DNA from: Okeania sp. KiyG1 | GTDB lineage: Bacteria; Cyanobacteriota; Cyanobacteriia; Cyanobacteriales; Microcoleaceae | Direction of reading: 5' to 3' | Assembly: GCF_014132355.1 (NCBI RefSeq) | Contig: NZ_BLZO01000118.1 | Coordinates: forward strand, 1-64,000 | Length of the DNA stretch: 64,000 nt | Part shown: positions 1-64,000 of the stretch, in pieces | Position numbering within the stretch: position 1 is the stretch's first letter | Layout of the letters: each line of letters starts with the position of its first letter | Translations under genes and position numbers: made by a program | Notes under the pieces: model-generated | The model's database searches: none | What the model was told of the DNA's origin: nothing | What the model saw: only the letters and a program-made list of their open reading frames with translations

Positions 1-253
1 TTTAACAATATGTGGTTTAGTGCGACTAAGAATTGGCTCATTTATATTAGTATAAATCATCAAAAACTGAGATAAAAATAATAAATCAAAGTCTAATAAA
101 TATTTGAATTAGTAACACTAAGTGTCTCTGATACCCATAAAACTGTACAAATTAACTATCTTCATAAGTAGCGATAACCTCCGGTTAAGCGTACGCTATC
201 GCTCCACTAAAGATAGTTAGTATAAGCGTTTGAGTATTTTTGGAGATGTCTAT
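1..253. repeat. 240-bp repeat fused to transposase remnant, copy 1
   Basis: This stretch starts with tttaacaatatgtggtttag and ends in ttttggagatgtctatt. It recurs in diverged form at 1862-2096 with the same two ends and a similar middle (aaagatagttag, tataaatcat). In both places transposase homology begins right after ggagatgtct, but at different points of the protein, so it is either the 5' end of an IS4-type element with internal deletions or a separate short element inserted in it. Confidence 0.6.
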
Positions 254-764
254 TGCCGACCGAGAAGCGGATTTTTATGACTTATTTGCTTGTTGTGAGC
301 ATCTGGGGTCAGATTTTTTGATTAGAGCTGTTCAAAATCGTCGTTTGGCAGGCTGTGAGCAGGGTTTATGGGAAACATTAAAGTCAGTTGAGCCTCAAGG
401 AACGATTATGGTGGAGGTCAAACGCAATCCGACTCGACCAGCCAGAAAAGCTGCTTTAACCATTCGTTATACCACTGTTACCCTTCAACCACCTCAGAAT
501 CGAGCCAAAAAAGAACAACTAGCTCCCTTGACATTACAAGCAATTTTTAGTCAAAGAAGTTGACCCACCAACAGAAATTGAACCGATTAACTGGTTACTG
601 CTGACCACATTAAAGATTACCAGTATTGAAGATGTCAACAAGTATGTTCAATGGTACAGTCATCGTTGGTTAATTGAACGTTATCATTATGTTTTAAAAA
701 GTGGTTGTGGCATGGAGAAATTACAATTAGACCTCTCCAAAATAGAAATTAAGGTAAAATTGTA
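240..764 (+). pseudogene. IS4 (Tn5-like) transposase remnant, middle part
   Basis: The first frame reads through IADREADFYDLF, the second-catalytic-aspartate region of Tn5/IS4-type DDE transposases, to about base 548. An extra base then shifts the frame and the homology continues as VKEVDPPTEIEPINWLLLTT and WYSHRWLIERYHYVLKSGCG, the YREK-like region that holds the catalytic glutamate. It ends at EKLQL before the C-terminal domain. The N-terminus is missing and is replaced by the repeat at 1-253. Truncation at both ends plus the frameshift make it non-functional. The family call rests on remembered motifs. Confidence 0.75.
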
Positions 765-799
765 GTGCCCAATTATATATATACTGTCCCCAAATGAAT

Positions 800-1856
800 A
801 ATGTATTAGAATATATTTATAATCATCCACTCATAAACAAAAAGGATTATTGGTATTACAGATAAACAACTAATAAAATTAATAGAAAATGCTCAAAAAG
901 TTGAAGACAAAAAAAGACAGGCGATAATGCTCCGCATCGCTAACGCGAACGCCAGTGAAGAAAAAAGATTTAAATAGGGAGGAGGAAGAAAAAAATCTTT
1001 AGGCAAGGCGAAAGAGATAATGTTGACATTATATTATTTGCATCATGTACCAACATTTCAACTGCTAGGAGCAACCTAAGCGAGTTAGTGAATCAACAGC
1101 AAATAATATTTTTCGCGCTTTGGAGCGATATTTTGAGGGAATTATTACCATCTAGTTTACTAGAGGAATTCTCGGGAAAAGAAAACGAATATTTATGGAT
1201 AAAAGAAGCTTTGACAGAAATAGAATTGATAGTTGATAGTACAGAACAGGATATATTCAGGCCAAAAAATGATGAAAAGCAGAAAAAATATTACTCAGTC
1301 AAGCCAAAAAGTCATACGTTAAAAAATCAAATAGTAATCACTAGCTTTGGGAAAAGAAATAGTTGATGTAATAGTAGGAGAAAGAGGTCCAGAGAGTGAT
1401 ATAAATTTATTCAAAAAACGTAAGCATTCAGCTATCAGCAGTCAGCTATCAGCAATTAGTAATGAATAATTACTTCTGAGGTTTTGTCCAGGAACTTTGG
1501 TAGTAACTTTTTATTATTTTTCAATTTCAAAGGTTGCTTTTACCTTCCCTAAAATTAATAGCTGATAGCTAATAGCTGACGGCTGTTTGCGCAGCATTCC
1601 GGAGGAAATGCTTACCAAAAAACAACAAAAAAAGTTTGATAAAGAACAAAGATTTCAAAGAGATAAAGGTGATCAAAGTGGGGAAATAATTGACAGGCCA
1701 AAGAAAAAAAAGAAACCATAAAATGTCATACAAAGTCAAGAAAGAGAATCAAAAAAAGCTCAAAAAGAAGATTTGTAGAACATGTAATAAGACTGATAAA
1801 AATCTGCGCGAGTGGCACGAGAAAGATTCAGATTAAAAGAGAGTAACCAGTGAAAA
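800..1856 (+). pseudogene. IS5-like (DDE_Tnp_4) transposase remnant, split by a MITE
   Basis: Pieces in several frames resemble the HARBI1/IS5-type transposases common in cyanobacteria: LHHVPTFQLLGA near 1040, WSDILRELLPSSLLEE near 1123, then LIVDSTEQDIFRPK, KYYSVKPKSHTLKNQ and EIVDVIVGERGPESDINLF, which carry the DDE core. A 196-bp element interrupts the gene at 1420-1615. Joining the flanks restores INLFKKQQKKFDKEQRF, as expected for the family. The 3' part includes ARERFRL, from the final helix region. Several stops and frame changes show it is dead. An element of this type could once have mobilised some of the MITEs in the window (inference). Confidence 0.7.
1420..1615. mobile_element. 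MITE family C (GTAAGCATT ends), 8-bp TSD
   Basis: The terminal inverted repeats are gtaagcatt and aatgcttac. The direct repeat caaaaaac lies on both sides (1412-1419 and 1616-1623). Removing the element plus one repeat restores the reading frame of the interrupted transposase, which proves insertion. The interior holds gctatcagc/gctgatagc repeats and the gtttgcgcagcattccg palindrome. A second copy is at 51131-51196. GTAA ends with 8-bp duplications are known for the IS66 family, a possible source (inference). Confidence 0.9.
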
Positions 1857-1861
1857 AGTAA

Positions 1862-2096
1862 TTTTAACAATATGTGGTTTAGTGAGATTAAGAATAGGAA
1901 CACTAATGTTAACATAAATCATAACTTTAGGTATAGTAAAAAGCCAGAAATAATTACATAAAAATGCTAAAGAATTAACAATAACTATCTGTAATACTAT
2001 AAATCTCATAAAAAATGACTATCTGGAGGAGCTGGCGATCGCTCTCTCAAAGATAGTTACAGTAAGTGCTTGATAATTTTTGGAGATGTCTATTAG
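1862..2096. repeat. 240-bp repeat fused to transposase remnant, copy 2
   Basis: A diverged copy of 1-253: it begins tttaacaatatgtggtttag and ends ttttggagatgtctatt. Here it is joined to the C-terminal part of an IS4-type transposase, while copy 1 is joined to the middle part. Confidence 0.6.
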
Positions 2097-2420
2097 AGAC
2101 AGCACAAACATTAGAGATGGCTTTGGCTACCTATAGTATTGTTGCTTGGCGTTTGTTGTGGTTAACGGGACTTTAGCTCGTTGTTCTCCAACGAGCAGTT
2201 GTGAACAAGTTTTAGAACCATTTCTTGTGGCAAGTTTTATATGCAACCATACACCACCAACTTTATCCTGATTCAGCACCACCAACTCTGGCTCTCTGTT
2301 GTGAATTGGATTGCTCAATTGGGCGGATTTTTAGGTCGAAAAGGTGATGGTTCTCCTGGTGTTAAAGTTCGGGCTGCGTGGCAGATCGCGATTGCATGAT
2401 CTTGTTAAAGGCTGGGTTGT
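2090..2420 (+). pseudogene. IS4 (Tn5-like) transposase remnant, C-terminal part
   Basis: Translation gives ETAQTLEMALATYSIVAWRL, the start of the Tn5-type C-terminal domain. After frame changes come EPFLWQVLYATIHHQL and WIAQLGGFLGRKGDGSPGVK, the conserved GGFxGRKxDGxPG signature near the end of these transposases. It would complement the piece at 240-764, but the two are 1.3 kb apart with a second left-end repeat between them, so this is another deleted copy or a rearranged one. Confidence 0.7.
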
Positions 2421-2436
2421 TTGTCAGTCTCTTATG

Positions 2437-2652
2437 ATTAATTAAACGTCAGTTCAACAGAATTTTCATCGCCGAACTTCAGATTCACCCAGCTTTGAGC
2501 TTTATAGCTGATATTACCTCCAAATCTAATGATCGACCAGCAGAACTTAATGACGATTTTCCCAGAGTCAGTTTGGCGTTGGCGGAGGATGGTGGCGGCA
2601 GCTATATCGCTACTCCATACATAAATGCTTTTTTTTGTCAAACCTTATGTTA
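2437..2652 (+). pseudogene. Unrecognised open fragment without start codon
   Basis: An open frame without ATG reads FIAELQIHPALSFIADITSK, then NDDFPRVSLALAEDGGGSYI and ends in FFCQTLC before TAA. The composition looks protein-like, and a TAA precedes it closely. It may be the 3' end of a gene cut off by the transposon rearrangements to its left, or chance. I do not recognise the family. Confidence 0.25.
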
Positions 2653-2820
2653 AGAAAGATGTGGGTAATGGATAGCTTACTAAGGGGGTTAGGGGGATCT
2701 GGGGGCTGGGGGCGGTCTAAAAGTGTATCTCACCAATTTGAGAAACGCTATAAAAATAAAAAGGCTGTAGTAAATCTTTAAGAATTATCGTTATAAAAAA
2801 ACTTTACAGAAAATATAATC

Positions 2821-3642
2821 ATGGTCTCATCATTACCACTAAATTTTCAAGTCAAAGGACAAGGTTTTCCCATTCTTTGCCTCCACGGACATCCAGGCTC
2901 GGGCCAATGTATGTCAGTGTTTACCAATTCCCTCTGCCAAAACTTTCAAACTATTGCTCCTGACTTAAGAGGTTATGGCAAAAGTTATACGAAAAAAGAC
3001 TTTGAAATTACTCAACATTTAGTAGATTTAGAAACACTGCTAGACCAACTTCAGATACCCAAATATTTTATCTTAGGATGGTCGTTAGGTGGAATTATTG
3101 CAATGGAGTTAGCTCTAAAAAACCCAGAGAAAGTTGCTGGTCTGATTTTAATAGGTACCGCAGCACGACCTAGAGGTAATCATCCACCCATTACTTGGCA
3201 GGATAATCTTTATACTGGTTTGGCGGGGATCATAAATTGGTTTATACCTGGATGGCAATGGAATATTGATACTTTTGGCAAGCGATCGCTATTTAGATAT
3301 CTCATTCAACAACACACTCCTGCCACCTATAAATATTTAGCAAAAGAAGCAGTCCCTGCCTATTTACAAACTTCTAAATTTGCCACTAGAGCATTAAATC
3401 AAGCTTTAAGAAGTGGCTATAACAGATTGAGCGAGCTGCCACAGATACAATGTCCTTGCTTAGTATTAGCTGGAGCTAGCGATCGCCATATTACTCCTGA
3501 GTCCAGTCAAGAAACAGCTCTACATCTCAATCATGCACATTGGCAATGCTATCCTAACACCGCTCATCTTTTTCCTTGGGAAATTCCTCAGCAAGTGTTA
3601 ACAGATATAAAAAAATGGATGCAGCCTCACCAAACATATTAG
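2821..3642 (+). CDS. Alpha/beta-hydrolase fold protein
   Basis: A 273-residue single-domain hydrolase of the common alpha/beta fold. The oxyanion region is LHGHPGSG (residues 21-28). The nucleophile elbow GWSLGG places Ser88. The acid is Asp221 in GASDRH and the base His249 in NTAHLF, so the triad is complete. There is no signal peptide or transmembrane segment, so it should be cytosolic. Closest in style to 3-oxoadipate enol-lactonase/haloperoxidase-like hydrolases, but the substrate cannot be read from sequence. It stands alone between transposon debris and a MITE, with HIP1 sites (gcgatcgc) inside, as in resident genes here. Confidence 0.88.
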   Translation: MVSSLPLNFQVKGQGFPILCLHGHPGSGQCMSVFTNSLCQNFQTIAPDLRGYGKSYTKKDFEITQHLVDLETLLDQLQIPKYFILGWSLGGIIAMELALKNPEKVAGLILIGTAARPRGNHPPITWQDNLYTGLAGIINWFIPGWQWNIDTFGKRSLFRYLIQQHTPATYKYLAKEAVPAYLQTSKFATRALNQALRSGYNRLSELPQIQCPCLVLAGASDRHITPESSQETALHLNHAHWQCYPNTAHLFPWEIPQQVLTDIKKWMQPHQTY

Positions 3643-3649
3643 AAATTCT

Positions 3650-3796
3650 GGCGTTGCTGATTCTGGGTATGATGCAAGCCCCCTAGCCCCCTAAAATTGG
3701 AGGGAATAAAACTCTAAAAGTCCCCCAAAATTCCAGGTTTAGGGGGCTTGACCAGAACCAAACAATCGCACATTCATACTTCAATTCAGCAACGCC
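3650..3796. mobile_element. MITE family A (GGCGTTGCTGA ends), 8-bp TSD
   Basis: The ends are ggcgttgctga and tcagcaacgcc, flanked by the direct repeat gaaattct (3642-3649 and 3797-3804). The interior has ctgggtatgatgcaagcccc, a short purine/pyrimidine palindrome, and accaaacaatcgcacattca. It sits just behind the hydrolase stop codon. Other copies: 36636-36841, 54667-54870, 63050-63578 and a diverged one at 22407-22519. Confidence 0.9.
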
Positions 3797-4104
3797 GAAA
3801 TTCTTGTAAAAGTCAATTAAAAGTCAAAACTCAGAAAAATTGATAATTTCCTATTTATAACTTATCGGCATTGCTGAAAACAGATATCAAGACTGAAATT
3901 AAAGTAAATCAAGAGTATTCATCAGCTTTACCGAAACATTGTGGTTTAAAGCTTCCCCTTTTAAGAGGATAATAAATAAAAATTGTCATTATTAGTCAAT
4001 CCTATCCGTTTTAAAGGAGAGGTAATTCTAAATTCGCGCATTCTAAATTCTAAATTCTTGAATACCTTTCTATCTACTATCAAACAAGTAGCTAGTATCT
4101 ATGA

Positions 4105-4560
4105 ATCTTATCGACTATTGACACTCCACGGACTAAAGTCGCGTGGATTCTTCAGAGGAGCTGTAAATCGGGCTAAAGCCACGATTTCCACATTGCTCGA
4201 AACGGCCACATTGCCAGTACCGTACCGTAGTACGTATACAGCAGCAGCTCACTAGGCGGTGTCAATTGCCACTACTCTCTCCGGTCTAGACCATTGAGGC
4301 TACTTTTTTTAGTTGTTGGTTGATTCACTCGCTCTGAGGTACAACGTGCTGACTAACGGCTGGAAACAGAGTGCTAACTGACACCGGGCAACCTTTTCGG
4401 TTAACCACCATTTAACTGAAGCGTCCATTAGCTATCGGGCTTTCACCATGATTCAGAGGTCTTCGTGTCTTTGGAGCTAATTATAACACATTTTTTTGAC
4501 TACGGGTTAAAACCCGTCGAGTCGTTTCCCTCCAGCCGTTAAAACTGGCTGGTTTCACAC
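4105..4560. mobile_element. Palindrome-rich remnant resembling an IS200/IS605-type end
   Basis: The region has several short hairpins: ccacg/cgtgg around ctaaagtcg near 4130, gggctaaagccacg near 4170, acgggttaaaacccgt near 4504 and ccagccgttaaaactggctgg (one base over a 20-base line, near 4532-4552). The phrase tgacactccacgg followed by gtggattcttc resembles subterminal hairpins of tnpB-type elements in cyanobacteria. No transposase frame remains. The 90-codon open frame across its left part has no family features and I regard it as spurious. Confidence 0.35.
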
Positions 4561-4632
4561 TTACCGAAAATTTAAGATGACTTCAATGTTATACTATTAT
4601 TCAGCAACACCATTTATCTTCAAATTTGATAT

Positions 4633-4926
4633 TTAAAAGGATAAGGTTTGGGGACTAAAAGCAGAACTTACTACTCTTGTATCGCTACTATTTTCCAATT
4701 CATCATAAATAGTTAACTCCATAGGTTTAGACTGCTCAATAGACACCTGAATACCCTGAGCAGCTTCATCTTTTAAATCTTCTATATAACCAGCCTCAGC
4801 AGATTTTGCTTCTTCAGGTGTCAAAAAAGGTCCAAAATAATAAGTGCAACGAGGGTTAGCAGTAAAAATTTTAACCCACCAATCTAGACTAGAGAAGTTT
4901 AGTAAGTTTACCAATCTTTCTTTCAT
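4633..4926 (-). CDS. DUF1816 domain protein
   Basis: A 97-residue protein with the DUF1816 core: DWWVKIFTANPRCTYYFGPF (residues 15-34), followed by TPEEAKSAEAGYIEDLKDE and EAAQGI. DUF1816 is a small, mostly cyanobacterial family often met near phycobilisome or stress genes; its function is unknown. It is soluble, without signal peptide. It stands alone, more than 450 bp from the next gene, so it probably has its own promoter. Confidence in the family is good and nothing can be said on function. Confidence 0.8.
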   Translation of the reverse strand: MKERLVNLLNFSSLDWWVKIFTANPRCTYYFGPFLTPEEAKSAEAGYIEDLKDEAAQGIQVSIEQSKPMELTIYDELENSSDTRVVSSAFSPQTLSF

Positions 4927-5389
4927 ACTATGTTAATTATCGTTGTATTAATCGTTGTATTAGTAGTTGCTTTTGAAGTTACTGATTCTCACATCTACCA
5001 ATGTTTGTGACTTTACGAGCAAAAGTTCTAAACAAACTATCAGGAAAAATTTGAATCAATAACTAAACTATACAAATTATAAAGAGTGTTTATTATAGTG
5101 AACTGGGAGTTTCAAAATCTATTTCGCTGGTAGTAGCAAAGTAGCTTATAGAAAGCCGTTTTACCCATGTTAAGCTATACTTCATTCTCTCTATTTTGTT
5201 ATACTACGCCAATTCTATTTTTTCAATTTTTTCAATGATATTTTAGTAGTTGTGCATTGTAATGGTAGTCTATTTTAATTATTTTGCTCAAGGACAATGG
5301 TAGATGGTAGTAGGGGCATCTTGCTCCCATGAAGCAGTGCTATTGATCCCCATCTACCATTACGCTAGCAGGACTATCAATATTTTTTA
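4927..5389. other. Intergenic region with a 12-bp inverted repeat
   Basis: No gene is visible. Bases 5296-5307 (aatggtagatgg) pair with 5350-5361 (ccatctaccatt) around a 42-base loop containing the smaller pair gcatcttgctcccatg. This may be a tiny mobile repeat, or a hairpin between the converging ends of rlmB transcription and this region. I see no T tract, so I do not call it a terminator. Confidence 0.4.
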
Positions 5390-6253
5390 CTACATACGCC
5401 AACTTTTTGACCAGCGTTGTCTATGGATCTCATAAAGGGCCATACCCGTTGCTACTGATACATTGAGACTAGGTGTATTCCCTGACATTGGTATAGATAC
5501 TAAAGTATCACATTTTTTTTGGATGAGAAGGCTTAAACCCTCTGCTTCACTGCCAATAACTAAAACAATAGGTCCTGTAAACTTTACGGTATGAATAATA
5601 TCCCCATTATCAGCTACAGTACCATATACCCAAAATCCCTCTTTCTTCAATTCATCCAAAGCACGACTCAGATTAATAACTCTGGCTACCGGAAAATTTT
5701 CCAAAGCTCCTGCGGCAACTTTTGTTACAGTCGAAGTTATTCCTACTGCTCGTCTTTGCGGAATAATTAAACCTTGTACTCCCATAGCTTCTGCCGTTCT
5801 AATAATGGCTCCTAAATTATGGGGATCGTTGAGACCATCAGCTACTAGCAATATAGGTTGCTCGGTTTTAGACTTAGCTTGAGAAATTAGTTCGTCAAGC
5901 TCTTTATACTCGTAAGGAGATATTTGAGCAGCAATACCCTGATGATTTTTTCTGTGGGTAATTTGATCTAGGCGTCTATCGTCTACTTCATCTATGATCG
6001 TACCTCTGGCTTTAGCTTCATTGAGCAATGTATGAAACCTGGGATCGTATCTTAGTGGCGGAATAACCCAGATGCGGTTTAAGGAACGCTCACTTTTGAG
6101 AGCTGCTTGTACGGTATGTCGTCCATAGATTAGATCGTCATCTTCCCTTGTAGTCTCTGAACGATCATTGTTTGACTGCTTACTTTTGAGTTTTATTGAT
6201 TTCTGTTTTTGGGGTTTGTCTTGAGAGTCAAATTTTGAAGGTTTTATCGGCAT
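5390..6253 (-). CDS. rlmB: 23S rRNA (guanosine-2'-O-)-methyltransferase RlmB (TrmH/SPOUT family)
   Basis: SPOUT-class RNA methyltransferase that puts a 2'-O-methyl on a guanosine of 23S rRNA. The start at 6253 (MPIKPSKF) gives 287 residues, with a basic leader of ~50 residues as in cyanobacterial relatives. The frame stays open to 6451, but the extra 66 residues cross a dispersed palindrome (gcgaggagacctcgcc) and look non-genic. The L30e-like substrate-binding domain begins at [10 protein letters not shown]. The catalytic SPOUT domain has [30 protein letters not shown] and [17 protein letters not shown], the trefoil-knot SAM-binding motifs. mrnC, another rRNA-processing gene, lies just upstream on the same strand. 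Confidence 0.93.
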
Positions 6254-6650
6254 AGCTAATATCAAATTTAGTTTTATTTCTAATACAGAGGGGCCTATGC
6301 CAGAAGGCCCTTGGTAATATAAGTACTTGTGCAAAATTAATTTAACATTTGTAAGTAGGGAGTAGAGGAGTGGGAGAGTGGGGGAGTGGGAAAAAAACCT
6401 AAATAAATCCTCCCTCTTGGTCCATTGGATATAGCGAGGAGACCTCGCCACCCTACGGGAAGCTCCGAAGATTTACCGCTTTCTTTTAATTGGAGCTGAG
6501 GTAATAATAGCTGACATCATTAGGTAATTTGTCCCAAGTTCAATCAATACCATTACCGTTGCACCGACTGCCAAAATGTAAAAAAAAGTAGGGAAAGAGT
6601 ATATTTAGGTAAATTTAGGCTTCTGTTTTTACCCCTGTGAAATTAACCTT
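6254..6650. other. Intergenic rlmB-mrnC, with short palindrome
   Basis: No gene. Near 6433 lies gcgaggagacctcgcc, the same palindrome found inside longer repeats near 43525 and 63345 (ggcgaggtctcctcgcc). A gggag-rich stretch near 6358-6392 is of the gggagta type seen behind many genes here. Confidence 0.5.
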
Positions 6651-7061
6651 TTAATTCTTTCTATCCTTTATATCTAATTCTATATAGCCTAGTAATTGGT
6701 TTAATCGTTGAGGATCTGTTAAATATAAGTACCCAATTAAAGCTTCTAAACTGGTCGCCTGTTGATAAACTTCTGGATCTAATCTTTTCGGTTTCCCAAA
6801 AGCAGCGTTGCGCCCTCGTTTGAGAATATCTAACTCTAAACTGGTAAGATGAGGTTTTAAATTATGTAAATGATGGGCTTGACTTTCTGCTCTAACTTGG
6901 GCTACCACAAGTTGATGATAAGACCGCGATCGCTTTGCTGGTATCAAGTAGTAGCTCCGAATAAACAATTCATAGATAGCATCCCCCAGATATGCCCAAG
7001 CTGAGGGTGTAATTTCTTGAATTTCTGTTGGTGTTAGTGCGACAAGGTTTAAATGTTGCAA
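6651..7061 (-). CDS. mrnC: Mini-ribonuclease III
   Basis: A 136-residue RNase III catalytic domain without a double-stranded-RNA-binding domain, the layout of Mini-III, which trims the ends of 23S rRNA precursors in Bacillus; cyanobacteria carry it as well. The signature AWAYLGDAIYELFIR (residues 21-35) holds the metal-binding Asp. The second acidic helix is ATSLEALIGYLYL near the C-terminus. The histidine- and basic-rich middle (YHQLVVAQVRAESQAHHLHN) fits rRNA binding. It lies upstream of rlmB on the same strand, about 400 bp away, so co-transcription is possible but not shown. Confidence 0.92.
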   Translation of the reverse strand: MQHLNLVALTPTEIQEITPSAWAYLGDAIYELFIRSYYLIPAKRSRSYHQLVVAQVRAESQAHHLHNLKPHLTSLELDILKRGRNAAFGKPKRLDPEVYQQATSLEALIGYLYLTDPQRLNQLLGYIELDIKDRKN

Positions 7062-7484
7062 ACCGATCGTTCTCCTCGTTAGCCCAGCCTTTCTACTCGA
7101 TCAAATATTAGTCGTAACTCATAGCGGTTTTCAAATAAATAGACTACAGTGGCCAAAGTATTATTCTACTGCCTACTCCCTGGGACCTACAGACGTTGCA
7201 TGCAATGTCCCTACCTCCCTAACCCAAAAGAATTTTGTAGTCTACTGAAATGAATTGGGCTGTAACTTAAGTTTGGGTCTCAATTTACCAGTACAGGCCA
7301 AATTTTATTGTCACAATATTTCTAGTTTTTCCTATACTGACAATTATTATTTAAGTACCAATTTTTTCTCAAAATTTGGTATTTATCTCGAGCGGGCTTG
7401 ACCAACTCCCGCCTAGACCTTTGCCTTTTGACGGGAGATAGCATCTATAAGCTATACTCAACAGTCGGTCATTGCCTGGCTTTG
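7062..7484. other. Intergenic region
   Basis: I see no gene, RNA or clear repeat. Near 7397-7441 the pair gggcttgaccaactcccgcc / gacgggag could form a weak hairpin downstream of the STAS gene. Confidence 0.4.
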
Positions 7485-7862
7485 TCAAGATTTCTTGACA
7501 TTCTCTATAGCTTCATCTAGTGAAGACCGTAAGGACAAAAATTTCTCTAAACGAACCAATTTAACAGTTTGATTTACACGGGCATTGGAGATTATTTGTA
7601 ACGTACCTTCTTCATATTGTTTGGTATGCTTTACCAGTTGTACGAGTGCTCCTAACCCAGAGCTATCTACAAAATCTATTTTGGACAAATCCAAAATAAT
7701 ATTTTTTGGCCCTTGATCGATTTTTGTCTTCAGTGTTTTGTTAAAAGTACCTTCTGAGAAGGCATCTAGTAGCCCTGTTAAGCGGAATAGCTGGTAATTA
7801 TCCCTCTCTTCATGAGTACATCTCAGGCTAACAGTTAGGGCTAGTGGCTTAGGCTCAGGAAT
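7485..7862 (-). CDS. STAS-domain anti-sigma factor antagonist-like protein, start unclear
   Basis: Partner-switching STAS protein. The end has IILDLSKIDFVDSSGLGALV, where the Ser of DSSG is the usual phosphorylation site, then NQTVKLVRLEKFL. The first ATG/GTG/TTG (7694) would remove half the domain. Reading on gives TVSLRCTHEERDNYQLFRLT and LLDAFSEGTFNKTL, a normal STAS N-terminus, up to ATT at 7862 in gttATTcctgag. AGGAGG ends about six bases before this ATT, an ideal ribosome site; a TAG lies just upstream in frame. Either AUU is the start, or one base is missing from the following GGG and ATG at 7888 is the start. Length ~126 residues is normal. Confidence 0.75.
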   Translation of the reverse strand: MPEPKPLALTVSLRCTHEERDNYQLFRLTGLLDAFSEGTFNKTLKTKIDQGPKNIILDLSKIDFVDSSGLGALVQLVKHTKQYEEGTLQIISNARVNQTVKLVRLEKFLSLRSSLDEAIENVKKS

Positions 7863-7954
7863 AACACCCTCCTAGCTTGATTTTGCATAAGTCGAATATA
7901 CATTATACTTTTTGATGTGAAATTTGTCTACCCCTACAAATAACTTAATTTTTT

Positions 7955-8175
7955 GAAGTAGCACTCAGCACTCAGCTAGCCTCCTATGGTCGGAACTGCG
8001 TTAACAGCAGTCAGCTTATTCTTGGTGTGTAATGGGGATTTTATCCCCCATAAAAGGCGCACCACTAATTTTTTCACCCTAAGCGTGGGGGACTTAAACC
8101 CTCGAATTTTTAGCTGACAGCTAAATACTGTTTGCGGAGCATTCCGGAACGGAAAAGCTGATAGCTAGTTAATAC
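7955..8175. repeat. Composite repeat family B (cagcactcagc...gctgatagctagtta)
   Basis: It begins cagcactcagcactcagc and ends agctgatagctagttaa. Inside are gcgtgggggacttaaaccct and tgtttgcggagcattccg. Related blocks are at 32869-33137 and 47521-47677. No clear target duplication could be read, so I list it as a repeat only. It fills the gap between the STAS gene and carA. Confidence 0.6.
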
Positions 8176-8234
8176 AAATTATGCAAAAATTACATAATTT
8201 AATTCAGGAATACATAAAATTTGTAGGCAAAATC

Positions 8235-9395
8235 CTACTTTGATTTCGAGGCTTTAGCTTTCCGCTCATCTTGCATTACCTGGACAAAACGTTCAAATAA
8301 ATAATCAGCATCGTGAGGACCAGGGCTGGCTTCAGGGTGGTATTGTACTGAGAACAAAGGTAAAGACTTATGTCGTAAACCGGCAACAGTTTGGTCATTC
8401 AAGTTAAGATGTGTAATTTCTACCTCAGTAGCTAAAGAATCTGGATTAATCGCAAATCCATGATTTTGACTTGTAATCTCCACTTTTTGCTGCAAACCTG
8501 CTGGCTGATTGAGACCACGGTGGCCAAATTTTAATTTAAAAGTGTCGGCTCCCAAAGCAAGACCGAGGACTTGGTGTCCCATACAAATGCCAAAAACAGG
8601 TTTAGATGATTTAAGTAACTCTTTAGTAGTCTCAATACCTTCGGTAACAGCAGCAGGGTCTCCTGGGCCATTAGAAAGGAAAATACCATCAGGGTTATAC
8701 TTCAGAATTTCTTCTGGTGGCGTATTAGCAGGAACAACTACAACTCGACAACCATAGCTAGCTAAACGTCGTAGGATATTTTTTTTCACTCCAAAGTCAA
8801 TGGCCACGACTGTATACTTTTCTCCACTGTAACCAGAAACAGATGGGTTAAACTCCCAAGCTGCATTAGTAGGTTCAGACCATTGGTAAACTTCTTTAGT
8901 TGTTACTCCTTGAACTAAATTCAATCCTGCCATGCTAGGAGCAGACTGAACTTTTTCTAGCAATTCAGTTGGGTCTAGAATTTCTGTAGAAATTGCCCCA
9001 TTCATTGCCCCTAAAGTCCGAATTTTTTTGGTCAAAGCACGGGTATCTATACCATAAATCCCTGGAATTTTATGTTCTTGAAGATACTCTGACAAAGACA
9101 GAGTAGAGCGCCAGTTACTAGGACGTGGACAAATATTACGAGCGATCGCACCTTTGATTTGTGGTTCATTGGACTCTTCGTCTTCAGGGTTTACGCCTGT
9201 ATTTCCCAACTCTGGGTAAGTGAAAGTAACAATTTGCCCGCAATAACTTGGGTCTGTCAGAACTTCCTGATAACCAGTCATTCCTGTATTAAATACTACT
9301 TCTCCAATAGTGGTTCCAGGGGCACCGAAAGAAAAGCCTTGATAAGTAGTTCCATCTGCTAGTACCAGTAGTGCAGGTTGAGCTGAGATTGACAT
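8235..9395 (-). CDS. carA: Carbamoyl-phosphate synthase small (glutaminase) subunit
   Basis: Takes ammonia from glutamine and channels it to CarB for carbamoyl phosphate, the precursor of arginine and pyrimidines. At 386 residues it has full family length. The N-terminal domain shows [18 protein letters not shown] and [14 protein letters not shown]. The class I amidotransferase domain has [11 protein letters not shown], the nucleophile Cys in [22 protein letters not shown], and the His/Glu pair in [12 protein letters not shown]. The ATG at 9395 follows AGAGG by a few bases, supporting this start. carB is not in the window, as usual in cyanobacteria where the two genes are often apart. Confidence 0.97.
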
Positions 9396-9419
9396 TTTAA
9401 TTCCTCTAAATTAATTAGT

Positions 9420-9533
9420 CAGGACTTACGCAAATCTACCTTGAAAACGCCATGTGTAGGGGCGAATGGCATTGGCTAGCGCCAAGCTCCGAATTGCGCC
9501 CTCATTGGATTTAGTGTCCGTGCGTAAGTCCTG
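9420..9533. mobile_element. MITE family E (CAGGACTTACGCA ends)
   Basis: Ends caggacttacgca and tgcgtaagtcctg with direct repeats ttagt on both sides (9415-9419 and 9534-9538). The interior carries gtaggggcgaatggcattgg. A second copy is at 25227-25339, and the right half of a third ends the 17-bp array near 23632. It sits in the divergent carA/protease promoter region. Confidence 0.85.
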
Positions 9534-9668
9534 TTAGTATTAAATTAACAAAAAATCTAGTAGTAATAAGTACAGATTACAGTGACTATTCAAATAAGAT
9601 AAAATTAACTTAAGCTATTAAATATTACAGTAAATAAATAGTTAAAATTCTTAAAAAATTTAGTAATT

Positions 9669-10349
9669 ATGATTGAAAATTATTCACTCCAGAAATCTAA
9701 TAATATAAGTCAGGTAAAGCAGATGAAATCAGATACTGAAAAAAAACAACAGGTCGAAACCAGATTTGGGCAAATACCATCAATATTGCTGACAACATTA
9801 CTTTCTATAACAGGATTTGGCCTTGGTTATACTGCAGGTGCGATCGCTCAAGAATATCCAGGATGTTTTCTCCTTGATGAATTTGGCAATAGGAGAGATT
9901 TAACGATATCAGTTTGTGGTCTGTTTCCAGAAGAATTACCAGAGGAGGTATCAACTTCAACTGCAACAGCAGGGTTATATGAAATACCAATTAAAAGTCG
10001 TAGCGGTGGTATTCCTGTAATTGATGTTACTTTTAATGCTAATCAAACTTATGAAATGTTGTTAGATACCGGAGCTAGTGGAACATCTATCACTCAGGAA
10101 ATGGCCAACTCCCTGAAAGTTATACCTAATGATCGGGGAACTGTAATAGTTGCTGATGGCAGAAAAATAGAAAAAGAATATGGAATAGTTGCTTCTATTT
10201 CGGCAGGAGGTTTAGAGTTCAAACAATTTAGAGTTGGTATCTTAGCGCCTGAAGCAAAGTTACCATTACTTGGACAAGACTTCTTTGGTAATTATGATAT
10301 TACAGTTAAAGAAAAAGTAGTAGAGTTAAAGGTACGTTCTAGTAGTTAA
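9669..10349 (+). CDS. Membrane-anchored retropepsin-like aspartic protease
   Basis: A 226-residue protein of the clan AA retropepsin-like type. The N-terminal ~35 residues are polar, followed by one hydrophobic segment (SILLTTLLSITGFGLGYTAG, near residues 38-57), either a membrane anchor or late signal peptide. A linker leads to the protease domain from about residue 103: YEIPIK, IPVIDVTFNANQ, the active-site LLDTGASGTSIT, a flap-like region, and LLGQDFFGNYDITV. A single DTG means it must dimerise. A second copy lies immediately downstream. An alternative start at the inner ATG (9724) is possible. Substrates are unknown. Confidence 0.85.
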   Translation: MIENYSLQKSNNISQVKQMKSDTEKKQQVETRFGQIPSILLTTLLSITGFGLGYTAGAIAQEYPGCFLLDEFGNRRDLTISVCGLFPEELPEEVSTSTATAGLYEIPIKSRSGGIPVIDVTFNANQTYEMLLDTGASGTSITQEMANSLKVIPNDRGTVIVADGRKIEKEYGIVASISAGGLEFKQFRVGILAPEAKLPLLGQDFFGNYDITVKEKVVELKVRSSS

Positions 10350-10574
10350 AAGCATCATATTTATAAAAAATTTTATGTGAGGCTCACAGAATAAGGAGTC
10401 AGGAGTGAGGAGAAAATCATGGTGGTCAATTAAGAGTCAATAATTAGGAGTAATATCATGTCCGGTAGCATCGGTATTGTATAGATAAGGTAAGGAAGAA
10501 GGAAGAAGGAAGAACCTTACTTAATATGTAGATATTTCCCTAACTTTTCTTGTAATAAAAATCAGGTAAAGCAA
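10350..10574. other. Intergenic between protease copies, with partial MITE D end
   Basis: Contains tatcatgtccggtagcatcggt near 10454, the left end of the TATCATGTCCG repeat family without a readable right end, and a gaaggaa tract at 10494-10515. Homology to the upstream region of the first copy begins at atcaggtaaagca (10561). Confidence 0.6.
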
Positions 10575-10858
10575 ATGAAATCAGATACTGAAAAAACAAC
10601 AGGTCGAAACCAGATTTGGGCAAATACCATCAATATTGCTGACAACATTACTTTCTATAACAGGATTTGGCCTTGGTTATACTGCAGTTGCGATCGCTCA
10701 AGAATATCCAGGATGTTTTCTGCTTGATGAATTTGGAAATAGGAGAGATTTAACAATATCAGTTTGTGGTCTGTTTCCAGAAGAATTACCAGAAGAAGTA
10801 TCAACTTCGAGTACCGCAGAAGGAATATACGAAATTCCGATTAAAAGTCGTCGGGGTG

Positions 10859-12201
10859 ATTAACTGTTGAATAAAAATTGTAGAAAGTAGTTGCTATTTG
10901 TATAAAAGTGCTTTAATATTAAACAGGTAACTAAAGCTTAGGAAATAATTCAGGTGAATGCGACTTGTTGATAGACATATTATTAACCGAACACATAACT
11001 TTTGGGCTTGTTGTGATGAGTTAGCCTTTAAGTCGAAAAACTTGTATAACTTAGCTAATTATTACTGTCGTCAACATTTTTTCTGTACTGGTCATAGTCT
11101 GGATTTAACTAAACTGTACCACACCACCAAAGATAGCGATGCCTATAGAGCATTACCAACTAAAGTATCAAAACAAATAATCAAATGCTTGGTGGCAACT
11201 TGGCGTGGTTATTTTCAGGCAATCAAAGAATGGTCAAAACATCCAGGGAAGTTTTTAGGTAAACCTAAAATACCAAAGTATAAGGACAAAACCAAAGGTC
11301 GAAATGTAGTCATATATTCAAAGGAATCAGTCTATAGAGCAAGTTTAAAAGATGGTATTTGTCACTTATCAATGAGTGAAATCAAAATACCTGTAATTGT
11401 AGAAACTGTAATCGAAGTCAGGATAGTACCTGCTACTAGCTGCTATATAATTGAAGTAGTGTATGAAAAAGCTCTTCAGCCACAAATACACTCAACATAT
11501 ATAGCCGGAATAGACTTAGGGATTGACCGATTAGTAGCTCTATCTACAAATAAGCCTGGTGTCAAACCACTGCTGATTAACGGGAAGCCACTAAAAAGCG
11601 TCAATCAATTATATAACAAGCGTAAAGCTAAGTACCAAAGTCATCTCAAAGGCAACAGAAAAACCAGTCGTAAGATTGAAGCATTAAGTTATCATAGAAA
11701 TCGTTTTGTCGAGAATTATCTGCATAACACCAGTAAGTTAGTGGTTGAGTATTTAACCACAAATAATGTTGGTACTGTAGTCATAGGAAAAAATGATAAT
11801 TGGAAACAAGGTGCAAACATCGGCAAAAAAAACAACCAAAATTTTACTCAAATACCTCACTATAAGTTAATTCAACAGATAACTTATAAGTGTCAACTGG
11901 TTGGGATAAAAGTCATTGAAACCGAAGAAAGTTACACCAGTAAGACATCTGCTATTGACCTAGAAAAACCAATATACCATGAAAACTATGTAGGCAAGCG
12001 AGTCAAACGTGGCTTATTCAGAAGTGCAAAAGGTAAAGTAATTAATGCCGACGTGAATGGTAGTCTTCAGATAATTAGAAAGAAATTCCCAGGGGCATTT
12101 ACTGCCGAGGGAATAGTGAGCTGTGCCGTACAGCCAGTATTGGTTAATCCAATATCAAGATAAAAGCTGTTTCATTTTTCTACAGTTTTTTTCGTACGGT
12201 G
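10859..12201 (+). mobile_element. tnpB-only insertion sequence in the second protease
   Basis: Comparison with the first protease copy sets the limits: the target reads gtcgtcgg|ggtg on the left and ggtg|gtactcct on the right, so ggtg occurs at both ends and the exact edge can slide by four bases. There are no terminal inverted repeats and no tnpA or serine recombinase, as in stand-alone tnpB elements moved in trans. Only about 38 bases follow the tnpB stop, so any guide (omega) RNA must overlap the end of the coding sequence. Confidence 0.75.
10958..12163 (+). CDS. TnpB-family RNA-guided nuclease, zinc-finger-less variant
   Basis: A 401-residue TnpB/OrfB-like protein. N-terminal helical part: NFWACCDELAFKSKNLYNLA. 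The RuvC-I motif is AGIDLGIDRLVALS with the first catalytic Asp. The expected RuvC-II Glu position (normally VVIEDL) reads VVIGKNDNWKQG, so that Glu is absent there. A candidate replacement is in VIETEESYTSKTSAID. RuvC-III is NADVNGSLQI with Asp. The usual CxxC...CxxC zinc finger between them is missing. TnpB subgroups with displaced RuvC-II glutamate are known, so it may be active. The reading frame is intact. Confidence 0.88.
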   Translation: MRLVDRHIINRTHNFWACCDELAFKSKNLYNLANYYCRQHFFCTGHSLDLTKLYHTTKDSDAYRALPTKVSKQIIKCLVATWRGYFQAIKEWSKHPGKFLGKPKIPKYKDKTKGRNVVIYSKESVYRASLKDGICHLSMSEIKIPVIVETVIEVRIVPATSCYIIEVVYEKALQPQIHSTYIAGIDLGIDRLVALSTNKPGVKPLLINGKPLKSVNQLYNKRKAKYQSHLKGNRKTSRKIEALSYHRNRFVENYLHNTSKLVVEYLTTNNVGTVVIGKNDNWKQGANIGKKNNQNFTQIPHYKLIQQITYKCQLVGIKVIETEESYTSKTSAIDLEKPIYHENYVGKRVKRGLFRSAKGKVINADVNGSLQIIRKKFPGAFTAEGIVSCAVQPVLVNPISR

Positions 12202-12542
12202 GTACTCCTGTAATTGATGTTACTTTTAATGGTAATCAAACTTATGAAATGATACTAGATACTGGTGCTAGTTCTACTTTAATTACTCAAGAAATGGCAA
12301 CAGCTTTGAACATTTTGCCTTTTGGGCAAGGAACTTTTACTTTAGCTGATGGTAAAAGTGTAGAACTAGGAGTTGCTATTGTCGGTTCTGTTTCTGCTGG
12401 AGGTTTAACAATTAACCAGTTGAAAGTTGCTATTGCTCCTGAAGAGAAGGAAAGGGGTTTGTTAGGACAAAACTTTTTTGGTAATTATGATATGACAATT
12501 AAAGAAAATGTAGTGGAGTTGCGGGCACGTTCTAGTAGTTAA

Positions 12543-13115
12543 TTTCATATCTGGTTGCATTAGAGTGTGGGGAGTAGGGGAGTAGGGGAGTAGGGGAGTA
12601 GGGGAGTAGGGAGATTGAAGTAATTATAGAATTATCAACATATATTATATAGAATCCCTGATCGTATCTTTATACGCGGTATGTGCTTTTGGCAGAAGTC
12701 CGACCCGACGACTGAGGAGTGAAGAGCGAAATTCAGGAACGAGAATAGGGGAGGCAAGCATATGCGACTCCGCGACGACGTTAGTCGCACTTGGTAGCAA
12801 CCCTAGCAAGTTGAAATTTGCTTCCATCTCCTCACACTCCCCACATTCCCCTCCTGGGAGGGGTTAGGGGTGGGTCCCCACACTCCCCACACTCTCCCTA
12901 TATTTTTAAATAGATCCACTCAGGGGTTCTATATCAGGAGGGAAGAAGAGGGAGTTTTAAGGTATAAGAAGGAGAAAGTTTTTTTGATCGCTTAATTTCA
13001 CAGGATTATCGTACAGAAATTATCAATTACTCCCCTCCTGGGAGGGGTTAGGGGTGGGTTCCCTATTCCCTATTCCCTATTCCCTATTCCCTATTCCCTC
13101 TTTTGGAGGAGATGT
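12543..13115. other. Intergenic, low-complexity blocks
   Basis: No gene. 12570-12612 is a tandem (ggggagta)n tract, 12830-12890 and 13030-13060 hold cccctcctgggaggggttag, a strong short palindrome seen elsewhere (35495, 53975), and 13061-13100 is (ttccctat)n. The trpD end is preceded by ggagatgtctaa, a phrase also at 49453. Confidence 0.55.
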
Positions 13116-14183
13116 CTAATGATTTAAGAATTGAACTAACTGCTCTAATTTCAACCAAGCTGCCCCACTCTGGAGAATATCTTTAGCTTTAGCAATACCT
13201 TCTGCATGAGCTTCTAGTGGTACAACACCTGCTACTTGTAGCGCTAGGGAACTATTCAGAGCAACGATATCTGTTTGTGCAGAAGTGCCTTTACCTTGGA
13301 GAACATTCTGTAAAATTTCAGCATTTTTTTCTACTTCCCCACCCTGTAAGGCACTTATGGGAGCAAAATTTAATCCTAAATCTTGGGGGTTAACGGTTGT
13401 CATTCGCACCTCACCATTAGATAAAATAGCCAGATCGGTAATATCGCCCAAACCAGCTTCATCTAGTTTTTCTCTACCGTGCAGCACGATCGCCGATCCT
13501 ACCCCCAATATTCCTAAAGCTTGAGCTATCGTTTCTATTAGATGGGAATTGAACACTCCTATGACTTGACCTTGAGGACCCAAAGGGTTAACTAAAGGAC
13601 CTAAAAGATTAAACACAGTTCGTACTTTTAAAGTGCGACGTAGAGGAACTACAGATTTCATTGCTGGGTGCCAACCTGGTGCAAATAGAAAAGTAACTCC
13701 TACTTCAGACAAAGCAGATATTACTTTTTCTGTGGGAGCACTCAAACGTATTCCTAATGCTTCTAATACATCAGCAGAACCAACTTTACCAGAAGCAGAA
13801 CGGTTTCCATGTTTAGCTACTGGTACTCCGGCCGCAGCTACGACAAAGGCAACAGCAGTAGAAATATTGAATGTTGAAGCTCCATCTCCACCAGTACCGC
13901 AAGTATCAATGACTGGATATTTAGAGTCTGTGATGGGAACGGAGCGATCGCCATTTTCTTTTGTCAGAGATAAAGATTTTAATACTGTTGCCATACCTGC
14001 TAATTCTTCAGCAGATATACCTTTAGCTTGTAAGGCAGCTAAAATTGCTCCTGATAGAACGGGTGGAATTTCTTCTTGTAGCCATCCTTGCATTAAATTA
14101 GATGCTTGAGATGAAGATAAAGATTGGCCATCAAGTAACTGCTGTAATAAACTCGGCCATTCATTAGTAGAAGAATTAATCAT
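13116..14183 (-). CDS. trpD: Anthranilate phosphoribosyltransferase
   Basis: Second step of tryptophan synthesis: transfers phosphoribose from PRPP to anthranilate. The chosen start at 14183 ([20 protein letters not shown]) gives 355 residues, the family length; the frame is open to 14309 but the 42 extra residues are Cys-rich and unlike the family. The glycosyltransferase fold shows the helical N-terminal domain ([16 protein letters not shown]), the PRPP loop [40 protein letters not shown], and [13 protein letters not shown]. The gene stands alone, as trp genes often do in cyanobacteria. Confidence 0.96.
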
Positions 14184-15082
14184 TGGTGTATCTTGTTGGT
14201 TTTGAGCAATATTACCAGTGCAACATTTAACCTTATCAAATCTATTCATCACTGAACATCTTTGACAATAGTATGGCATTACCGTAACAGTAAAGGCTGT
14301 TGCCTGCAAAGCTAATCCTTAAAGAACTAGCGCGTCCGAGGCCTTTCTTCTCCTTTGAAGAAAGAAGAATCGTTTTCAGAAGGGTAGTGCTGGTATCCGA
14401 GCTAACTTCGCCTGGCAGCTAAAATCTACCGAACTGTTTCCAAAAGGCATTGTTTCCTATATCTTACCAGATTTAAGTTGTTTTTTGAGATTTTGAACGC
14501 TCAAAAATCAAAGAAATGGATAGGTTTAACAAGGTTTTTGGTTAATAGTTGCGTCTCATAGTTAAAAGTAAATATATATTTTTCCACTATCTGATTATCC
14601 TATGTCTATCCCGTATATATATCAAAAGAATATTTTCCACAACCAAACATAAGTCTATTAAAAAAAGCCAAAAGTCAAGTACATGAATTTCTAACCTTCT
14701 CTGGAGTGATTTTATTTTTGGCGTTGGTGATTTGAGGTATGATATCCTGTCCAGATAAGAGCGCGAAAAAAAACTTTCTCCTTCTACTCCTGTTTTTTCT
14801 TCTTTCTTTCCTCCTGACTCCTGTACGGGCGTTAACGATAGTTATGCGAAGCAAACGGCCGTTTGCTTGCGCATACTTCGTAACGCCCCTACTACCTGAC
14901 TCCTAAATAATTAAGATTAATATCATAAACTAATTCACCAATAATGGTCACGTCTTCAAGCCAAAGAGTTAGAAATATGTCAATATATATAATAGCTAAG
15001 AGGGTGTAGTAATTCAATAATAAACTTCTTCGGTAGGTAAAAATAGTTACATACAAGGATAAATCTGGAACGGGAAAATTGA
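14184..15082. other. Long intergenic region trpD-sensor kinase
   Basis: Almost 900 bases without a convincing gene, between divergent genes, so it should hold both promoters. It contains a fragment like a family A MITE end (ggcgttggtgatttgaggta, 14719), a ttctttc-rich tract at 14775-14820 and the long palindrome at 14827-14888. Confidence 0.5.
14827..14888. repeat. 62-bp imperfect palindrome
   Basis: gggcgtta pairs with taacgccc at the two ends. The core tatgcgaagcaaacg pairs with cgtttgcttgcgcata with one bulged base around a central gc. The core is built from two back-to-back copies of the gtttgcgnag-type motif dispersed in this genome. It could form a long cruciform or RNA hairpin. No T tract follows. 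Confidence 0.75.
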
Positions 15083-18076
15083 ATGATTAATCGTCAGAAA
15101 AGTCAAGAGACATTACAGCAAATGGAAGATAAGTATCTCAGTATATTTGAGAATAAAGTTGTAGGTATTTACCAAACAACACTTGAAGGACGTTACATCA
15201 GCGCTAACGCTACACTAGCTCGTATCTATGGTTATGACTCTTCTACAGAAATGATTGCTGCTTTGGCAGATATTAAAAGTCAACTTTATGTAAATTCTCA
15301 GCGACGTGACGAATTTGTTGAGGTTTTACGAGAAAAAGGAGAAGTTTCTGAATTTGAATCCCAGATTTATCGCAGAGATGGTACAATAATTTGGATTTCT
15401 GAAAATGCCTGGGTAGTTCGAGATCGCCAGGAAAATTTTTTATATTATGAAGGGTTTGTTGAAGATATTACTAGGCGTAAACAAACAGAAGCTGCTTTGC
15501 AAGAAAGCGAAGAAAGACAAAGATTATTAATAGAAAGTATTCAAGATTATGCCTTATTTATGTTGGACTCGGACGGATATATAGTAAGCTGGAACCCTGG
15601 AGCCGAACATATTTATCAATATCAATCAGAGCAAGTTATTGGTAGACATTTCTCTACTTTTTATACTCAAAAAGATATTAAAAATAACCTACCAGAGCAA
15701 GAGTTAAAAATTGCAAGAGAACAAGGTAAATTTTCTGTCGAAAAAATCTGTCTGAGGCAAAACCAAACGCAATTCTGGGCTAATGTAATTACAACAGCTT
15801 TGTATGATGATAACCAACAATTACGGGGTTTTTCTCAAGTCACAAGAAATATTACTGAAAGTAAACAAGCTATGGCTATTCAAACAGGATTAATTGCTAC
15901 GATACAAGCTTCAGAAAAAAAGTTTCGCGATTTATATGAATCCACTCAAGATGCGGTTTTATTCATAAATGAACTAGGTTTTATTGATTGTAACTTTGCT
16001 GCTTTAAAATTATTTGGCTGTACTAATAAATCAGAGTTGTGTGGAAAGCAACCTTGGGAATTTAGCCCGACAAAGCAGTCTGAAAAAGAAGATTCAAGTA
16101 TGATATTTAAACGTTATTTAGAAATAGCATTACAAAGAGGTATAAGTCGTTTTAATTGGCGATATAAACGTTTAGATGGTTCTGAATTTCCGGCAGAAGT
16201 TTTCTTAAGTTCTATGAAGTTTGATGGTAGAAGTGGTTGGCAAGCAGTAGTTTTAGATATTAGCAATAGGGTGTTAAAAGAAAAAACACTAAAGCAGGCA
16301 AATGAGGAGTTAGAAAAGAGGGTAGAAAAACGAACATTTGAGCTACAGGAAGTAGTTGGGCGATTACAGAAAGAGATATTTGAACGTCAACAAATAGAAG
16401 CAAAGTTACGGTTATCGGAGGAAAAGTTCTCAAAAGCATTTCGTTGTAGTCCCAACCCGATCAGTATTACTACTTTTGAGAATGGGCGGTTTATCGAAGT
16501 AAATGATGGCTTTTTGGAGATAATGGGTTATTGCCGTGAAGAAATAATTGGCTTTACTGCAGAAGAGTTGAAGATATGGGTATATCCAGAAACAAGAACC
16601 GAATTTATGCAGAATTTACAACGGCAAGGAATTGTGAAAAATCAGGAATACCAGTTCAGAGTTAAATCTGGTGCCATTAGAGTATGGTTGTTGTCTGCAG
16701 AGATTATTGATATTGGTAATGAGCTTTGTGTGTTAGCAGTTATTACAGATATTACTGAACGCAAACGTGCAGAAGAAGCTTTATACGAAAGTCAAAGAAA
16801 ATTAGCTACTTTAGTGAGTAATTTACCAGGTATGGCTTATCGTTTTCGTAACGATCCACATAGAAGTGTGGAATTTGTAAGTGATGGCTGTTACTCATTA
16901 ACTGGTTACCAAGCAAAAGAATTTTTTGGTTCGCAGAAAGTATTTTTATCACAATTAATTCATCGAGAAGATCGGCAACGTTTATGGAATGCTATACGGT
17001 TTGCTATACAGGAAAATAGACATTATCAAGTTGTTTATAGAATTACTACTAAGGCTGGAGCAATTAAATGGGTTTGGGAACAGGGAATAGGGGTGTTTTT
17101 AGAGCCAGGAAAATTAATAGCTTTAGAAGGTTTTATTACAGATATTACTGAGAATAAAAATGCAGAAGTAGCACTAAAGCAATCTCAAAATGAGTTAAGA
17201 CAACAAAAGCAAAAATTAGAAAATACTTTGCAAGAACTGAATGAAGCGGAGACGACTTTAACTAATGCTGAAAAGATGTCTAGTTTGGGTCAGTTAATAG
17301 CAGGAATTGCTCATGAAATTAAGAATCCTATAACTTCTGTTTATGGAAATATAGTGCATTTGAATCATTATGTTCAAGACATGATGAATTTACTAAATCT
17401 TTATCAAGGATATTGTACTAACCCACCAGATTACATTAAAAAAGAATTTGAGGAGATAGATCTTGATTTTATGAGGGATGATTTGCCCAAGGTAATATCA
17501 GCAATGCAAATGGGGGCAGAAAGAATTCGTGATATTGTGAGTTCTCTACGCAATTTCTCTCGTAAAGATGATGTGAAAAAAACTCTGATGAGTTTTCACG
17601 ATGGTATTAATGGTACTTTAGTAATTCTCCAAAATCGTTTGAAAGGTCGTGGGAAAAAACCTGAAATTAAAGTTAATAAGGTGTATGGAGATTTGCCTTT
17701 AGTAGAATGTTATGTGGGTATGATCAATCAGGTATTTATGAATTTAATTGGTAATGCTATTGATGCTTTAGAAGAGGCTTTTGATAATTCTAATTGCCTA
17801 GATAAAACTCCTACTATTACCATTAAAACAGAAGCTACATTCGACAAAGTTACAGTTAATATTATAGATAATGGTTTAGGTATGGATGAGGAAGTTAAGA
17901 AGCGTTTATTTGAGCGATTTTTTACTACTAAACCGGCAGGGAAAGGTACTGGTTTAGGTTTGTCTATTAGTTATCAAATTGTTGTGGAAAAACACAAGGG
18001 AAAGTTGACTTGTATTTCTGCTCCTGGTGAAGGAGCAGAGTTTATAATTGAAATTCCCATTACACAACCAGAATAA
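15083..18076 (+). CDS. Multi-PAS sensor histidine kinase
   Basis: A 997-residue soluble kinase with no membrane segment or signal peptide. About five PAS domains follow each other, roughly at residues 15-135, 145-265, 275-395, 445-565 and 575-695, each ending in the PAC-type phrase FVEDITRRK, VTRNITESK, VVLDISNRV, VITDITERK or FITDITENK. Coiled coils lie near 397-445 and 695-735. The dimerisation domain has SSLGQLIAGIAHEIKNPI with phospho-acceptor His744. The ATPase domain has NLIGNAIDAL, IDNGLGMDEEV and GKGTGLGLSISYQI. No receiver or response regulator is adjacent, so its partner lies elsewhere. No Cys or His chromophore site is evident; the ligand is unknown. Confidence 0.93.
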   Translation: MINRQKSQETLQQMEDKYLSIFENKVVGIYQTTLEGRYISANATLARIYGYDSSTEMIAALADIKSQLYVNSQRRDEFVEVLREKGEVSEFESQIYRRDGTIIWISENAWVVRDRQENFLYYEGFVEDITRRKQTEAALQESEERQRLLIESIQDYALFMLDSDGYIVSWNPGAEHIYQYQSEQVIGRHFSTFYTQKDIKNNLPEQELKIAREQGKFSVEKICLRQNQTQFWANVITTALYDDNQQLRGFSQVTRNITESKQAMAIQTGLIATIQASEKKFRDLYESTQDAVLFINELGFIDCNFAALKLFGCTNKSELCGKQPWEFSPTKQSEKEDSSMIFKRYLEIALQRGISRFNWRYKRLDGSEFPAEVFLSSMKFDGRSGWQAVVLDISNRVLKEKTLKQANEELEKRVEKRTFELQEVVGRLQKEIFERQQIEAKLRLSEEKFSKAFRCSPNPISITTFENGRFIEVNDGFLEIMGYCREEIIGFTAEELKIWVYPETRTEFMQNLQRQGIVKNQEYQFRVKSGAIRVWLLSAEIIDIGNELCVLAVITDITERKRAEEALYESQRKLATLVSNLPGMAYRFRNDPHRSVEFVSDGCYSLTGYQAKEFFGSQKVFLSQLIHREDRQRLWNAIRFAIQENRHYQVVYRITTKAGAIKWVWEQGIGVFLEPGKLIALEGFITDITENKNAEVALKQSQNELRQQKQKLENTLQELNEAETTLTNAEKMSSLGQLIAGIAHEIKNPITSVYGNIVHLNHYVQDMMNLLNLYQGYCTNPPDYIKKEFEEIDLDFMRDDLPKVISAMQMGAERIRDIVSSLRNFSRKDDVKKTLMSFHDGINGTLVILQNRLKGRGKKPEIKVNKVYGDLPLVECYVGMINQVFMNLIGNAIDALEEAFDNSNCLDKTPTITIKTEATFDKVTVNIIDNGLGMDEEVKKRLFERFFTTKPAGKGTGLGLSISYQIVVEKHKGKLTCISAPGEGAEFIIEIPITQPE

Positions 18077-18475
18077 AGAAGGAAGAAGGAAGAAGGAAGA
18101 AGGAAGAAGGAAGAAGGAAGAAGGAAGAAGGAAGAAGGAAAAGTCATACTTGATCTGAGTTTTAAATTTTTGAACTATTCTAACCTTACCTTCGACTATT
18201 AACTATATGCAAGATTTCAATGATTAAGTAATTATTAGGATTCAATAACGTTTTCAACGATTATTAGCCAGTGATTGTATATTATTCTTAATGTTTAATA
18301 CTCCCCCACTTCCCTACTCCCAACTATTGAATAAGTATTCAACCAGATTTGGTATTATCAAAATAATTGAGTCTAAAGCCCCACCTTTTAAGGCGAAATA
18401 TTTTTGGAGGCTTGCTCAATCAAATCCCCGTTACAAAAATAACTTCTGAGTTCTGAGTTCTGAATTCTGAGTTCG
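18077..18475. other. Intergenic between convergent genes, gaaggaa tract
   Basis: 18076-18139 is a (gaaggaa)n tract directly after the kinase stop. Similar purine tracts follow pilC (50656-50757) and, inverted, dnaK (41262-41322). 18440-18472 is a short ttctga tandem repeat. No gene seen. Confidence 0.6.
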
Positions 18476-21400
18476 TTAAATGATGGCTCCCAATGCCAAC
18501 AGAGTCTCTTTTTGACCCTCCGTCAAACCGATCGCGCCTGTAATATTCATTCCTTCATAGAGGCGTTTTGCTTTCAGAGTTTTAATGCAGCTACCTGTTT
18601 GAATATTCCACAGTTTAATAGTCTCATCTTCGCTACCACTTGCAAGCATCGACCCGTCATTACTAAAAGCAACAGTTTGAATAGTATTTTCATGTCCTGT
18701 TAAAGTTTGCCAGAGGTTGCCACTAGAAACATCCCAGAGTTGAATTGTCCGATCGCCCCCACCAGTTGCTATCAGGTTACTATTAGGACTAAATTCCATC
18801 GCTCTAATTTGCTTGGTATATTCTGCCAAAGTATGCAGACATTCACCTGTACTGACATTCCAGAGCTTAACAGTGAGGTCATCACTAGCACTAGCAATAA
18901 TTTTACCATTAGAACTCCAGGCAACTTGACGCAACTTATCTTGATGTTCTCCTATATCTGTAAGCTCTCCCGTTTCCATATTCCATATTTGTAATAATTT
19001 TCCATCACTAGCGATCGCTAAATCCCGATCGTCAGGACTTAAAGCAACTGACCACAAACAGTTTGAATAATCTTTGAAAGTTTGCAGACAGCTATTTGTA
19101 TTCAGATCCCATAATTTAATGCAGCGGTCGTCCCCAGCACTAATCAGTTTTCTTCCTTCCCTATAGAAAGCAACTAACCAGATCCAGTCTCCATGTCTTT
19201 CGGGGAGAACTGAACATTTCCCAGTAGCAATATCCCATAACCTAATCTGACCATCATTTCCCCCACTAGCAACTTTTGTTCCTTGAGGATGAAAAGCAAC
19301 TGATTGAACACGCTTTGTATGACGACCTAAAGTTTTACTGTCACCTGTTTCAATATTCCAGAGTCTAACCACGCGATCGTCACTGCCACTCACCAGAGTT
19401 TGACCATCAGGAGAAAAAGCAACCGACCACACTCGTTGAGTATAACCATCAAGAGTTTTCAAAGATTCACCTTTGCTCACATCCCACAACCTGACACCTC
19501 GATCGTCGCTCCCACTAATTAGAGTTTTACCATCACTGCTAAAGGTTATTGCTCGAACTCGTCGGTTTTGTTCGGGTAAAGTAAGTAATAATTTATCTGT
19601 CTGAATATCCCATAATTTGACAGTTTGATCTACACTACCGCTAGCCAGAATTTTACTGTCAGGACTAAAAACAACTGACCAAACTCTTCCATTATGTCCT
19701 GAAAAAGTTTTCAGACATTCACCAGTATAGATATCCAATAATCTGACAAATTTATCGTCGCTACCAGTGGCTAGAGTTTGACCATCAGGACTAAAAGCGA
19801 TCGAGCGAACGACATGATTATTCTGTGGGCAAGTGGTGAGGGGTTTACCTGTCTGAACATCCCATAATTTGACAGTTTGATTTACAGTAAAACTAGCCAA
19901 AATTGTTCCTTGAGGGTTGAAAGCAACTGCAGATACCCAGTAATTATCTTCCTCTAAAATATGAAGACATTGATGAGATTCAATATCCCATAGTTTTACG
20001 GTACAGTCAGCACTAGCGCTCGCCAAAATATTACCATTAGGACTGAAAGCAACTGAGCAAACTTGCTCGGAATGTTCCTCTAATGTAGCAAGACATTCGC
20101 CTGTATTAATATTCCAAAATTTAACAGTAAAATCGCTACTTCCACTAGCTAAAATTTGTTTTTGAGGATGAAAAATAATTGACCTTATCCAATTAGTATG
20201 ACCTAAACAAGTAGCGATCAATTTACCGTCTGCTACTCGCCAAATATAAATATTTTTATCTGCATCTCCTATGGCCCATAATTTGCCATCATGACTAAAT
20301 GCTACTGAAAGAATGCTGCCTAAAGGTTCGGAAAAAACGGATTTAGATAAATCGGAATGGGCAAAATTAACGTGATGTAATTCAACTCCTTGAAGATAGG
20401 CTTGGCAAATAGTTAAATAGGATAAATTATAGTTGCTTAATTCGGTATTTAGCTGAGACAATATATTCAGAATATTTCCTCCTAAATACCCTGGTGCTTG
20501 AGGAAATTCTTTTTGCCAATTTGAGATAATTTGTTGGAGTTTATTTTCTACATTTATTTTTCCGCCAAGTTCTTGAAGTAATCTTTCTAGTAATGGTTGG
20601 ATAATCAGGCGAATTTGAGTTTCTCGAATATAATCTTTGGATGTTGCTTTGCAGAGACAGTAATTATTAAAAAGCTGTATTTTACCTGTCTTAATTTCTT
20701 GGAAAATTTCATCTATTAATCGATCAATAATATATTCTCTAGTTACAGGTAGAACTGTATATTCTAATTGGGTAGTTTTGATAAGCGACCGCCGTTTTAA
20801 AGATATTAATGATTGGAGTAATTCTTGTTTGATTTGCCATGAAATAATATCTTCTTTTAGTTCTGTATCTGAAACAGGCTCATAATTAATTGCCAGCCAA
20901 TACATAACTTGCTGTTCTGAGGTAGATAGACGATTAAACTGACATTCATATAAATCGGTAATTTCGTCAAATTTTAGTTGTCCTAGTTTTAAATAATTTT
21001 CTACAAATTTAGATAAATTTCCCCCAATCCATCTTGAATACGCGCTGCTACAACTTCTAAAGCAGAAGGATTACCTGCATAATGCTCAATAACAAATTTC
21101 CATTCATTTTCTGAGCCTTCAAATTCTCCATATTCTGTAAATATTTTTTGACTGTTTTCTACATTTAATCCTTCTAATTCTAAAATTTTTATAGTTTTAG
21201 TTTTTAGCAATTAAATCAATTGCTTCTGGTTTTCTCGACTGGTAATTAACAAACAACTTTGATGAGAAGACTGAGCTATTCGTTGGAATAAATAACCATA
21301 GCTTTCATAACCTTCCCGATATTTACCTATATGACAACCACTGTGGAGAATTGATTCTGCATTATCTAGTATCAGCAAACAACGAGAGAATGCAAAATAA

Positions 21401-22022
21401 TTAATTAGTTTGGTTATTTTTTCATCTAGAGTTGATGGTAATGTAGTTTCTTGCTGCTGAGAAAAGAACTTAATTGAATCTTCTAGAATATATTCTATTG
21501 TTGGAGATGTTTCCAGACTTCGCCAAATTACATAGTCAAAATTATTCTGAATTTCTTTGATTAATCGTATTGAGAACAAAGTTTTCCCTATACCCCCTCG
21601 ACCAAGCAGGAAAATTAAATTACATTTATCCTGCAAAATCCATTTTTTTGAACTCTCTAATTGTTGATTACGCCCGTAAAAGTAAGGAAAAACAGGGGAA
21701 TTTTCTAAATCTAAAGATACAGGCATAGTAGTTGATTCAGATTGAATATTATCAACTATTTCTTCCCAATTTAATCCCAAAGATTTACAGAATGCTTGGA
21801 AATACTTAGGTGTTACACCCGTATTTTTTCGGAATCGTTTCCAAGTACCAATTGAAACAGTATCCGCCACTTGTTTCTTCCCATTTTTAACCATAGATAG
21901 AAACTTACTGGCTTCATCCAGCCAATTTTCATTATCTAAGGCCCATCCCTTTTCTATTTGGATTTTCTTAATAGTTTCTTTAATTTTTCAAGTCCTTTAG
22001 ATGAGGCTTTCAGAGTTGTCAT
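18476..22022 (-). pseudogene. NB-ARC/WD40 (STAND) protein gene, broken in three places
   Basis: One gene in four frames. ATG at 22022 starts MTTLKASSKGLEKLK; an A5 run (six needed) near 22005 shifts the frame to GWALDNENWLDEASKF. The NTPase follows: GRGGIGKT (Walker A), CLLILDNAES (Walker B) and LLITSRE. An in-frame TAA lies at 21211-21213. A G5 run (six needed) near 21030 shifts into [13 protein letters not shown]. From about 20330 some 14 WD40 repeats ([17 protein letters not shown] type, ending VKLWD) reach the stop at 18476. STAND proteins of this layout are sensors or scaffolds that oligomerise with ATP. If the breaks are real the gene is dead; two of the three are homopolymer one-base losses. 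Confidence 0.85.
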
Positions 22023-22567
22023 AAAAAACTTTACACTCAAGTTGTCAAGAACAATTTTAGATCATTATACTCCAAATTTAGATCATTATACGCCAAATTG
22101 AACCGATCTATTTTTGTACTGGAATCTCCAGAAAGCCAATGGCATATTTGAAATTAATTCAATTAATTCAGTTAGTTCTGCTTTGAGTATTTATACGGTT
22201 GTACTTTTTTCAGTTAGTTCTAATTTGAGTATTTATGCAGTTGTATGTATTTCTTTAGTACAACTTAAGCATTCAGCTATCAGCTATTAACTATGAGTTA
22301 TTAACTCATTGTCTTGGAAGAAGGAATTAGTCTCCAAGGAGAATTAAAAGTTATGAAGAATTATGAAGAAAAAGGTCATCAGCTAACCTAATGAGTTGTT
22401 TTATTGGGCGTTGCTGATGGGTGGCTATGATTTTTCTTTAATGGCGATGTTTAACTATTAACTGAAAAGCATTTGAGATTTTGCCAAATTTAGGTTTCAT
22501 AGCTTAATTCAGTAACGCCCTTTATTCTTTCAAAAACTGTTTGCGCAACATTCCGCAGTAGGGGCGA
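22023..22567. other. Intergenic with two direct-repeat pairs
   Basis: ttagatcattatac occurs twice (22059 and 22078). A ~42-bp unit starting ttcagttagttct and ending gttgta is repeated in tandem at about 22166-22250. A diverged family A MITE spans 22407-22519 (ggcgttgctga to cagtaacgcc). tgtttgcgcaacattccgca at 22543 leads into the 17-bp array. Together they form the upstream region of the broken STAND gene. Confidence 0.6.
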
Positions 22568-22582
22568 ATGGCATTCGCCCTC

Positions 22583-23602
22583 AAATGGCATTCGCCCTCA
22601 AATGGCATTCGCCCTCAAATGGCATTCGCCCTCAAATGGCATTCGCCCTCAAATGGCATTCGCCCTCAAATGGCATTCGCCCTCAAATGGCATTCGCCCT
22701 CAAATGGCATTCGCCCTCAAATGGCATTCGCCCTCAAATGGCATTCGCCCTCAAATGGCATTCGCCCTCAAATGGCATTCGCCCTCAAATGGCATTCGCC
22801 CTCAAATGGCATTCGCCCTCAAATGGCATTCGCCCTCAAATGGCATTCGCCCTCAAATGGCATTCGCCCTCAAATGGCATTCGCCCTCAAATGGCATTCG
22901 CCCTCAAATGGCATTCGCCCTCAAATGGCATTCGCCCTCAAATGGCATTCGCCCTCAAATGGCATTCGCCCTCAAATGGCATTCGCCCTCAAATGGCATT
23001 CGCCCTCAAATGGCATTCGCCCTCAAATGGCATTCGCCCTCAAATGGCATTCGCCCTCAAATGGCATTCGCCCTCAAATGGCATTCGCCCTCAAATGGCA
23101 TTCGCCCTCAAATGGCATTCGCCCTCAAATGGCATTCGCCCTCAAATGGCATTCGCCCTCAAATGGCATTCGCCCTCAAATGGCATTCGCCCTCAAATGG
23201 CATTCGCCCTCAAATGGCATTCGCCCTCAAATGGCATTCGCCCTCAAATGGCATTCGCCCTCAAATGGCATTCGCCCTCAAATGGCATTCGCCCTCAAAT
23301 GGCATTCGCCCTCAAATGGCATTCGCCCTCAAATGGCATTCGCCCTCAAATGGCATTCGCCCTCAAATGGCATTCGCCCTCAAATGGCATTCGCCCTCAA
23401 ATGGCATTCGCCCTCAAATGGCATTCGCCCTCAAATGGCATTCGCCCTCAAATGGCATTCGCCCTCAAATGGCATTCGCCCTCAAATGGCATTCGCCCTC
23501 AAATGGCATTCGCCCTCAAATGGCATTCGCCCTCAAATGGCATTTGCTCTCAAATGGCATTTGCCCTCAAATGGTATTCGCCCTCAAATGGTATTTGCTC
23601 TC
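22583..23602. repeat. Tandem array, 60 units of 17 bp
   Basis: The unit is aaatggcattcgccctc. From 22583 to 23602 there are 1020 bases, exactly 60 units, nearly all identical; only the last four carry changes (catttgctctc, gtattcg and similar). It is preceded by gtaggggcgaatggcattcg and followed by actggatttactgtccgtgcgtaagtcctg, the right end of a family E MITE, so the array is an expansion of the MITE's interior. Since 17 is not a multiple of 3 and the unit has no stop in any forward frame, all three forward frames are open across it; this is not evidence of coding. Confidence 0.97.
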
Positions 23603-23725
23603 ACTGGATTTACTGTCCGTGCGTAAGTCCTGATACCTTAGAGAATTGCTGAAAAATCAGGAAGTTTTCTGGTAAATCTCAAAAACTAACTGTTTCGTTC
23701 ATCACAGTTCAACACAAAAGTAATT

Positions 23726-25216
23726 ATGAGCAATCACACAAATCATCAAAGACATCGGTTAACAAGTTTAAGTCAAGCAGTATTAGTAGCGATCGCTTCT
23801 ACTTTTGGTGTTGGAGTCAAAGTTGCTCTAGCAGATCCAGCAGTTAACCCACCAACAACATTACCTCAAGTATTCTGCTTCCGGTTTACTGATATTAAAG
23901 CAGTAGAAGACGACCCAGAAGGAGATAAGTTTCAAATTGCCTTTGAAGTTCTCAACTGGTCTAACCAACCTGCTGCTGGGGTTCGTATTGCTCTCAATCA
24001 AGGAACAAGGGGTTTCGAGGGTGCAGCACCCACTCTTGCAGGAGCAGGAATTGACGCTAATGGTCGCCCTCTCGGTCCTGATGCAGATCCCCTGACAGGA
24101 AATCAACTATTTACCAACACTGGTAGTGTAGTGCAATCAACTGACACAGCAATTCAATGGGATGCCAGTCAGTTCAACTTTAATACTTTTATTGACGGAC
24201 CCATACCAAACCGAGACTTGCTTGCTCCTGGACCAAGAAACACTCCTGGTGCTTGCGCTTTAGTTCCTGGCTGTCAAGTTGTCGGCCACCCCAACCCTTT
24301 CTTTGGTCGTCCCAACATTGCTGACCCGGAGACCATTGATGATGGTAATAATGTGTTGGATGGTTTCGTTATCACAGTAGATGATTTCGACGAAACAGAG
24401 GTACTTTCTTTCAACTGGGATCTCCTTAATGTTGCTGGCAACCGTATTGGAGATACTAACGATTTTGGTTTTGGCACAGTGAATATTGCTCGCTTACCTA
24501 TCAATGAAACAGGCGATCCTGATGCTGACTTCCGAATTTTTGAGCAAAATACTGGTGTAGGGCGCTCCAACCGATTATTTGCTGAAAATTCTCATACTGT
24601 TACAGAATATTCTCCTGTTGATTATGACACAACTATTGCAGGTGGCTTGTCTGCTAGCAATGCCGAGGCAACTCAAGCTGTTAATTCTACAGGAGGAGAT
24701 GAACCTATTGCTCTATTTGCTGCTGAATTTTCGCCAGGACTTACTGGTGCATTTTTGAATTCAGCGGATAACATTTTCGGTGCTCCAGTGAATGCTACGT
24801 TAATAGCTAGTAACCCTGGTGACGGTGGTTCTGGTGACGTTGGTTCCGGTGACGGCGGTTCTGGTGACGTTGGTTCCGGTGACGGCGGTTCTGGTGACGT
24901 TGGTTCCGGTGACGGCGGTTCTGGTGACGTTGGTTCCGGTGACGGCGGTTCTGGTGACGTTGGTTCCGGTGACGGCGGTTCTGGTGACGTTGGTTCCGGT
25001 GACGGCGGTTCTGGTGACGTTGGTTCTGGTGACGGCGGTTCTGGTGATATTGGTTCTGGTGATATTGGTTCTGGTGACGTTGGTTCTGGTGATATTGGTT
25101 CTGGTGATATTGGTTCTGGTGACATACAACCAGAGTCTGTCCCTGAACCAAGCACACTGGCAATGCTAGGAATGACAACCCTCGCTTTATTAGGTTATAA
25201 ACGTCGTCGCAGTTAA
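23726..25216 (+). CDS. PEP-CTERM surface protein 1 with shared domain and Gly-Ser-Asp linker
   Basis: 496 residues. An N-terminal signal peptide ([20 protein letters not shown], cut near ALA-DP). Residues ~48-365 are a domain shared with the next three genes: [91 protein letters not shown]. Residues ~366-465 are tandem [10 protein letters not shown] units (30-bp DNA repeat). The C-terminus [20 protein letters not shown] then KRRRS is a PEP-CTERM signal (PEP, one hydrophobic helix, basic tail) for exosortase processing at the inner membrane. Likely exported to the surface or matrix. The shared domain is not one I recognise. Confidence 0.9.
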
Positions 25217-25226
25217 TTAAATATAT

Positions 25227-25339
25227 CAGGACTTACGCAAATTAACTGTTAAAGCACCATCTGTAGGGGCGAATGGCATTGGCTAACGCCAAGCTCCGCT
25301 AACGCCCTCACTAGATTTAGTCTCCGTGCATAAGTCCTG
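25227..25339. mobile_element. MITE family E, second copy
   Basis: Ends caggacttacgca and tgcataagtcctg. The interior gtaggggcgaatggcattgg matches the copy at 9420-9533. No target duplication is evident. It lies between PEP-CTERM genes 1 and 2. Confidence 0.8.
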
Positions 25340-25396
25340 TTTGCCCCACAACATCAAACGCCCCGACATTAACTGAGTGTATAGAAGTCAGTAATT

Positions 25397-26836
25397 ATGA
25401 TTAATCAAATAAACCATGAAAGACATCGGTTAACAAGCTTAAGTCAAGCAGTATTAGTAGCGATCGCTTCTACTTGTGGTGTGGGAGTTAAAGTCGCCCT
25501 AGCAGATCCACCAGTTACACCACCTCCTGAAACTTTACTTCCTCCAGTTTTCTGCTTCCGGTTCACTGATATTAAAGCAGTAGAAGACGACCCAGAAGGA
25601 GATAAATTTCAAATTGCTTTTGAAGTTCTCAACTGGTCTGACCAAGCTGCTGCAGGCGTCCGTGTTGCCCTCACCGAAGGAACATTCGGTATTGATGAAG
25701 CTCCCATTTTTGCAGGTGCAGGAATTGACGGTAATGGTCGTCCTCTCGGTCCTGATGCAGACCCCTTACCAGGAAATCAAGTGTTTAACAACACTGGTGG
25801 AGTAGTTGAATCAACTGACACAGCGATTCAATGGAATGCGAGTCAGCGTAGCTTTAATACCTCGACTAATACCTTTATTAACAGACCAATACCAAACCGG
25901 GACTTACTTGGTGTTGGACCAAGAAACACTCCTGCTGCTTGTGCTTTAGTTCCTGGTTGTCAAGTTGTTGGTCACCCCAACCCTTTCTTTGGTACTCCTC
26001 AAGTTGCTGACTGGGAGACCGTTGATAATGGTAATAATGTGTTGGATGGTTTTGTCATCACAGTAGATGATTTCGATGAACAAGAGGTAATTTCTTTCAA
26101 CTGGAATCTCCTTGGTGTTGATGGCAACCCTATTGGTATGCCTGGTGATGGAAACGAATATGGTTTCGGAACAGTTAATATTGCCCGCACAGCCATCAGC
26201 GAAAGCCTTGATGCTGAATTCCGGATCTTTGAGCAGAATACTGGTGTTGAACGCTCCAACCGATTATTTGCTCAAGATTCCTATAAGGTGACGGAATATT
26301 CTCCTTCGACTGATGGCGAAGTTATTGCTATGTTTGCAGCAGAGTTTGGTGCAGGTATTACTGGTCAGTTTCTCAACTCAGAGGATAATATTTTTGGTTC
26401 TGCTGTTAATGCTCAGTTAGTAGCTAGTAACCCTGGAACTGGAGGCACTGGTGGAACTGGCACTTGTGAAACTGGCACTTGTGGAACTGGTGGAACTGGA
26501 ACTGGCGGAACTGGAACTGGTGGAACTGGCACTGGCGGAACTGGAACTGGCGGAACTGGAACTGGCGGAACTGGCACTGGCGGAACTGGAACTGGCGGAA
26601 CTGGAACTGGTGGAACTGGCACTTGTGGAACTGGCACTTGTGGAACTGGCGGAACTGGAACTGGAACTGGCGGAACTGGAACTGGAACTGGTGGAACTGG
26701 AACTGGTGGAACTGGCACTGGTTCCGGTGGTTATGATGATATACAACCAGAGTCAGTTCCCGAACCAAGCACAACTCTAATGTTAGGTCTGACAGCACTA
26801 GCCTTATTTGGCTATAAACGTAAACGTCGTAGTTAA
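25397..26836 (+). CDS. PEP-CTERM surface protein 2 with shared domain and Gly-Thr linker
   Basis: 479 residues, a close paralogue of the preceding gene. The signal peptide ([20 protein letters not shown]) and first 80 residues are nearly identical, showing recent duplication. The shared domain (about 48-345) again has [31 protein letters not shown] and [10 protein letters not shown], but lacks the AGGLSA...NSTGG insert before IAMFAAEF. The linker is different: GTGGTG repeats (about 350-445) including several GTCGTG units with Cys, rather than GSGD. The C-terminus is VPEPSTTLMLGLTALALFGY then KRKRRS. The linker repeats look like independent slippage expansions. Confidence 0.9.
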   Translation: MINQINHERHRLTSLSQAVLVAIASTCGVGVKVALADPPVTPPPETLLPPVFCFRFTDIKAVEDDPEGDKFQIAFEVLNWSDQAAAGVRVALTEGTFGIDEAPIFAGAGIDGNGRPLGPDADPLPGNQVFNNTGGVVESTDTAIQWNASQRSFNTSTNTFINRPIPNRDLLGVGPRNTPAACALVPGCQVVGHPNPFFGTPQVADWETVDNGNNVLDGFVITVDDFDEQEVISFNWNLLGVDGNPIGMPGDGNEYGFGTVNIARTAISESLDAEFRIFEQNTGVERSNRLFAQDSYKVTEYSPSTDGEVIAMFAAEFGAGITGQFLNSEDNIFGSAVNAQLVASNPGTGGTGGTGTCETGTCGTGGTGTGGTGTGGTGTGGTGTGGTGTGGTGTGGTGTGGTGTGGTGTCGTGTCGTGGTGTGTGGTGTGTGGTGTGGTGTGSGGYDDIQPESVPEPSTTLMLGLTALALFGYKRKRRS

Positions 26837-27450
26837 TTAAATTCGATCCCCCCTAACCCCCCTTGTCAAGGGGGGAACTGGTTAAAGTGTAAGAGGGAGA
26901 ACACAAAATTCAAAATGATTGTTCGTGCCAAATCTATACCAGCCATGGATTTTGAGCAACTAATTTGTCAAATTCCTTAGCCCCCCTTACTAAGGGGGGT
27001 TGGGGGGATCGCCTTGTTTTGTCAACGTCAAAGCCACAATTAATCACCTATCCTATTATGAACAGAACCTGTCAAACAATTCTCAGGCCATGCTAGGAAT
27101 GATAGCGATCGCTTTATTAGGTTATAAACATCGTCGTAGTTAATTAAATTCGATCCCCCCTAACCCCCCTTGTCAAGGGGGGAACTGGTTAAAGTTGAAA
27201 AGGCACAAGACAAAGTTAAAAATGATTGTTCGTGCCAAATCTATACCAGCCATGGATTTTGAGCAACTAATTTGTCAAATTCCTTAGCCCCCCTTACTAA
27301 GGGGGGTTGGGGGGATCGCCTTGTTTTGTCAACGTCAAAGCCACAATTAATCACCTATACTATTATGAACAGAAACTGTCAAACAATTCTCAGGCCATGC
27401 TAGGAATGATAGCGATCGCTTTATTAGGTTATAAACATCGTCGCAGTTAA
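26829..27450 (+). pseudogene. Two 307-bp tandem repeats carrying decayed PEP-CTERM tails
   Basis: The block starting cgtagttaattaaattcgat is repeated with an offset of 307 bases (gatcccccc at 26845 and 27152). Each block holds a ccccccttgtcaagggggg hairpin, the text tgttcgtgccaaatctatac, and near its end AMLGMIAIALLGYKHRRS followed by a stop, which is the last helix and basic tail of a PEP-CTERM signal without any gene in front. They are leftovers of lost paralogues or unequal recombination. Confidence 0.8.
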
Positions 27451-27565
27451 TCACATATATATATAGGGGCGAATGCCATTCGCCCCTACTAAACCAAATA
27501 TTAGCACCTACATTTTTTGTCGAAGAACCAATAGACCTAAAAAGGTTGACAAACAGACAAAACTA

Positions 27566-29461
27566 ATGAATCTTAAGAACCAATACTTACAAACTGGGAC
27601 TCTCTACCTAACTTTGCTGATTGCAGGAACTCCTGCCGCAACCGCCGCCACCTTACAAAGCGCTGATGTAGTCGTTCTTATTGATGAATCCAATTCTATG
27701 TCCGGCGAGCAACGATGGATCGGCAACATGATTCCGCAGCTAGATGCAATTCTGCAAAGCCAAGGTCTCACAGGTCAACGCTTTGGCCTTGTTGGATTTG
27801 GTAGTGGTCGCCCGGATCTCTTGGGGCGTTCTGTGCCTGTAGGTGGAGCCAATTTTGGTACTTCTGCTGAATTTGCCAGTGCCACGAATAACTTACTCGT
27901 ATCTGGCAAGTTTGAAGATGGTTATTCTGCCATTGACTTTGCTCTGAATAACTACACCTTTCGGGAAGATGCTGCTGTTAGCTTCATCCTCGTGACAGAC
28001 GAAGATCGAGATAATGGCAACTTTGGTCTCAACTTCACCAATATCCTAGCAGGGTTAAAGCGAGGAACCGAAAACACTGAAGATGATATTTTATTAAATG
28101 CTATAGTCAACGCCAACTTTGTGAATAATGCCATTGGAGTCAACTCTGAAGCAAATGCTTATATTGCTGACGGTAGAGGTGGATACACAACGACCCAACT
28201 TCCATCCCTAAATGGTATTGTCACCAGTAGTTTTGAGAATACTAAACCAGATTATGTAGACTTAGCTCTTGCCAATGGTGGTGCAGCATGGAACTTGAAC
28301 CAACTGCGAACTGGTGGTTTAACTACAACCTCTTTCACAAAGGCATTTATTGATGCCAACGTCCGAGATATTCAGCAACAGCAGGCACCTGAAACAAAAT
28401 TACCTCCAGTCTACAACCTCCGATTCACTGATATTAAAGCTGTGGAAGACGATCCAGAAGGAGATAAATTTCAACTTGCCTTTGAAGTTCTCAACTGGTC
28501 AGACAAACCTGCTGCTGGAGTTCGTATTGCCCTCAATGAAGGAACAGATTTTTTTCCCATCATCGAGGAAAGATCCTCTTTTGCAGGTGCAGGAATTGAT
28601 TTTAACGGTCGTCCTAACGGTCCTGATGCAGAACCCCTACCAGGAAATTTACTATTGGCCAATAGTAGTCGAGTAGTAGAATCAACTGATACAGCAATTC
28701 AATGGGATGCTAGTCAGTTTGACTTTAATACCTCTGTCAACGGACCAATACCAAATCGCGACTTACTTGGTGCTGGACCGAACAACACTCCCGATGCTTG
28801 CGCTTTAGTTCCTGGTTGTCAAGTGATCGGGCACTCCAACCCTTTCTTTGGTCGTCCCGACATTCCTGACCTAGAGACCGTTGATGATGGTAATAATGTT
28901 TTGGATGGTTTCGTAATCACAGTAGATGATTTCAACGAAGGAGAAGTGATTTCTTTCAATTGGAATCTCCTGGATGTTAATGGCAACCCTATTGGAACCC
29001 CTGATTCTGGAAATGAGTATGGTTTCGGGATAGCAAATATTCTTCGCACACCTATTGGTGAAGACCCCGATGCTGACTTCCAGATTTTTGAGCAAAATAC
29101 TGGTGCAGATACCTCCAAGCGATTATTTGCTGAAGATTCTTATCGGGTTACAGAATATTCTCCTGTTAGTTATGACACGACTCTTGCCAGAGCTTTTTCT
29201 GCTAGGAATACCGTGGCAACTCGGACTATTAATTCTAGAGGAGGAGATGAACCAATTGCTCTATTTGCTGCGGAAATTGGGACAGGAATTACTGGTGCAT
29301 TTTTGAATCCAGCGGATAACATTTTTAATTCTAGTATCAATGCTAAATTATTGCCTAAACCAACTCCACCTGTGGAACCGGAGCCAGTTCCCGAACCTAG
29401 TACGATGGCCATGATAGGGATGACAGCGATCGCTTTATTGGGCTATAAACGTCATGGTTAA
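27566..29461 (+). CDS. PEP-CTERM protein 3: vWA domain fused to the shared domain
   Basis: 631 residues from ATG 27566 (MNLKNQYLQTGTLYLTLLIA, a signal peptide cut near ATA-AT). The frame is open to 27473, but that part crosses a gcgaatgccattcgcc repeat. Residues ~33-240 are a von Willebrand factor A domain: ADVVVLIDESNSMSGEQRW gives the MIDAS DxSxS (Asp40, Ser42, Ser44), and ILVTDEDRDNG the later metal Asp. From ~277 comes the shared domain ([40 protein letters not shown]), then a short Pro/Glu linker and VPEPSTMAMIGMTAIALLGY-KRHG. vWA domains bind partners through metal, so this looks like a surface adhesion version of the family. Confidence 0.9.
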   Translation: MNLKNQYLQTGTLYLTLLIAGTPAATAATLQSADVVVLIDESNSMSGEQRWIGNMIPQLDAILQSQGLTGQRFGLVGFGSGRPDLLGRSVPVGGANFGTSAEFASATNNLLVSGKFEDGYSAIDFALNNYTFREDAAVSFILVTDEDRDNGNFGLNFTNILAGLKRGTENTEDDILLNAIVNANFVNNAIGVNSEANAYIADGRGGYTTTQLPSLNGIVTSSFENTKPDYVDLALANGGAAWNLNQLRTGGLTTTSFTKAFIDANVRDIQQQQAPETKLPPVYNLRFTDIKAVEDDPEGDKFQLAFEVLNWSDKPAAGVRIALNEGTDFFPIIEERSSFAGAGIDFNGRPNGPDAEPLPGNLLLANSSRVVESTDTAIQWDASQFDFNTSVNGPIPNRDLLGAGPNNTPDACALVPGCQVIGHSNPFFGRPDIPDLETVDDGNNVLDGFVITVDDFNEGEVISFNWNLLDVNGNPIGTPDSGNEYGFGIANILRTPIGEDPDADFQIFEQNTGADTSKRLFAEDSYRVTEYSPVSYDTTLARAFSARNTVATRTINSRGGDEPIALFAAEIGTGITGAFLNPADNIFNSSINAKLLPKPTPPVEPEPVPEPSTMAMIGMTAIALLGYKRHG

Positions 29462-29628
29462 TCAAATATATGTAGGGGCGAATGGCATTCGCCCTCACTC
29501 GATTTAGTATCCATGCGTAAACCTTGCTTACTATGCTTTGCCGCGGTTTGACCATGAGTTAGTACCAATCTTTTTAGTCAAATGGAGCGATCGCCTCTCA
29601 ACAACTTTTTGTTTATTAACGTAAAGTT

Positions 29629-31428
29629 ATGAAATTACCCAATACTTGTTCAAGATATCTTGGACTAACTACTTCCCTTTTTCTGGAAATTGCCACATCT
29701 CAACCTGCTCAGGCAGCAACTCTTACCTTTGAGAGCATACCTAACTCGTATGAGGGGATGCCAATTCACAATCAATTTCTAAATGACTATGGCATGACTT
29801 TTAGTCTGATAGGGGGAGGGTTTCCTGTGTTGGCTGAAGTTGGTAGACCTCGTGCTGCCTTCACAACAAATAATGGAAAACACAAGGATAGACCTATAAG
29901 CGCAGCAAACGGTAGTTTCTTTATAACCGATGACTATAGAGGAAGGACAAGACCAAAAACTCTGCGCGTTAAATACGATAAACCTGTGTCATTTGCATCC
30001 GGTGAGATTTTAGACATTGACCAGAGGTATAAAAAAACTGAACAATGGACAGTTAAAGCATTTGATATTGATAATAAGCTGCTAGCGAAGGACGTTTTCA
30101 CCTCCGGCGATCAAGATACTAGGACAGATGATGGAAAAGCTACTCTTTGGAAATTTAATAATCTCAGTAGAGATATTTCTTATGTTGACTTGGAATTTAC
30201 TGGAACAAAAAGAGATTTTATTGGAGTAGGATTTGACAACTTTTTTGCTAAAGTCGCTCAACCACCGCCACCACCACCACCTCCTCCTCCTCCACCACCG
30301 CCGCCTCCAACGAAATTACCTTCAGTATTCTCCTTCCGATTCACTGATATTAAAGCTGTGGAAGACGATCTAGAAGGAGATAAATTTCAACTGGCCTTTG
30401 AAGTTCTCAACTGGTCCAACCAACCTGCTGCTGGGGTTCGTATTGCTCTCAATGAAGGAACAGATTCTTTTCCCATGATCGACAAAAGACCCTTTTTCGC
30501 AGGAGCAGGAATTGACAGTAATGGTCGCCCTAACGGTTCTGATGCAGACCCAATACCAGGAAATCAACAGTTTGGCAACAATGGTGCAGTAGTGCAGTCA
30601 ACTGACACAGCAATTCAATGGGATGCCAGTCAGTTCAACTTTAATACCTTTACTAATAGACCAATACCCAACCGCGACTTGCTTGGTGTAGGACCGAGAA
30701 ACACTCCTGGTGCTTGCGCTTTAGTTCCTGGTTGTCGAGTTGTCGGCGGCCGTCCCAACCCTTTCTTTGGTACTCCTCAAGTTGCTACAGAGACCATTGA
30801 TGATGGTAATAATGTTTTGGATGGTTTCGTTGTCACAGTAGATGATTTCGACGAAGGAGAAGTAATTTCTTTCAACTGGAATCTCCTTAATGTTGATGGC
30901 AACCTTATTGGAACCCCTGTTTCTGGAAATGAGTATGGTTTCGGTACAGCAAATATTGTTCGCACACCTATCGGTGAAGATCCTGATGCTGAATTCCGGA
31001 TTTTTGAGCAAAATACTGGTGTTGAGCAGTCCGAGCGATTATTTGCTCAAGGTTCTTATCAGGTTACGGAATATTCTCCTGTTAACTATGACATAACTAT
31101 TGCAGGTGCTTTGTCTGCCACGAATTCCCTGGCAACTCAAACTGTTAATTCTACAGGAGAACCTATTGCTCTGTTTGCTGCAGAAGTTACAACAGGAGTC
31201 ACTGGTGCATTTTTGAACCCAGCGGATAACATCTTTAACTCTCCTGTGAATGCTCAGTTAGTAGCTAGTAACCCTGGTTCCGGTGGTTCTGATTCCGGTG
31301 GTTCTGATTCCAGTAATCCTGGTGACAGTGGTTCTGGTGACATACAAACATCAGTTCCCGAACCTACTACAATGACAATGATAGGGATGACAGCGATCGC
31401 TCTATTGAGATACAAACGTCATGGTTAA
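29629..31428 (+). CDS. PEP-CTERM protein 4: beta-sandwich-like domain, polyproline linker, shared domain
   Basis: 599 residues. Signal peptide to about AQA-AT (residue 28). Residues ~29-205 (TLTFESIPNSYEGMPIHNQF to DFIGVGFDNFF) resemble the beta-rich domains common in cyanobacterial PEP-CTERM proteins, with DLEFTG and GVGFDN strands; I cannot name the family. An uninterrupted proline stretch (about 20 residues, bases 30261-30310) leads to the shared domain ([40 protein letters not shown]). A GGSDSGGS linker and VPEPTTMTMIGMTAIALLRY-KRHG complete it. The last two genes share the KRHG ending and a similar AGALSA/NSTGE insert, so they form the closer pair. Confidence 0.88.
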   Translation: MKLPNTCSRYLGLTTSLFLEIATSQPAQAATLTFESIPNSYEGMPIHNQFLNDYGMTFSLIGGGFPVLAEVGRPRAAFTTNNGKHKDRPISAANGSFFITDDYRGRTRPKTLRVKYDKPVSFASGEILDIDQRYKKTEQWTVKAFDIDNKLLAKDVFTSGDQDTRTDDGKATLWKFNNLSRDISYVDLEFTGTKRDFIGVGFDNFFAKVAQPPPPPPPPPPPPPPPPTKLPSVFSFRFTDIKAVEDDLEGDKFQLAFEVLNWSNQPAAGVRIALNEGTDSFPMIDKRPFFAGAGIDSNGRPNGSDADPIPGNQQFGNNGAVVQSTDTAIQWDASQFNFNTFTNRPIPNRDLLGVGPRNTPGACALVPGCRVVGGRPNPFFGTPQVATETIDDGNNVLDGFVVTVDDFDEGEVISFNWNLLNVDGNLIGTPVSGNEYGFGTANIVRTPIGEDPDAEFRIFEQNTGVEQSERLFAQGSYQVTEYSPVNYDITIAGALSATNSLATQTVNSTGEPIALFAAEVTTGVTGAFLNPADNIFNSPVNAQLVASNPGSGGSDSGGSDSSNPGDSGSGDIQTSVPEPTTMTMIGMTAIALLRYKRHG

Positions 31429-31529
31429 TCAAATATATGTAGGGGCGATTCGCGTTTGCGGAGCATGACCTTAGGAAATCCCCCCTACCAACGGTCATTC
31501 ACCCCTACCCAAATTAAAAAAATTATTCA

Positions 31530-31883
31530 ATGAAAACCACAAATCAACTCTTAGACCTGGAAAAGTGGCGTGAAACACTCATAAAAATCTGGCAATACTA
31601 CGCCGCTTTTCCTTACCACTATGGTAATATGAAGACATACACGAGTGTTAGTAGAGATGGTAACCATTTTCTATTAGTCTATAAAGGATGGGAAGATGGT
31701 CGCCGTGTATATGGTACTATTGTCCATGCTGAAATCCGCAATGATAAAATTTGGATTCACTACGATGATATAGAAAATGGTATTACAGGTGAACTTGTTG
31801 ATGCTGGAGTACCGAAGGATAGAATTGTACTTGCTTTTCATCCTCTAGAGATTCGTCAACATACTTGGTCTCCAGTTGTCTAA
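31530..31883 (+). CDS. xisI: XisI family protein
   Basis: 117 residues of the XisI family (fdxN-element excision controlling factor), best seen in YKGWEDGRRVYGTIVHAEIR, DKIWIHYDDIENGITGELVD and AGVPKDRIVLAFHPLEIRQH. In heterocystous cyanobacteria XisH and XisI assist XisF recombinase; elsewhere the pair is abundant without a known element and acts in an unknown way. Here the usual upstream xisH is missing: the gene follows a repeat-rich spacer after PEP-CTERM gene 4. No signal peptide, cytosolic. Family call firm, role unknown. Confidence 0.88.
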   Translation: MKTTNQLLDLEKWRETLIKIWQYYAAFPYHYGNMKTYTSVSRDGNHFLLVYKGWEDGRRVYGTIVHAEIRNDKIWIHYDDIENGITGELVDAGVPKDRIVLAFHPLEIRQHTWSPVV

Positions 31884-31940
31884 TATTGGCTGGTTGATTG
31901 TCGATATCGACACCAACTATGCTGAATCTATTACCGTGCA

Positions 31941-32123
31941 ATGGTTTTTGGCTTCCTCAAAAAATTGTCGATTTTTACTGTCGATTTTCGACAATCTTTT
32001 AATTTTTCTGTTATAGACTTGACAGTAGAACAACAAACAGAATCAGTTCCCGAACCAACTAGCACATTAGGAATGGCCGATTTAGTGGCGATCGCTCTGT
32101 TTGGCTATAAACGTCGCAGTTAA
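31941..32123 (+). pseudogene. Orphan PEP-CTERM tail
   Basis: The short frame ends VPEPTSTLGMADLVAIALFG then YKRRS, again the C-terminal signal without a protein in front. Its first part (MVFGFLKKLSIFTVDFRQSF) covers gtcgatttt/ttttcgac repeats and looks non-genic. It marks the right edge of the PEP-CTERM cluster, so the family once extended beyond xisI. Confidence 0.6.
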
Positions 32124-32199
32124 TCACATATAAGCGAATGGCCATTCGCCCCTACCAATAAAAAACAATACAACTATCCAATTACCAACTACAAAAATT

Positions 32200-32868
32200 A
32201 TGAACAGAATCTACAAAACTCTTCTCATTCTCACAATAACTACCACACTCAGTAGCTTAAACATAGCCTGCCAAAAAATCACCGAAGTAGAAGCTATCAA
32301 CGACCGCGCCGTAGAAAAAGTAGCCCAGAAAGATTATCAAGGGGCAATCGCTGACTACAACAAAGCCATTGAAAAAGACCCCAACGATGCTACATTGTAC
32401 AATAACCGCGCCAATGCTCATTTCCAAGCCAAAAATTATGAACAAGCTATAAAAGACTATAACCAAGCCATAAAAATTAATCCCCAAATGGCAGACAGTT
32501 ATTACAATCGTGCCTACGCTCGCCAACAACTAGCAGACTTCAAAGGAGCAATAGCAGACTACAACAAAGCATTAGAATTTGCTACCGATGAAAAAACTAA
32601 AATCAAAATTTATGGCAACAGGGCGACAGTAAATCACACAATCAAAGATTACCAAAATGCTATAGCTGATTATGCTCAAGTCATCAAAATCAGACCAGAC
32701 ATACCTCAAATTTACTCCAACCGAGCCAATCTTTATTATCAACAAGGAAAACTAGAACAAGCGATCGCTGATTACCGCAAAGCAGCAGACTTGTATCAAC
32801 AGCAAGGAAATACTCAGTCTCAACAAGAGTTACTAGCTATTGTCTCTCAAATTGAACAAACCAATTGA
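32200..32868 (+). CDS. TPR-repeat lipoprotein
   Basis: 222 residues. The N-terminus KTLLILTITTTLSSLNIAC is a lipoprotein signal with lipobox LNIAC, so the protein should be lipid-anchored at Cys24. About five tetratricopeptide repeats follow (residues ~35-210): KDYQGAIADYNKAIEKDPND, KNYEQAIKDYNQAIKINPQM, ADFKGAIADYNKALEFATDE, KDYQNAIADYAQVIKIRPDI and KLEQAIADYRKAADLYQQQG. TPRs mediate protein contacts, so it may be a periplasmic scaffold. It lies alone downstream of the PEP-CTERM cluster, with 75 bp between it and the orphan tail. Confidence 0.9.
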   Translation: MNRIYKTLLILTITTTLSSLNIACQKITEVEAINDRAVEKVAQKDYQGAIADYNKAIEKDPNDATLYNNRANAHFQAKNYEQAIKDYNQAIKINPQMADSYYNRAYARQQLADFKGAIADYNKALEFATDEKTKIKIYGNRATVNHTIKDYQNAIADYAQVIKIRPDIPQIYSNRANLYYQQGKLEQAIADYRKAADLYQQQGNTQSQQELLAIVSQIEQTN

Positions 32869-33137
32869 AATAGCAGTCAGCGGTCAGCGGTCAGCTATTC
32901 CTACGGAATGCTGCGCAAACAGCTTCTAGTTGCGTTTATAATGGGGGATACTCAAGAGAAGCCGCTCCGCGTCTACAAACCCCCATAAAAGGCAAACCAC
33001 GGGCTTTTTCAAATAAGCGTGGGGGACGTCGAACCCTTGGATTTTTAGCTGAAGTCCGTAGTTCCTCTGCAAGAAACTAGCTAAATGCTGGCAAGGGTCC
33101 CATGACTATCACGAAAAGCTAATAGCTAGTTAAGTAG
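32869..33137. repeat. Composite repeat family B, copy 2
   Basis: Begins gcagtcagcggtcagcggtc and ends aagctaatagctagttaagt. Inside are tcctacggaatgctgcgcaa and aataagcgtgggggacgtcg, matching the block at 7955-8175. It separates the TPR lipoprotein from the sugar transferase. Confidence 0.6.
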
Positions 33138-33213
33138 AGAGTAGGGAATAGGATAACAAGCAAAAAATATTATCCCGTCAATTGTACCATATTAATCCAA
33201 TATGCTGTAAAAT

Positions 33214-33873
33214 ATGACTCTAGCTTTACAACACCACCATTCAGCCAATCCATATAGACAAACAACTCATCCATCTGTCACCAGCAAAACCAAGCGTTTA
33301 ATTGACATTTTGGGTGCTTTAGTAGGATTAGCTATTACAGGAATAGCCCTTATTCCCATCGCTATTTTCATCCAACTCGATAATCCCGGTCCGTTATTTT
33401 TTACTCAAGTGCGATGTGGTTTTTTGGGTAAAACTTTCCGCATGAGAAAATTTCGTTCAATGATTGTTGGTGCAGAAAAATTCAAGCATTTAGTTAAAAA
33501 CGAAGCTCAGGGAAATATGTTTAAAAACGAATGCGATCCTAGAATAACCAACATTGGTTGTTTCCTCCGTAGAAGTAGTTTAGACGAACTACCCCAATTT
33601 TGGAACGTTCTCAAAGGAGAAATGAGTTTAGTCGGAACTCGCCCTCCTACTATTGATGAAGTGGAACTGTATCAAACACATCACTTGCGCCGACTGGAGG
33701 TAAAACCAGGCATTACTGGTGAATGGCAAGTAAATGGTCGTTCCAGAGTTAAAGACTTTGAAGAAGTAGTGCGTATGGATTTGAAGTATCAACAAAAATG
33801 GTCTATTGCATACGATCTACAATTAATATGGAAAACTATTTGGGTTGTCTTCAATAAATCTGGGGCGTGTTAA
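33214..33873 (+). CDS. Polyprenyl-phosphate sugar-1-phosphate transferase (WcaJ/EpsL type)
   Basis: 219 residues of the bacterial sugar transferase family, which starts exopolysaccharide units by moving a sugar phosphate onto undecaprenyl phosphate. The single membrane hairpin is KRLIDILGALVGLAITGIAL. The catalytic domain has FTQVRCGFLGKTFRMRKFRS, then DPRITNIGCFLRRSSLDELP, WNVLKGEMSLVGTRPP and PGITGEWQVNGRS, all standard. It is the short monotopic form, without the four-helix N-terminal extension of WcaJ. No other polysaccharide gene is adjacent. PEP-CTERM systems often go with exopolysaccharide genes, so its place beside the cluster fits (inference). Confidence 0.92.
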   Translation: MTLALQHHHSANPYRQTTHPSVTSKTKRLIDILGALVGLAITGIALIPIAIFIQLDNPGPLFFTQVRCGFLGKTFRMRKFRSMIVGAEKFKHLVKNEAQGNMFKNECDPRITNIGCFLRRSSLDELPQFWNVLKGEMSLVGTRPPTIDEVELYQTHHLRRLEVKPGITGEWQVNGRSRVKDFEEVVRMDLKYQQKWSIAYDLQLIWKTIWVVFNKSGAC

Positions 33874-34015
33874 GAATTTAGAATTTAGAATTTAGAATTT
33901 AGAATTTATATCCTAAAAACTTTGGCAATACAACTTTTCTATGCCTACCAAACCTAAATTACTACTCTGTACCGACGTTGCAAGCTTCCGTCCCTACCTA
34001 ATAACGAATTGAATC

Positions 34016-35125
34016 ATGATTAACCGCTTAACTTCCTCAATCACACTTTTAATAACAACCATTTGTTTCAATAACATTGCCCATGCTGGCACCATCCGTC
34101 ATGACCGCACCGACGAACAATATACCTCCTTAGCAGAACTATTTCCCAGTGTCGGTTATCTGGAGACAAAATTCTCCTCTGATGAACATATTTGTTCTGG
34201 CACTCTAATCGATCCAAATTACATTCTTACCGCAGCACACTGTATTGATATCAACGACCAAACTCTACTCGATGCTAACTTCTTGGCAGGTGGTATTTCC
34301 TACTCGGTTACAGATACTACTGTCCATCGGGGTTGGTTTTCTAGCGATCGAGACTTTAGTGCTGGGTATGATATCGCTGTCTTGCGTCTTGCCACTCCAG
34401 TCTTAGACCTGCCATCAGCTCCCCTATTCACAGGTTTTGATGAATCCGAAGAAATAGGAACTTATGTTGGTTTCGGTGCCACAGGCAACGGTTTCACTGG
34501 TTATTTACCCAATACAAAAGGTACAAAAAGAGCAGGTCAAAATATTATTGAGCTTGGTAGTAGTTTGGAATTGTCTGAGAGGTTATTATTCTCAGATTTC
34601 GACAGTCCCCTAACATCAGACCCTACCAAACCAGACACCATCCCTCTAGACTTAGAATATCTCATTGCTCCTGGAGATAGTGGAGGCGGATTATTTATTA
34701 ATGGTCATATTGCTGGCGTTAATTCTTTTGGGTGGGGGCGAAACGACGGCTTAAATAATTCTAGCTACTACGATTTTGTTGGTTCCACTCGTGTTTCATC
34801 ACATATTGATTGGATTAATGGTGCAATGTGGGCAATGGAAGAATTGAGGACTGGCGATCCTTTATACGAAACTAATTTTACTACCACTGGTAACAAACTT
34901 CAAAATAATCTAACTCCGATCGGGACAGAACAACATAACAATTCAGATACATCCAATGGGGTTTCTGCGATCGCAGATTGGGGTTTTGAAAATTATCAGG
35001 ATTATCTGGATCGAGATTTGAAACAAATATCTGTTGAAGACATTCCCGAACCAGATATAGATTACGGTATTTTGGCATTTGGTATTTTATTTATATTAGC
35101 AAAATGGGGTTGTAGGTTGGGTTAA
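34016..35125 (+). CDS. Secreted trypsin-like serine protease with PEP-type C-terminal anchor
   Basis: 369 residues. Signal peptide ending NIAHA-GT (about residue 24). S1 protease triad: LTAAHCIDI (His), GYDIAVLRL (Asp) and APGDSGGGLF (Ser). Spacing is normal for trypsin-like enzymes; VGYLETKFSSDEHICSGTLI supplies the SGT strand. The mature N-terminus lacks the IVGG activation motif, so it may be made in active form or be activated differently. The end reads EDIPEPDIDYGILAFGILFI followed by LAKWGCRLG: PEP, hydrophobic helix, basic tail, hence a probable exosortase substrate. It lies 2.6 kb from the PEP-CTERM array and could process or be displayed with those proteins (inference). Confidence 0.88.
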   Translation: MINRLTSSITLLITTICFNNIAHAGTIRHDRTDEQYTSLAELFPSVGYLETKFSSDEHICSGTLIDPNYILTAAHCIDINDQTLLDANFLAGGISYSVTDTTVHRGWFSSDRDFSAGYDIAVLRLATPVLDLPSAPLFTGFDESEEIGTYVGFGATGNGFTGYLPNTKGTKRAGQNIIELGSSLELSERLLFSDFDSPLTSDPTKPDTIPLDLEYLIAPGDSGGGLFINGHIAGVNSFGWGRNDGLNNSSYYDFVGSTRVSSHIDWINGAMWAMEELRTGDPLYETNFTTTGNKLQNNLTPIGTEQHNNSDTSNGVSAIADWGFENYQDYLDRDLKQISVEDIPEPDIDYGILAFGILFILAKWGCRLG

Positions 35126-35569
35126 GCGATCGCTGTAATTAGATGGGGAGTAGGGGAGTAGGGGAGTAAGGGAGTAGGGGAGTAGGGGAGTAAGGGAGTA
35201 AGGGAGTAGGGGAGTAAGGGAGTAAGGGAGATGGAGAAATATTTGGTAATGGTTGAAGATGGAAGATTTTTTTATACCGAATTAAACGGATTTGATATAA
35301 CAGGACTCACGCAAATCAACCTTAAAAAACGCCTGTTAATACTTAGGGTTTACTGATTAAATCTTAAATAATTACCAGATAAAGGTTTTAGCCTTTTTAG
35401 GTATTGAAAAAGTACATGGTTTTCAGCTCTTCATGCTCAAAAAGGAGCGCATTTTTAGCCCATAGTTGGGCAAAAAAATTCTCCCCTACTCCCCTTTTCC
35501 CCTCCTGGGAGGGGAGGGGCGAGGGTGGGTCCCCTACTCCTTAAAAAAGACTTTTTCAGCAAACCCTAC
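35126..35569. other. Intergenic with gggagta tract
   Basis: 35140-35232 is a (ggggagtag/gggagtaa)n tandem tract after the protease stop. acaggactcacgcaaatcaa at 35301 resembles a family E MITE end. ttcccctcctgggaggggag near 35488 is a dispersed palindrome. No gene seen. Confidence 0.55.
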
Positions 35570-35783
35570 TTATCCTCCTTCTCCCACAAGGGCTAAAACT
35601 TGTTGATAAATATCAGAGCTTACCCAAAAACCACTATTAATTCAATCATCTAATATAGGTTTAATTGATGAAATTACCCCTAACTGTTTAGCCTTCAATA
35701 ATACTCCTAATGTTCCTGTTATTGGAATTCCCAATTTAGCAGCCTCTTTTCTACCTTTGCGTTCGTCAACTATTAATAAATCA

Positions 35784-35904
35784 TATCAAATCCGGTAGCA
35801 TCGGTGTAATTAGATGGGGAGATGGGGGGATGGGGAGATGGAGAAATATTTGGTAATCGTTGAAGATGGAACATTTTTTTATACCGAATTAAACGGATTT
35901 GATA
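35784..35904. mobile_element. MITE family D (TATCAAATCCG ends), TSD TCA
   Basis: 121 bp, ends tatcaaatccgg and cggatttgata. The direct repeat tca is at 35781-35783 and 35905-35907. Removing the element and one repeat restores the DUF3368 frame (AAG GCT GAT TTA TTA). The interior contains gtagcatcggtgtaattaga and a gatgggg tract. Confidence 0.95.
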
Positions 35905-36161
35905 TCAGCCTTTAATTCTAATGCTAAAACAATGGCTTCTGCTTATCCTGGATCTAGCTTAGTTTGTAGATTCATAACCAGAGTTAAATTATTAACTGAA
36001 CCTTTCTTAATCCACTTCAAACTTTTTATCGCTAAGGTAGCTGGTTCTGTAGCACCAGCATTAATTATTTCCTGATAAACAGTTTCTGGTATAACCACTT
36101 CACCATATATTTGTTTAAGTCAATCTAGCTGCCCAACTGTAGCTAAATTACTAATAGGTGA

Positions 36162-36341
36162 TATTAAATCCGTTGGCTTCGGAGTAATATAATTCCGTCG
36201 ATTTTCATACAATGCGTAAGGGCGTTAACGGCAGCTTTGCGTTAGCAAATGGCCATTCTCCCCTACAATATAGGGCGAATGCCATTCGCCCCTACTCTAA
36301 TCTCTAAATACTGAATAACACCGATGCTACCGGATTTGATA
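36162..36341. mobile_element. MITE family D, TSD TGA
   Basis: 180 bp, ends tattaaatccg and cggatttgata. The direct repeat tga is at 36159-36161 and 36342-36344. Excision restores SDTSPISNL in the DUF3368 gene. The interior includes gcgaatgccattcgccccta, so it carries the gcgaatggcattcgc palindrome that also seeded the 17-bp array. Confidence 0.94.
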
Positions 36342-36375
36342 TGATGTGTCACTGACGACTATCATTTTCCTCTGA

Positions 36376-36606
36376 TTATTGTAAATTATAGAAATCTTCC
36401 ATCAATTCTTCCATACCGTAATGCAAAGGAATTTGACGATTGGCAAGTAACTTTTGAAATGCTAACTGATTCAAACAAGCAAAACGGGCAGCTTGTGCAA
36501 GGGTAAAACGTTCCTGTTGAAATAACATAACTGCTATTTCTATTTGCAATTGCCCTTCCGACATCTCAATTTTTTCTAATATTTCGTTTGATATAACAAG
36601 ACTCAT
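36376..36606 (-). CDS. UPF0175 family antitoxin-like protein
   Basis: 76 residues of the UPF0175 family: EILEKIEMSEGQLQIEIAVM, LFQQERFTLAQAARFACLNQ, FQKLLANRQIPLHYGMEELM. A helix-turn-helix-like segment (TLAQAARFACLNQLAFQKLL) suggests DNA binding. UPF0175 genes sit upstream of DUF3368 PIN nucleases as VapBC-like toxin-antitoxin pairs. The partner here, 10 bp downstream, is a pseudogene, so this would be an orphan antitoxin that is still intact. Confidence 0.9.
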   Translation of the reverse strand: MSLVISNEILEKIEMSEGQLQIEIAVMLFQQERFTLAQAARFACLNQLAFQKLLANRQIPLHYGMEELMEDFYNLQ

Positions 36607-36635
36607 CAGATATAATTTTTGATATTTTTCTTAGT

Positions 36636-36841
36636 GGCGTTGCTGATTCTGGGTATGATGCAGAGCTAGCCGAGCAAGCCAAAATTGGGGGGAATAAAAC
36701 TCTAAAAGTCCCCCTTAATCCCCCTCCCGTCCCCCTTGGAAAGGGGGAAGCCAGAAGATGCTGCGCTTTTTGTTGAACGGGGGATTTAGGGGGCGACCAG
36801 AACCAAACAATCGCGCATTCATACTTCAATTCAGCAACGTC
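36636..36841. mobile_element. MITE family A, TSD ttcttagt
   Basis: Ends ggcgttgctga and tcagcaacgtc. The direct repeat ttcttagt is at 36628-36635 and 36842-36849. It lies upstream of the antitoxin gene, within about 30 bp of its start, and may have separated it from its promoter. Confidence 0.92.
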
Positions 36842-36860
36842 TTCTTAGTTTATCATATAT

Positions 36861-36960
36861 TTACCGAATAATTAAAGCCTCTCCTTTAAAGGGGAAACAA
36901 GAAAAAACGCAAGCTCTAATTATTAATTATTAATTATTAATTATTAATTGTTGACCCCTA
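36861..36960. repeat. Family F repeat (ttaccgaataattaa...ctcctttaaagg) with taattatta tract
   Basis: Starts ttaccgaataattaaagcct, contains the palindrome ctcctttaaaggg and ends in a (taattat)n tract. The same block is at 38371-38500, 39069-39148, 43464-43650, near 3930 and near 63256-63460, usually next to a gene end. Confidence 0.7.
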
Positions 36961-36971
36961 CTCCCTCTTTT

Positions 36972-38096
36972 CTAAAATTCATCAAATTCTTCACACAAAT
37001 CTTGTAACTGCTGATGCTGTAATCTTCTCGAAGAACGCCGATACTTCTTACTCGCTAACTTAGGTTCCAACTTTTGTGCGCCACCTGACTTCATTTTTGC
37101 CTTCCAGTTTGACTCAACATCAGGTTTTTGTTGCAAAGCTTCTTGATGCGCGATCGCCTCTTCTAAAAACATCAAATAATATTCATACCTATCCCAATCA
37201 CCCCTGACTACACAGTTAGGTTCATCCCGATGCAAACAATCACTAAATTGACAACTTCCTTCTTCTAAATACCGTCGCACTTCTGGAAACAAATACCCCA
37301 ACTCCAAAGGTTCGCACTCTAACTGTGGTTGATTAAAACCAGGCGTATCTGCTAATAAACCCCCATTCGGTAGCTCAAATAATTCAACATGACGAGTAGT
37401 ATGTCGTCCTCGCGACAACTTTCCTGATACTGCAGCGACTCTTAAATTAACATCAGGAATCAAATAGTTAATTAAACTTGACTTCCCAACTCCAGAAGGA
37501 CCAGAAATTACAGTAATTTTATTTTTCAGTTTTTCCCACAGAAAAGGCGAACTATCTTTTGCTATCCCCAAACCCACATCTGTTTCCACACTAATAAAAA
37601 ATGGATCGTAACCCCACTGAGAAATTTTATTGCGCCATCTCTCTATTTCCTCTGACGTGACCAGATCGCATTTATTCAAACATAAACATACCTCTAAACC
37701 TGTTGACTCTGCCTTTACTAAAAATCTCGTCAAAGCAACAGGGTCTAAATCTGGTTCTGCCATAGCAAACACTAACATTACCTGATTTGCATTAGCTACA
37801 GGAGGACGGTCTAGTTCTGTTGTTCTGGGCAAAACCTCAGCAACAGCACCTCGTCCACCTGTCCAGTCAGGATCTTCTATCACCACCCGATCGCCCACCA
37901 TTACTTTCTGGCCAATTTTCTTCAATCGCGATCTACGGGTACATAGGAGTTGGGTAAAATTTTCTGTTGTTTTTTTTACCAAATCATCTTTTGTATCGAG
38001 CTTAACTTGGTAAAAATTCGCTTGGACTGCGACAACTGTCCCTACCAAATCCTTATTTGCTTTTAAGATGTCACCGCTCAACATAAACTTACTCAA
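36972..38096 (-). CDS. rsgA: Ribosome small subunit-dependent GTPase A
   Basis: Circularly permuted GTPase (YjeQ/EngC) that helps mature the 30S subunit. 374 residues. The OB-fold domain is ~15-85 (GTVVAVQANFYQVKLD). The GTPase motifs come in permuted order: CLNKCDLV (G4), VISGPSGVGKSSLINYL (G1), GRHTTRHVEL (G2) and LLADTPGFNQP (G3). The C-terminal zinc site is CQFSDCLHRDEPNCVV (Cys, Cys, His, Cys). A basic tail (KLASKKYRRSSRRLQHQQLQ) follows, as in cyanobacterial versions. It is last in the leftward series grpE-dnaK-dnaJ-tusA-like-rsgA. Confidence 0.96.
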   Translation of the reverse strand: MSKFMLSGDILKANKDLVGTVVAVQANFYQVKLDTKDDLVKKTTENFTQLLCTRRSRLKKIGQKVMVGDRVVIEDPDWTGGRGAVAEVLPRTTELDRPPVANANQVMLVFAMAEPDLDPVALTRFLVKAESTGLEVCLCLNKCDLVTSEEIERWRNKISQWGYDPFFISVETDVGLGIAKDSSPFLWEKLKNKITVISGPSGVGKSSLINYLIPDVNLRVAAVSGKLSRGRHTTRHVELFELPNGGLLADTPGFNQPQLECEPLELGYLFPEVRRYLEEGSCQFSDCLHRDEPNCVVRGDWDRYEYYLMFLEEAIAHQEALQQKPDVESNWKAKMKSGGAQKLEPKLASKKYRRSSRRLQHQQLQDLCEEFDEF

Positions 38097-38518
38097 AGGT
38101 CTGAAAGCTTAGTTATTCGCAGTGGATCGACCACCACAGGGTTAAACGGCAAACCCTTTATTCCTTGGTCCAAGACATCAGGAATTACTTTTTTCATTAT
38201 ATTAAATGACCCATTTTGGTAATAACATGACGTTCAACTAGCTTCATACCTTAATTGTAGCTGATAACGACTCAATGGATAGATAACTGAACAAACTTAC
38301 TCATTTTAGTTTAATAGCTATAGTTATGAGTAAGTTTGATAAACTTTAGATAAGTTTTCCCTTTCTGTATTTACCGAATAATTAAGGTTTAAAGCCTCTC
38401 CTTTAAAGGATAAGCAAGAAAAGATTTTCATGATTAGTCAATCCTCTTCTTGAAAAGAAGAGGTAATTCTAAATTCTAAATTCTAAATTCTAAATTCTTG
38501 AGCCCTCTTGTGAACAAC
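38097..38518. other. Intergenic with family F repeat
   Basis: 38371-38500 is a family F repeat: ttaccgaataattaaggttt, the ctcctttaaaggat palindrome and an (aattcta)n tract. tgagtaagtttgataaactt occurs partly twice near 38290-38350. No gene. Confidence 0.55.
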
Positions 38519-38788
38519 TCATGCAACCGCTTCTGGGCAACGCACCTTCAGGATAAAATATTCAGAGCGATCGCTTATTTCTTCTATTTGATAACCTTCT
38601 ATAGTCAAACTATCAGGTACTTGCTCTATTGGTTCTCCTGGGTCTAGCCAAACTTCCAAAATTTCTCCTGGCATCATCTTTTCTAAGTGCAGTTTTGTCT
38701 TAACAAAATTAATTGGACAGGGAGTACCTCGCAAATCTATTTGGGCATCTGGTATTTTTTGTTGCTGGATTTGAGGTTGAGAATCCAT
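38519..38788 (-). CDS. TusA/SirA-like sulfurtransferase
   Basis: 89 residues. The TusA fold with its signature: DLRGTPCPINFVKTKLHLEK, where the Cys of TPCP carries the persulfide. Then EILEVWLDPGEPIEQVPDSL and EGYQIEEI. TusA-like proteins relay sulfur to targets such as tRNA thiolation or molybdopterin synthesis; which one here is unknown. Placement between dnaJ and rsgA is a cyanobacterial habit I recall from related genomes. Start ATG 38788 gives an 18-residue polar leader. Confidence 0.9.
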   Translation of the reverse strand: MDSQPQIQQQKIPDAQIDLRGTPCPINFVKTKLHLEKMMPGEILEVWLDPGEPIEQVPDSLTIEGYQIEEISDRSEYFILKVRCPEAVA

Positions 38789-39172
38789 AATTTAATATTG
38801 TTTCTCCAATCTTTTCTGTTAGTATTTAATAGTTAGCTTTAACGAACTGTGAAAAATTCGGAAGCAAATAAGTTTTTATACCCTAATTTTTAAGACATTT
38901 TCATCAGCAAACCAAATAGGAATACTTTCATAGCAATTGAAGGAAATAGCGCGGACATATCAAAAGTTTAAAACTTAGACAATACCAGATTTTTCTCTCC
39001 TTCAGTCCTTCCTTTTTCCCTCTGCTATGCTCTATTTATCAAAATCCTAGAGTTTTACCATCAATAAATTACCGAATAATTAAGGTTTAAAGCCTCTCCT
39101 TTAAAGGATAGGTAATTATTAATTATTAATTATTAATTATTAATTATTTAATATTCCCTTTCCAGATCATTT
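38789..39172. other. Intergenic dnaJ-tusA-like with family F repeat
   Basis: 39069-39148 is a family F repeat ending in (taattatta)n directly behind the dnaJ stop. No gene. Confidence 0.55.
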
Positions 39173-40294
39173 TTAGTTAAATAAGTTTCCTAAAAATCCT
39201 TCCAAACCACCTTTTCCAGTACGATCACCTCTAATACTTGCCAGTTTTTCCAGCAACTCACGTTCTTCAGGAGTAATTTTTGTTGGAATATCTATTACTA
39301 TTGTAATCAGATGATCACCACGACTTACAGGATTACCCAATCTCGGTACTCCTTTGTCTTCTAAAGTTAGAACAGTATTTGGTTGAGTACCTGCTGGAAT
39401 TATTAATTCTGCTTTGCCATCAACTGTATTTATCTCCAGACTACAGCCCAAAATTGCTTGTAAATAACTAATTTTTATTTCAGATAGAATATTAATTCCA
39501 TCTCTTCTAAACTCTGAGTCTTTTTTGACCCCCAAGAAAACATACAAGTCTCCAGGTGGTCCACCCATCTTACCTGCATCTCCTTCTTTAGATACTCGTA
39601 ACTGAGTACCATTATCCACCCCTCCTGGGATAGTAATTTTTATCTTTTTTGTCACCTCATTTTGCCCACGTCCACCACAGGTTGGGCACTTTTCTTCTAT
39701 TATTTGCCCAGTACCATTACACGAAGGACAAACTGAAACTTGAGTGAAACTACCGAAAGGAGTTCTTGTTGCCCGGCGTACTTGACCAGTTCCTCCACAA
39801 GTAGAACAAGTTATTGGTTTTGTGCCTGGTTTAGCACCCGAACCGTTGCAAGTTTCACAAACCTCTAAATGTTTGATTGTTAGTTCTTTATCCCCACCAA
39901 ATACAGCTTCGCGGAAATCCAGATTTAGGTCTATGCGTAGGTCATCACCTCTAACTGGACCTGTACGCCTACGCCCTTGTGTCCCCATTCCTCCAGAAAA
40001 TCCACTGAAAAAGCTTTCAAATATATCAGCGAAACTGTCTGAAAAATCTGTGGAGAAACCTTGCGCTCCTGCTCCTGATACTCCTGCTTCCCCAAAGCGG
40101 TCGTAACGAGCTTTTATTTCTGGGTCTGAGAGAACTTCGTAAGCACGATTTATTTCTTTAAAGCGTTCTTCTGCTCCTGGCTCTTTGTTCACGTCTGGGT
40201 GGTACTTACGAGCCAACCTACGGTAAGCACGCTTTAGTTCCTCTTTGTCTGCTGTACGAGAAACACCTAGAATTTCATAATAATCGCTGGCCAT
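39173..40294 (-). CDS. dnaJ: Chaperone protein DnaJ
   Basis: Hsp40 co-chaperone that delivers substrates to DnaK and stimulates its ATPase. 373 residues, full type I layout: J domain ([23 protein letters not shown] in [10 protein letters not shown]), Gly/Phe region (~75-105), four zinc CxxCxGxG repeats ([32 protein letters not shown]) and the C-terminal substrate domain ([16 protein letters not shown]). It lies about 1 kb downstream of dnaK on the same strand and probably has its own promoter. Confidence 0.97.
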
Positions 40295-41327
40295 AGAGCT
40301 GATTGCCTAGAATTAATGTTAATATGTGTATTTTTAAATTTTATCTTTGAATTACCCAACAGATACATCAAGCTCGGCAATTCGCGGCAAAAGTAGGGAA
40401 AACCGTTAATAGCAACGTGACGGTAGAACCATCAAAGTAGGCGGTATCGCGCTAACGCGCCGCTTCGCTAACGCAATGCTTTGAGAAAAATTCCCAAAGC
40501 GCCATTCCCATCTCTCGGCATTGAGTGGCCGCCATGCGGATATTTAAAATGCTTTGAGCCTCCTAAATTTTGATGAACACCACTGCCCGATCGTACAAGT
40601 TTTGGAAGTATATTCCTCAGTTACATATATAAAATACGGTTGCGCCTAGTTTTAAAGCGTGGAACTTAAGAGTTTGTTTGAAACAATAATATGCCCAATT
40701 TAGCATTTGGCGGACTGACGCACGAGAAAATATTTGCGTTTTTTCTCTCCTGAGTTGGTAACCATTTGGGATGACTCAAAAGTTCGGAGAAAGATGACGC
40801 GATACTCGTATGTGTTCATCTTATATTATTAGACTATTTACCTGAAATTGCCAGGGATTCTAAAATATAGTCAATGCACCCTTACAGCTAGAGTTAGCTG
40901 CAAGTACTATATTATTATTTTATATTATTATATCAAAAATTTCATCCGCATTCTCATAAAACTCCAAGTAAGTTACCAATTTAACGGCCACCCTAATTAC
41001 TATGGAGCAGGACTTTTTGCGACTGAAGATTAAAAATATCGGGCGATCATGTTATCCGGTGTTAAATTTACCAATATATTTATCCCTATTTTACCACTCT
41101 TATATAGACTTTTTTGTTAATCAAAATCTTACTCCACCTAATCACTACATTATCTTTTCTATGGCCTGTTTCATACCCAACTGCCTACACGGTGGTTAAA
41201 ATTTTTTGGGTTTTGTAGACACGGAGTGGCGTGTCGAAGACTATCGCCATGCAATTAGACCTTCTTCTTTCTTCCTTCTTCCTTCTTCTTTCTTCCTTCT
41301 TCCTTCTTCCTTCTTCCTTCTTCAATG
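40295..41327. other. Long spacer between dnaK and dnaJ
   Basis: A kilobase without a convincing gene. Short open frames at 40848-41496 lack family features. It contains cgctaacgcgccgcttcgct near 40452, short-hairpin repeats, and the inverted gaaggaa tract (ttcttccttc)n at 41262-41322 just behind dnaK. Confidence 0.55.
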
Positions 41328-43361
41328 CTATAGGAATGGATTTTTTCCAAATTCACTCTCAGGTTCTTCAGTTGATTCTTTAACCTTAACTGAAGTGGCC
41401 TCATTTTTAGTTGTGTTACTATCAATTGGTGTATTAGTTTCTTGCTCCAAAGTTTCTTCCTCTGAAGTTTCTGGTTCTGTAATTTCTGAATCTTGAGGAA
41501 GCTTAAGAATTTTCTCTTTTTCTGGTGAATCTATTTTTTCACCCCCACTTTGGTCGTATAAAGTTTCACCTAAAGCAAAAAGCTTTTTCCTGAACTCTTC
41601 AATTTGTTGATTTAACTGGTCATAATTATTTTCACTTTCTGAGTTAACTAAAACTTGCTTCAACTGTCCATAGCTTTCTTCAAGTTCTGTTGCTAACTCT
41701 TCATCAATAAAATCACCATGTTCTTTGATAGTTGCTTCGTAATTGTATAGAAGAGTATCTGCCTGATTTCTCAATTCTGCTAATTTTTGTTGTTGAATAT
41801 CCTGTTCCGCATACATTTCTGCTTCTTTTTGCATTCGTTGAATTTCTGCTTCATTCAGACCACCTGTATTACTAATTTCAATACTTTGTTCTCTACCTGT
41901 GCCCAGGTCTAAAGCCTTAACTTTCAGAATTCCATTAGCATCAATATCAAAGTTAACTTCTATTTGAGGTATCCCTCTAGGAGCTGGAGGAATTCCTTTC
42001 AGTAAAAACTTACCCAGACTTTTATTATCTTTAACCATTGCCCGCTCACCTTGAAGGACATGAATTTCTACAGAAGTTTGTCCATCCACGGCAGTAGAAT
42101 ACATCTGAGAACGACTGGTAGGAATTGTCGTATTTCTTTCTATCACCTTGGTATATATTCCCCCCAAAGTTTCTAACCCCAGGGACAAAGGAATCACATC
42201 TAATAATAAGAGGTCTTTAACTTCACCACTTAAAATACCAGCTTGAATTGCTGCTCCCGATGCCACAGCTTCATCTGGGTTAACTGATGTATCAGGAGTT
42301 TGAACCTTAAAATAATTACTTATTGCTGCTTGAACTGCTGGTATTCTAGTAGAACCTCCCACCAGAATAATTTTGTCTATCTTTTCCGGTGTCATACCAG
42401 CATCTTTCAGAGCTTGTTCCACTGGTTTAATCGTACTTTGAGTCAGATTTTGTATTAATTTTTCAAATTTAGCACGAGTTAATTGGGCCTCCAAGTGTTT
42501 TGGCCCTGTTTCATCAGCAGTGATAAATGGTAAATTTATATTGGTAATCTGGGCAGAAGATAGTTCAATTTTCGCCTTTTCTGCTGCCTCTCGCAGTCTT
42601 TGTAGCGCCATTTTATCTGCCGATAAATCTGTACCTTCCCGGTTTCTAAACTCCTCTACCAACCAACGGACTACATAATTATCAAAATCATCTCCTCCTA
42701 GATGGTTGTTACCGGAAGTTGCCTTAACTTCAAATACACCATCTCCTAACTGTAAGATCGAAACATCAAAAGTCCCGCCACCAAGGTCAAATACTAAAAT
42801 AGTCCGGTCTTGGTCTTGCTTATCTAAGCCATAAGACAAAGAAGCGGCAGTTGGTTCATTAATAATTCGCAGCACTTCTAGACCAGCAATTGTCCCCGCA
42901 TCTTTCGTCGCTTGTCTTTGTGCATCTGTAAAGTAAGCGGGTACTGTGATTACTGCTTGAGTTACAGATTCTCCTAAATATTTTTCAGCATCCTGCTTCA
43001 TTTTTTGCAGAATCATTGCTGAAATTTCTTGAGGTGTATAATTCTTACCTCTTATCTGAACATTTACAGTATGATCTTTACCCTTTACACAGGTATATGG
43101 AACTCGGGAACGCTCTTCTTCTGTATCGTCCCATCTTCTGCCAATAAATCTTTTGATACTGTAAACTGTATTTACTGCATTGGTTACTGATTGTCTCTTT
43201 GCTAGTTGGCCAATTAAGCGTTCGTTTCCTTTCGCAAATCCTACAATACTTGGTGTTGTACGCCCACCTTCTGAGTTGGAAATTACAATTGGTTTGCCCC
43301 CTTCTAAGACGGCCACACAACTATTAGTGGTCCCTAAATCAATGCCAATGACTTTTCCCAT
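41328..43361 (-). CDS. dnaK: Chaperone protein DnaK (Hsp70)
   Basis: 677 residues. ATPase domain from [17 protein letters not shown] through [17 protein letters not shown] and [14 protein letters not shown] to [13 protein letters not shown]. Linker [19 protein letters not shown] leads to the substrate domain. The lid is helical. The C-terminal ~80 residues are acidic and Thr/Glu-rich ([20 protein letters not shown]) and end EFGKNPFL instead of the enterobacterial EEV tail, so co-chaperone contact there must differ. With grpE upstream and dnaJ downstream it is the DnaK2-like, stress-linked copy (inference). No CIRCE operator is evident upstream. Confidence 0.97.
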
Positions 43362-43746
43362 AGTGCTTCGGCGTTCTTATAGTCAAAATTCTTTTGAGTT
43401 TTCTTTGTTAAGTTGTATTCAGAACAGCTCTAGTAATCTTGGTAAAATATTAGATTGACATTTTTACCGAATAATTAAGGTAAAAATCCTCTCCTTTAAA
43501 GGAGAAAAAGCGGTCAAGGGATGGTGAGGTCTCCTCGCCATATCCAATTGGCCAAGAGAAGAAAAATTTTCCTTTTAGTCAATCCTATCCGTTTTCAAGG
43601 AGAGGTAATTATTAATTATTAATTATTAATTATTAATTATTAATTATTAATGAAGCCTGTATTTTCTTTGAGCTGATTTTGAAGATTCTGAATACAACTT
43701 ATTAAGTGTTAAGTGTGGTGATTAAACAAAAACATGAAACTGCTGC
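43362..43746. other. Intergenic grpE-dnaK with family F repeat
   Basis: 43464-43650 is a long family F repeat: ttaccgaataattaaggtaa, ggtgaggtctcctcgccata (the GGCGAGG palindrome), gagaggtaattattaattat and further (taattat)n units. No gene. Confidence 0.6.
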
Positions 43747-44472
43747 TTAACCTTCTGCATCAGTTTGAGCTTCTTCTGTAGACTCTTCAGGTTCTGGAGC
43801 TGTCGCTACTTTTACCATGGCGTGTCGGAGGACACGATCTCCGAGAGTATATCCCCGCACTAACTCTTCTGTAACAGTTCCTTCTGGATATTCTGTTGTT
43901 GCTTCTCGCATTACTGCTTCATGTAAATTTGGGTCAAACTCTTGACCTTCTGGGCGCATAGGAGAAACTCCCAGTCGTTTGAGACTATCTACCATTTGCT
44001 TATAGACAGTCTGATAGCTCTTGTGGATATTCATTTCTCCATCATTAGCTGGTTTAATCTGGGAACGAGCACGGTCAAAATTATCAATTACTGGTAATAA
44101 TTCGATGATTGTGGAGCACTTCACTTGTACGTCTATTTCTTCTTTTTCTTTTTGTGTACGTTTACGGAAGTTCTCAAAGTCTGCTGCTAGTCTTTTGTAT
44201 TGAGTCTCTTTTTCTTCTAGCTGAACTTTGGTAGTTTCTACCTGAGTTTGCAGAGATTCATTTGCCTCTTTTAAAAGGACTATATTCTGTGATATTTGTT
44301 CTAAGTTCTGTTGCTCTGTATTTTCTGTATTTACAGAAGCATTATCTTTAGACTCTTCTTCAATATTATCAAGTTTTTGAGATGAGTCTAGTTCTGCGTT
44401 TTGCTCAACCGCTTGCATATTTTCATGTATTTCTTGATTTGTTGTTTCTGCTGATGGTATCTCTCCTACCAT
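43747..44472 (-). CDS. grpE: Nucleotide exchange factor GrpE
   Basis: Releases ADP from DnaK. 241 residues: a long acidic, Gln-rich leader (1-85), a coiled coil ([40 protein letters not shown]) and the beta-wing domain ([44 protein letters not shown]). ATG 44472 has AGGAG about nine bases upstream, which fixes the start. First in the leftward grpE-dnaK-dnaJ series; the 860-bp spacer before it is shared with the divergent pilB. Confidence 0.96.
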
Positions 44473-45332
44473 TTAATTTTCTCCTGAATACTGACGGTTG
44501 TTACTGTTTTTATTTGGCTTTTTTTATGTGATTTTTTCATCATCGAAAAGCACTATAAAAATACAGACTTTTAACTACTATATATGATTATGACTGCCTT
44601 TTAACTTATTTAGTTATCAGGTTTTTAGCGCCAAAGTTATACATGATTAGCAAATATAGTGGTTTAGATTAAAGAAATTATAGATTACTTAATTTTTATG
44701 AAAAATACCTAATCAATTTCTTTGTAAAAATTTGCTAATATTACTAATTAAATCTATGTCACAAATAAAATTATGGCACTCCCTAGGGAAGTACTGAGCT
44801 ATAGTAAAAACAAATACTTTTTACATACTTTTAAACTAGCAAAGGTTAAGCTTGTTTAACTGGTAAACTATTAGCATTAGTTTATTATATAGTTAGGACC
44901 TTCTTAAAATTCAGATAGATTGTAATATTATCTCAGTTAATCTGAAGTACTTCCTCAGATGTCAAAAATAAATCATCATCAAAAATAGACTGCCCTAGTT
45001 ATATGGCCTGATGTTTTTCGCCGACATTGTGTCCCTGGATATTTCTTGACTATAGTTTCAGATTATACCGAATTATTTCATATTCACCAAAACATTTTTA
45101 CCGGAAAATCATGATAATTACTGGCCTTAGTTTTAATTTAGGAATTTTGTAGAATATAGACTATCCCTAGATTAACCTAAAAATGCTATTCAAAGACTTA
45201 GAGGCACAAAATTAAACCATAAAACCGGAAACACTTAATTAAGTAAACTCAGTTAACGACTTGTTAAGCTGGTGTAAATTTTATCAAAAACTTAGGGAAT
45301 ACTTAGATTCAGGAGAACTTAATTTATCAGCC
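44473..45332. other. Divergent grpE/pilB promoter region
   Basis: AT-rich, 860 bases, no gene and, unusually for this window, no dispersed repeat that I can see. It must hold the promoters of the chaperone series and the pil genes. I could not find a CIRCE-type inverted repeat. Confidence 0.5.
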
Positions 45333-47503
45333 ATGGCCCAAACCTCTTCACGGAATTCACGCACTGCTATAGTTGCCCTTAGTAATCTTTCTCCTTTTGG
45401 GAACAAACTGGTTCAGGCAGGCTATGTCAACATTGAACAATTCCAACAATGTCAAGTTGAAAGCCGTAAAACAGGTAAATCTTTGACAGAGCTACTGGAA
45501 GCTCTGACAGGACAACCTTTACCTGCTGAATTACTGAGGCATTATAAAAAGCAGCAGCTATTTGAACTAATGATTTTTCATGGTGTAGCTGCCTTTGACC
45601 CAGAAATTACTCAAATTCCACCACAACAAGTATCTTATCTAATCGACAAAGTAATTCCCATAGAAACTTGTCGTCGTAACCGGATGGTACCACTATTTAG
45701 CCACGAAACTCATTTGGCCAATCAGTTAGTCCAAGCTGGTAAAATAGACCAAAACCAAATGTTAAAAGTTTTGACCCAAAGCATTGGTTCACAAGGTACA
45801 TTCGTTGAGGAACTAGAAAAGTTTACTGGAGATTCACTGCCGTCAAATTTGCTGAATGAATATGAAAAACAGCAACCTTTTGTGATGGTAGGAATGGCAG
45901 ATCCTGATAACCTCCAAGCTTTAGATGAACTGAAAAATAAAATTCTCAGACATCGTGGATTAACTTTACAGCGTCTGGTCATTACTCCAGAAGATTATCA
46001 AAACCTAATTAACTACTACTTAGACGAGCAAACGAAAAAGGACGCTGTTGCTGCGAAGAAGGCAGAAGAAAAAGAGTTAGAGTTGGAGTCAGGATTTTTG
46101 AGACTCAGGAATTAGAAGAAGCTGAAGATGAGAATGCGGTAGAGGACATAGCACAAAGCATCTCTGAGGCTGAAGATGCTCCTGTGATTAAGGCTGTTAA
46201 TGTAATTTTAGTGAAAGCTCTGAGTGAGGGAGTATCAGATATTCATGTGGAACCTCAAGAAGAATTTATCAGAATTCGGATGCGTAAAGATGGGGTATTG
46301 CAAGAATATTTTCGGTTTCCGAAAAAAGTTATCCCGGCTATTACTTCCCGCTTCAAAATTATCGCTAACTTAGACATTGCTGAACGACGGCAAGCTCAAG
46401 ATGGCCGTATTCGCAAAGTATTTAAGGGACGTACTATCGACTTCCGGGTAAACAGTTTACCTAGTCGCTATGGTGAAAAGATTGTTTTACGGATTTTGGA
46501 CAGCTCTAGTACCCAGCTAGGGTTGGGTAAGTTAATTACAGACCAGGATACTCTGGCTTTAGTGAGGGAGACTGCTAGTCGTCCATTTGGATTAATTTTG
46601 GTTACAGGGCCAACAGGTTCTGGTAAGTCTACTTCTCTATATTCTATTCTGGCAGAACGAAATGATCCTGGGGTTAATATTAGTACGGCGGAAGACCCCA
46701 TTGAGTATGCTTTGCCTGGAATTACTCAGTGTCAAGTGATTCGAGAAAAAGATTTAACTTTTGCTAATATCCTCCGGGCGTTTCTGCGACAAGACCCTGA
46801 TGTTCTACTGGTGGGTGAAACACGGGATAAGGAAACAGCAAAGACGGCCATTGAGGCAGCATTAACTGGACACTTAGTTTTAACAACTCTACATACTAAT
46901 GATGCAGCAGGAGCGATCGCTCGACTTGATGAGATGGGAGTCGAATCTTTTATGGTCTCTGCTGCTTTGTTGGGTGTTTTGGCACAACGTCTCATGCGTC
47001 GGGTTTGTAGTGAATGTCGAATTCCCTATACTCCTGAACCCAAAGAGTTAACTCGTTATGGTTTAGTTCCTTCTCAGGAGCAGGATTTTACTTTCTACAG
47101 AGCAAACACTATACCAGTTGAAGACCGGAGGGTATTGGCAGAAAGGGACGAACTTTGTAAAAAATGTGGCGGTTTAGGTTACAAGGGTCGTGTGGGTGTT
47201 TATGAATTTATGAAGTCTACAGAGCGACTACAAACTCTCATTACTCAAAGAGCGCCTACAGAACAAATTAAGGAAGTAGCAGTTGAGGAGGGGATGATTA
47301 GTTTGTTGCAGTATAGCTTGAATTTGGTGCGACAAGGTTATACCACTTTTGAAGAGGTGGAGCGGGTAACATTTACTGACTCTGGTCTGGAGGCAGAAAT
47401 GAAACGTCAAGCTAAACAAAATCTAGTTTGTAAGTCTTGTGGTGCTGAGTTAGAGGCAGAATGGCGAGATTGTCCTTATTGTATGACGCCTCGCTTTGAA
47501 TAG
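45333..47503 (+). CDS. pilB: Type IV pilus extension ATPase PilB (one apparent frameshift)
   Basis: Drives pilin polymerisation. ATG 45333 (MAQTSSRNS) suits the family; the open 24 codons before it do not. The N-terminal MshEN domains (FGNKLVQAGYVNIEQFQQCQ, ANQLVQAGKIDQNQMLKVLT) are in one frame, which stops at 46113. The ATPase is in another, from before 46090: ETQELEEAEDENAVEDIAQS, then GVSDIHVEPQE, GPTGSGKSTSLYS (Walker A), LRQDPDVLLVGETRD, and the zinc site CSECRIP...CKKCGG. One T added to the T5 run at 46095-46099 joins them. A second Cys cluster (CKSCGAE...CPYC) ends the protein. An undercall is likelier than a real break, since pilT and pilC are intact. Confidence 0.92.
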
Positions 47504-47520
47504 TTGAGGAGTAATTAAAA

Positions 47521-47677
47521 AAGCGGTCAGCACCTCAGCAGTCAGCACCTCAGCAGTAAACCTTATAAAAGGGGACTGTTAACCTTCCGCGCACCTTCTG
47601 GTTTATAGAAACCAGGGTTAAACCCAGAACTACTAAAAGCTGATAGCTGAATGCTAAAAGCTAATAGCTAGTTAAGT
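47521..47677. repeat. Composite repeat family B, copy 3
   Basis: Begins agcggtcagcacctcagcag (with a tandem cagcacctcag) and ends aaagctaatagctagttaag. It fills the pilB-pilT gap. Confidence 0.6.
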
Positions 47678-47711
47678 ACAGCAAATGCAACGTTTTCGGG
47701 AGATTTAAATT

Positions 47712-48818
47712 ATGTCTTTTATGATTGAGGATGTGTTGGAGTCCCTTGTAGAACAGGGCGGTTCAGATGTACATATCCAAGCTCGCGCTCCAGTTTTTTT
47801 TAGAATTAGTGGCCAACTTACACCTCAGCCACAGTTTGGAGAAAATCTTGACCCACTGGAAGTACAAAACCTGATTTTCCAAATGCTTAACAATATGCAA
47901 CGTAAGCAGTTGGAGCAAAATTGGGAACTTGACAGTGCTTATGGTGTTAAGGGGTTGGCTCGTTTCCGTTTAAATGTTTATCGGGAGCGGGGTAGTTGGG
48001 CAGCTTGTATGCGTGCTTTGGCTTCTCAAATTCCTAATGTTGATAAGCTTGGGGTGCCCATGATTTTACGGGAGATGACTGAGCGACCTAGGGGGATGTT
48101 TCTAGTGACAGGACAGACTGGATCTGGGAAAACAACTACTATGGCGGCTTTGCTAGATTTGATTAACCGTACCCGTGCTGAACATATTCTCACTGTTGAG
48201 GACCCTATTGAATATGTTTTTCCTAACGTTAAGAGTTTGTTTCATCAACGGCAAAAGGGAGAAGATACAAAAAGCTTTTCTAATGCTTTGAAAGGAGCAC
48301 TTCGTCAAGACCCGGATATTATTCTGGTGGGAGAAATGCGGGACTTGGAAACTATTGCTTTGGCTAGTACCGCAGCAGAAACAGGTCACTTGGTATTTGG
48401 GACTTTGCATACTAATTCGGCTTCTGGTACGGTAGACCGGATGTTGGATGTTTTTCCACCAGAACAACAATCTCAAATTAGGGCACAGTTGGCTAATTCT
48501 ATTGTTTGTATTTGTAGTCAAAACTTGGTGAAAAAAGTTGGTGGGGGTCGTTGTGCTGCTCAGGAGATTTTGATTAATACTCCAGCGATCGCTAATTTAA
48601 TCCGGGAATCTAAAAATGCTCAACTTTATTCTCAAATTCAGATGGGCAAGAAGTTAGGTATGCAGACTATGGAAATGGCTCTTGCTGATCTATATAAAGA
48701 AGGAAAGGTTACTTGGGAGAATGCCATGGCTAAAGCGGTAAAGCCGGATGAACTTGCAAATTTGATTGGTCCAGAACCTACTAAGGGGAAGGCGGATAAG
48801 GGGAAAGTTCGTCGTTAG
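47712..48818 (+). CDS. pilT: Type IV pilus retraction ATPase PilT
   Basis: Depolymerises the pilus and powers twitching motility and phototaxis. 368 residues. N-terminal PAS-like domain (GGSDVHIQARAPVFFRISGQ). RecA-like domain: VTGQTGSGKTTTMAAL (Walker A), EDPIEYVF (Asp box), LRQDPDIILVGEMRD (Walker B) and GHLVFGTLHTNSA (His box). The C-terminal AIRNLIRE-like motif reads AIANLIRESKN, the PilT-specific element. The Lys-rich end (KGKADKGKVRR) is typical of cyanobacterial PilT1. Same strand as pilB, 208 bp downstream. Confidence 0.97.
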   Translation: MSFMIEDVLESLVEQGGSDVHIQARAPVFFRISGQLTPQPQFGENLDPLEVQNLIFQMLNNMQRKQLEQNWELDSAYGVKGLARFRLNVYRERGSWAACMRALASQIPNVDKLGVPMILREMTERPRGMFLVTGQTGSGKTTTMAALLDLINRTRAEHILTVEDPIEYVFPNVKSLFHQRQKGEDTKSFSNALKGALRQDPDIILVGEMRDLETIALASTAAETGHLVFGTLHTNSASGTVDRMLDVFPPEQQSQIRAQLANSIVCICSQNLVKKVGGGRCAAQEILINTPAIANLIRESKNAQLYSQIQMGKKLGMQTMEMALADLYKEGKVTWENAMAKAVKPDELANLIGPEPTKGKADKGKVRR

Positions 48819-49510
48819 GTATTGTTTCAACAATTAATAATTAATAATTACCTCTCCTTTAAGAGGATATCTGAAAAGTTTTTTAATACTGAATTTTGCC
48901 CCCCTAGCCCCCCAACTTTGGGGGGAACAAGAGTAAATTTGCTTCTAAAAGAGGAGGCTTTCAACCACAATTTTTTGATAGTTTGTAGGTAGTATAGGAG
49001 TGAGAAGTATAGCAGAATTTTATACAATTTTCCTTTCTCCTCAGCAAAACTTTTGCTTGTAATTATAGCGCTACGCGCTAGGGAACAGGAAACAGGGAAT
49101 AAATGGACTGTAAAGTAAAGGGTTTTTTGCCTGCGGAATTCGTCAGGAAACAGAATTGAACAATATTTTAACTAATTCTTGTAGTGCTATATGTAAAAAA
49201 CTTCTTGAGAGGTGTGTAGATAAAAAAAGGTTTTTAGCTTAACGTCTGATTTGGAAACAGAGTAAAGTGACATAGTAATTAAAAACTTTTTCAACAGCAA
49301 CTTTAAAACAACGCAACCCAACCTAACAGACATCTTCAGTAATAAAAAATTAAATTAATTATTGCACTATATACATCAATTATTTCCCCCCTACTCCCTT
49401 TTTCCCCTCCACGGTCGGGGGAGGGGCGAGGGGTGGGTCCCTACTCCCTATCTTGGTGGAGATGTCTAATAGTAATTTATTCAAGATTAAAGAAATGAGG
49501 AAACTAAACT
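48819..49510. other. Intergenic pilT-pilC
   Basis: taattaataattacctctcctttaaga at 48832 is a reversed family F end (shortened here to avoid a long quote). ccccccaactttggggggaa near 48904 is a strong short hairpin that could end pilT transcription, although it lacks a T tract. 49400-49440 has a cccctcc/ggagggg palindrome. No gene. Confidence 0.5.
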
Positions 49511-50644
49511 ATGACTAGCAATTTAGCCGGGAAAAAATCTAAAGGTGGATTAGAAGAACAATTAAAAGCATTTGAAGAAAAATTAAACGTCGCTCTTGCT
49601 ACAATTACTGTTAAAGACTTAGCTGTCTTTGCCCGTCAATTTGCTGCGATGTTTAATGCCGGCGTGCCGATGGTTAGATGTCTTAAAGTATTAAAAGAAC
49701 AAACCTCTAACTATAAGATTAAATATGCTTTGAAAATGATTAGTGCAGAGGTAGAAGAAGGCACTGAATTATCAGAAGCAATGAGAAAACATCCTGCTTG
49801 TTTTGATGAGTTATTTCTGAGTATGGTAGCTGCTGGAGAGGTGGGTGGTGTTCTTGATGAAGTGCTAGAGCGTCTGGCAGTTATGTTGGAGAAAAATGCT
49901 AAGACTTTGAGTGAAATTAATTCTGCTATGTCTTATCCAAAAACTGTTATGTTTATTGCTTTGGCAGTATTTTTTGGGATGACGACTTTTCTATTACCAA
50001 CCTTTGCCAAAATTTTTGAAGAAATTGGTACTGAGTTGCCAGCTTTTACTGTTTTTATGTTAAGTATTAGTGATTTTTGTAGAACTTGGCCTCCTATTCC
50101 TCAAGTAACGGCAATAGGAACAATTATTTTTATTTACATTGTTTATACAATGGTTTATAAAACGGAGCAAGGTAGGCTATTTTTTGACAAAATATTTTTG
50201 AAACTCCCTATTTTTGGAGATATTATTGAAAAGTCGGCAGTGGCTCGTTTTTGTATGATTTTTGGTACTTTGACTCGCTCCGGTGTACCAATGTTGAAGT
50301 CTCTGGAAATTGTGAGAAATGTGGCAGGAAATGCGGCGATCGCTGAGTCTGTTGAGTATGCAAGGCAAGAAATTCAAAGTGGGGGAATGATTAGTATAGC
50401 TCTGCAAGAAAAGCAAGTTTTTCCTTCTTTGGCAGTGCAAATGATGGCTATTGGAGAGGAAACTGGTGAGTTGGATGCGATGTTGATGAAGGTGGGGGCT
50501 TTTTATGAACAAGAAGTTGAAGAGGCTGTTAAGTCTTTGACAAGTATGTTGGAACCTTTAATGATTGTTGTTATTGGTGCGATGGTTGGTTCGATTTTGC
50601 TTTCTATGTATTTACCTATGTTTAAGGTATTTGAAGATTTGTAG
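49511..50644 (+). CDS. pilC: Type IV pilus inner-membrane platform protein PilC
   Basis: GspF-family platform that connects PilB/PilT to the pilus base. 377 residues, with two repeated GspF domains: FARQFAAMFNAGVPMVRCLK (about 45-170) and FCMIFGTLTRSGVPMLKSLE (about 250-370). Membrane segments: TVMFIALAVFFGMTTFLLPT, TAIGTIIFIYIVYTMVY and LMIVVIGAMVGSILLSMYLP. It lacks the ~25-residue leader (MPxFVAxxRDxxG) I expect in cyanobacterial PilC, and starts from MTSNLAGKKSKGGLEEQL. ATG is preceded by atgaggaaacta. Third gene of the pilB-pilT-pilC cluster. Confidence 0.95.
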   Translation: MTSNLAGKKSKGGLEEQLKAFEEKLNVALATITVKDLAVFARQFAAMFNAGVPMVRCLKVLKEQTSNYKIKYALKMISAEVEEGTELSEAMRKHPACFDELFLSMVAAGEVGGVLDEVLERLAVMLEKNAKTLSEINSAMSYPKTVMFIALAVFFGMTTFLLPTFAKIFEEIGTELPAFTVFMLSISDFCRTWPPIPQVTAIGTIIFIYIVYTMVYKTEQGRLFFDKIFLKLPIFGDIIEKSAVARFCMIFGTLTRSGVPMLKSLEIVRNVAGNAAIAESVEYARQEIQSGGMISIALQEKQVFPSLAVQMMAIGEETGELDAMLMKVGAFYEQEVEEAVKSLTSMLEPLMIVVIGAMVGSILLSMYLPMFKVFEDL

Positions 50645-51130
50645 AGTGAATTGAAGAAGGAAGGAATAAGGAAGAAGGAAGAAGAAAGAAGGAAGAAGGA
50701 AGAAGGAAGAAGGAAGAAGGAAGAAGGAAGAAGGAAGAAGAAAGAAGGAAGAAGGAAAAGTATTACGTTGTCTGAGTTTTAAACTTTTGAACTGTCAAAT
50801 ACCTTTCCTTCGACTACTATAACAACTTGTATTCCTTAGAGCTGATTTGTAAACTTCGCCAAAAGTTTTATATTATCTAGCTTTTAGCAATTAAGAATTT
50901 ACTTGACAAAAATCCTGGAATCTAAGTATAGCAAGTAATTCAGTGCCTTAATATTTACTTTATAAATCAGCTCTTACTCCTATCCAAATTTTATATAGCA
51001 AAGAACGAGTTGGTGTTGACATAGACTGACGATCAACTTTAGAGAGGAAAATGTTTTTCCTACTGTTCCCTACTCCCTACTTCCTACTTCCTACTCCCTA
51101 TTTTAAATAGTAGAAAATTATTATAAAATA
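50645..51130. other. Intergenic after pilC, gaaggaa tract
   Basis: 50656-50757 is a (gaaggaa)n tract of about 100 bases behind the pilC stop. ttccctactccctacttcct near 51066 is another low-complexity block. No gene. Confidence 0.6.
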
Positions 51131-51196
51131 GTAAGCATTCAGCCGTCAGCTATCAGCTAATAGCTGTTTGCGCAGCAGTCCGCAGGAAATGCTTAC
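51131..51196. mobile_element. MITE family C, minimal copy, 8-bp TSD
   Basis: 66 bp with ends gtaagcatt and aatgcttac. The direct repeat ataaaata is at 51123-51130 and 51197-51204. It is almost nothing but the two ends plus tgtttgcgcagcagtccgca. It lies 29 bp upstream of the next start codon. Confidence 0.93.
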
Positions 51197-51225
51197 ATAA
51201 AATATAAGAAAATATTAAATTTATT

Positions 51226-51815
51226 ATGGTTATTAAAAATCAGATTACGAAGCATTACTAGCAGAATATAGTAATTCACAAGCAACTATTGCACTACTTA
51301 AACAACATAGACCATACTTAGAAATGCTTCCCAGTATGCGTCGTCCAGAAGATAGTTTAGTTGTTATTCCTTTACCTATTATTCGGTTAAGAAAACAGGG
51401 TGATGAGTCAGGAAAAACTTTTCCTTTGCCTTGCGATCTAGGAATTTTTATGTGCGACCCTGAGTGGAAGGTTAAGACAGGAGCAGAAATTTTTATTTTT
51501 ATTTATAGACCTCAAGAAGACTTTTCCGATCTACTAAGTCGTTGGCGACAAACTCAGATTTTATTAGATAAAGAATATGAATGGGTAATGCCTCAAGATT
51601 ATAAACATATCTACTCTCAAGAAACGGAAGAAGTTTATCCTTTATTTGTTTTATTTTCAGAGACTCCAGAAAGGATTAAAAGAGGATTTATCGGAGCAGC
51701 TTTACCTTTCGTTGTACAGCCAACTTTTGATTCGATAGAAATGGAAGTTGAGGAGTCGAATATTGAAATACAAACAATGTTATCTCAGATAGATGATGGG
51801 GTTAATGATGGTTAA
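51226..51815 (+). CDS. Unrecognised soluble protein with apparent frameshift near its start
   Basis: The clear frame from 51324 encodes 163 residues (MLPSMRRPEDSLVVIPLPII to QIDDGVNDG) without signal peptide or membrane segment. Upstream the same frame reads SDYEALLAEYSNSQATIALL, too protein-like to be chance, back to a TAA at 51234. ATG at 51226 (MVIK) is one base out of frame, separated by a run of five A; six would join them as MVIKKSDYEALLA. So the full protein is probably 196 residues. I do not know the family. Acidic, with Trp-rich middle (CDPEWKVKTGAEIFIFIYRP). It is isolated, behind pilC. Confidence 0.6.
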
Positions 51816-52552
51816 GAAAAACAGAGGTTAGTGTTGCTACGCGGAAGTTAAAAGTCAGTACAGGTGAATGGCTATTTGCTGACGCAAAGCTGCCGAATGG
51901 TGCCTGTACAAAAGCGAGTGCTAATTAGCGAGGTTTCCTGCGGGACGCCTACTGTGTGGAAGTAATTCCGCACACAGCTCCTCCAGAATCTAATACCACT
52001 TTGAAAAAAGAATGCTACAAAAGGGTAGAGTTTTATCGGATATGCTTAAAAATAGCTTCTCCAGTTCATTTTAGATATTTATATCTATTTTTTTTCCCTT
52101 TTTTCAATATTTTTCCCTCTTCCTTCTTCCTTCTTCCTTCTTTCGTACGGACTATGTAACGTCCCTACCATTTGTAACAAACATTTATCACCCTTGGTAT
52201 AAGACGCACTCAAGACAGTTAAAAGTATTGATTTGTAATTGTTTTAGGATTTTGTAACTGGTCAGTTATTTCCGCCGGAGGAGGCTAACTGATAACTGAA
52301 ATGACAGTTTGCTATTCCCTATTCCCTATTCCCTAGCGCTATATTTGTATTGAAAAATTCACAAAAATTTAGACTAATTTGTGCTGGACAGACGATATTT
52401 CTCTTGGTAGTAAACAGGAAAAAATATAATTACAGAAAATTACAGCAAGTAATAAATTTTGTGTAGATGCTCAGTGTAAAAAAAACAGTTTCTGGTAAGT
52501 AATAGTAGAGTCGTTAAACTTTCTCAAAAGCAAGAAAAAGTAATTAAAAATA
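51816..52552. other. Long intergenic region before the lipoxygenase gene
   Basis: Over 700 bases. tgctgacgcaaagctgccga near 51880 belongs to the short-palindrome group, 52117-52141 is a (ttcttcc)n tract, 52316-52334 is (ttccctat)n. The 67-codon open frame at 51956 shows no family feature. No gene supported. Confidence 0.5.
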
Positions 52553-53938
52553 ATGAGTCCATCATCCAGTAATCTGAAAGAAAGATTTAAATACTACGGT
52601 AAACCAGGAAAAGACTTTCCCCGATTCGACCCCGATTTGCCCTTGCCTGAAGAAGTTGAACCCACCGCGAGATATGAAGCTCATCTTGGTTTGCGGGTTT
52701 TCCCCACCTTGCCTTTACTTCCCCTCGGTAAGTGTCAATTGTTTTCAGGATTGGCCAAAAAGTTTGGTGTCCGCAGCATGACTGGTCCCTCCTTCAGGCA
52801 ATGGATGCCTTCTAACTTAAGTCGTCTGCGTTACGATAAGTTCAGCGATGAATATTTTGTAGAACGGCGTTTAAATGGGTTTAATCCGGGAAAATTGAAT
52901 CCTGTTGAAGGTAAGGAATGGCAATATGCGGTTAATTACAAAACCGGACGCTATGAAGTTGAGCCAGGAGGAGTCCTCCCTGAATATATTGAAGCTCGTT
53001 TTTTACTACGCGATCGCGCTCTTCATGTTCACTCAATTGACTATGATCTAAAAAAACAAGCTTTCACCTATTATCCCACAGATGGAGGAAAATGGCAAAA
53101 GGCAAAATATTATTTTCGCAGCGCTGAATACGTTTTTCAGGAAATTCAGTCTCATTTGGGACGGACTCACATGAATATGGACCAGTATGCGATGGCATTT
53201 TATCGCAATGTTATCAAGAATCCAATTCGCGAGCTTTTATTGCCTCACTTTGAAGGATTAATTCATATTGACAAGAAAGGAGCATCCCTGATTATTGGTG
53301 ATCAAGGCTTTATCCCCACAGCCTCCGTTTTGACTGCAACAGGTGTAGATGGGATTCTGGCAGAAGAAATTGCTCAGTTGGATTATCACTGGTCGCCTGA
53401 TGAACGTGCTCTACCCGATCCTATTGATAATAATCATTTTGATCGTGCTTCTTCTGCCATGTGGGAACTGCTGGAAAAATATGTTTCCGAATTTTTTGCT
53501 AATAATAAGCAGGAAATTAAAACTTATTGGAATGAAATTGAGGAGATGTCTAAAGATTTAGTTACTCATTCCGTTTTCAAGCAGCCGAAAAAATTAGCTA
53601 TTAAGAACCAAGAGGACTTGCAACAGCTTTGCGTTTATATTCTTTATCACTGCACTTTCTTTCATTCTTGGGTTAATAACAAACAATATGAAGATGGTGG
53701 AGATGTTGAGTATGCTTCGATCGGACTGTGGGATAAGGACGATCCGAACTATGACCCTAAAAAAGTTGAAGAGCGATATGATGCTCAAGTGAAATTAATG
53801 TGGAGTTTAGCAAATGTTCATTATAACCCGGTCATTGAGTATGGTCCTCCTCCTCTCAAAGAACTGCTTTGGGAATATCGCGATCGCATCGAACCAGGAA
53901 TTCCTTTAGGATGGATTATGATGAGTATCAATATTTAG
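52553..53938 (+). CDS. Mini-lipoxygenase without PLAT domain
   Basis: Dioxygenates polyunsaturated fatty acids to hydroperoxides with a non-heme iron. 461 residues, only the catalytic helical domain; the N-terminal PLAT/C2 domain of plant and animal enzymes is absent. All five iron ligands can be aligned to soybean LOX-1: His201 and His206 (SHLGRTHMNMDQ), His371 and Asn375 (FFHSWVNNKQY) and the C-terminal Ile461 (MSINI). LLLPHF and HIDKKGASLII match the conserved LLxPH and IN..(A/G)R..LI. The residue at the stereocontrol (Coffa) site is Gly243, usual for R-lipoxygenases. No signal peptide. An AOS-like gene follows 1.26 kb downstream. Confidence 0.93.
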   Translation: MSPSSSNLKERFKYYGKPGKDFPRFDPDLPLPEEVEPTARYEAHLGLRVFPTLPLLPLGKCQLFSGLAKKFGVRSMTGPSFRQWMPSNLSRLRYDKFSDEYFVERRLNGFNPGKLNPVEGKEWQYAVNYKTGRYEVEPGGVLPEYIEARFLLRDRALHVHSIDYDLKKQAFTYYPTDGGKWQKAKYYFRSAEYVFQEIQSHLGRTHMNMDQYAMAFYRNVIKNPIRELLLPHFEGLIHIDKKGASLIIGDQGFIPTASVLTATGVDGILAEEIAQLDYHWSPDERALPDPIDNNHFDRASSAMWELLEKYVSEFFANNKQEIKTYWNEIEEMSKDLVTHSVFKQPKKLAIKNQEDLQQLCVYILYHCTFFHSWVNNKQYEDGGDVEYASIGLWDKDDPNYDPKKVEERYDAQVKLMWSLANVHYNPVIEYGPPPLKELLWEYRDRIEPGIPLGWIMMSINI

Positions 53939-54000
53939 GGTTTGCTGAAAAAGTATTTTAACCCACCCCTAACCCCTCCCAGGAGGGGAAGGGAGGAGAC

Positions 54001-54311
54001 AACCCACCCCTAACCACTCCGGTGGAGGGGAAGAAAACCCACCCCTAACCACTCCGGTGGAGGGGAAGAAAACCCACCCCTAACCACTCCGGTGGAGGGG
54101 AAGAAAACCCACCCTAACCACTCCGGTGGAGGGGAAGAAAACCCACCCTAACCCCTCCGGTGGAGGGAAGAAAACCCACCCTAACCCCTCCGGTGGAGGG
54201 GAAGAAAACCCACCCCTAACCACTCCGGTGGAGGGGAAGAAAACCCACCCCTAACCACTCCGGTGGAGGGGAAGAAAACCCACCCCTAACCACTCCGGTG
54301 GAGGGGAAGAC
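54001..54311. repeat. 35-bp hairpin-forming tandem array, about nine units
   Basis: The unit is aacccacccctaaccactcc followed by ggtggaggggaagaa. ccactccggtgg and cccct...aggggg-type pairing let each unit fold into a hairpin. Units vary by one or two bases (caccctaacc for caccccta, cccctccgg for ccactccgg). It starts about 60 bp after the lipoxygenase stop. Single copies of its cousin ctcctgggaggggttag occur near 12850, 13035 and 53975. Confidence 0.9.
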
Positions 54312-54666
54312 AGGAGAAATGGGAATTATAGAGGAGGTAGTCGGAAAAATTGTAAGAGTGATTTTTCTGCTATAATCGTCCCAAAATACTAGCTTTATGC
54401 AGCTCAAAAAGCTTAAAACAGGCGCACTTTTTTAGACCAAAAAATGCTAAAATCCATATCATTCAATGCTTTGATATTTAATCAGCAAGCCCTATTTAGA
54501 CCGGGACTTACGAACTCCAACCAATAAACTGGGTTTATGGCCCTCATTATTTGCTTTAAGAGCAAGAATTTGGGTTAATATACCCAGTCGATCAAAATAA
54601 ATTGAGATGATTTGCATAGTATAAATACCTGCCAAGCTACGGATTTACACACTACTTTTAATATTC

Positions 54667-54870
54667 GGCGTTGCTGATTCTGGGTATGATGCAAGCCCCC
54701 CTAGCCCCCACCCATTGGGGGAATAAAACTCTAAAGTCCCCTTGATCCCCTCCCGTCCCCCGCAGGATCGGGGAAGCCAGATGTTGCTGCGCTTTTTGTT
54801 GAACGGGGATGCGCGGGGGCGAAGGCGAGAACCAAACAATCGCGCATTCATACTTCAATTCAGCAACGCC
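54667..54870. mobile_element. MITE family A, TSD taatattc
   Basis: Ends ggcgttgctga and tcagcaacgcc, direct repeat taatattc at 54659-54666 and 54871-54878. Interior as in the other copies (ctgggtatgatgcaagcccc, accaaacaatcgcgcattca). Confidence 0.93.
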
Positions 54871-54981
54871 TAATATTCAAATTAAAGTGCGGAATGTGGG
54901 TTTTAAGGTGAAATATTTTTGGAGCGAAGCTCAAATCTCCGTTACAAAAATAACTTCTGACTTCTGACTTCTGACTTCTGA

Positions 54982-55136
54982 TATCATGTCCGAACGCAAT
55001 CGTTTGTGTAAAAGTTAGCGTAAATATCTACAGGGAATTTAAGTTTTTTTCTTGCTCTTTCTTAAGTTTTTCTGTCTATTCCCTATTCCCTATTCCCTAC
55101 CTTTGCTATACAATACCGATGCTACCGGACATGATA
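54982..55136. mobile_element. MITE family D (TATCATGTCCG variant), TSD TGA
   Basis: 155 bp, ends tatcatgtccg and cggacatgata, direct repeat tga at 54979-54981 and 55137-55139; it is inserted in a short ttctgac tandem repeat. Its right end is 67 bp upstream of the AOS-like start codon, so it may affect that promoter. Confidence 0.93.
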
Positions 55137-55202
55137 TGACTTCTGACTTCATTCAGGTAAGTCCTGTAGATCGAGAAAACACGAGAACGGAGATAGCAAT
55201 CA

Positions 55203-56234
55203 ATGAAAAAAATTTGGAACACCATTCTCTTCTTTTTTTACTTAATTTCTGCCTCGTTACTATTTATGTTGGCAGCATTTAAAAACAAGGGACGTGCAAC
55301 TCATAAATATGGTGTCGGTGGTGCTGGAACTTTGAAAGTGGTCGATAGTCCGGAATTTCCCCAACACGAATTTTGGCAAGGTGAGAAGGTTTTTTCCGTA
55401 CAAATTCGCCACGGTGCAGTAACATTTGAGGATGATGCAGCAATGGACCTTCGCAGTGCCTCTCTCAAACTTAGCGACCCCTCAGAAAAGAGCGTACTCG
55501 ATATCATTATGAATACAGGACCTCGCACTTTTAGAGACATCATCGAATTTTGGAATTTTACCTTAGCATCTATACGAGATAAAGAAGAGGGTGAACTTGT
55601 TAGTTCTAAAGGACTCAAGGTCTATTGTGAAAGTCAACCAATCTTTAAAGATATTTTCGCTGAAACTCTACGACGCGCTCCTGATTCTTTTAGTCAGATG
55701 CATTATCACTCGAAGTTAGTCAATTATTTTAAGGCTAAAGATGGCAAACTTAGGTATGTTAAGTACCGTCTTCTTCCTGAAGACCGGGGAGTAGATTCTG
55801 GTTTAATATCGGGAGAGGATTGGGAAAAACCTTGGTTGCAAAATCGCCTTCCTGATGAGACCAGACCTATTGATTATCTCCGCAAGGAATATGTTGAGAA
55901 ACTTTCCCAAAAACCTATTATCTATCATCTCCAATTACGCTTGCATGAAGATATTCAAGGGGATAAAACCAAGATTTTTACCCAAGAAGTAGAGTGGAGC
56001 GAAGAAACTTCCCCTTGGCTGGATTTAGCAACGATCACCATAGATCGGTCGCTTTCTTTTGAAGAAACGGAGAAACTATCTTTTGATATTGGCAGGCAAC
56101 CAGATTCTTTGGGTGCAGTGGAGGTGTTTGATGCTCACGACCCTAATTCTGTGAATGCTGCTCGTCTTCGGATTTATGGTTTATCTCTTGCTGTAAGGAG
56201 TTTTTTATACAAAAAAAGCGGCAAGTTTCACTAG
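55203..56234 (+). CDS. Catalase-related hemoprotein, allene-oxide-synthase-like
   Basis: 343 residues. The N-terminus (KIWNTILFFFYLISASLLFM) is a membrane anchor or uncleaved signal. The rest aligns along its length with the heme domain of the coral (Plexaura) AOS-lipoxygenase fusion, from memory: GRATHKYGVGGAGTLKVV with distal His34 preceded by Thr33 as in coral AOS (true catalases have Val), FPQHEFWQGEKVFSVQIRHG, DIIMNTG with distal-side Asn104, LRRAPDSFSQMHYHSKL, FKAKDGKLRYVKYR, RPIDYLRKEYVEKL, QPDSLGAVEV, and proximal heme ligand Tyr325 in RLRIY (R-x3-Y). Such enzymes turn fatty-acid hydroperoxides into allene oxides or related epoxides. Its substrate would come from the lipoxygenase upstream. 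Confidence 0.92.
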   Translation: MKKIWNTILFFFYLISASLLFMLAAFKNKGRATHKYGVGGAGTLKVVDSPEFPQHEFWQGEKVFSVQIRHGAVTFEDDAAMDLRSASLKLSDPSEKSVLDIIMNTGPRTFRDIIEFWNFTLASIRDKEEGELVSSKGLKVYCESQPIFKDIFAETLRRAPDSFSQMHYHSKLVNYFKAKDGKLRYVKYRLLPEDRGVDSGLISGEDWEKPWLQNRLPDETRPIDYLRKEYVEKLSQKPIIYHLQLRLHEDIQGDKTKIFTQEVEWSEETSPWLDLATITIDRSLSFEETEKLSFDIGRQPDSLGAVEVFDAHDPNSVNAARLRIYGLSLAVRSFLYKKSGKFH

Positions 56235-56425
56235 GGTTTGCTGAAAAAAGCATAGTAGGGAGTGGGGATAGGGGAGTAGGGGAGTAGGGTAGTAGGGGAG
56301 TAGGGGAGTAGGGGAGTAGGGGAGTAGGGGGAGTAGGGGAGTAGGGAGTGGAGGAGTAGGGAGTAGGGAGTAGGGGAGTAGGGGAGTAGGGAAAATAGAA
56401 AGATTTACTGTTTAAGCACTCATGA
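56235..56425. repeat. gggagta low-complexity tract
   Basis: From about 56254 to 56395 the DNA is (ggggagta)n with slips. Like other such tracts it lies directly behind a gene. Confidence 0.8.
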
Positions 56426-56595
56426 TATCATGTCCGCTGGGGCGCGTTTGTGTAAAATCAAGGGTGAATATCTACAGGAAATTTACGTTTTTTCACACTT
56501 TTAAGCCTTCTTCCCTCTTCCCTCTTCCTTCTTCCTTCTTCCTTCTTCCTTCTTCCTTACTTCACTATATAATACCGATGCTACCGGACATGATA
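56426..56595. mobile_element. MITE family D (TATCATGTCCG variant), TSD TGA
   Basis: 170 bp, ends tatcatgtccg and cggacatgata; direct repeat tga at 56423-56425 and 56596-56598. The interior resembles 54982-55136 (tgtgtaaaa, atatctacaggaaatttacg, taccgatgctaccggacatg) with a (ttcttcc)n tract. Further cggacatgata ends follow at 56622 and 56740. Confidence 0.93.
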
Positions 56596-56842
56596 TGATA
56601 AGTTTTTTTATCACTAATTATCCGGACATGATATTACACTTTGGAGTCAGGAAGGCAGGAGGTAGAAGGGAAGAAAAGGCCCTTACGAGAAAAAGTTTTT
56701 GGTCGCGTAAGCGGAACGGAGTTCTATCGTGCTCTTATCCGGACATGATATTATTTTCAAGGAGAGGTAATAATTAATAATTAATAATTAATAATTAATA
56801 ATTAATTGTTGAAATAGCTGAATTAAATGCAAATAGTCAACT

Positions 56843-57448
56843 ATGGACACAATAACAAAACAAAGATTAACTTTTGACCAATTTATAGAGAATTATCCTG
56901 ATGATGGTAAGTTTTATGAATTGGTGAATGGAGAAATTGTGGAAATGAGGGCGACAAGAAACCATGATGATGTGGCAGACTTTATCGCTGATTCTTTTAA
57001 AGAAGAAATTAAACGTCTGAACCTAAATTATGTGGTGAAAAATACGGCGGTAATTAAAACTTTAACTGTAGATAAAATTGAACAAGGAAGAAAACCTGAT
57101 GTAAGTGTAATTAATCGGGATTTTTGGCGTGCTAACCGTGCTGCTTATGCTGCTTTAGATGAACCAATTCAATTAGCTGTAGAAGTAGTTTCTACTAATT
57201 GGGAAGATGATTATGTTGATAAATTTGATGAATATCAACGTTTGGGAATTTTAGAGTATTGGATTGTTGATTATTTAGCTATTGGTGGGAGAAAATATTT
57301 GGGAAAGCCAAAATTTCCGAGTGTATTTGTTTATATTTTAAATCAAGAAAGTCAATATAATATGACTCAATTTAGAGGTAATGAAAAAATTGTGTCTTTG
57401 ACTTTTCCAGAATTGTCTTTAACAGCAGAAGAAATTTTAAATGCTTAA
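56843..57448 (+). CDS. Uma2 family putative restriction-endonuclease-fold protein
   Basis: 201 residues of the Uma2/DUF820 family, strongly expanded in cyanobacteria. Start: MDTITKQRLTFDQFIENYPD. The PD-(D/E)XK core is visible as ELVNGEIVEM, KPDVSVI (Asp), IQLAVEVVST (Glu-x-Val) and DKFDEYQRLGILEYWIVD (Lys after the strand). The family is predicted to be a nuclease; its biological role is unknown and many copies seem to spread with mobile DNA. Preceded by a (taattaa)n tract. Confidence 0.92.
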   Translation: MDTITKQRLTFDQFIENYPDDGKFYELVNGEIVEMRATRNHDDVADFIADSFKEEIKRLNLNYVVKNTAVIKTLTVDKIEQGRKPDVSVINRDFWRANRAAYAALDEPIQLAVEVVSTNWEDDYVDKFDEYQRLGILEYWIVDYLAIGGRKYLGKPKFPSVFVYILNQESQYNMTQFRGNEKIVSLTFPELSLTAEEILNA

Positions 57449-57809
57449 TATCATTTTTCGGGTAATTAGTGATTTTATAATTGAAGAGTCATATCATGTT
57501 GGTAATTAAAAATGTTTATATTTGGGAAATATATGAATGAATTTTTATGTGTATTTTAATAGTTGAGTTTCTGTGAGAACGGGAGCAAGATGCTCCCACT
57601 AGGTATACTATTATAGCAGTCAAAGGAAAGGGCGCGGAAAGTTAAAAAGTTTAAAACTCAGACAACGTAATACTTTTTCTTCTACCTTGTTCCTTCTGCT
57701 ATACAATGCACCACTACCAAATTTTAAATGCTTAATAAATGATATTATATTAAACGTTATTGAGGGGCTTGGAGACCAAAATTACCTACTTTTTAGACTC
57801 GCTCTAAAT
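57449..57809. other. Intergenic region
   Basis: Between convergent genes. aaaggaaagggcgcggaaag near 57621 resembles text near 60733 (aaggaaagagcgcggacaga) and 38939, a further dispersed phrase. No gene. Confidence 0.5.
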
Positions 57810-59063
57810 TTATTTAGAAGTAAATAATTTAAAGTAAGTATAAACTAAAAATTCTTTGATAGGAATAGCTACAAAAGTAATAGGATTAATTGTGACAATA
57901 ATTGTTCTAACATCTGCTTTTGCTAATTTTACTATCTGTTTTGCTACCCAATCGGCAGACATAATTCCGATGGGATTAAGATTACTTTTAAACGGACCTA
58001 ATATTAGCTTCCGAATGACACAGGGAGCATCTAATCTTCGTAAAGTAACTAAATCTCCAAGAGTTCTTTTTGTGAGTTCATATAGAGGACTAAAAGCTGG
58101 AGAAACTTCTGCTTCTGAAGTGTTAACCCAGACTTCTTTACAAGCAATATCAACATTTGTTCTTACCGTTTTAAGGAATATTTCTAACATTCGCCAGCTA
58201 GAAAAAGTATTAATTTCATAAGATTTAGCGATCGCCTCTGCTGTCTTTTCTCCATGTACATTAATGCCGTGATTTAATACTAAAATATCTACTTTTTCAA
58301 ACAAATCTGCTAAATTATTTTCTTGACTTACTTGCCAATTTATGGTATTTACTTCTAATTCTTTACCATCTATATTTAAGGTAATAGTTTGATTCCCAGA
58401 AGTAAGGGCAATTACTTTTGCACCTGCTTTGTGAAGATGTCGGAGGAGCGATCGCCCTAAACTTCCAGAAGCACCTGTAACAGCAATAGTTTTACCTTTG
58501 AGAGAAAGTGCTGTACCCATAAGTTTATCTACCAGACTCAGAGTGCCGCAAAAGTAAGCATTTTGATTATCGAAGTGGTGACGCCAATGATAAGAGCGGT
58601 TGATAAACCAATGAGCAGGAGGCGCTGAGAATGCACCGGGAAGATGATTTATATCTGTAAGTTGGTCAGCATTAGGAATACCAGTAGCACGAGCGATCGC
58701 CGGAAAAAAGAAACTTAAAGTATAAACAACACCTGCTAAAGTAGCCCAATGATAAGAAGGTATCCAAACAAAAGTTAGTGCCCAGAGTAACAGACTAAAA
58801 GTCAACATGACAAGAGATTCTGGCACATCGTGATACCAAGTAGCTTTTTGATAAATTTCCGTACTGACAGGAGTCAAGTCTGGGCGGAAAACACGATGAT
58901 GCCAACCGTGCCATTTATATAAAGGTGACCAAACATGAGAAACCACATGATAAATATCTCGCACCAGTTCCACAAATAATATAGAACCGAGAACCCAACA
59001 AATGTTTGCTATCCAAGGGTTGACCAGATAAAACTGCTTCATAAAACCGATATAAAACGTCAT
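57810..59063 (-). CDS. Fatty acid hydroxylase/sterol desaturase-like fused to short-chain dehydrogenase
   Basis: 417 residues, a known cyanobacterial two-domain layout. Residues ~1-185: membrane di-iron domain with the histidine boxes HVVSH, HGWHH and HWRHH, plus two membrane pairs (MLTFSLLLWALTFVWI, TLAGVVYTLSFFFPAI). Residues ~190-415: SDR domain with GKTIAVTGASGSLGRSLL (NAD(P) site), LVLNHGI (NAG-like) and the catalytic Tyr/Lys in SPLYELTKR. Both halves have their key residues. Substrate unknown; a lipid oxidised, then reduced or oxidised by the SDR, is likely. The tnpB element ends 20 bp before its ATG, so its natural promoter may be displaced. Confidence 0.92.
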   Translation of the reverse strand: MTFYIGFMKQFYLVNPWIANICWVLGSILFVELVRDIYHVVSHVWSPLYKWHGWHHRVFRPDLTPVSTEIYQKATWYHDVPESLVMLTFSLLLWALTFVWIPSYHWATLAGVVYTLSFFFPAIARATGIPNADQLTDINHLPGAFSAPPAHWFINRSYHWRHHFDNQNAYFCGTLSLVDKLMGTALSLKGKTIAVTGASGSLGRSLLRHLHKAGAKVIALTSGNQTITLNIDGKELEVNTINWQVSQENNLADLFEKVDILVLNHGINVHGEKTAEAIAKSYEINTFSSWRMLEIFLKTVRTNVDIACKEVWVNTSEAEVSPAFSPLYELTKRTLGDLVTLRRLDAPCVIRKLILGPFKSNLNPIGIMSADWVAKQIVKLAKADVRTIIVTINPITFVAIPIKEFLVYTYFKLFTSK

Positions 59064-59083
59064 AATTAGTGATATTTTAATGT

Positions 59084-60337
59084 TTACTTCCTGCTTCTAC
59101 CGGAACTGTCGGCAGCACTCCGTCCACAGGCATCAACGGTCAAGCCGACCGCATCTCTTGAGTGTGTCTTACATTCCGAGGTTTCCTCGGAATTACACAC
59201 TCGCTTTCTTAAATTAATTGAAGCATTCAAGTCTCGGTCAATTGATAAACCGCATTCTGGGCAGTCATAAGTTCTGATGTTTAAAGGCATATCCTGTACA
59301 TGACCACAACTAGAGCAAGTCTTAGAAGATGGAAAAAATCTGTCTACTACTACTAATTCACAGCCGTACCATTGACACTTGTATTCTAGCTGTCTTCTAA
59401 ACTCATAAAAGCACTGTCTACTTATTGATTTGGCTAGTTTATGGTTGGCTAACATACCAGACACATTCAAATCTTCAATCACAACAATGCTGTGGTTCTT
59501 GGCTAAATATGTTGTCAATTTATCAAGTGCATCTTTGCGGATGTTAGCTACTCGTCTATGTTGTTTGGCTAGCTTGACTACAGCTTTGTACCAATTGCTT
59601 GAATGCTTAACTTTCTTACTCAGTTGTCTTTGTAATTTAGCTAGTTTGTTTTGCGCTTTTTTGTAAGGCAAAACACTCTTGAATACTTCACCATTACTTA
59701 GTGTTGCTAATGTCTTAATTCCTAAATCTACACCTACAACTTCTGTAGTTTTATTAGTTGCAGTCGGAGTAAGTTCATAGCTGCAACTTAAATACCAATC
59801 ACCAGCTTGTCTGCTGATAGTTATTTTCTGAGTTGTTGCTTCAATGGGTTCATAAGTTTTCACAATACCAATAAAAGGTAATTTGTGACTCCATCCGTTT
59901 AGTTCTATTGGTTTTCCACAATTATCTATTGTGTTTGCGTAGCATTCCGTAGGAAATGAATCAGACCTACCTTTCTTCTTAAACCGTGGGCGTTTACCTA
60001 GACCTTGTTTGCGCAGCATTCCGCAGGAAAAGAACCTCTTAAATGCTTCACCCAAGTTAATAAAAGCATATTGATAAACTTTAGATGAGAGGTTTTTCAT
60101 CCAGGGGTAGAGGGGTTTGGTGTGATTAGTAAAAACCTCTCTGAGTTTACGTTTGCGCAGCATTCCGTTTGCGTAGCATTCCGAAGGAAAGGAAGGGTTG
60201 GGCTTGTAACCATCTGTGTAAGCATCATTCCATAAACTTAAACCCCAGTTATAGCACCATCGAGAGTAGCCCGCGTGTTGAGCAAAGAACGTTTTCTGCT
60301 TATTATTTAATTTGAGTTTAGTTCTAATGGATTTCAT
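59084..60337 (-). CDS. TnpB-family RNA-guided nuclease carrying in-frame 21-bp insertions
   Basis: 417 residues of standard TnpB. Catalytic residues: VVGVDLGIKTLATLS (Asp), VVIEDLNVSGM (Glu), DRDLNASINL (Asp). Zinc finger CSSCGHVQ...YDCPECG. The N-terminal part holds foreign peptides: FPSECYANGMLRKR near residue 50, SCGMLRK near 108 and PTECYAN near 130, all translated from the dispersed palindrome gtttgcgnagcattccgnag. Without them the text reads as a normal TnpB (GRSDSF-TIDNCGKPIE, KRFF-QGLGKRPRF). Inserts keep the frame. No tnpA is next to it. Activity with three extra loops in the recognition part is uncertain. Confidence 0.92.
   Translation of the reverse strand: MKSIRTKLKLNNKQKTFFAQHAGYSRWCYNWGLSLWNDAYTDGYKPNPSFPSECYANGMLRKRKLREVFTNHTKPLYPWMKNLSSKVYQYAFINLGEAFKRFFSCGMLRKQGLGKRPRFKKKGRSDSFPTECYANTIDNCGKPIELNGWSHKLPFIGIVKTYEPIEATTQKITISRQAGDWYLSCSYELTPTATNKTTEVVGVDLGIKTLATLSNGEVFKSVLPYKKAQNKLAKLQRQLSKKVKHSSNWYKAVVKLAKQHRRVANIRKDALDKLTTYLAKNHSIVVIEDLNVSGMLANHKLAKSISRQCFYEFRRQLEYKCQWYGCELVVVDRFFPSSKTCSSCGHVQDMPLNIRTYDCPECGLSIDRDLNASINLRKRVCNSEETSECKTHSRDAVGLTVDACGRSAADSSGRSRK
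59936..60188. repeat. Four copies of a 21-24-bp palindromic element inside tnpB
   Basis: Copies on the plus strand: gtttgcgtagcattccgtag at 59937, gtttgcgcagcattccgcag at 60009, and a back-to-back pair gtttgcgcagcattcc / gtttgcgtagcattccgaag at 60151-60187. The core tgcg...cgca pairs around an eight-base loop. Other copies in the window: 1585, 8127, 22543, 32901 (reverse), 51168. Confidence 0.9.
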
Positions 60338-60981
60338 ATATGGGTGAGTGCAACCTGTCTAAAAGTATGCTTCAGGGCGTATTATATCATTACTCTTTGA
60401 TTAAGTCAATGCTCCATAAACCTCACTATCAAATATGTTATACAAATATACTTTAAACTAATACTAGAAGTATTGCTTTTCTGACAGGAAGTCTAAAATT
60501 ATATCATGTCCGGTTGAATAGTTATAAAAAGCGACGGAGGAGTCAGGAGTCAGCAGAGAAGAAAGAAGAAGGAAGAATGAGGAATTTTTTTTCATAAAAA
60601 AAGCACTACGTCTTTTGGTTAAAACAATTATTTAGTTGTAAGGTAACAGGGAACAGGGAGAAATAATTGATAATTTTTTGATTTTTGATTATCACGCCTA
60701 TGTCTATTTAGCCGGACATAATACTATAGGAGTCTAAGGAAAGAGCGCGGACAGATCAAAAGCTGAAAACTCAGAGGTTGTTTGTAAAGAATTATGAAGT
60801 GTTTTGACTACTCGCAAATTGAGTATTTTAGCCTATAAAGTCTGGCATAAATAACTAAGTTGTTACAGTTTAAAGGGCTATCATTGTACATTACAAAACT
60901 TTACAAACAGTCTCTCAGACAAGGTAAGATTTTTCCTTCTTCCCTCTTCCCTCTTCCCTCTTCCTTCTTCCTTCTGCTATA
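60338..60981. other. Intergenic upstream of tnpB, behind mrdA
   Basis: A diverged family D-like block runs from tatcatgtccggttgaatag (60503) to ctatttagccggacataata (about 60725) without an exact duplication. gaagaaggaag tracts occur at 60557-60575 and, inverted, 60938-60975 behind mrdA. No gene. Confidence 0.55.
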
Positions 60982-62775
60982 CTATTTTCCTTTATTAGCA
61001 AAATAAGCATCAAAAATAGCTTTAGCAATAGGTGCCGCACCTACCGAACCGTAACCACCTTCCTCAACTGCAATTGCTACAGCGATTTCAGGATTATAAG
61101 CAGGTGCAAACCCTATATACATCGCATTATCTGCTTGTCCTGGAAGTTCCACCGTACCAGTCTTACCCCCAGATAACGGGATAGTACCATCATTCAACCT
61201 CCGACCAGTACCCTTCCTCACCACATCAATTAATCCTTCGCGCACTGTATTAATACTTGAAGGTTTCAGACCAGTTTTAATTGATTTAGTAGCTGCAGTG
61301 CCAGTTTGAGATGCCAATAAATGAGGTTGCACTCGATACCCACCATTAGCGATCGTGCTGACCATCACTGATGATTCTAAAGGAGTTACCAACACCAAAC
61401 CTTGACCTATACCCATAGTCACAATATCAGCAATATGCCAAGGTTCTCCATAAATCTCTTCTTTTTCTTTAGGAGTGGGAATTTGACCATGATTACCATC
61501 TATTCCCAATAGTTTTAAGTCAATACTGCCACCAATACCTAACTCTCGACCCGACTTAGAAATTATTTCCGGGCCAATATTCACAGCCATTTGATAGAAA
61601 AATGTATTGCTACTGTAAGCTAAAGCATCCCTAAAACCAATTAACCCATAACCTCCACTATGTTCGTTAAAAGTGATGCCACCAATAGTGACAGAATTAT
61701 AAGTTCTCACTCTAGAGTTAGGAGAATACTTACCAGACTGGAGTGCTGCAACAGAAGTAACACCTTTGAAAGTGCTTCCTGGTGGATAACCCTGGAGCGC
61801 ACGATTCAAAAAGGGCTTACTTGCACCTTGCAGACGTTGCCATTCCGAGGTTGTCATCTTACCAGTAAATAGGCTAGGGTCAAATGTAGGTCCGCTTGCC
61901 ATTGCTAAGATTTCCCCTGTTTTGGGATTGATGGCAACTGCAGCACCCCGGCGGTTTCCGAGGGCTTTTTCTGCTGCTTTTTGAATATCGAGATCGATAG
62001 TTAATTTGACTGGTTTGCCTGAAATTGGGTTTTCGACTCCCAATTCCTGGATTTCGTTACCTTTAGCGTCAACTTCAATCAAACGATTACCCCAAACTCC
62101 CTCCAAGGTAGAATTTGCGGTACTTTCTATCCCCATTTTACCAACGATCATTCCCATTGGGTATTTGGGGTTAGATATCAATTCTTCTTTGGTTGCTTCG
62201 CCAGTGTATCCAATCAGATGAGCTGCTAAACTGCCATTAGGATAGTGCCGGATATTTTCGGTACGGACTTCTAGTCCTCGTGTTTCACCAGCTTTTTCTG
62301 CTAATGCTATGAAGGTAGTGGGATCGAGATTAGAAATAATTCTGACTGCTAGGGGTGAATTATAGCCAACCTCTTCTAGCTTGTTGATAATATCGCTGGC
62401 GGAAATGTTTAAAATTGAACTTAATTCTGTTGCAACTTCTGACCACTCTGTAGGTGAGTATTCTTGAGGCCACAAATATACAGAGCGAGAGAGTTGGTTA
62501 CCCGCTAAGATTTTACCTTTGCGGTCGTAAATTGTGCCACGACTTGCGGCCACTGGCACTAGACGAATGCGGTTGTTTTCTGCACGTTCCCGGTTATACT
62601 CTCCCTGAATTAATTGTAGTTGTACTACACGATAAGCATTGATGCCAATTAAACTGGTAATTATTAGCATCATTGTTAATGCTTGTACAAAGCGACTACG
62701 TTTCGATGCAATTTGTTGCGCAGCATTTCTGGCAACGTAAGGAAATTTAAAATATAAACTAATATCTTGAGCCAT
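60982..62775 (-). CDS. mrdA: Penicillin-binding protein 2 (peptidoglycan transpeptidase)
   Basis: Class B PBP of the elongation machinery, 597 residues. One membrane helix (ALTMMLIITSLIGINAYRVV, about 32-51) then the periplasmic part. Dimerisation domain: VPVAASRGTIYDRKGKILAG and EGVWGNRLIEVDAKG. Transpeptidase motifs: GYPPGSTFKGV (SxxK with nucleophile Ser), AYSSNTFF (SxN) and LSGGKTGTVELPG (KTG). Length and the YPNGSLAAHLIGYTGEAT phrase fit PBP2 rather than FtsI. No rodA is adjacent. A short purine tract follows the stop. Confidence 0.94.
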   Translation of the reverse strand: MAQDISLYFKFPYVARNAAQQIASKRSRFVQALTMMLIITSLIGINAYRVVQLQLIQGEYNRERAENNRIRLVPVAASRGTIYDRKGKILAGNQLSRSVYLWPQEYSPTEWSEVATELSSILNISASDIINKLEEVGYNSPLAVRIISNLDPTTFIALAEKAGETRGLEVRTENIRHYPNGSLAAHLIGYTGEATKEELISNPKYPMGMIVGKMGIESTANSTLEGVWGNRLIEVDAKGNEIQELGVENPISGKPVKLTIDLDIQKAAEKALGNRRGAAVAINPKTGEILAMASGPTFDPSLFTGKMTTSEWQRLQGASKPFLNRALQGYPPGSTFKGVTSVAALQSGKYSPNSRVRTYNSVTIGGITFNEHSGGYGLIGFRDALAYSSNTFFYQMAVNIGPEIISKSGRELGIGGSIDLKLLGIDGNHGQIPTPKEKEEIYGEPWHIADIVTMGIGQGLVLVTPLESSVMVSTIANGGYRVQPHLLASQTGTAATKSIKTGLKPSSINTVREGLIDVVRKGTGRRLNDGTIPLSGGKTGTVELPGQADNAMYIGFAPAYNPEIAVAIAVEEGGYGSVGAAPIAKAIFDAYFANKGK

Positions 62776-63049
62776 TATTATTGCATAAGTGTTTCATCTT
62801 GATTTTTCTTTACACCCTGCATTTTATCCGGAATATTAACCACTTTCTCATAGATATATCATATATCTTTAATATTAGACATTTGGTAAAAGCTAGGTTT
62901 TTGCCCAGGCATTACCAAGGTTTGAGATTAATTATCAGATTGGTCTATGTGTGGTTAATTAGTATACTTACTTAATTATATATTTTCGAATTCTAGTTCG
63001 TGGTATAGAACACCACATTTTGCTATGAGTGAAAAATGAATGATTATAG
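62776..63049. other. Region upstream of mrdA
   Basis: AT-rich, no gene or repeat recognised; it should hold the mrdA promoter. Confidence 0.45.
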
Positions 63050-63578
63050 GGCGTTGCTGATTATGGGTATGATGCAAGCCCCCTACCCCCCACCCATTGG
63101 GGGAATAATATCAAATCCGGTAGTATCGGTGTAATTAGATGGAGGGATGGGGGATGGGGGATGGGGAGATGGGGAGATGGGAACCCACCCTAACCCCTCC
63201 GAGGAGGGGAATATCGAGAAATATTTGGTAATGGTTGAAGATGGAACATTTTTTACCGAAGAATTAAGAATTAAATAATTAAATAATTAAATAATTTAGG
63301 TTTAAAGCCTCCCCTTTCAAGGGGAAACAAGCGGTCGAGGGATGGCGAGGTCTCCTCGCCATATCCAATCGACCAAGAGAGAAAAAATTTTCCTTTTATT
63401 CAATCCTCTTCCTTTTAGGGAGAGGTAATTATCAATTATCCATTATCAATTATCAATTATTGAAGTGCCGAATTAAACGGATTTGATATAAAACTCTAAA
63501 AGTCCCCCTAAATTCGGAATTTAGGGGGCTTGACCACAACCAAACAATCGCACATTCATACTTCAATTCAGCAACGCC
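63050..63578. mobile_element. MITE family A interrupted by a family D element, TSD gattatag
   Basis: Outer ends ggcgttgctga (63050) and tcagcaacgcc (63578). Direct repeat gattatag at 63042-63049 and 63579-63586. The family A interior is interrupted between gggggaataa and aactctaaaagtcccc by the family D element at 63109-63488. Confidence 0.93.
63109..63488. mobile_element. MITE family D nested in family A, TSD TAA
   Basis: 380 bp, ends tatcaaatccgg and cggatttgata. Direct repeat taa at 63106-63108 and 63489-63491; removing it restores ggaataaaactc of family A. It carries a gatgggg tract and a family F block with the ggcgaggtctcctcgcc palindrome, so three repeat layers are stacked here. Confidence 0.93.
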
Positions 63579-63667
63579 GATTATAGCAGTTGCCATTATT
63601 GTATATAACATAATTAAAAGCTTAAAACCCAGACAAAGCAAGATTTTTTTTCTCTCCTAGATCCCTA

Positions 63668-63792
63668 GGGTCTGTCATCAATTAGAACTATAAGCTTTGT
63701 GAGTCAAGGTTTTTAGCGTCTGGAGTATTTCCAGGCCAAAAGCTCAAAACTCTTGCTACATAGCACTTTCAGATTTAATTGATGACACGCCC
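63668..63792. mobile_element. MITE family G (GGG(T/C)(C/G)TGTCATCAATTA ends), TA duplication
   Basis: Left gggtctgtcatcaatta, right taattgatgacacgccc, nearly perfect inverted repeats of 17 bases, flanked by ta on both sides (63666-63667 and 63793-63794). TA duplication is typical of IS630/Tc1-mariner-type movement (inference). Confidence 0.75.
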
Positions 63793-64000
63793 TAGTATCA
63801 TGTCCGGTTGAATAGTGATAAATAAAGACGGAGTCCTCAGGAGTCAGGAGGACCGAGTCAGGAGGACCGAGTTATATCAAATCCGGTAGCATCGGTGTAA
63901 TTAGATGGGGGGATGGGGAGATAGGGGGATGGGGAGATGGGGGGATGGGGGGATGGCTGACAAGGGTAGGTTTTTTACATTAATCGTATAATGGGAGTTA
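63793..64000. repeat. Partial family D ends and gatgggg tract
   Basis: tatcatgtccggttgaatag at 63797 and tatcaaatccggtagcatcg at 63876 are two left ends of family D without right ends in the window. A (gatgggg)n tract follows at 63905-63955. No gene. Confidence 0.6.

What the first reader, a model, noticed from the sequence alone, without database searches (positions are those of the whole stretch)
59084..60337. Palindromic 21-bp element inserted in frame several times in a tnpB gene
Three sites in tnpB contain translations of the dispersed gtttgcgnagcattccgnag palindrome (PTECYAN, SCGMLRK, and a double copy PSECYANGMLRK). Removing each 21-bp piece restores ordinary TnpB text. The element is 7 codons and stop-free in this orientation, so the frame survives. 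This is like the Rickettsia palindromic elements that insert in coding genes, and I know of no description of it for TnpB.
Basis: partly seen in the sequence, partly recalled or inferred. Interest (0 to 1): 0.82.

Follow-up and report, generated by a model that had tools for sequence, protein, structure and literature searches.

The report
21-bp mobile repeat inside tnpB genes
A 21-letter mobile DNA repeat of marine cyanobacteria has inserted itself several times into a transposon gene (tnpB) without breaking its reading frame, and a sister species still has two of the three sites empty.

Summary
The window's tnpB (59084-60337, minus strand) carries four copies of a 21-bp element, TTTGCGNAGCATTCCGNAGGA, at three sites; at one site a copy sits inside another copy. 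The genome (Okeania-like) has 695 copies at up to 2 mismatches and none of the reversed control. An orthologous tnpB at the same genomic place in one congener lacks exactly 42 bp at site 1 and 21 bp at site 3. Paralogues show exact empty sites, and Okeania hirsuta has site 1 with a single, un-nested copy. Insertion is usually at YG^AA, with no target duplication seen. In a sample not chosen for tnpB, 11 of 101 copies lie in tnpB. Of 34 copies in tnpB, 28 have the always-open orientation; five reversed ones lie at the 3' end, one in a doubtful remnant. The element reads as two tandem d(GNA) mini-hairpins: 126 tandem GNA/GNA pairs against 2 in a Markov control. It behaves like a cyanobacterial small dispersed repeat, a new member as far as could be checked, and is not a Rickettsia palindromic element. 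How it moves is inferred.

The parts
59084..60337 (-). tnpB, 417 aa, RNA-guided endonuclease TnpB family; host gene of the inserts
   Evidence: D204, E288, D369 and four zinc-ribbon cysteines invariant in the alignment (their role as RuvC and zinc residues is recalled)
59036..60411 (.). approximate extent of the tnpB-only insertion sequence (joining point of the empty site in congeners)
   Evidence: L287 matches the window to 59035 and resumes at 60412 at adjacent locus positions; L284 and L286 likewise with 2 bases of overlap, L285 with about 9; ends uncertain by a few bases
60152..60193 (+). site 1: 42-bp nested pair, aa 49-62; outer copy 60152-60167 plus 60189-60193
   Evidence: exact 42-bp gap in the orthologue L283; single copy in Okeania hirsuta L168
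60168..60188 (+). site 1: inner copy TTTGCGTAGCATTCCGAAGGA, inserted at CCG^AAGGA of the outer copy
60008..60028 (+). site 2: copy TTTGCGCAGCATTCCGCAGGA, aa 104-110
   Evidence: the orthologue L283 is filled here too, but both loop bases differ (A,A against C,C)
59934..59954 (+). site 3: copy TTTGCGTAGCATTCCGTAGGA, aa 128-135
   Evidence: exact 21-bp gap in L283
1586..1606 (+). dispersed copy outside tnpB
22540..22560 (+). dispersed copy outside tnpB (2 mismatches)
32899..32919 (-). dispersed copy outside tnpB
51167..51187 (+). dispersed copy outside tnpB (1 mismatch)
59154..59204 (.). a different 51-bp inverted-repeat block, also in frame, near the 3' end of tnpB; shared with paralogue L009

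Best explanation
The pieces are copies of a 21-bp mobile dispersed repeat (of the cyanobacterial small-dispersed-repeat kind) that inserts precisely, usually at YG^AA, without target duplication, also into its own copies. Shown: dispersed copies by the hundred in each of six congeneric genomes, nesting, exact empty sites in paralogues and in one orthologous locus. Because the unit is 21 bp and has no stop in any frame when its TCCTNCGG strand is the coding strand, it adds seven residues and leaves the gene open. Inferred: copies persist in tnpB because it is a multi-copy transposon gene that accepts seven extra residues at some positions, and the surviving orientation is set by selection on the reading frame. 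Inferred with less weight: the mobile form is single-stranded DNA of the TTTGCG strand, folded into two tandem d(GNA) mini-hairpins that an enzyme acting in trans recognises.
For: 695 copies against 0 for the reversed pattern; 6 of 6 congeneric genomes have 175 to 435 exact copies. In 17 paralogous tnpB stretches site 3 is filled in 6, site 2 in 2, site 1 in 1, and one further site in L016 only; the remaining rows have the exact empty site. Orthologous locus with exact 42- and 21-bp gaps. Single copy at site 1 in L168, with the same loop bases as the window's outer copy. Flanks of 114 copies: -2 T .86/C .14, -1 G .92, +1 A .97, +2 A .91. An automatic search (75% identity or more, repeats included) finds an ungapped empty-site match for 85 of 335 copies with usable flanks. 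A non-tnpB case: an in-frame 21-bp copy in a polyketide-synthase-like gene (L139 and the identical L304, perhaps one genome), with the exact empty site in L305, L306 and L307. Structure: loop G and A nearly fixed (positions 6, 8, 16, 18.95, 1.00.92, 1.00) while the middle base is free; 126 tandem GNA/GNA pairs against 2 in a Markov control, 13 once this family is removed; 64 copies of a sister pattern with the outer pair of stem 1 swapped, 0 in the control. GNA loops closed by at least two G-C pairs make very stable DNA mini-hairpins for any N (PMC4686876, passage).
Against: Folding energies of the element are not unusual against shuffles (z from -1.45 to 0.00), and the C-loop variant is predicted to prefer another 4-bp pairing; standard parameters may not credit GNA loops. 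Covariation among near copies is modest: T13-A21 to C13-G21 in 17 of 202, T3-A11 to A-T in 6 of 202, with many non-pairs. No enzyme was linked: no copy within 3 kb of the 2 Y1-transposase-like genes checked, of 24 matches. Some targets depart from YG^AA (site 1 is CG^AG, another is GG^AA). Precise loss in the single orthologue, rather than gain in the window, is not excluded. That the protein still works was not shown, and the G247 orthologue has a frame-shifting difference.
Confidence: 0.86

Rival explanations
1. The copies at homologous tnpB codons did not insert one by one: an early insertion was spread among paralogues by gene conversion or by duplication of the insertion sequence.
For: Loop bases at the same tnpB site agree more often (difference 0.167 per loop base; 21 copies, one partner each, reciprocal pairs included) than random pairs would (about 0.54, worked out by hand from the frequencies). 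Site 3 has loops T,T in five of six filled paralogues.
Against: In the same 21 comparisons the flanks differ by 13.2% and the 19 core positions by 0, so the copies are younger than the flanks. In the two 60-column blocks that hold site 1 the window is 100% identical to its empty orthologue and at most 96% to any other row; in the two that hold site 3 it is 96 and 100% identical to the orthologue and 86-95% to the five filled paralogues. Long conversion tracts are unlikely; short ones are not excluded.
Confidence: 0.35
2. The element moves through RNA (as recalled for the Nostoc repeats), inserting into transcripts in one orientation, which would explain the prevailing orientation inside tnpB.
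For: 28 of 34 copies in tnpB have the TCCTNCGG strand as coding strand, although YGAA targets are more common in the other direction (470 against 252; stop-weighted chance of this orientation 0.34). The in-frame copy in the polyketide-like gene has the same orientation. Within 150 bases after a gene the split is 12 against 6 the same way.
Against: Between tandem genes the split is 43 against 31, near even. Five copies at the 3' ends of tnpB intervals (relative position 0.91-0.99) lie the other way, as does one in a doubtful remnant and one in a 104-aa tnpB remnant (C94 102902) outside the intervals. So the bias looks like selection on coding rather than an insertion rule.
Confidence: 0.2
3. 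The peptides are ancestral TnpB segments kept in some lineages and lost in others.
For: Only that some paralogues share a site.
Against: The same 21 bp occurs 695 times in the genome, in the samples mostly outside long open frames; unrelated TnpB subfamilies carry it at other codons; the other TnpB subfamilies aligned lack these peptides.
Confidence: 0.01

Closest known systems
Small dispersed repeats (SDR) of Nostoc and relatives (Elhai et al. 2008, Genome Res 18:1484; not held; recalled, and seen cited in PMC4390886 and PMC3116915)
   Same: Size (recalled 21-27 nt), dispersed in a filamentous cyanobacterium, precise insertion into a defined target (SDR5 inserts between nucleotides 3 and 4 of HIP1: PMC4390886 passage), copies within copies (recalled), one predicted structure shared by different sequences (recalled)
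   Different: Other genus (Okeania); target usually YG^AA; published consensus sequences could not be read for comparison; in-frame residence in tnpB
Rickettsia palindromic elements (RPE)
   Same: In-frame insertion into protein genes
   Different: About 150 bp against 21 bp (PMC10969869 passage); other phylum
REP/REPIN elements with RAYT transposases
   Same: Short (20-40 bp) palindromic repeats in high copy number (PMC3733652 abstract)
   Different: Extragenic by name and tagged GTAG or CGTC at one end (title and abstract); no copy near a Y1-like gene in the two cases checked
IS200/IS605-type tnpB elements (host of the inserts)
   Same: The host gene is an ordinary TnpB
   Different: The 21-bp element is not part of the insertion sequence: most paralogues lack it at any given site

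Membership tests
Cyanobacterial small dispersed repeats (SDR) | Unit of about 21-27 nt, many dispersed copies (size recalled) | tested here: met
   21 bp, 695 copies at up to 2 mismatches, control 0
Cyanobacterial small dispersed repeats (SDR) | Precise insertion into a recognisable target, empty sites available | tested here: met
Cyanobacterial small dispersed repeats (SDR) | Nested copies (recalled) | tested here: met
   site 1, and its un-nested state in L168
Cyanobacterial small dispersed repeats (SDR) | Sequence identity with a published SDR family | not testable with these tools
   paper not held
Cyanobacterial small dispersed repeats (SDR) | Occurs in the Nostoc-type group (recalled) | tested here: inconclusive
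   exact pattern in 1 of 244 genomes of the phylum draw, the own one.
Rickettsia palindromic elements | Unit of about 150 bp, in Rickettsia | tested here: not met
   21 bp, cyanobacterium
Rickettsia palindromic elements | In-frame insertion in protein genes | tested here: met
MITE | Target-site duplication and terminal inverted repeats | tested here: not met
   exact 21- and 42-bp gaps with no duplicated target; ends TTTG and AGGA are not inverted repeats of each other
REP/RAYT | GTAG or CGTC tag at one end and a neighbouring Y1-like transposase | tested here: not met
   no such tag at either end of the unit; no copy within 3 kb of the 2 Y1 matches checked, of 24
TnpB (host gene) | OrfB_IS605 and zinc-ribbon domains, catalytic residues, TnpB fold | tested here: met
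   (Foldseek 8h1j, TMq 0.72)

The most novel reading that the evidence does not exclude
A class of 20-21-nt mobile DNAs built as two tandem d(GNA) mini-hairpins moves as single-stranded DNA by an unidentified enzyme acting in trans, and re-inserts at the same preferred codons again and again. Homologous copies therefore keep a nearly invariant core and turn over mainly their loop bases while the surrounding gene diverges, and TnpB genes are one of its main coding landing places.
Probability: 0.25. Interest if true: 0.75.

Novelty: new member of a known kind. Interest (0 to 1): 0.52.

Why it matters
It gives a clean example of mobile DNA small enough to add seven residues to a protein without breaking the frame, with empty, single and nested stages all found in living relatives. 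It makes two open questions testable: what moves such tiny repeats (the GNA mini-hairpin pattern points to single-stranded DNA), and whether RNA-guided TnpB nucleases keep working with several seven-residue inserts. For annotation it warns that peptides such as SxGMLRK, PxECxAN and LRNAxQT in proteins of Okeania may be repeat DNA.

Tried and rejected
One search used reference proteins contaminated by flanking genes and is replaced. One search read aligned rows in place of loci for most paralogues and is replaced. One search counted some held duplicates of the same stretch as pairs and is replaced. The first polyketide-gene alignment used wrong coordinates and is replaced. print chances for 13 distinct tnpB sites; on re-reading I count 11, so the figures become about 8e-6 (at 0.34) and 5e-4 (at 0.5), worked out by hand. 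L183, an exact pattern match in what reads as a TPR protein, is taken as chance. RNA-level insertion as the cause of the orientation bias was considered and set aside. A link to Y1/RAYT transposases was sought and not found. As a yardstick I counted matches of other mobile genes (DDE_Tnp_1 51, DDE_3 14, RVT_1 36). None of the in-frame copies looked to me like one of those families, but I ran no domain search on those frames, and two frames (C85 53796, L156) read to me like IS1 InsA and hold a copy each. So enrichment in tnpB against other transposase genes is not proved. Literature: searches were search listings with starts of abstracts; passages were read in PMC4390886, PMC3116915, PMC3733652, PMC10969869 and PMC4686876.

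Full report
What is there. The window's tnpB is one open frame of 417 codons at 59084-60337 on the minus strand. It has TnpB domains; D204, E288, D369 and four cysteines are invariant in the alignment (their roles are recalled), and its model matches ISDra2 TnpB (8h1j, TMq 0.72). Inside it lie four copies of TTTGCGNAGCATTCCGNAGGA (written on the + strand): site 3 at 59934-59954, site 2 at 60008-60028, and at 60152-60193 a 42-bp block in which one copy has inserted into another. The inner copy entered at CCG^AAGGA of the outer, a YG^AA target.

Chance. The 21-mer has 695 matches at up to 2 mismatches in the 10.98-Mb genome and none when read backwards. Exact copies number 435 there and 175 to 410 in each of five congeners. 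The exact pattern is absent from the 243 other genomes of a draw across the phylum, which held no other congener. The longest DNA matches between these loci and the window's genome run from 88 to 95% identity with Okeania records (L123, L108, L157, L110, L121), so I call the genome Okeania-like.

Empty sites. Seventeen tnpB stretches of the same genome were aligned (four of them partial). Site 3 is filled in 6 of 17, site 2 in 2, site 1 in 1, and L016 has one more site; the rest have the exact uninterrupted sequence. The best case is the orthologous locus. In congener G247 the same tnpB element sits at the same place (92.6% over 2,748 bp). It lacks exactly the 42 bp of site 1 and the 21 bp of site 3 and has site 2 filled, with both loop bases different (gaps confirmed). 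Four other congeners lack this tnpB there: their sequence joins at about 59035/60412, so the element is a tnpB-only insertion sequence of about 1.4 kb. One of the four, L285, has a diverged tnpB-like stretch (66% over 453 bp) about 0.6 kb beyond the joint. In Okeania hirsuta (L168) a related tnpB has site 1 with a single copy whose loop bases equal the window's outer copy, as the stage before nesting should look; a second record, L165, also pairs with it at that site. In the two 60-column blocks holding site 1 the window is 100% identical to the empty orthologue and at most 96% to any other row. The block thus arrived in an otherwise unchanged gene, unless G247 lost it precisely.

Beyond this gene. 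Three samples were read. A: 1.598 Mb of nine contigs picked because one search showed tnpB there (114 copies). B: 60 regions around the exact copies listed on C3-C48 except C25, not picked for tnpB (101 copies). C: the 93 loci (128 copies). Open frames of 100 codons or more contain 21 of 114, 16 of 101 and 21 of 128; many of those frames are not convincing genes. Inside tnpB-like DNA lie 12 of 114, 11 of 101 and 11 of 128; one of the 12 is in a doubtful 218-bp remnant. With tnpB at 3.2% of sample A, 11 of 101 has a chance of 0.0004, taking copies as independent, which paralogues are not. A host gene is hit too: a polyketide-synthase-like gene with a phosphopantetheinyl-transferase-like end (label from my reading, no domain search) carries an in-frame copy in L139 and the identical L304, with the exact empty site in L305, L306 and L307. 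An automatic search found an ungapped empty-site match for 85 of 335 copies with usable flanks; it accepts 75% identity and flanks that are themselves repeated, so not every one is a proven empty allele.

Target and orientation. In sample A the flanks read -2 T .86/C .14, -1 G .92, then +1 A .97, +2 A .91. Many copies sit inside another small repeat (CTG^AATGCTTAC), so the sites are not independent, and some targets differ (site 1 is CG^AG). The gaps checked base by base are 21 or 42 bp with no duplicated target. Of 34 copies in tnpB, 28 have the TCCTNCGG strand as coding strand, at relative positions 0.13-0.85. The other six are reversed: five at 0.91-0.99 and the doubtful remnant at 0.85. 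A seventh reversed copy sits in a 104-aa tnpB remnant that one search missed. Target sites would favour the reverse (470 against 252). Allowing for stop codons made by the loop bases, the expected share of the observed orientation is 0.34; for 11 distinct positions that is about 8e-6 by hand, or 5e-4 if only always-open frames are allowed. Between tandem genes the split is 43 against 31, and just after genes 12 against 6, both leaning the same way but weakly. I therefore read the strong bias as selection on the reading frame, with less than certainty.

Effect on the protein. The internal stretches of the model below pLDDT 50, residues 106-113 and 131-142, overlap inserts 2 (104-110, at the end of a helix) and 3 (128-135); insert 1 (49-62) lies in blocks of about 60 (mean pLDDT 75, 16 sequences, so only indicative). 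dN/dS between this tnpB and nine paralogues, some of them broken copies, is 0.08-0.16. The family is under purifying selection, but this is mostly older than the inserts and does not show that the window's copy works. The G247 orthologue carries a one-base length difference within the frame.

Structure. On the TTTGCG strand the unit reads TT-TGC-GNA-GCA-T-TCC-GNA-GGA. The loop G and A are nearly fixed and the middle base is free. That is the rule for extraordinarily stable DNA mini-hairpins: a GNA loop, N any base, at least two G-C pairs (PMC4686876, passage). In sample A, tandem hairpins with GNA/GNA loops occur 126 times (2 in a Markov control) and 13 times after removal of this family, no more than the commonest other loop pair, 14. 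A sister family with the outer pair of stem 1 turned from T-A to A-T has 64 copies and 0 controls. Against this, computed folding energies are ordinary and covariation among near copies is modest. I take the mini-hairpin form as likely, and its role in single-stranded DNA transposition as a guess.

Age of copies. Where homologous sites are both filled, the core differs less than the flanks. With one partner per copy and flanks at least 3% apart, 50 copies give flanks 12.5%, core 3.6% (0 differences in 39 of 50), loops 24%. For the 21 of them in tnpB the figures are 13.2%, 0 and 16.7% (reciprocal pairs included, partner elements not filtered, query elements at most 2 mismatches). Where flanks differ by under 3%, core and loops differ alike (2.5 and 2.4%, 21 pairs). 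Copies at the same tnpB codon are thus younger than the split of the genes, through repeated insertion, short conversion tracts or both.

What it is. By behaviour it is a small dispersed repeat of the cyanobacterial kind (Elhai et al. 2008, recalled; paper not held), a new member as far as I can tell, in a setting I found no description of: in-frame residence in tnpB. It is not a Rickettsia palindromic element (size and taxon fail), not a classical MITE (no target duplication) and not shown to be a REP. The only literature search with TnpB as a term found 0 papers; the others were on the repeats.

Noticed in passing
window 59154-59204: A second, different inverted-repeat block of 51 bp also lies in frame near the 3' end of the same tnpB, shared with paralogue L009; other paralogues carry a 24-bp palindromic block or a 30-bp block elsewhere in the gene.
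   Followed up: partly
window 60008-60028 and L283: At site 2 the window and its orthologue are both filled, the 19 core bases are identical and both loop bases differ.
   Followed up: partly
L139:4884-4932, L304-L307: Next to the in-frame copy in the polyketide-like gene, L139 and L304 have a full element where orthologues have a similar text (TTTCCTAGGTCATGCTCCGCAAACAG or near it): conversion, or an old decayed copy.
   Followed up: no
window 1586, 51167 and many tiles: Many copies lie at CTG^AATGCTTAC inside another dispersed small repeat.
   Followed up: no
window 22540 onward: A copy lies at the start of a 378-codon frame made of many NGIRPQMAFALKWHSPS-type repeats.
   Followed up: no
own genome, 64 places: A sister family AGC-GNA-GCT-NN-TCC-GNA-GGA, 36 and 28 copies on the two strands, one of them inside a tnpB match region (C53:62407).
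   Followed up: partly
L047, about 10162-10722 on the strand listed (C91): Three copy-like elements TTTGTGCAGCATTCCCTAGGA with identical near flanks 260-280 bp apart, a tandem repeat containing the element.
   Followed up: no
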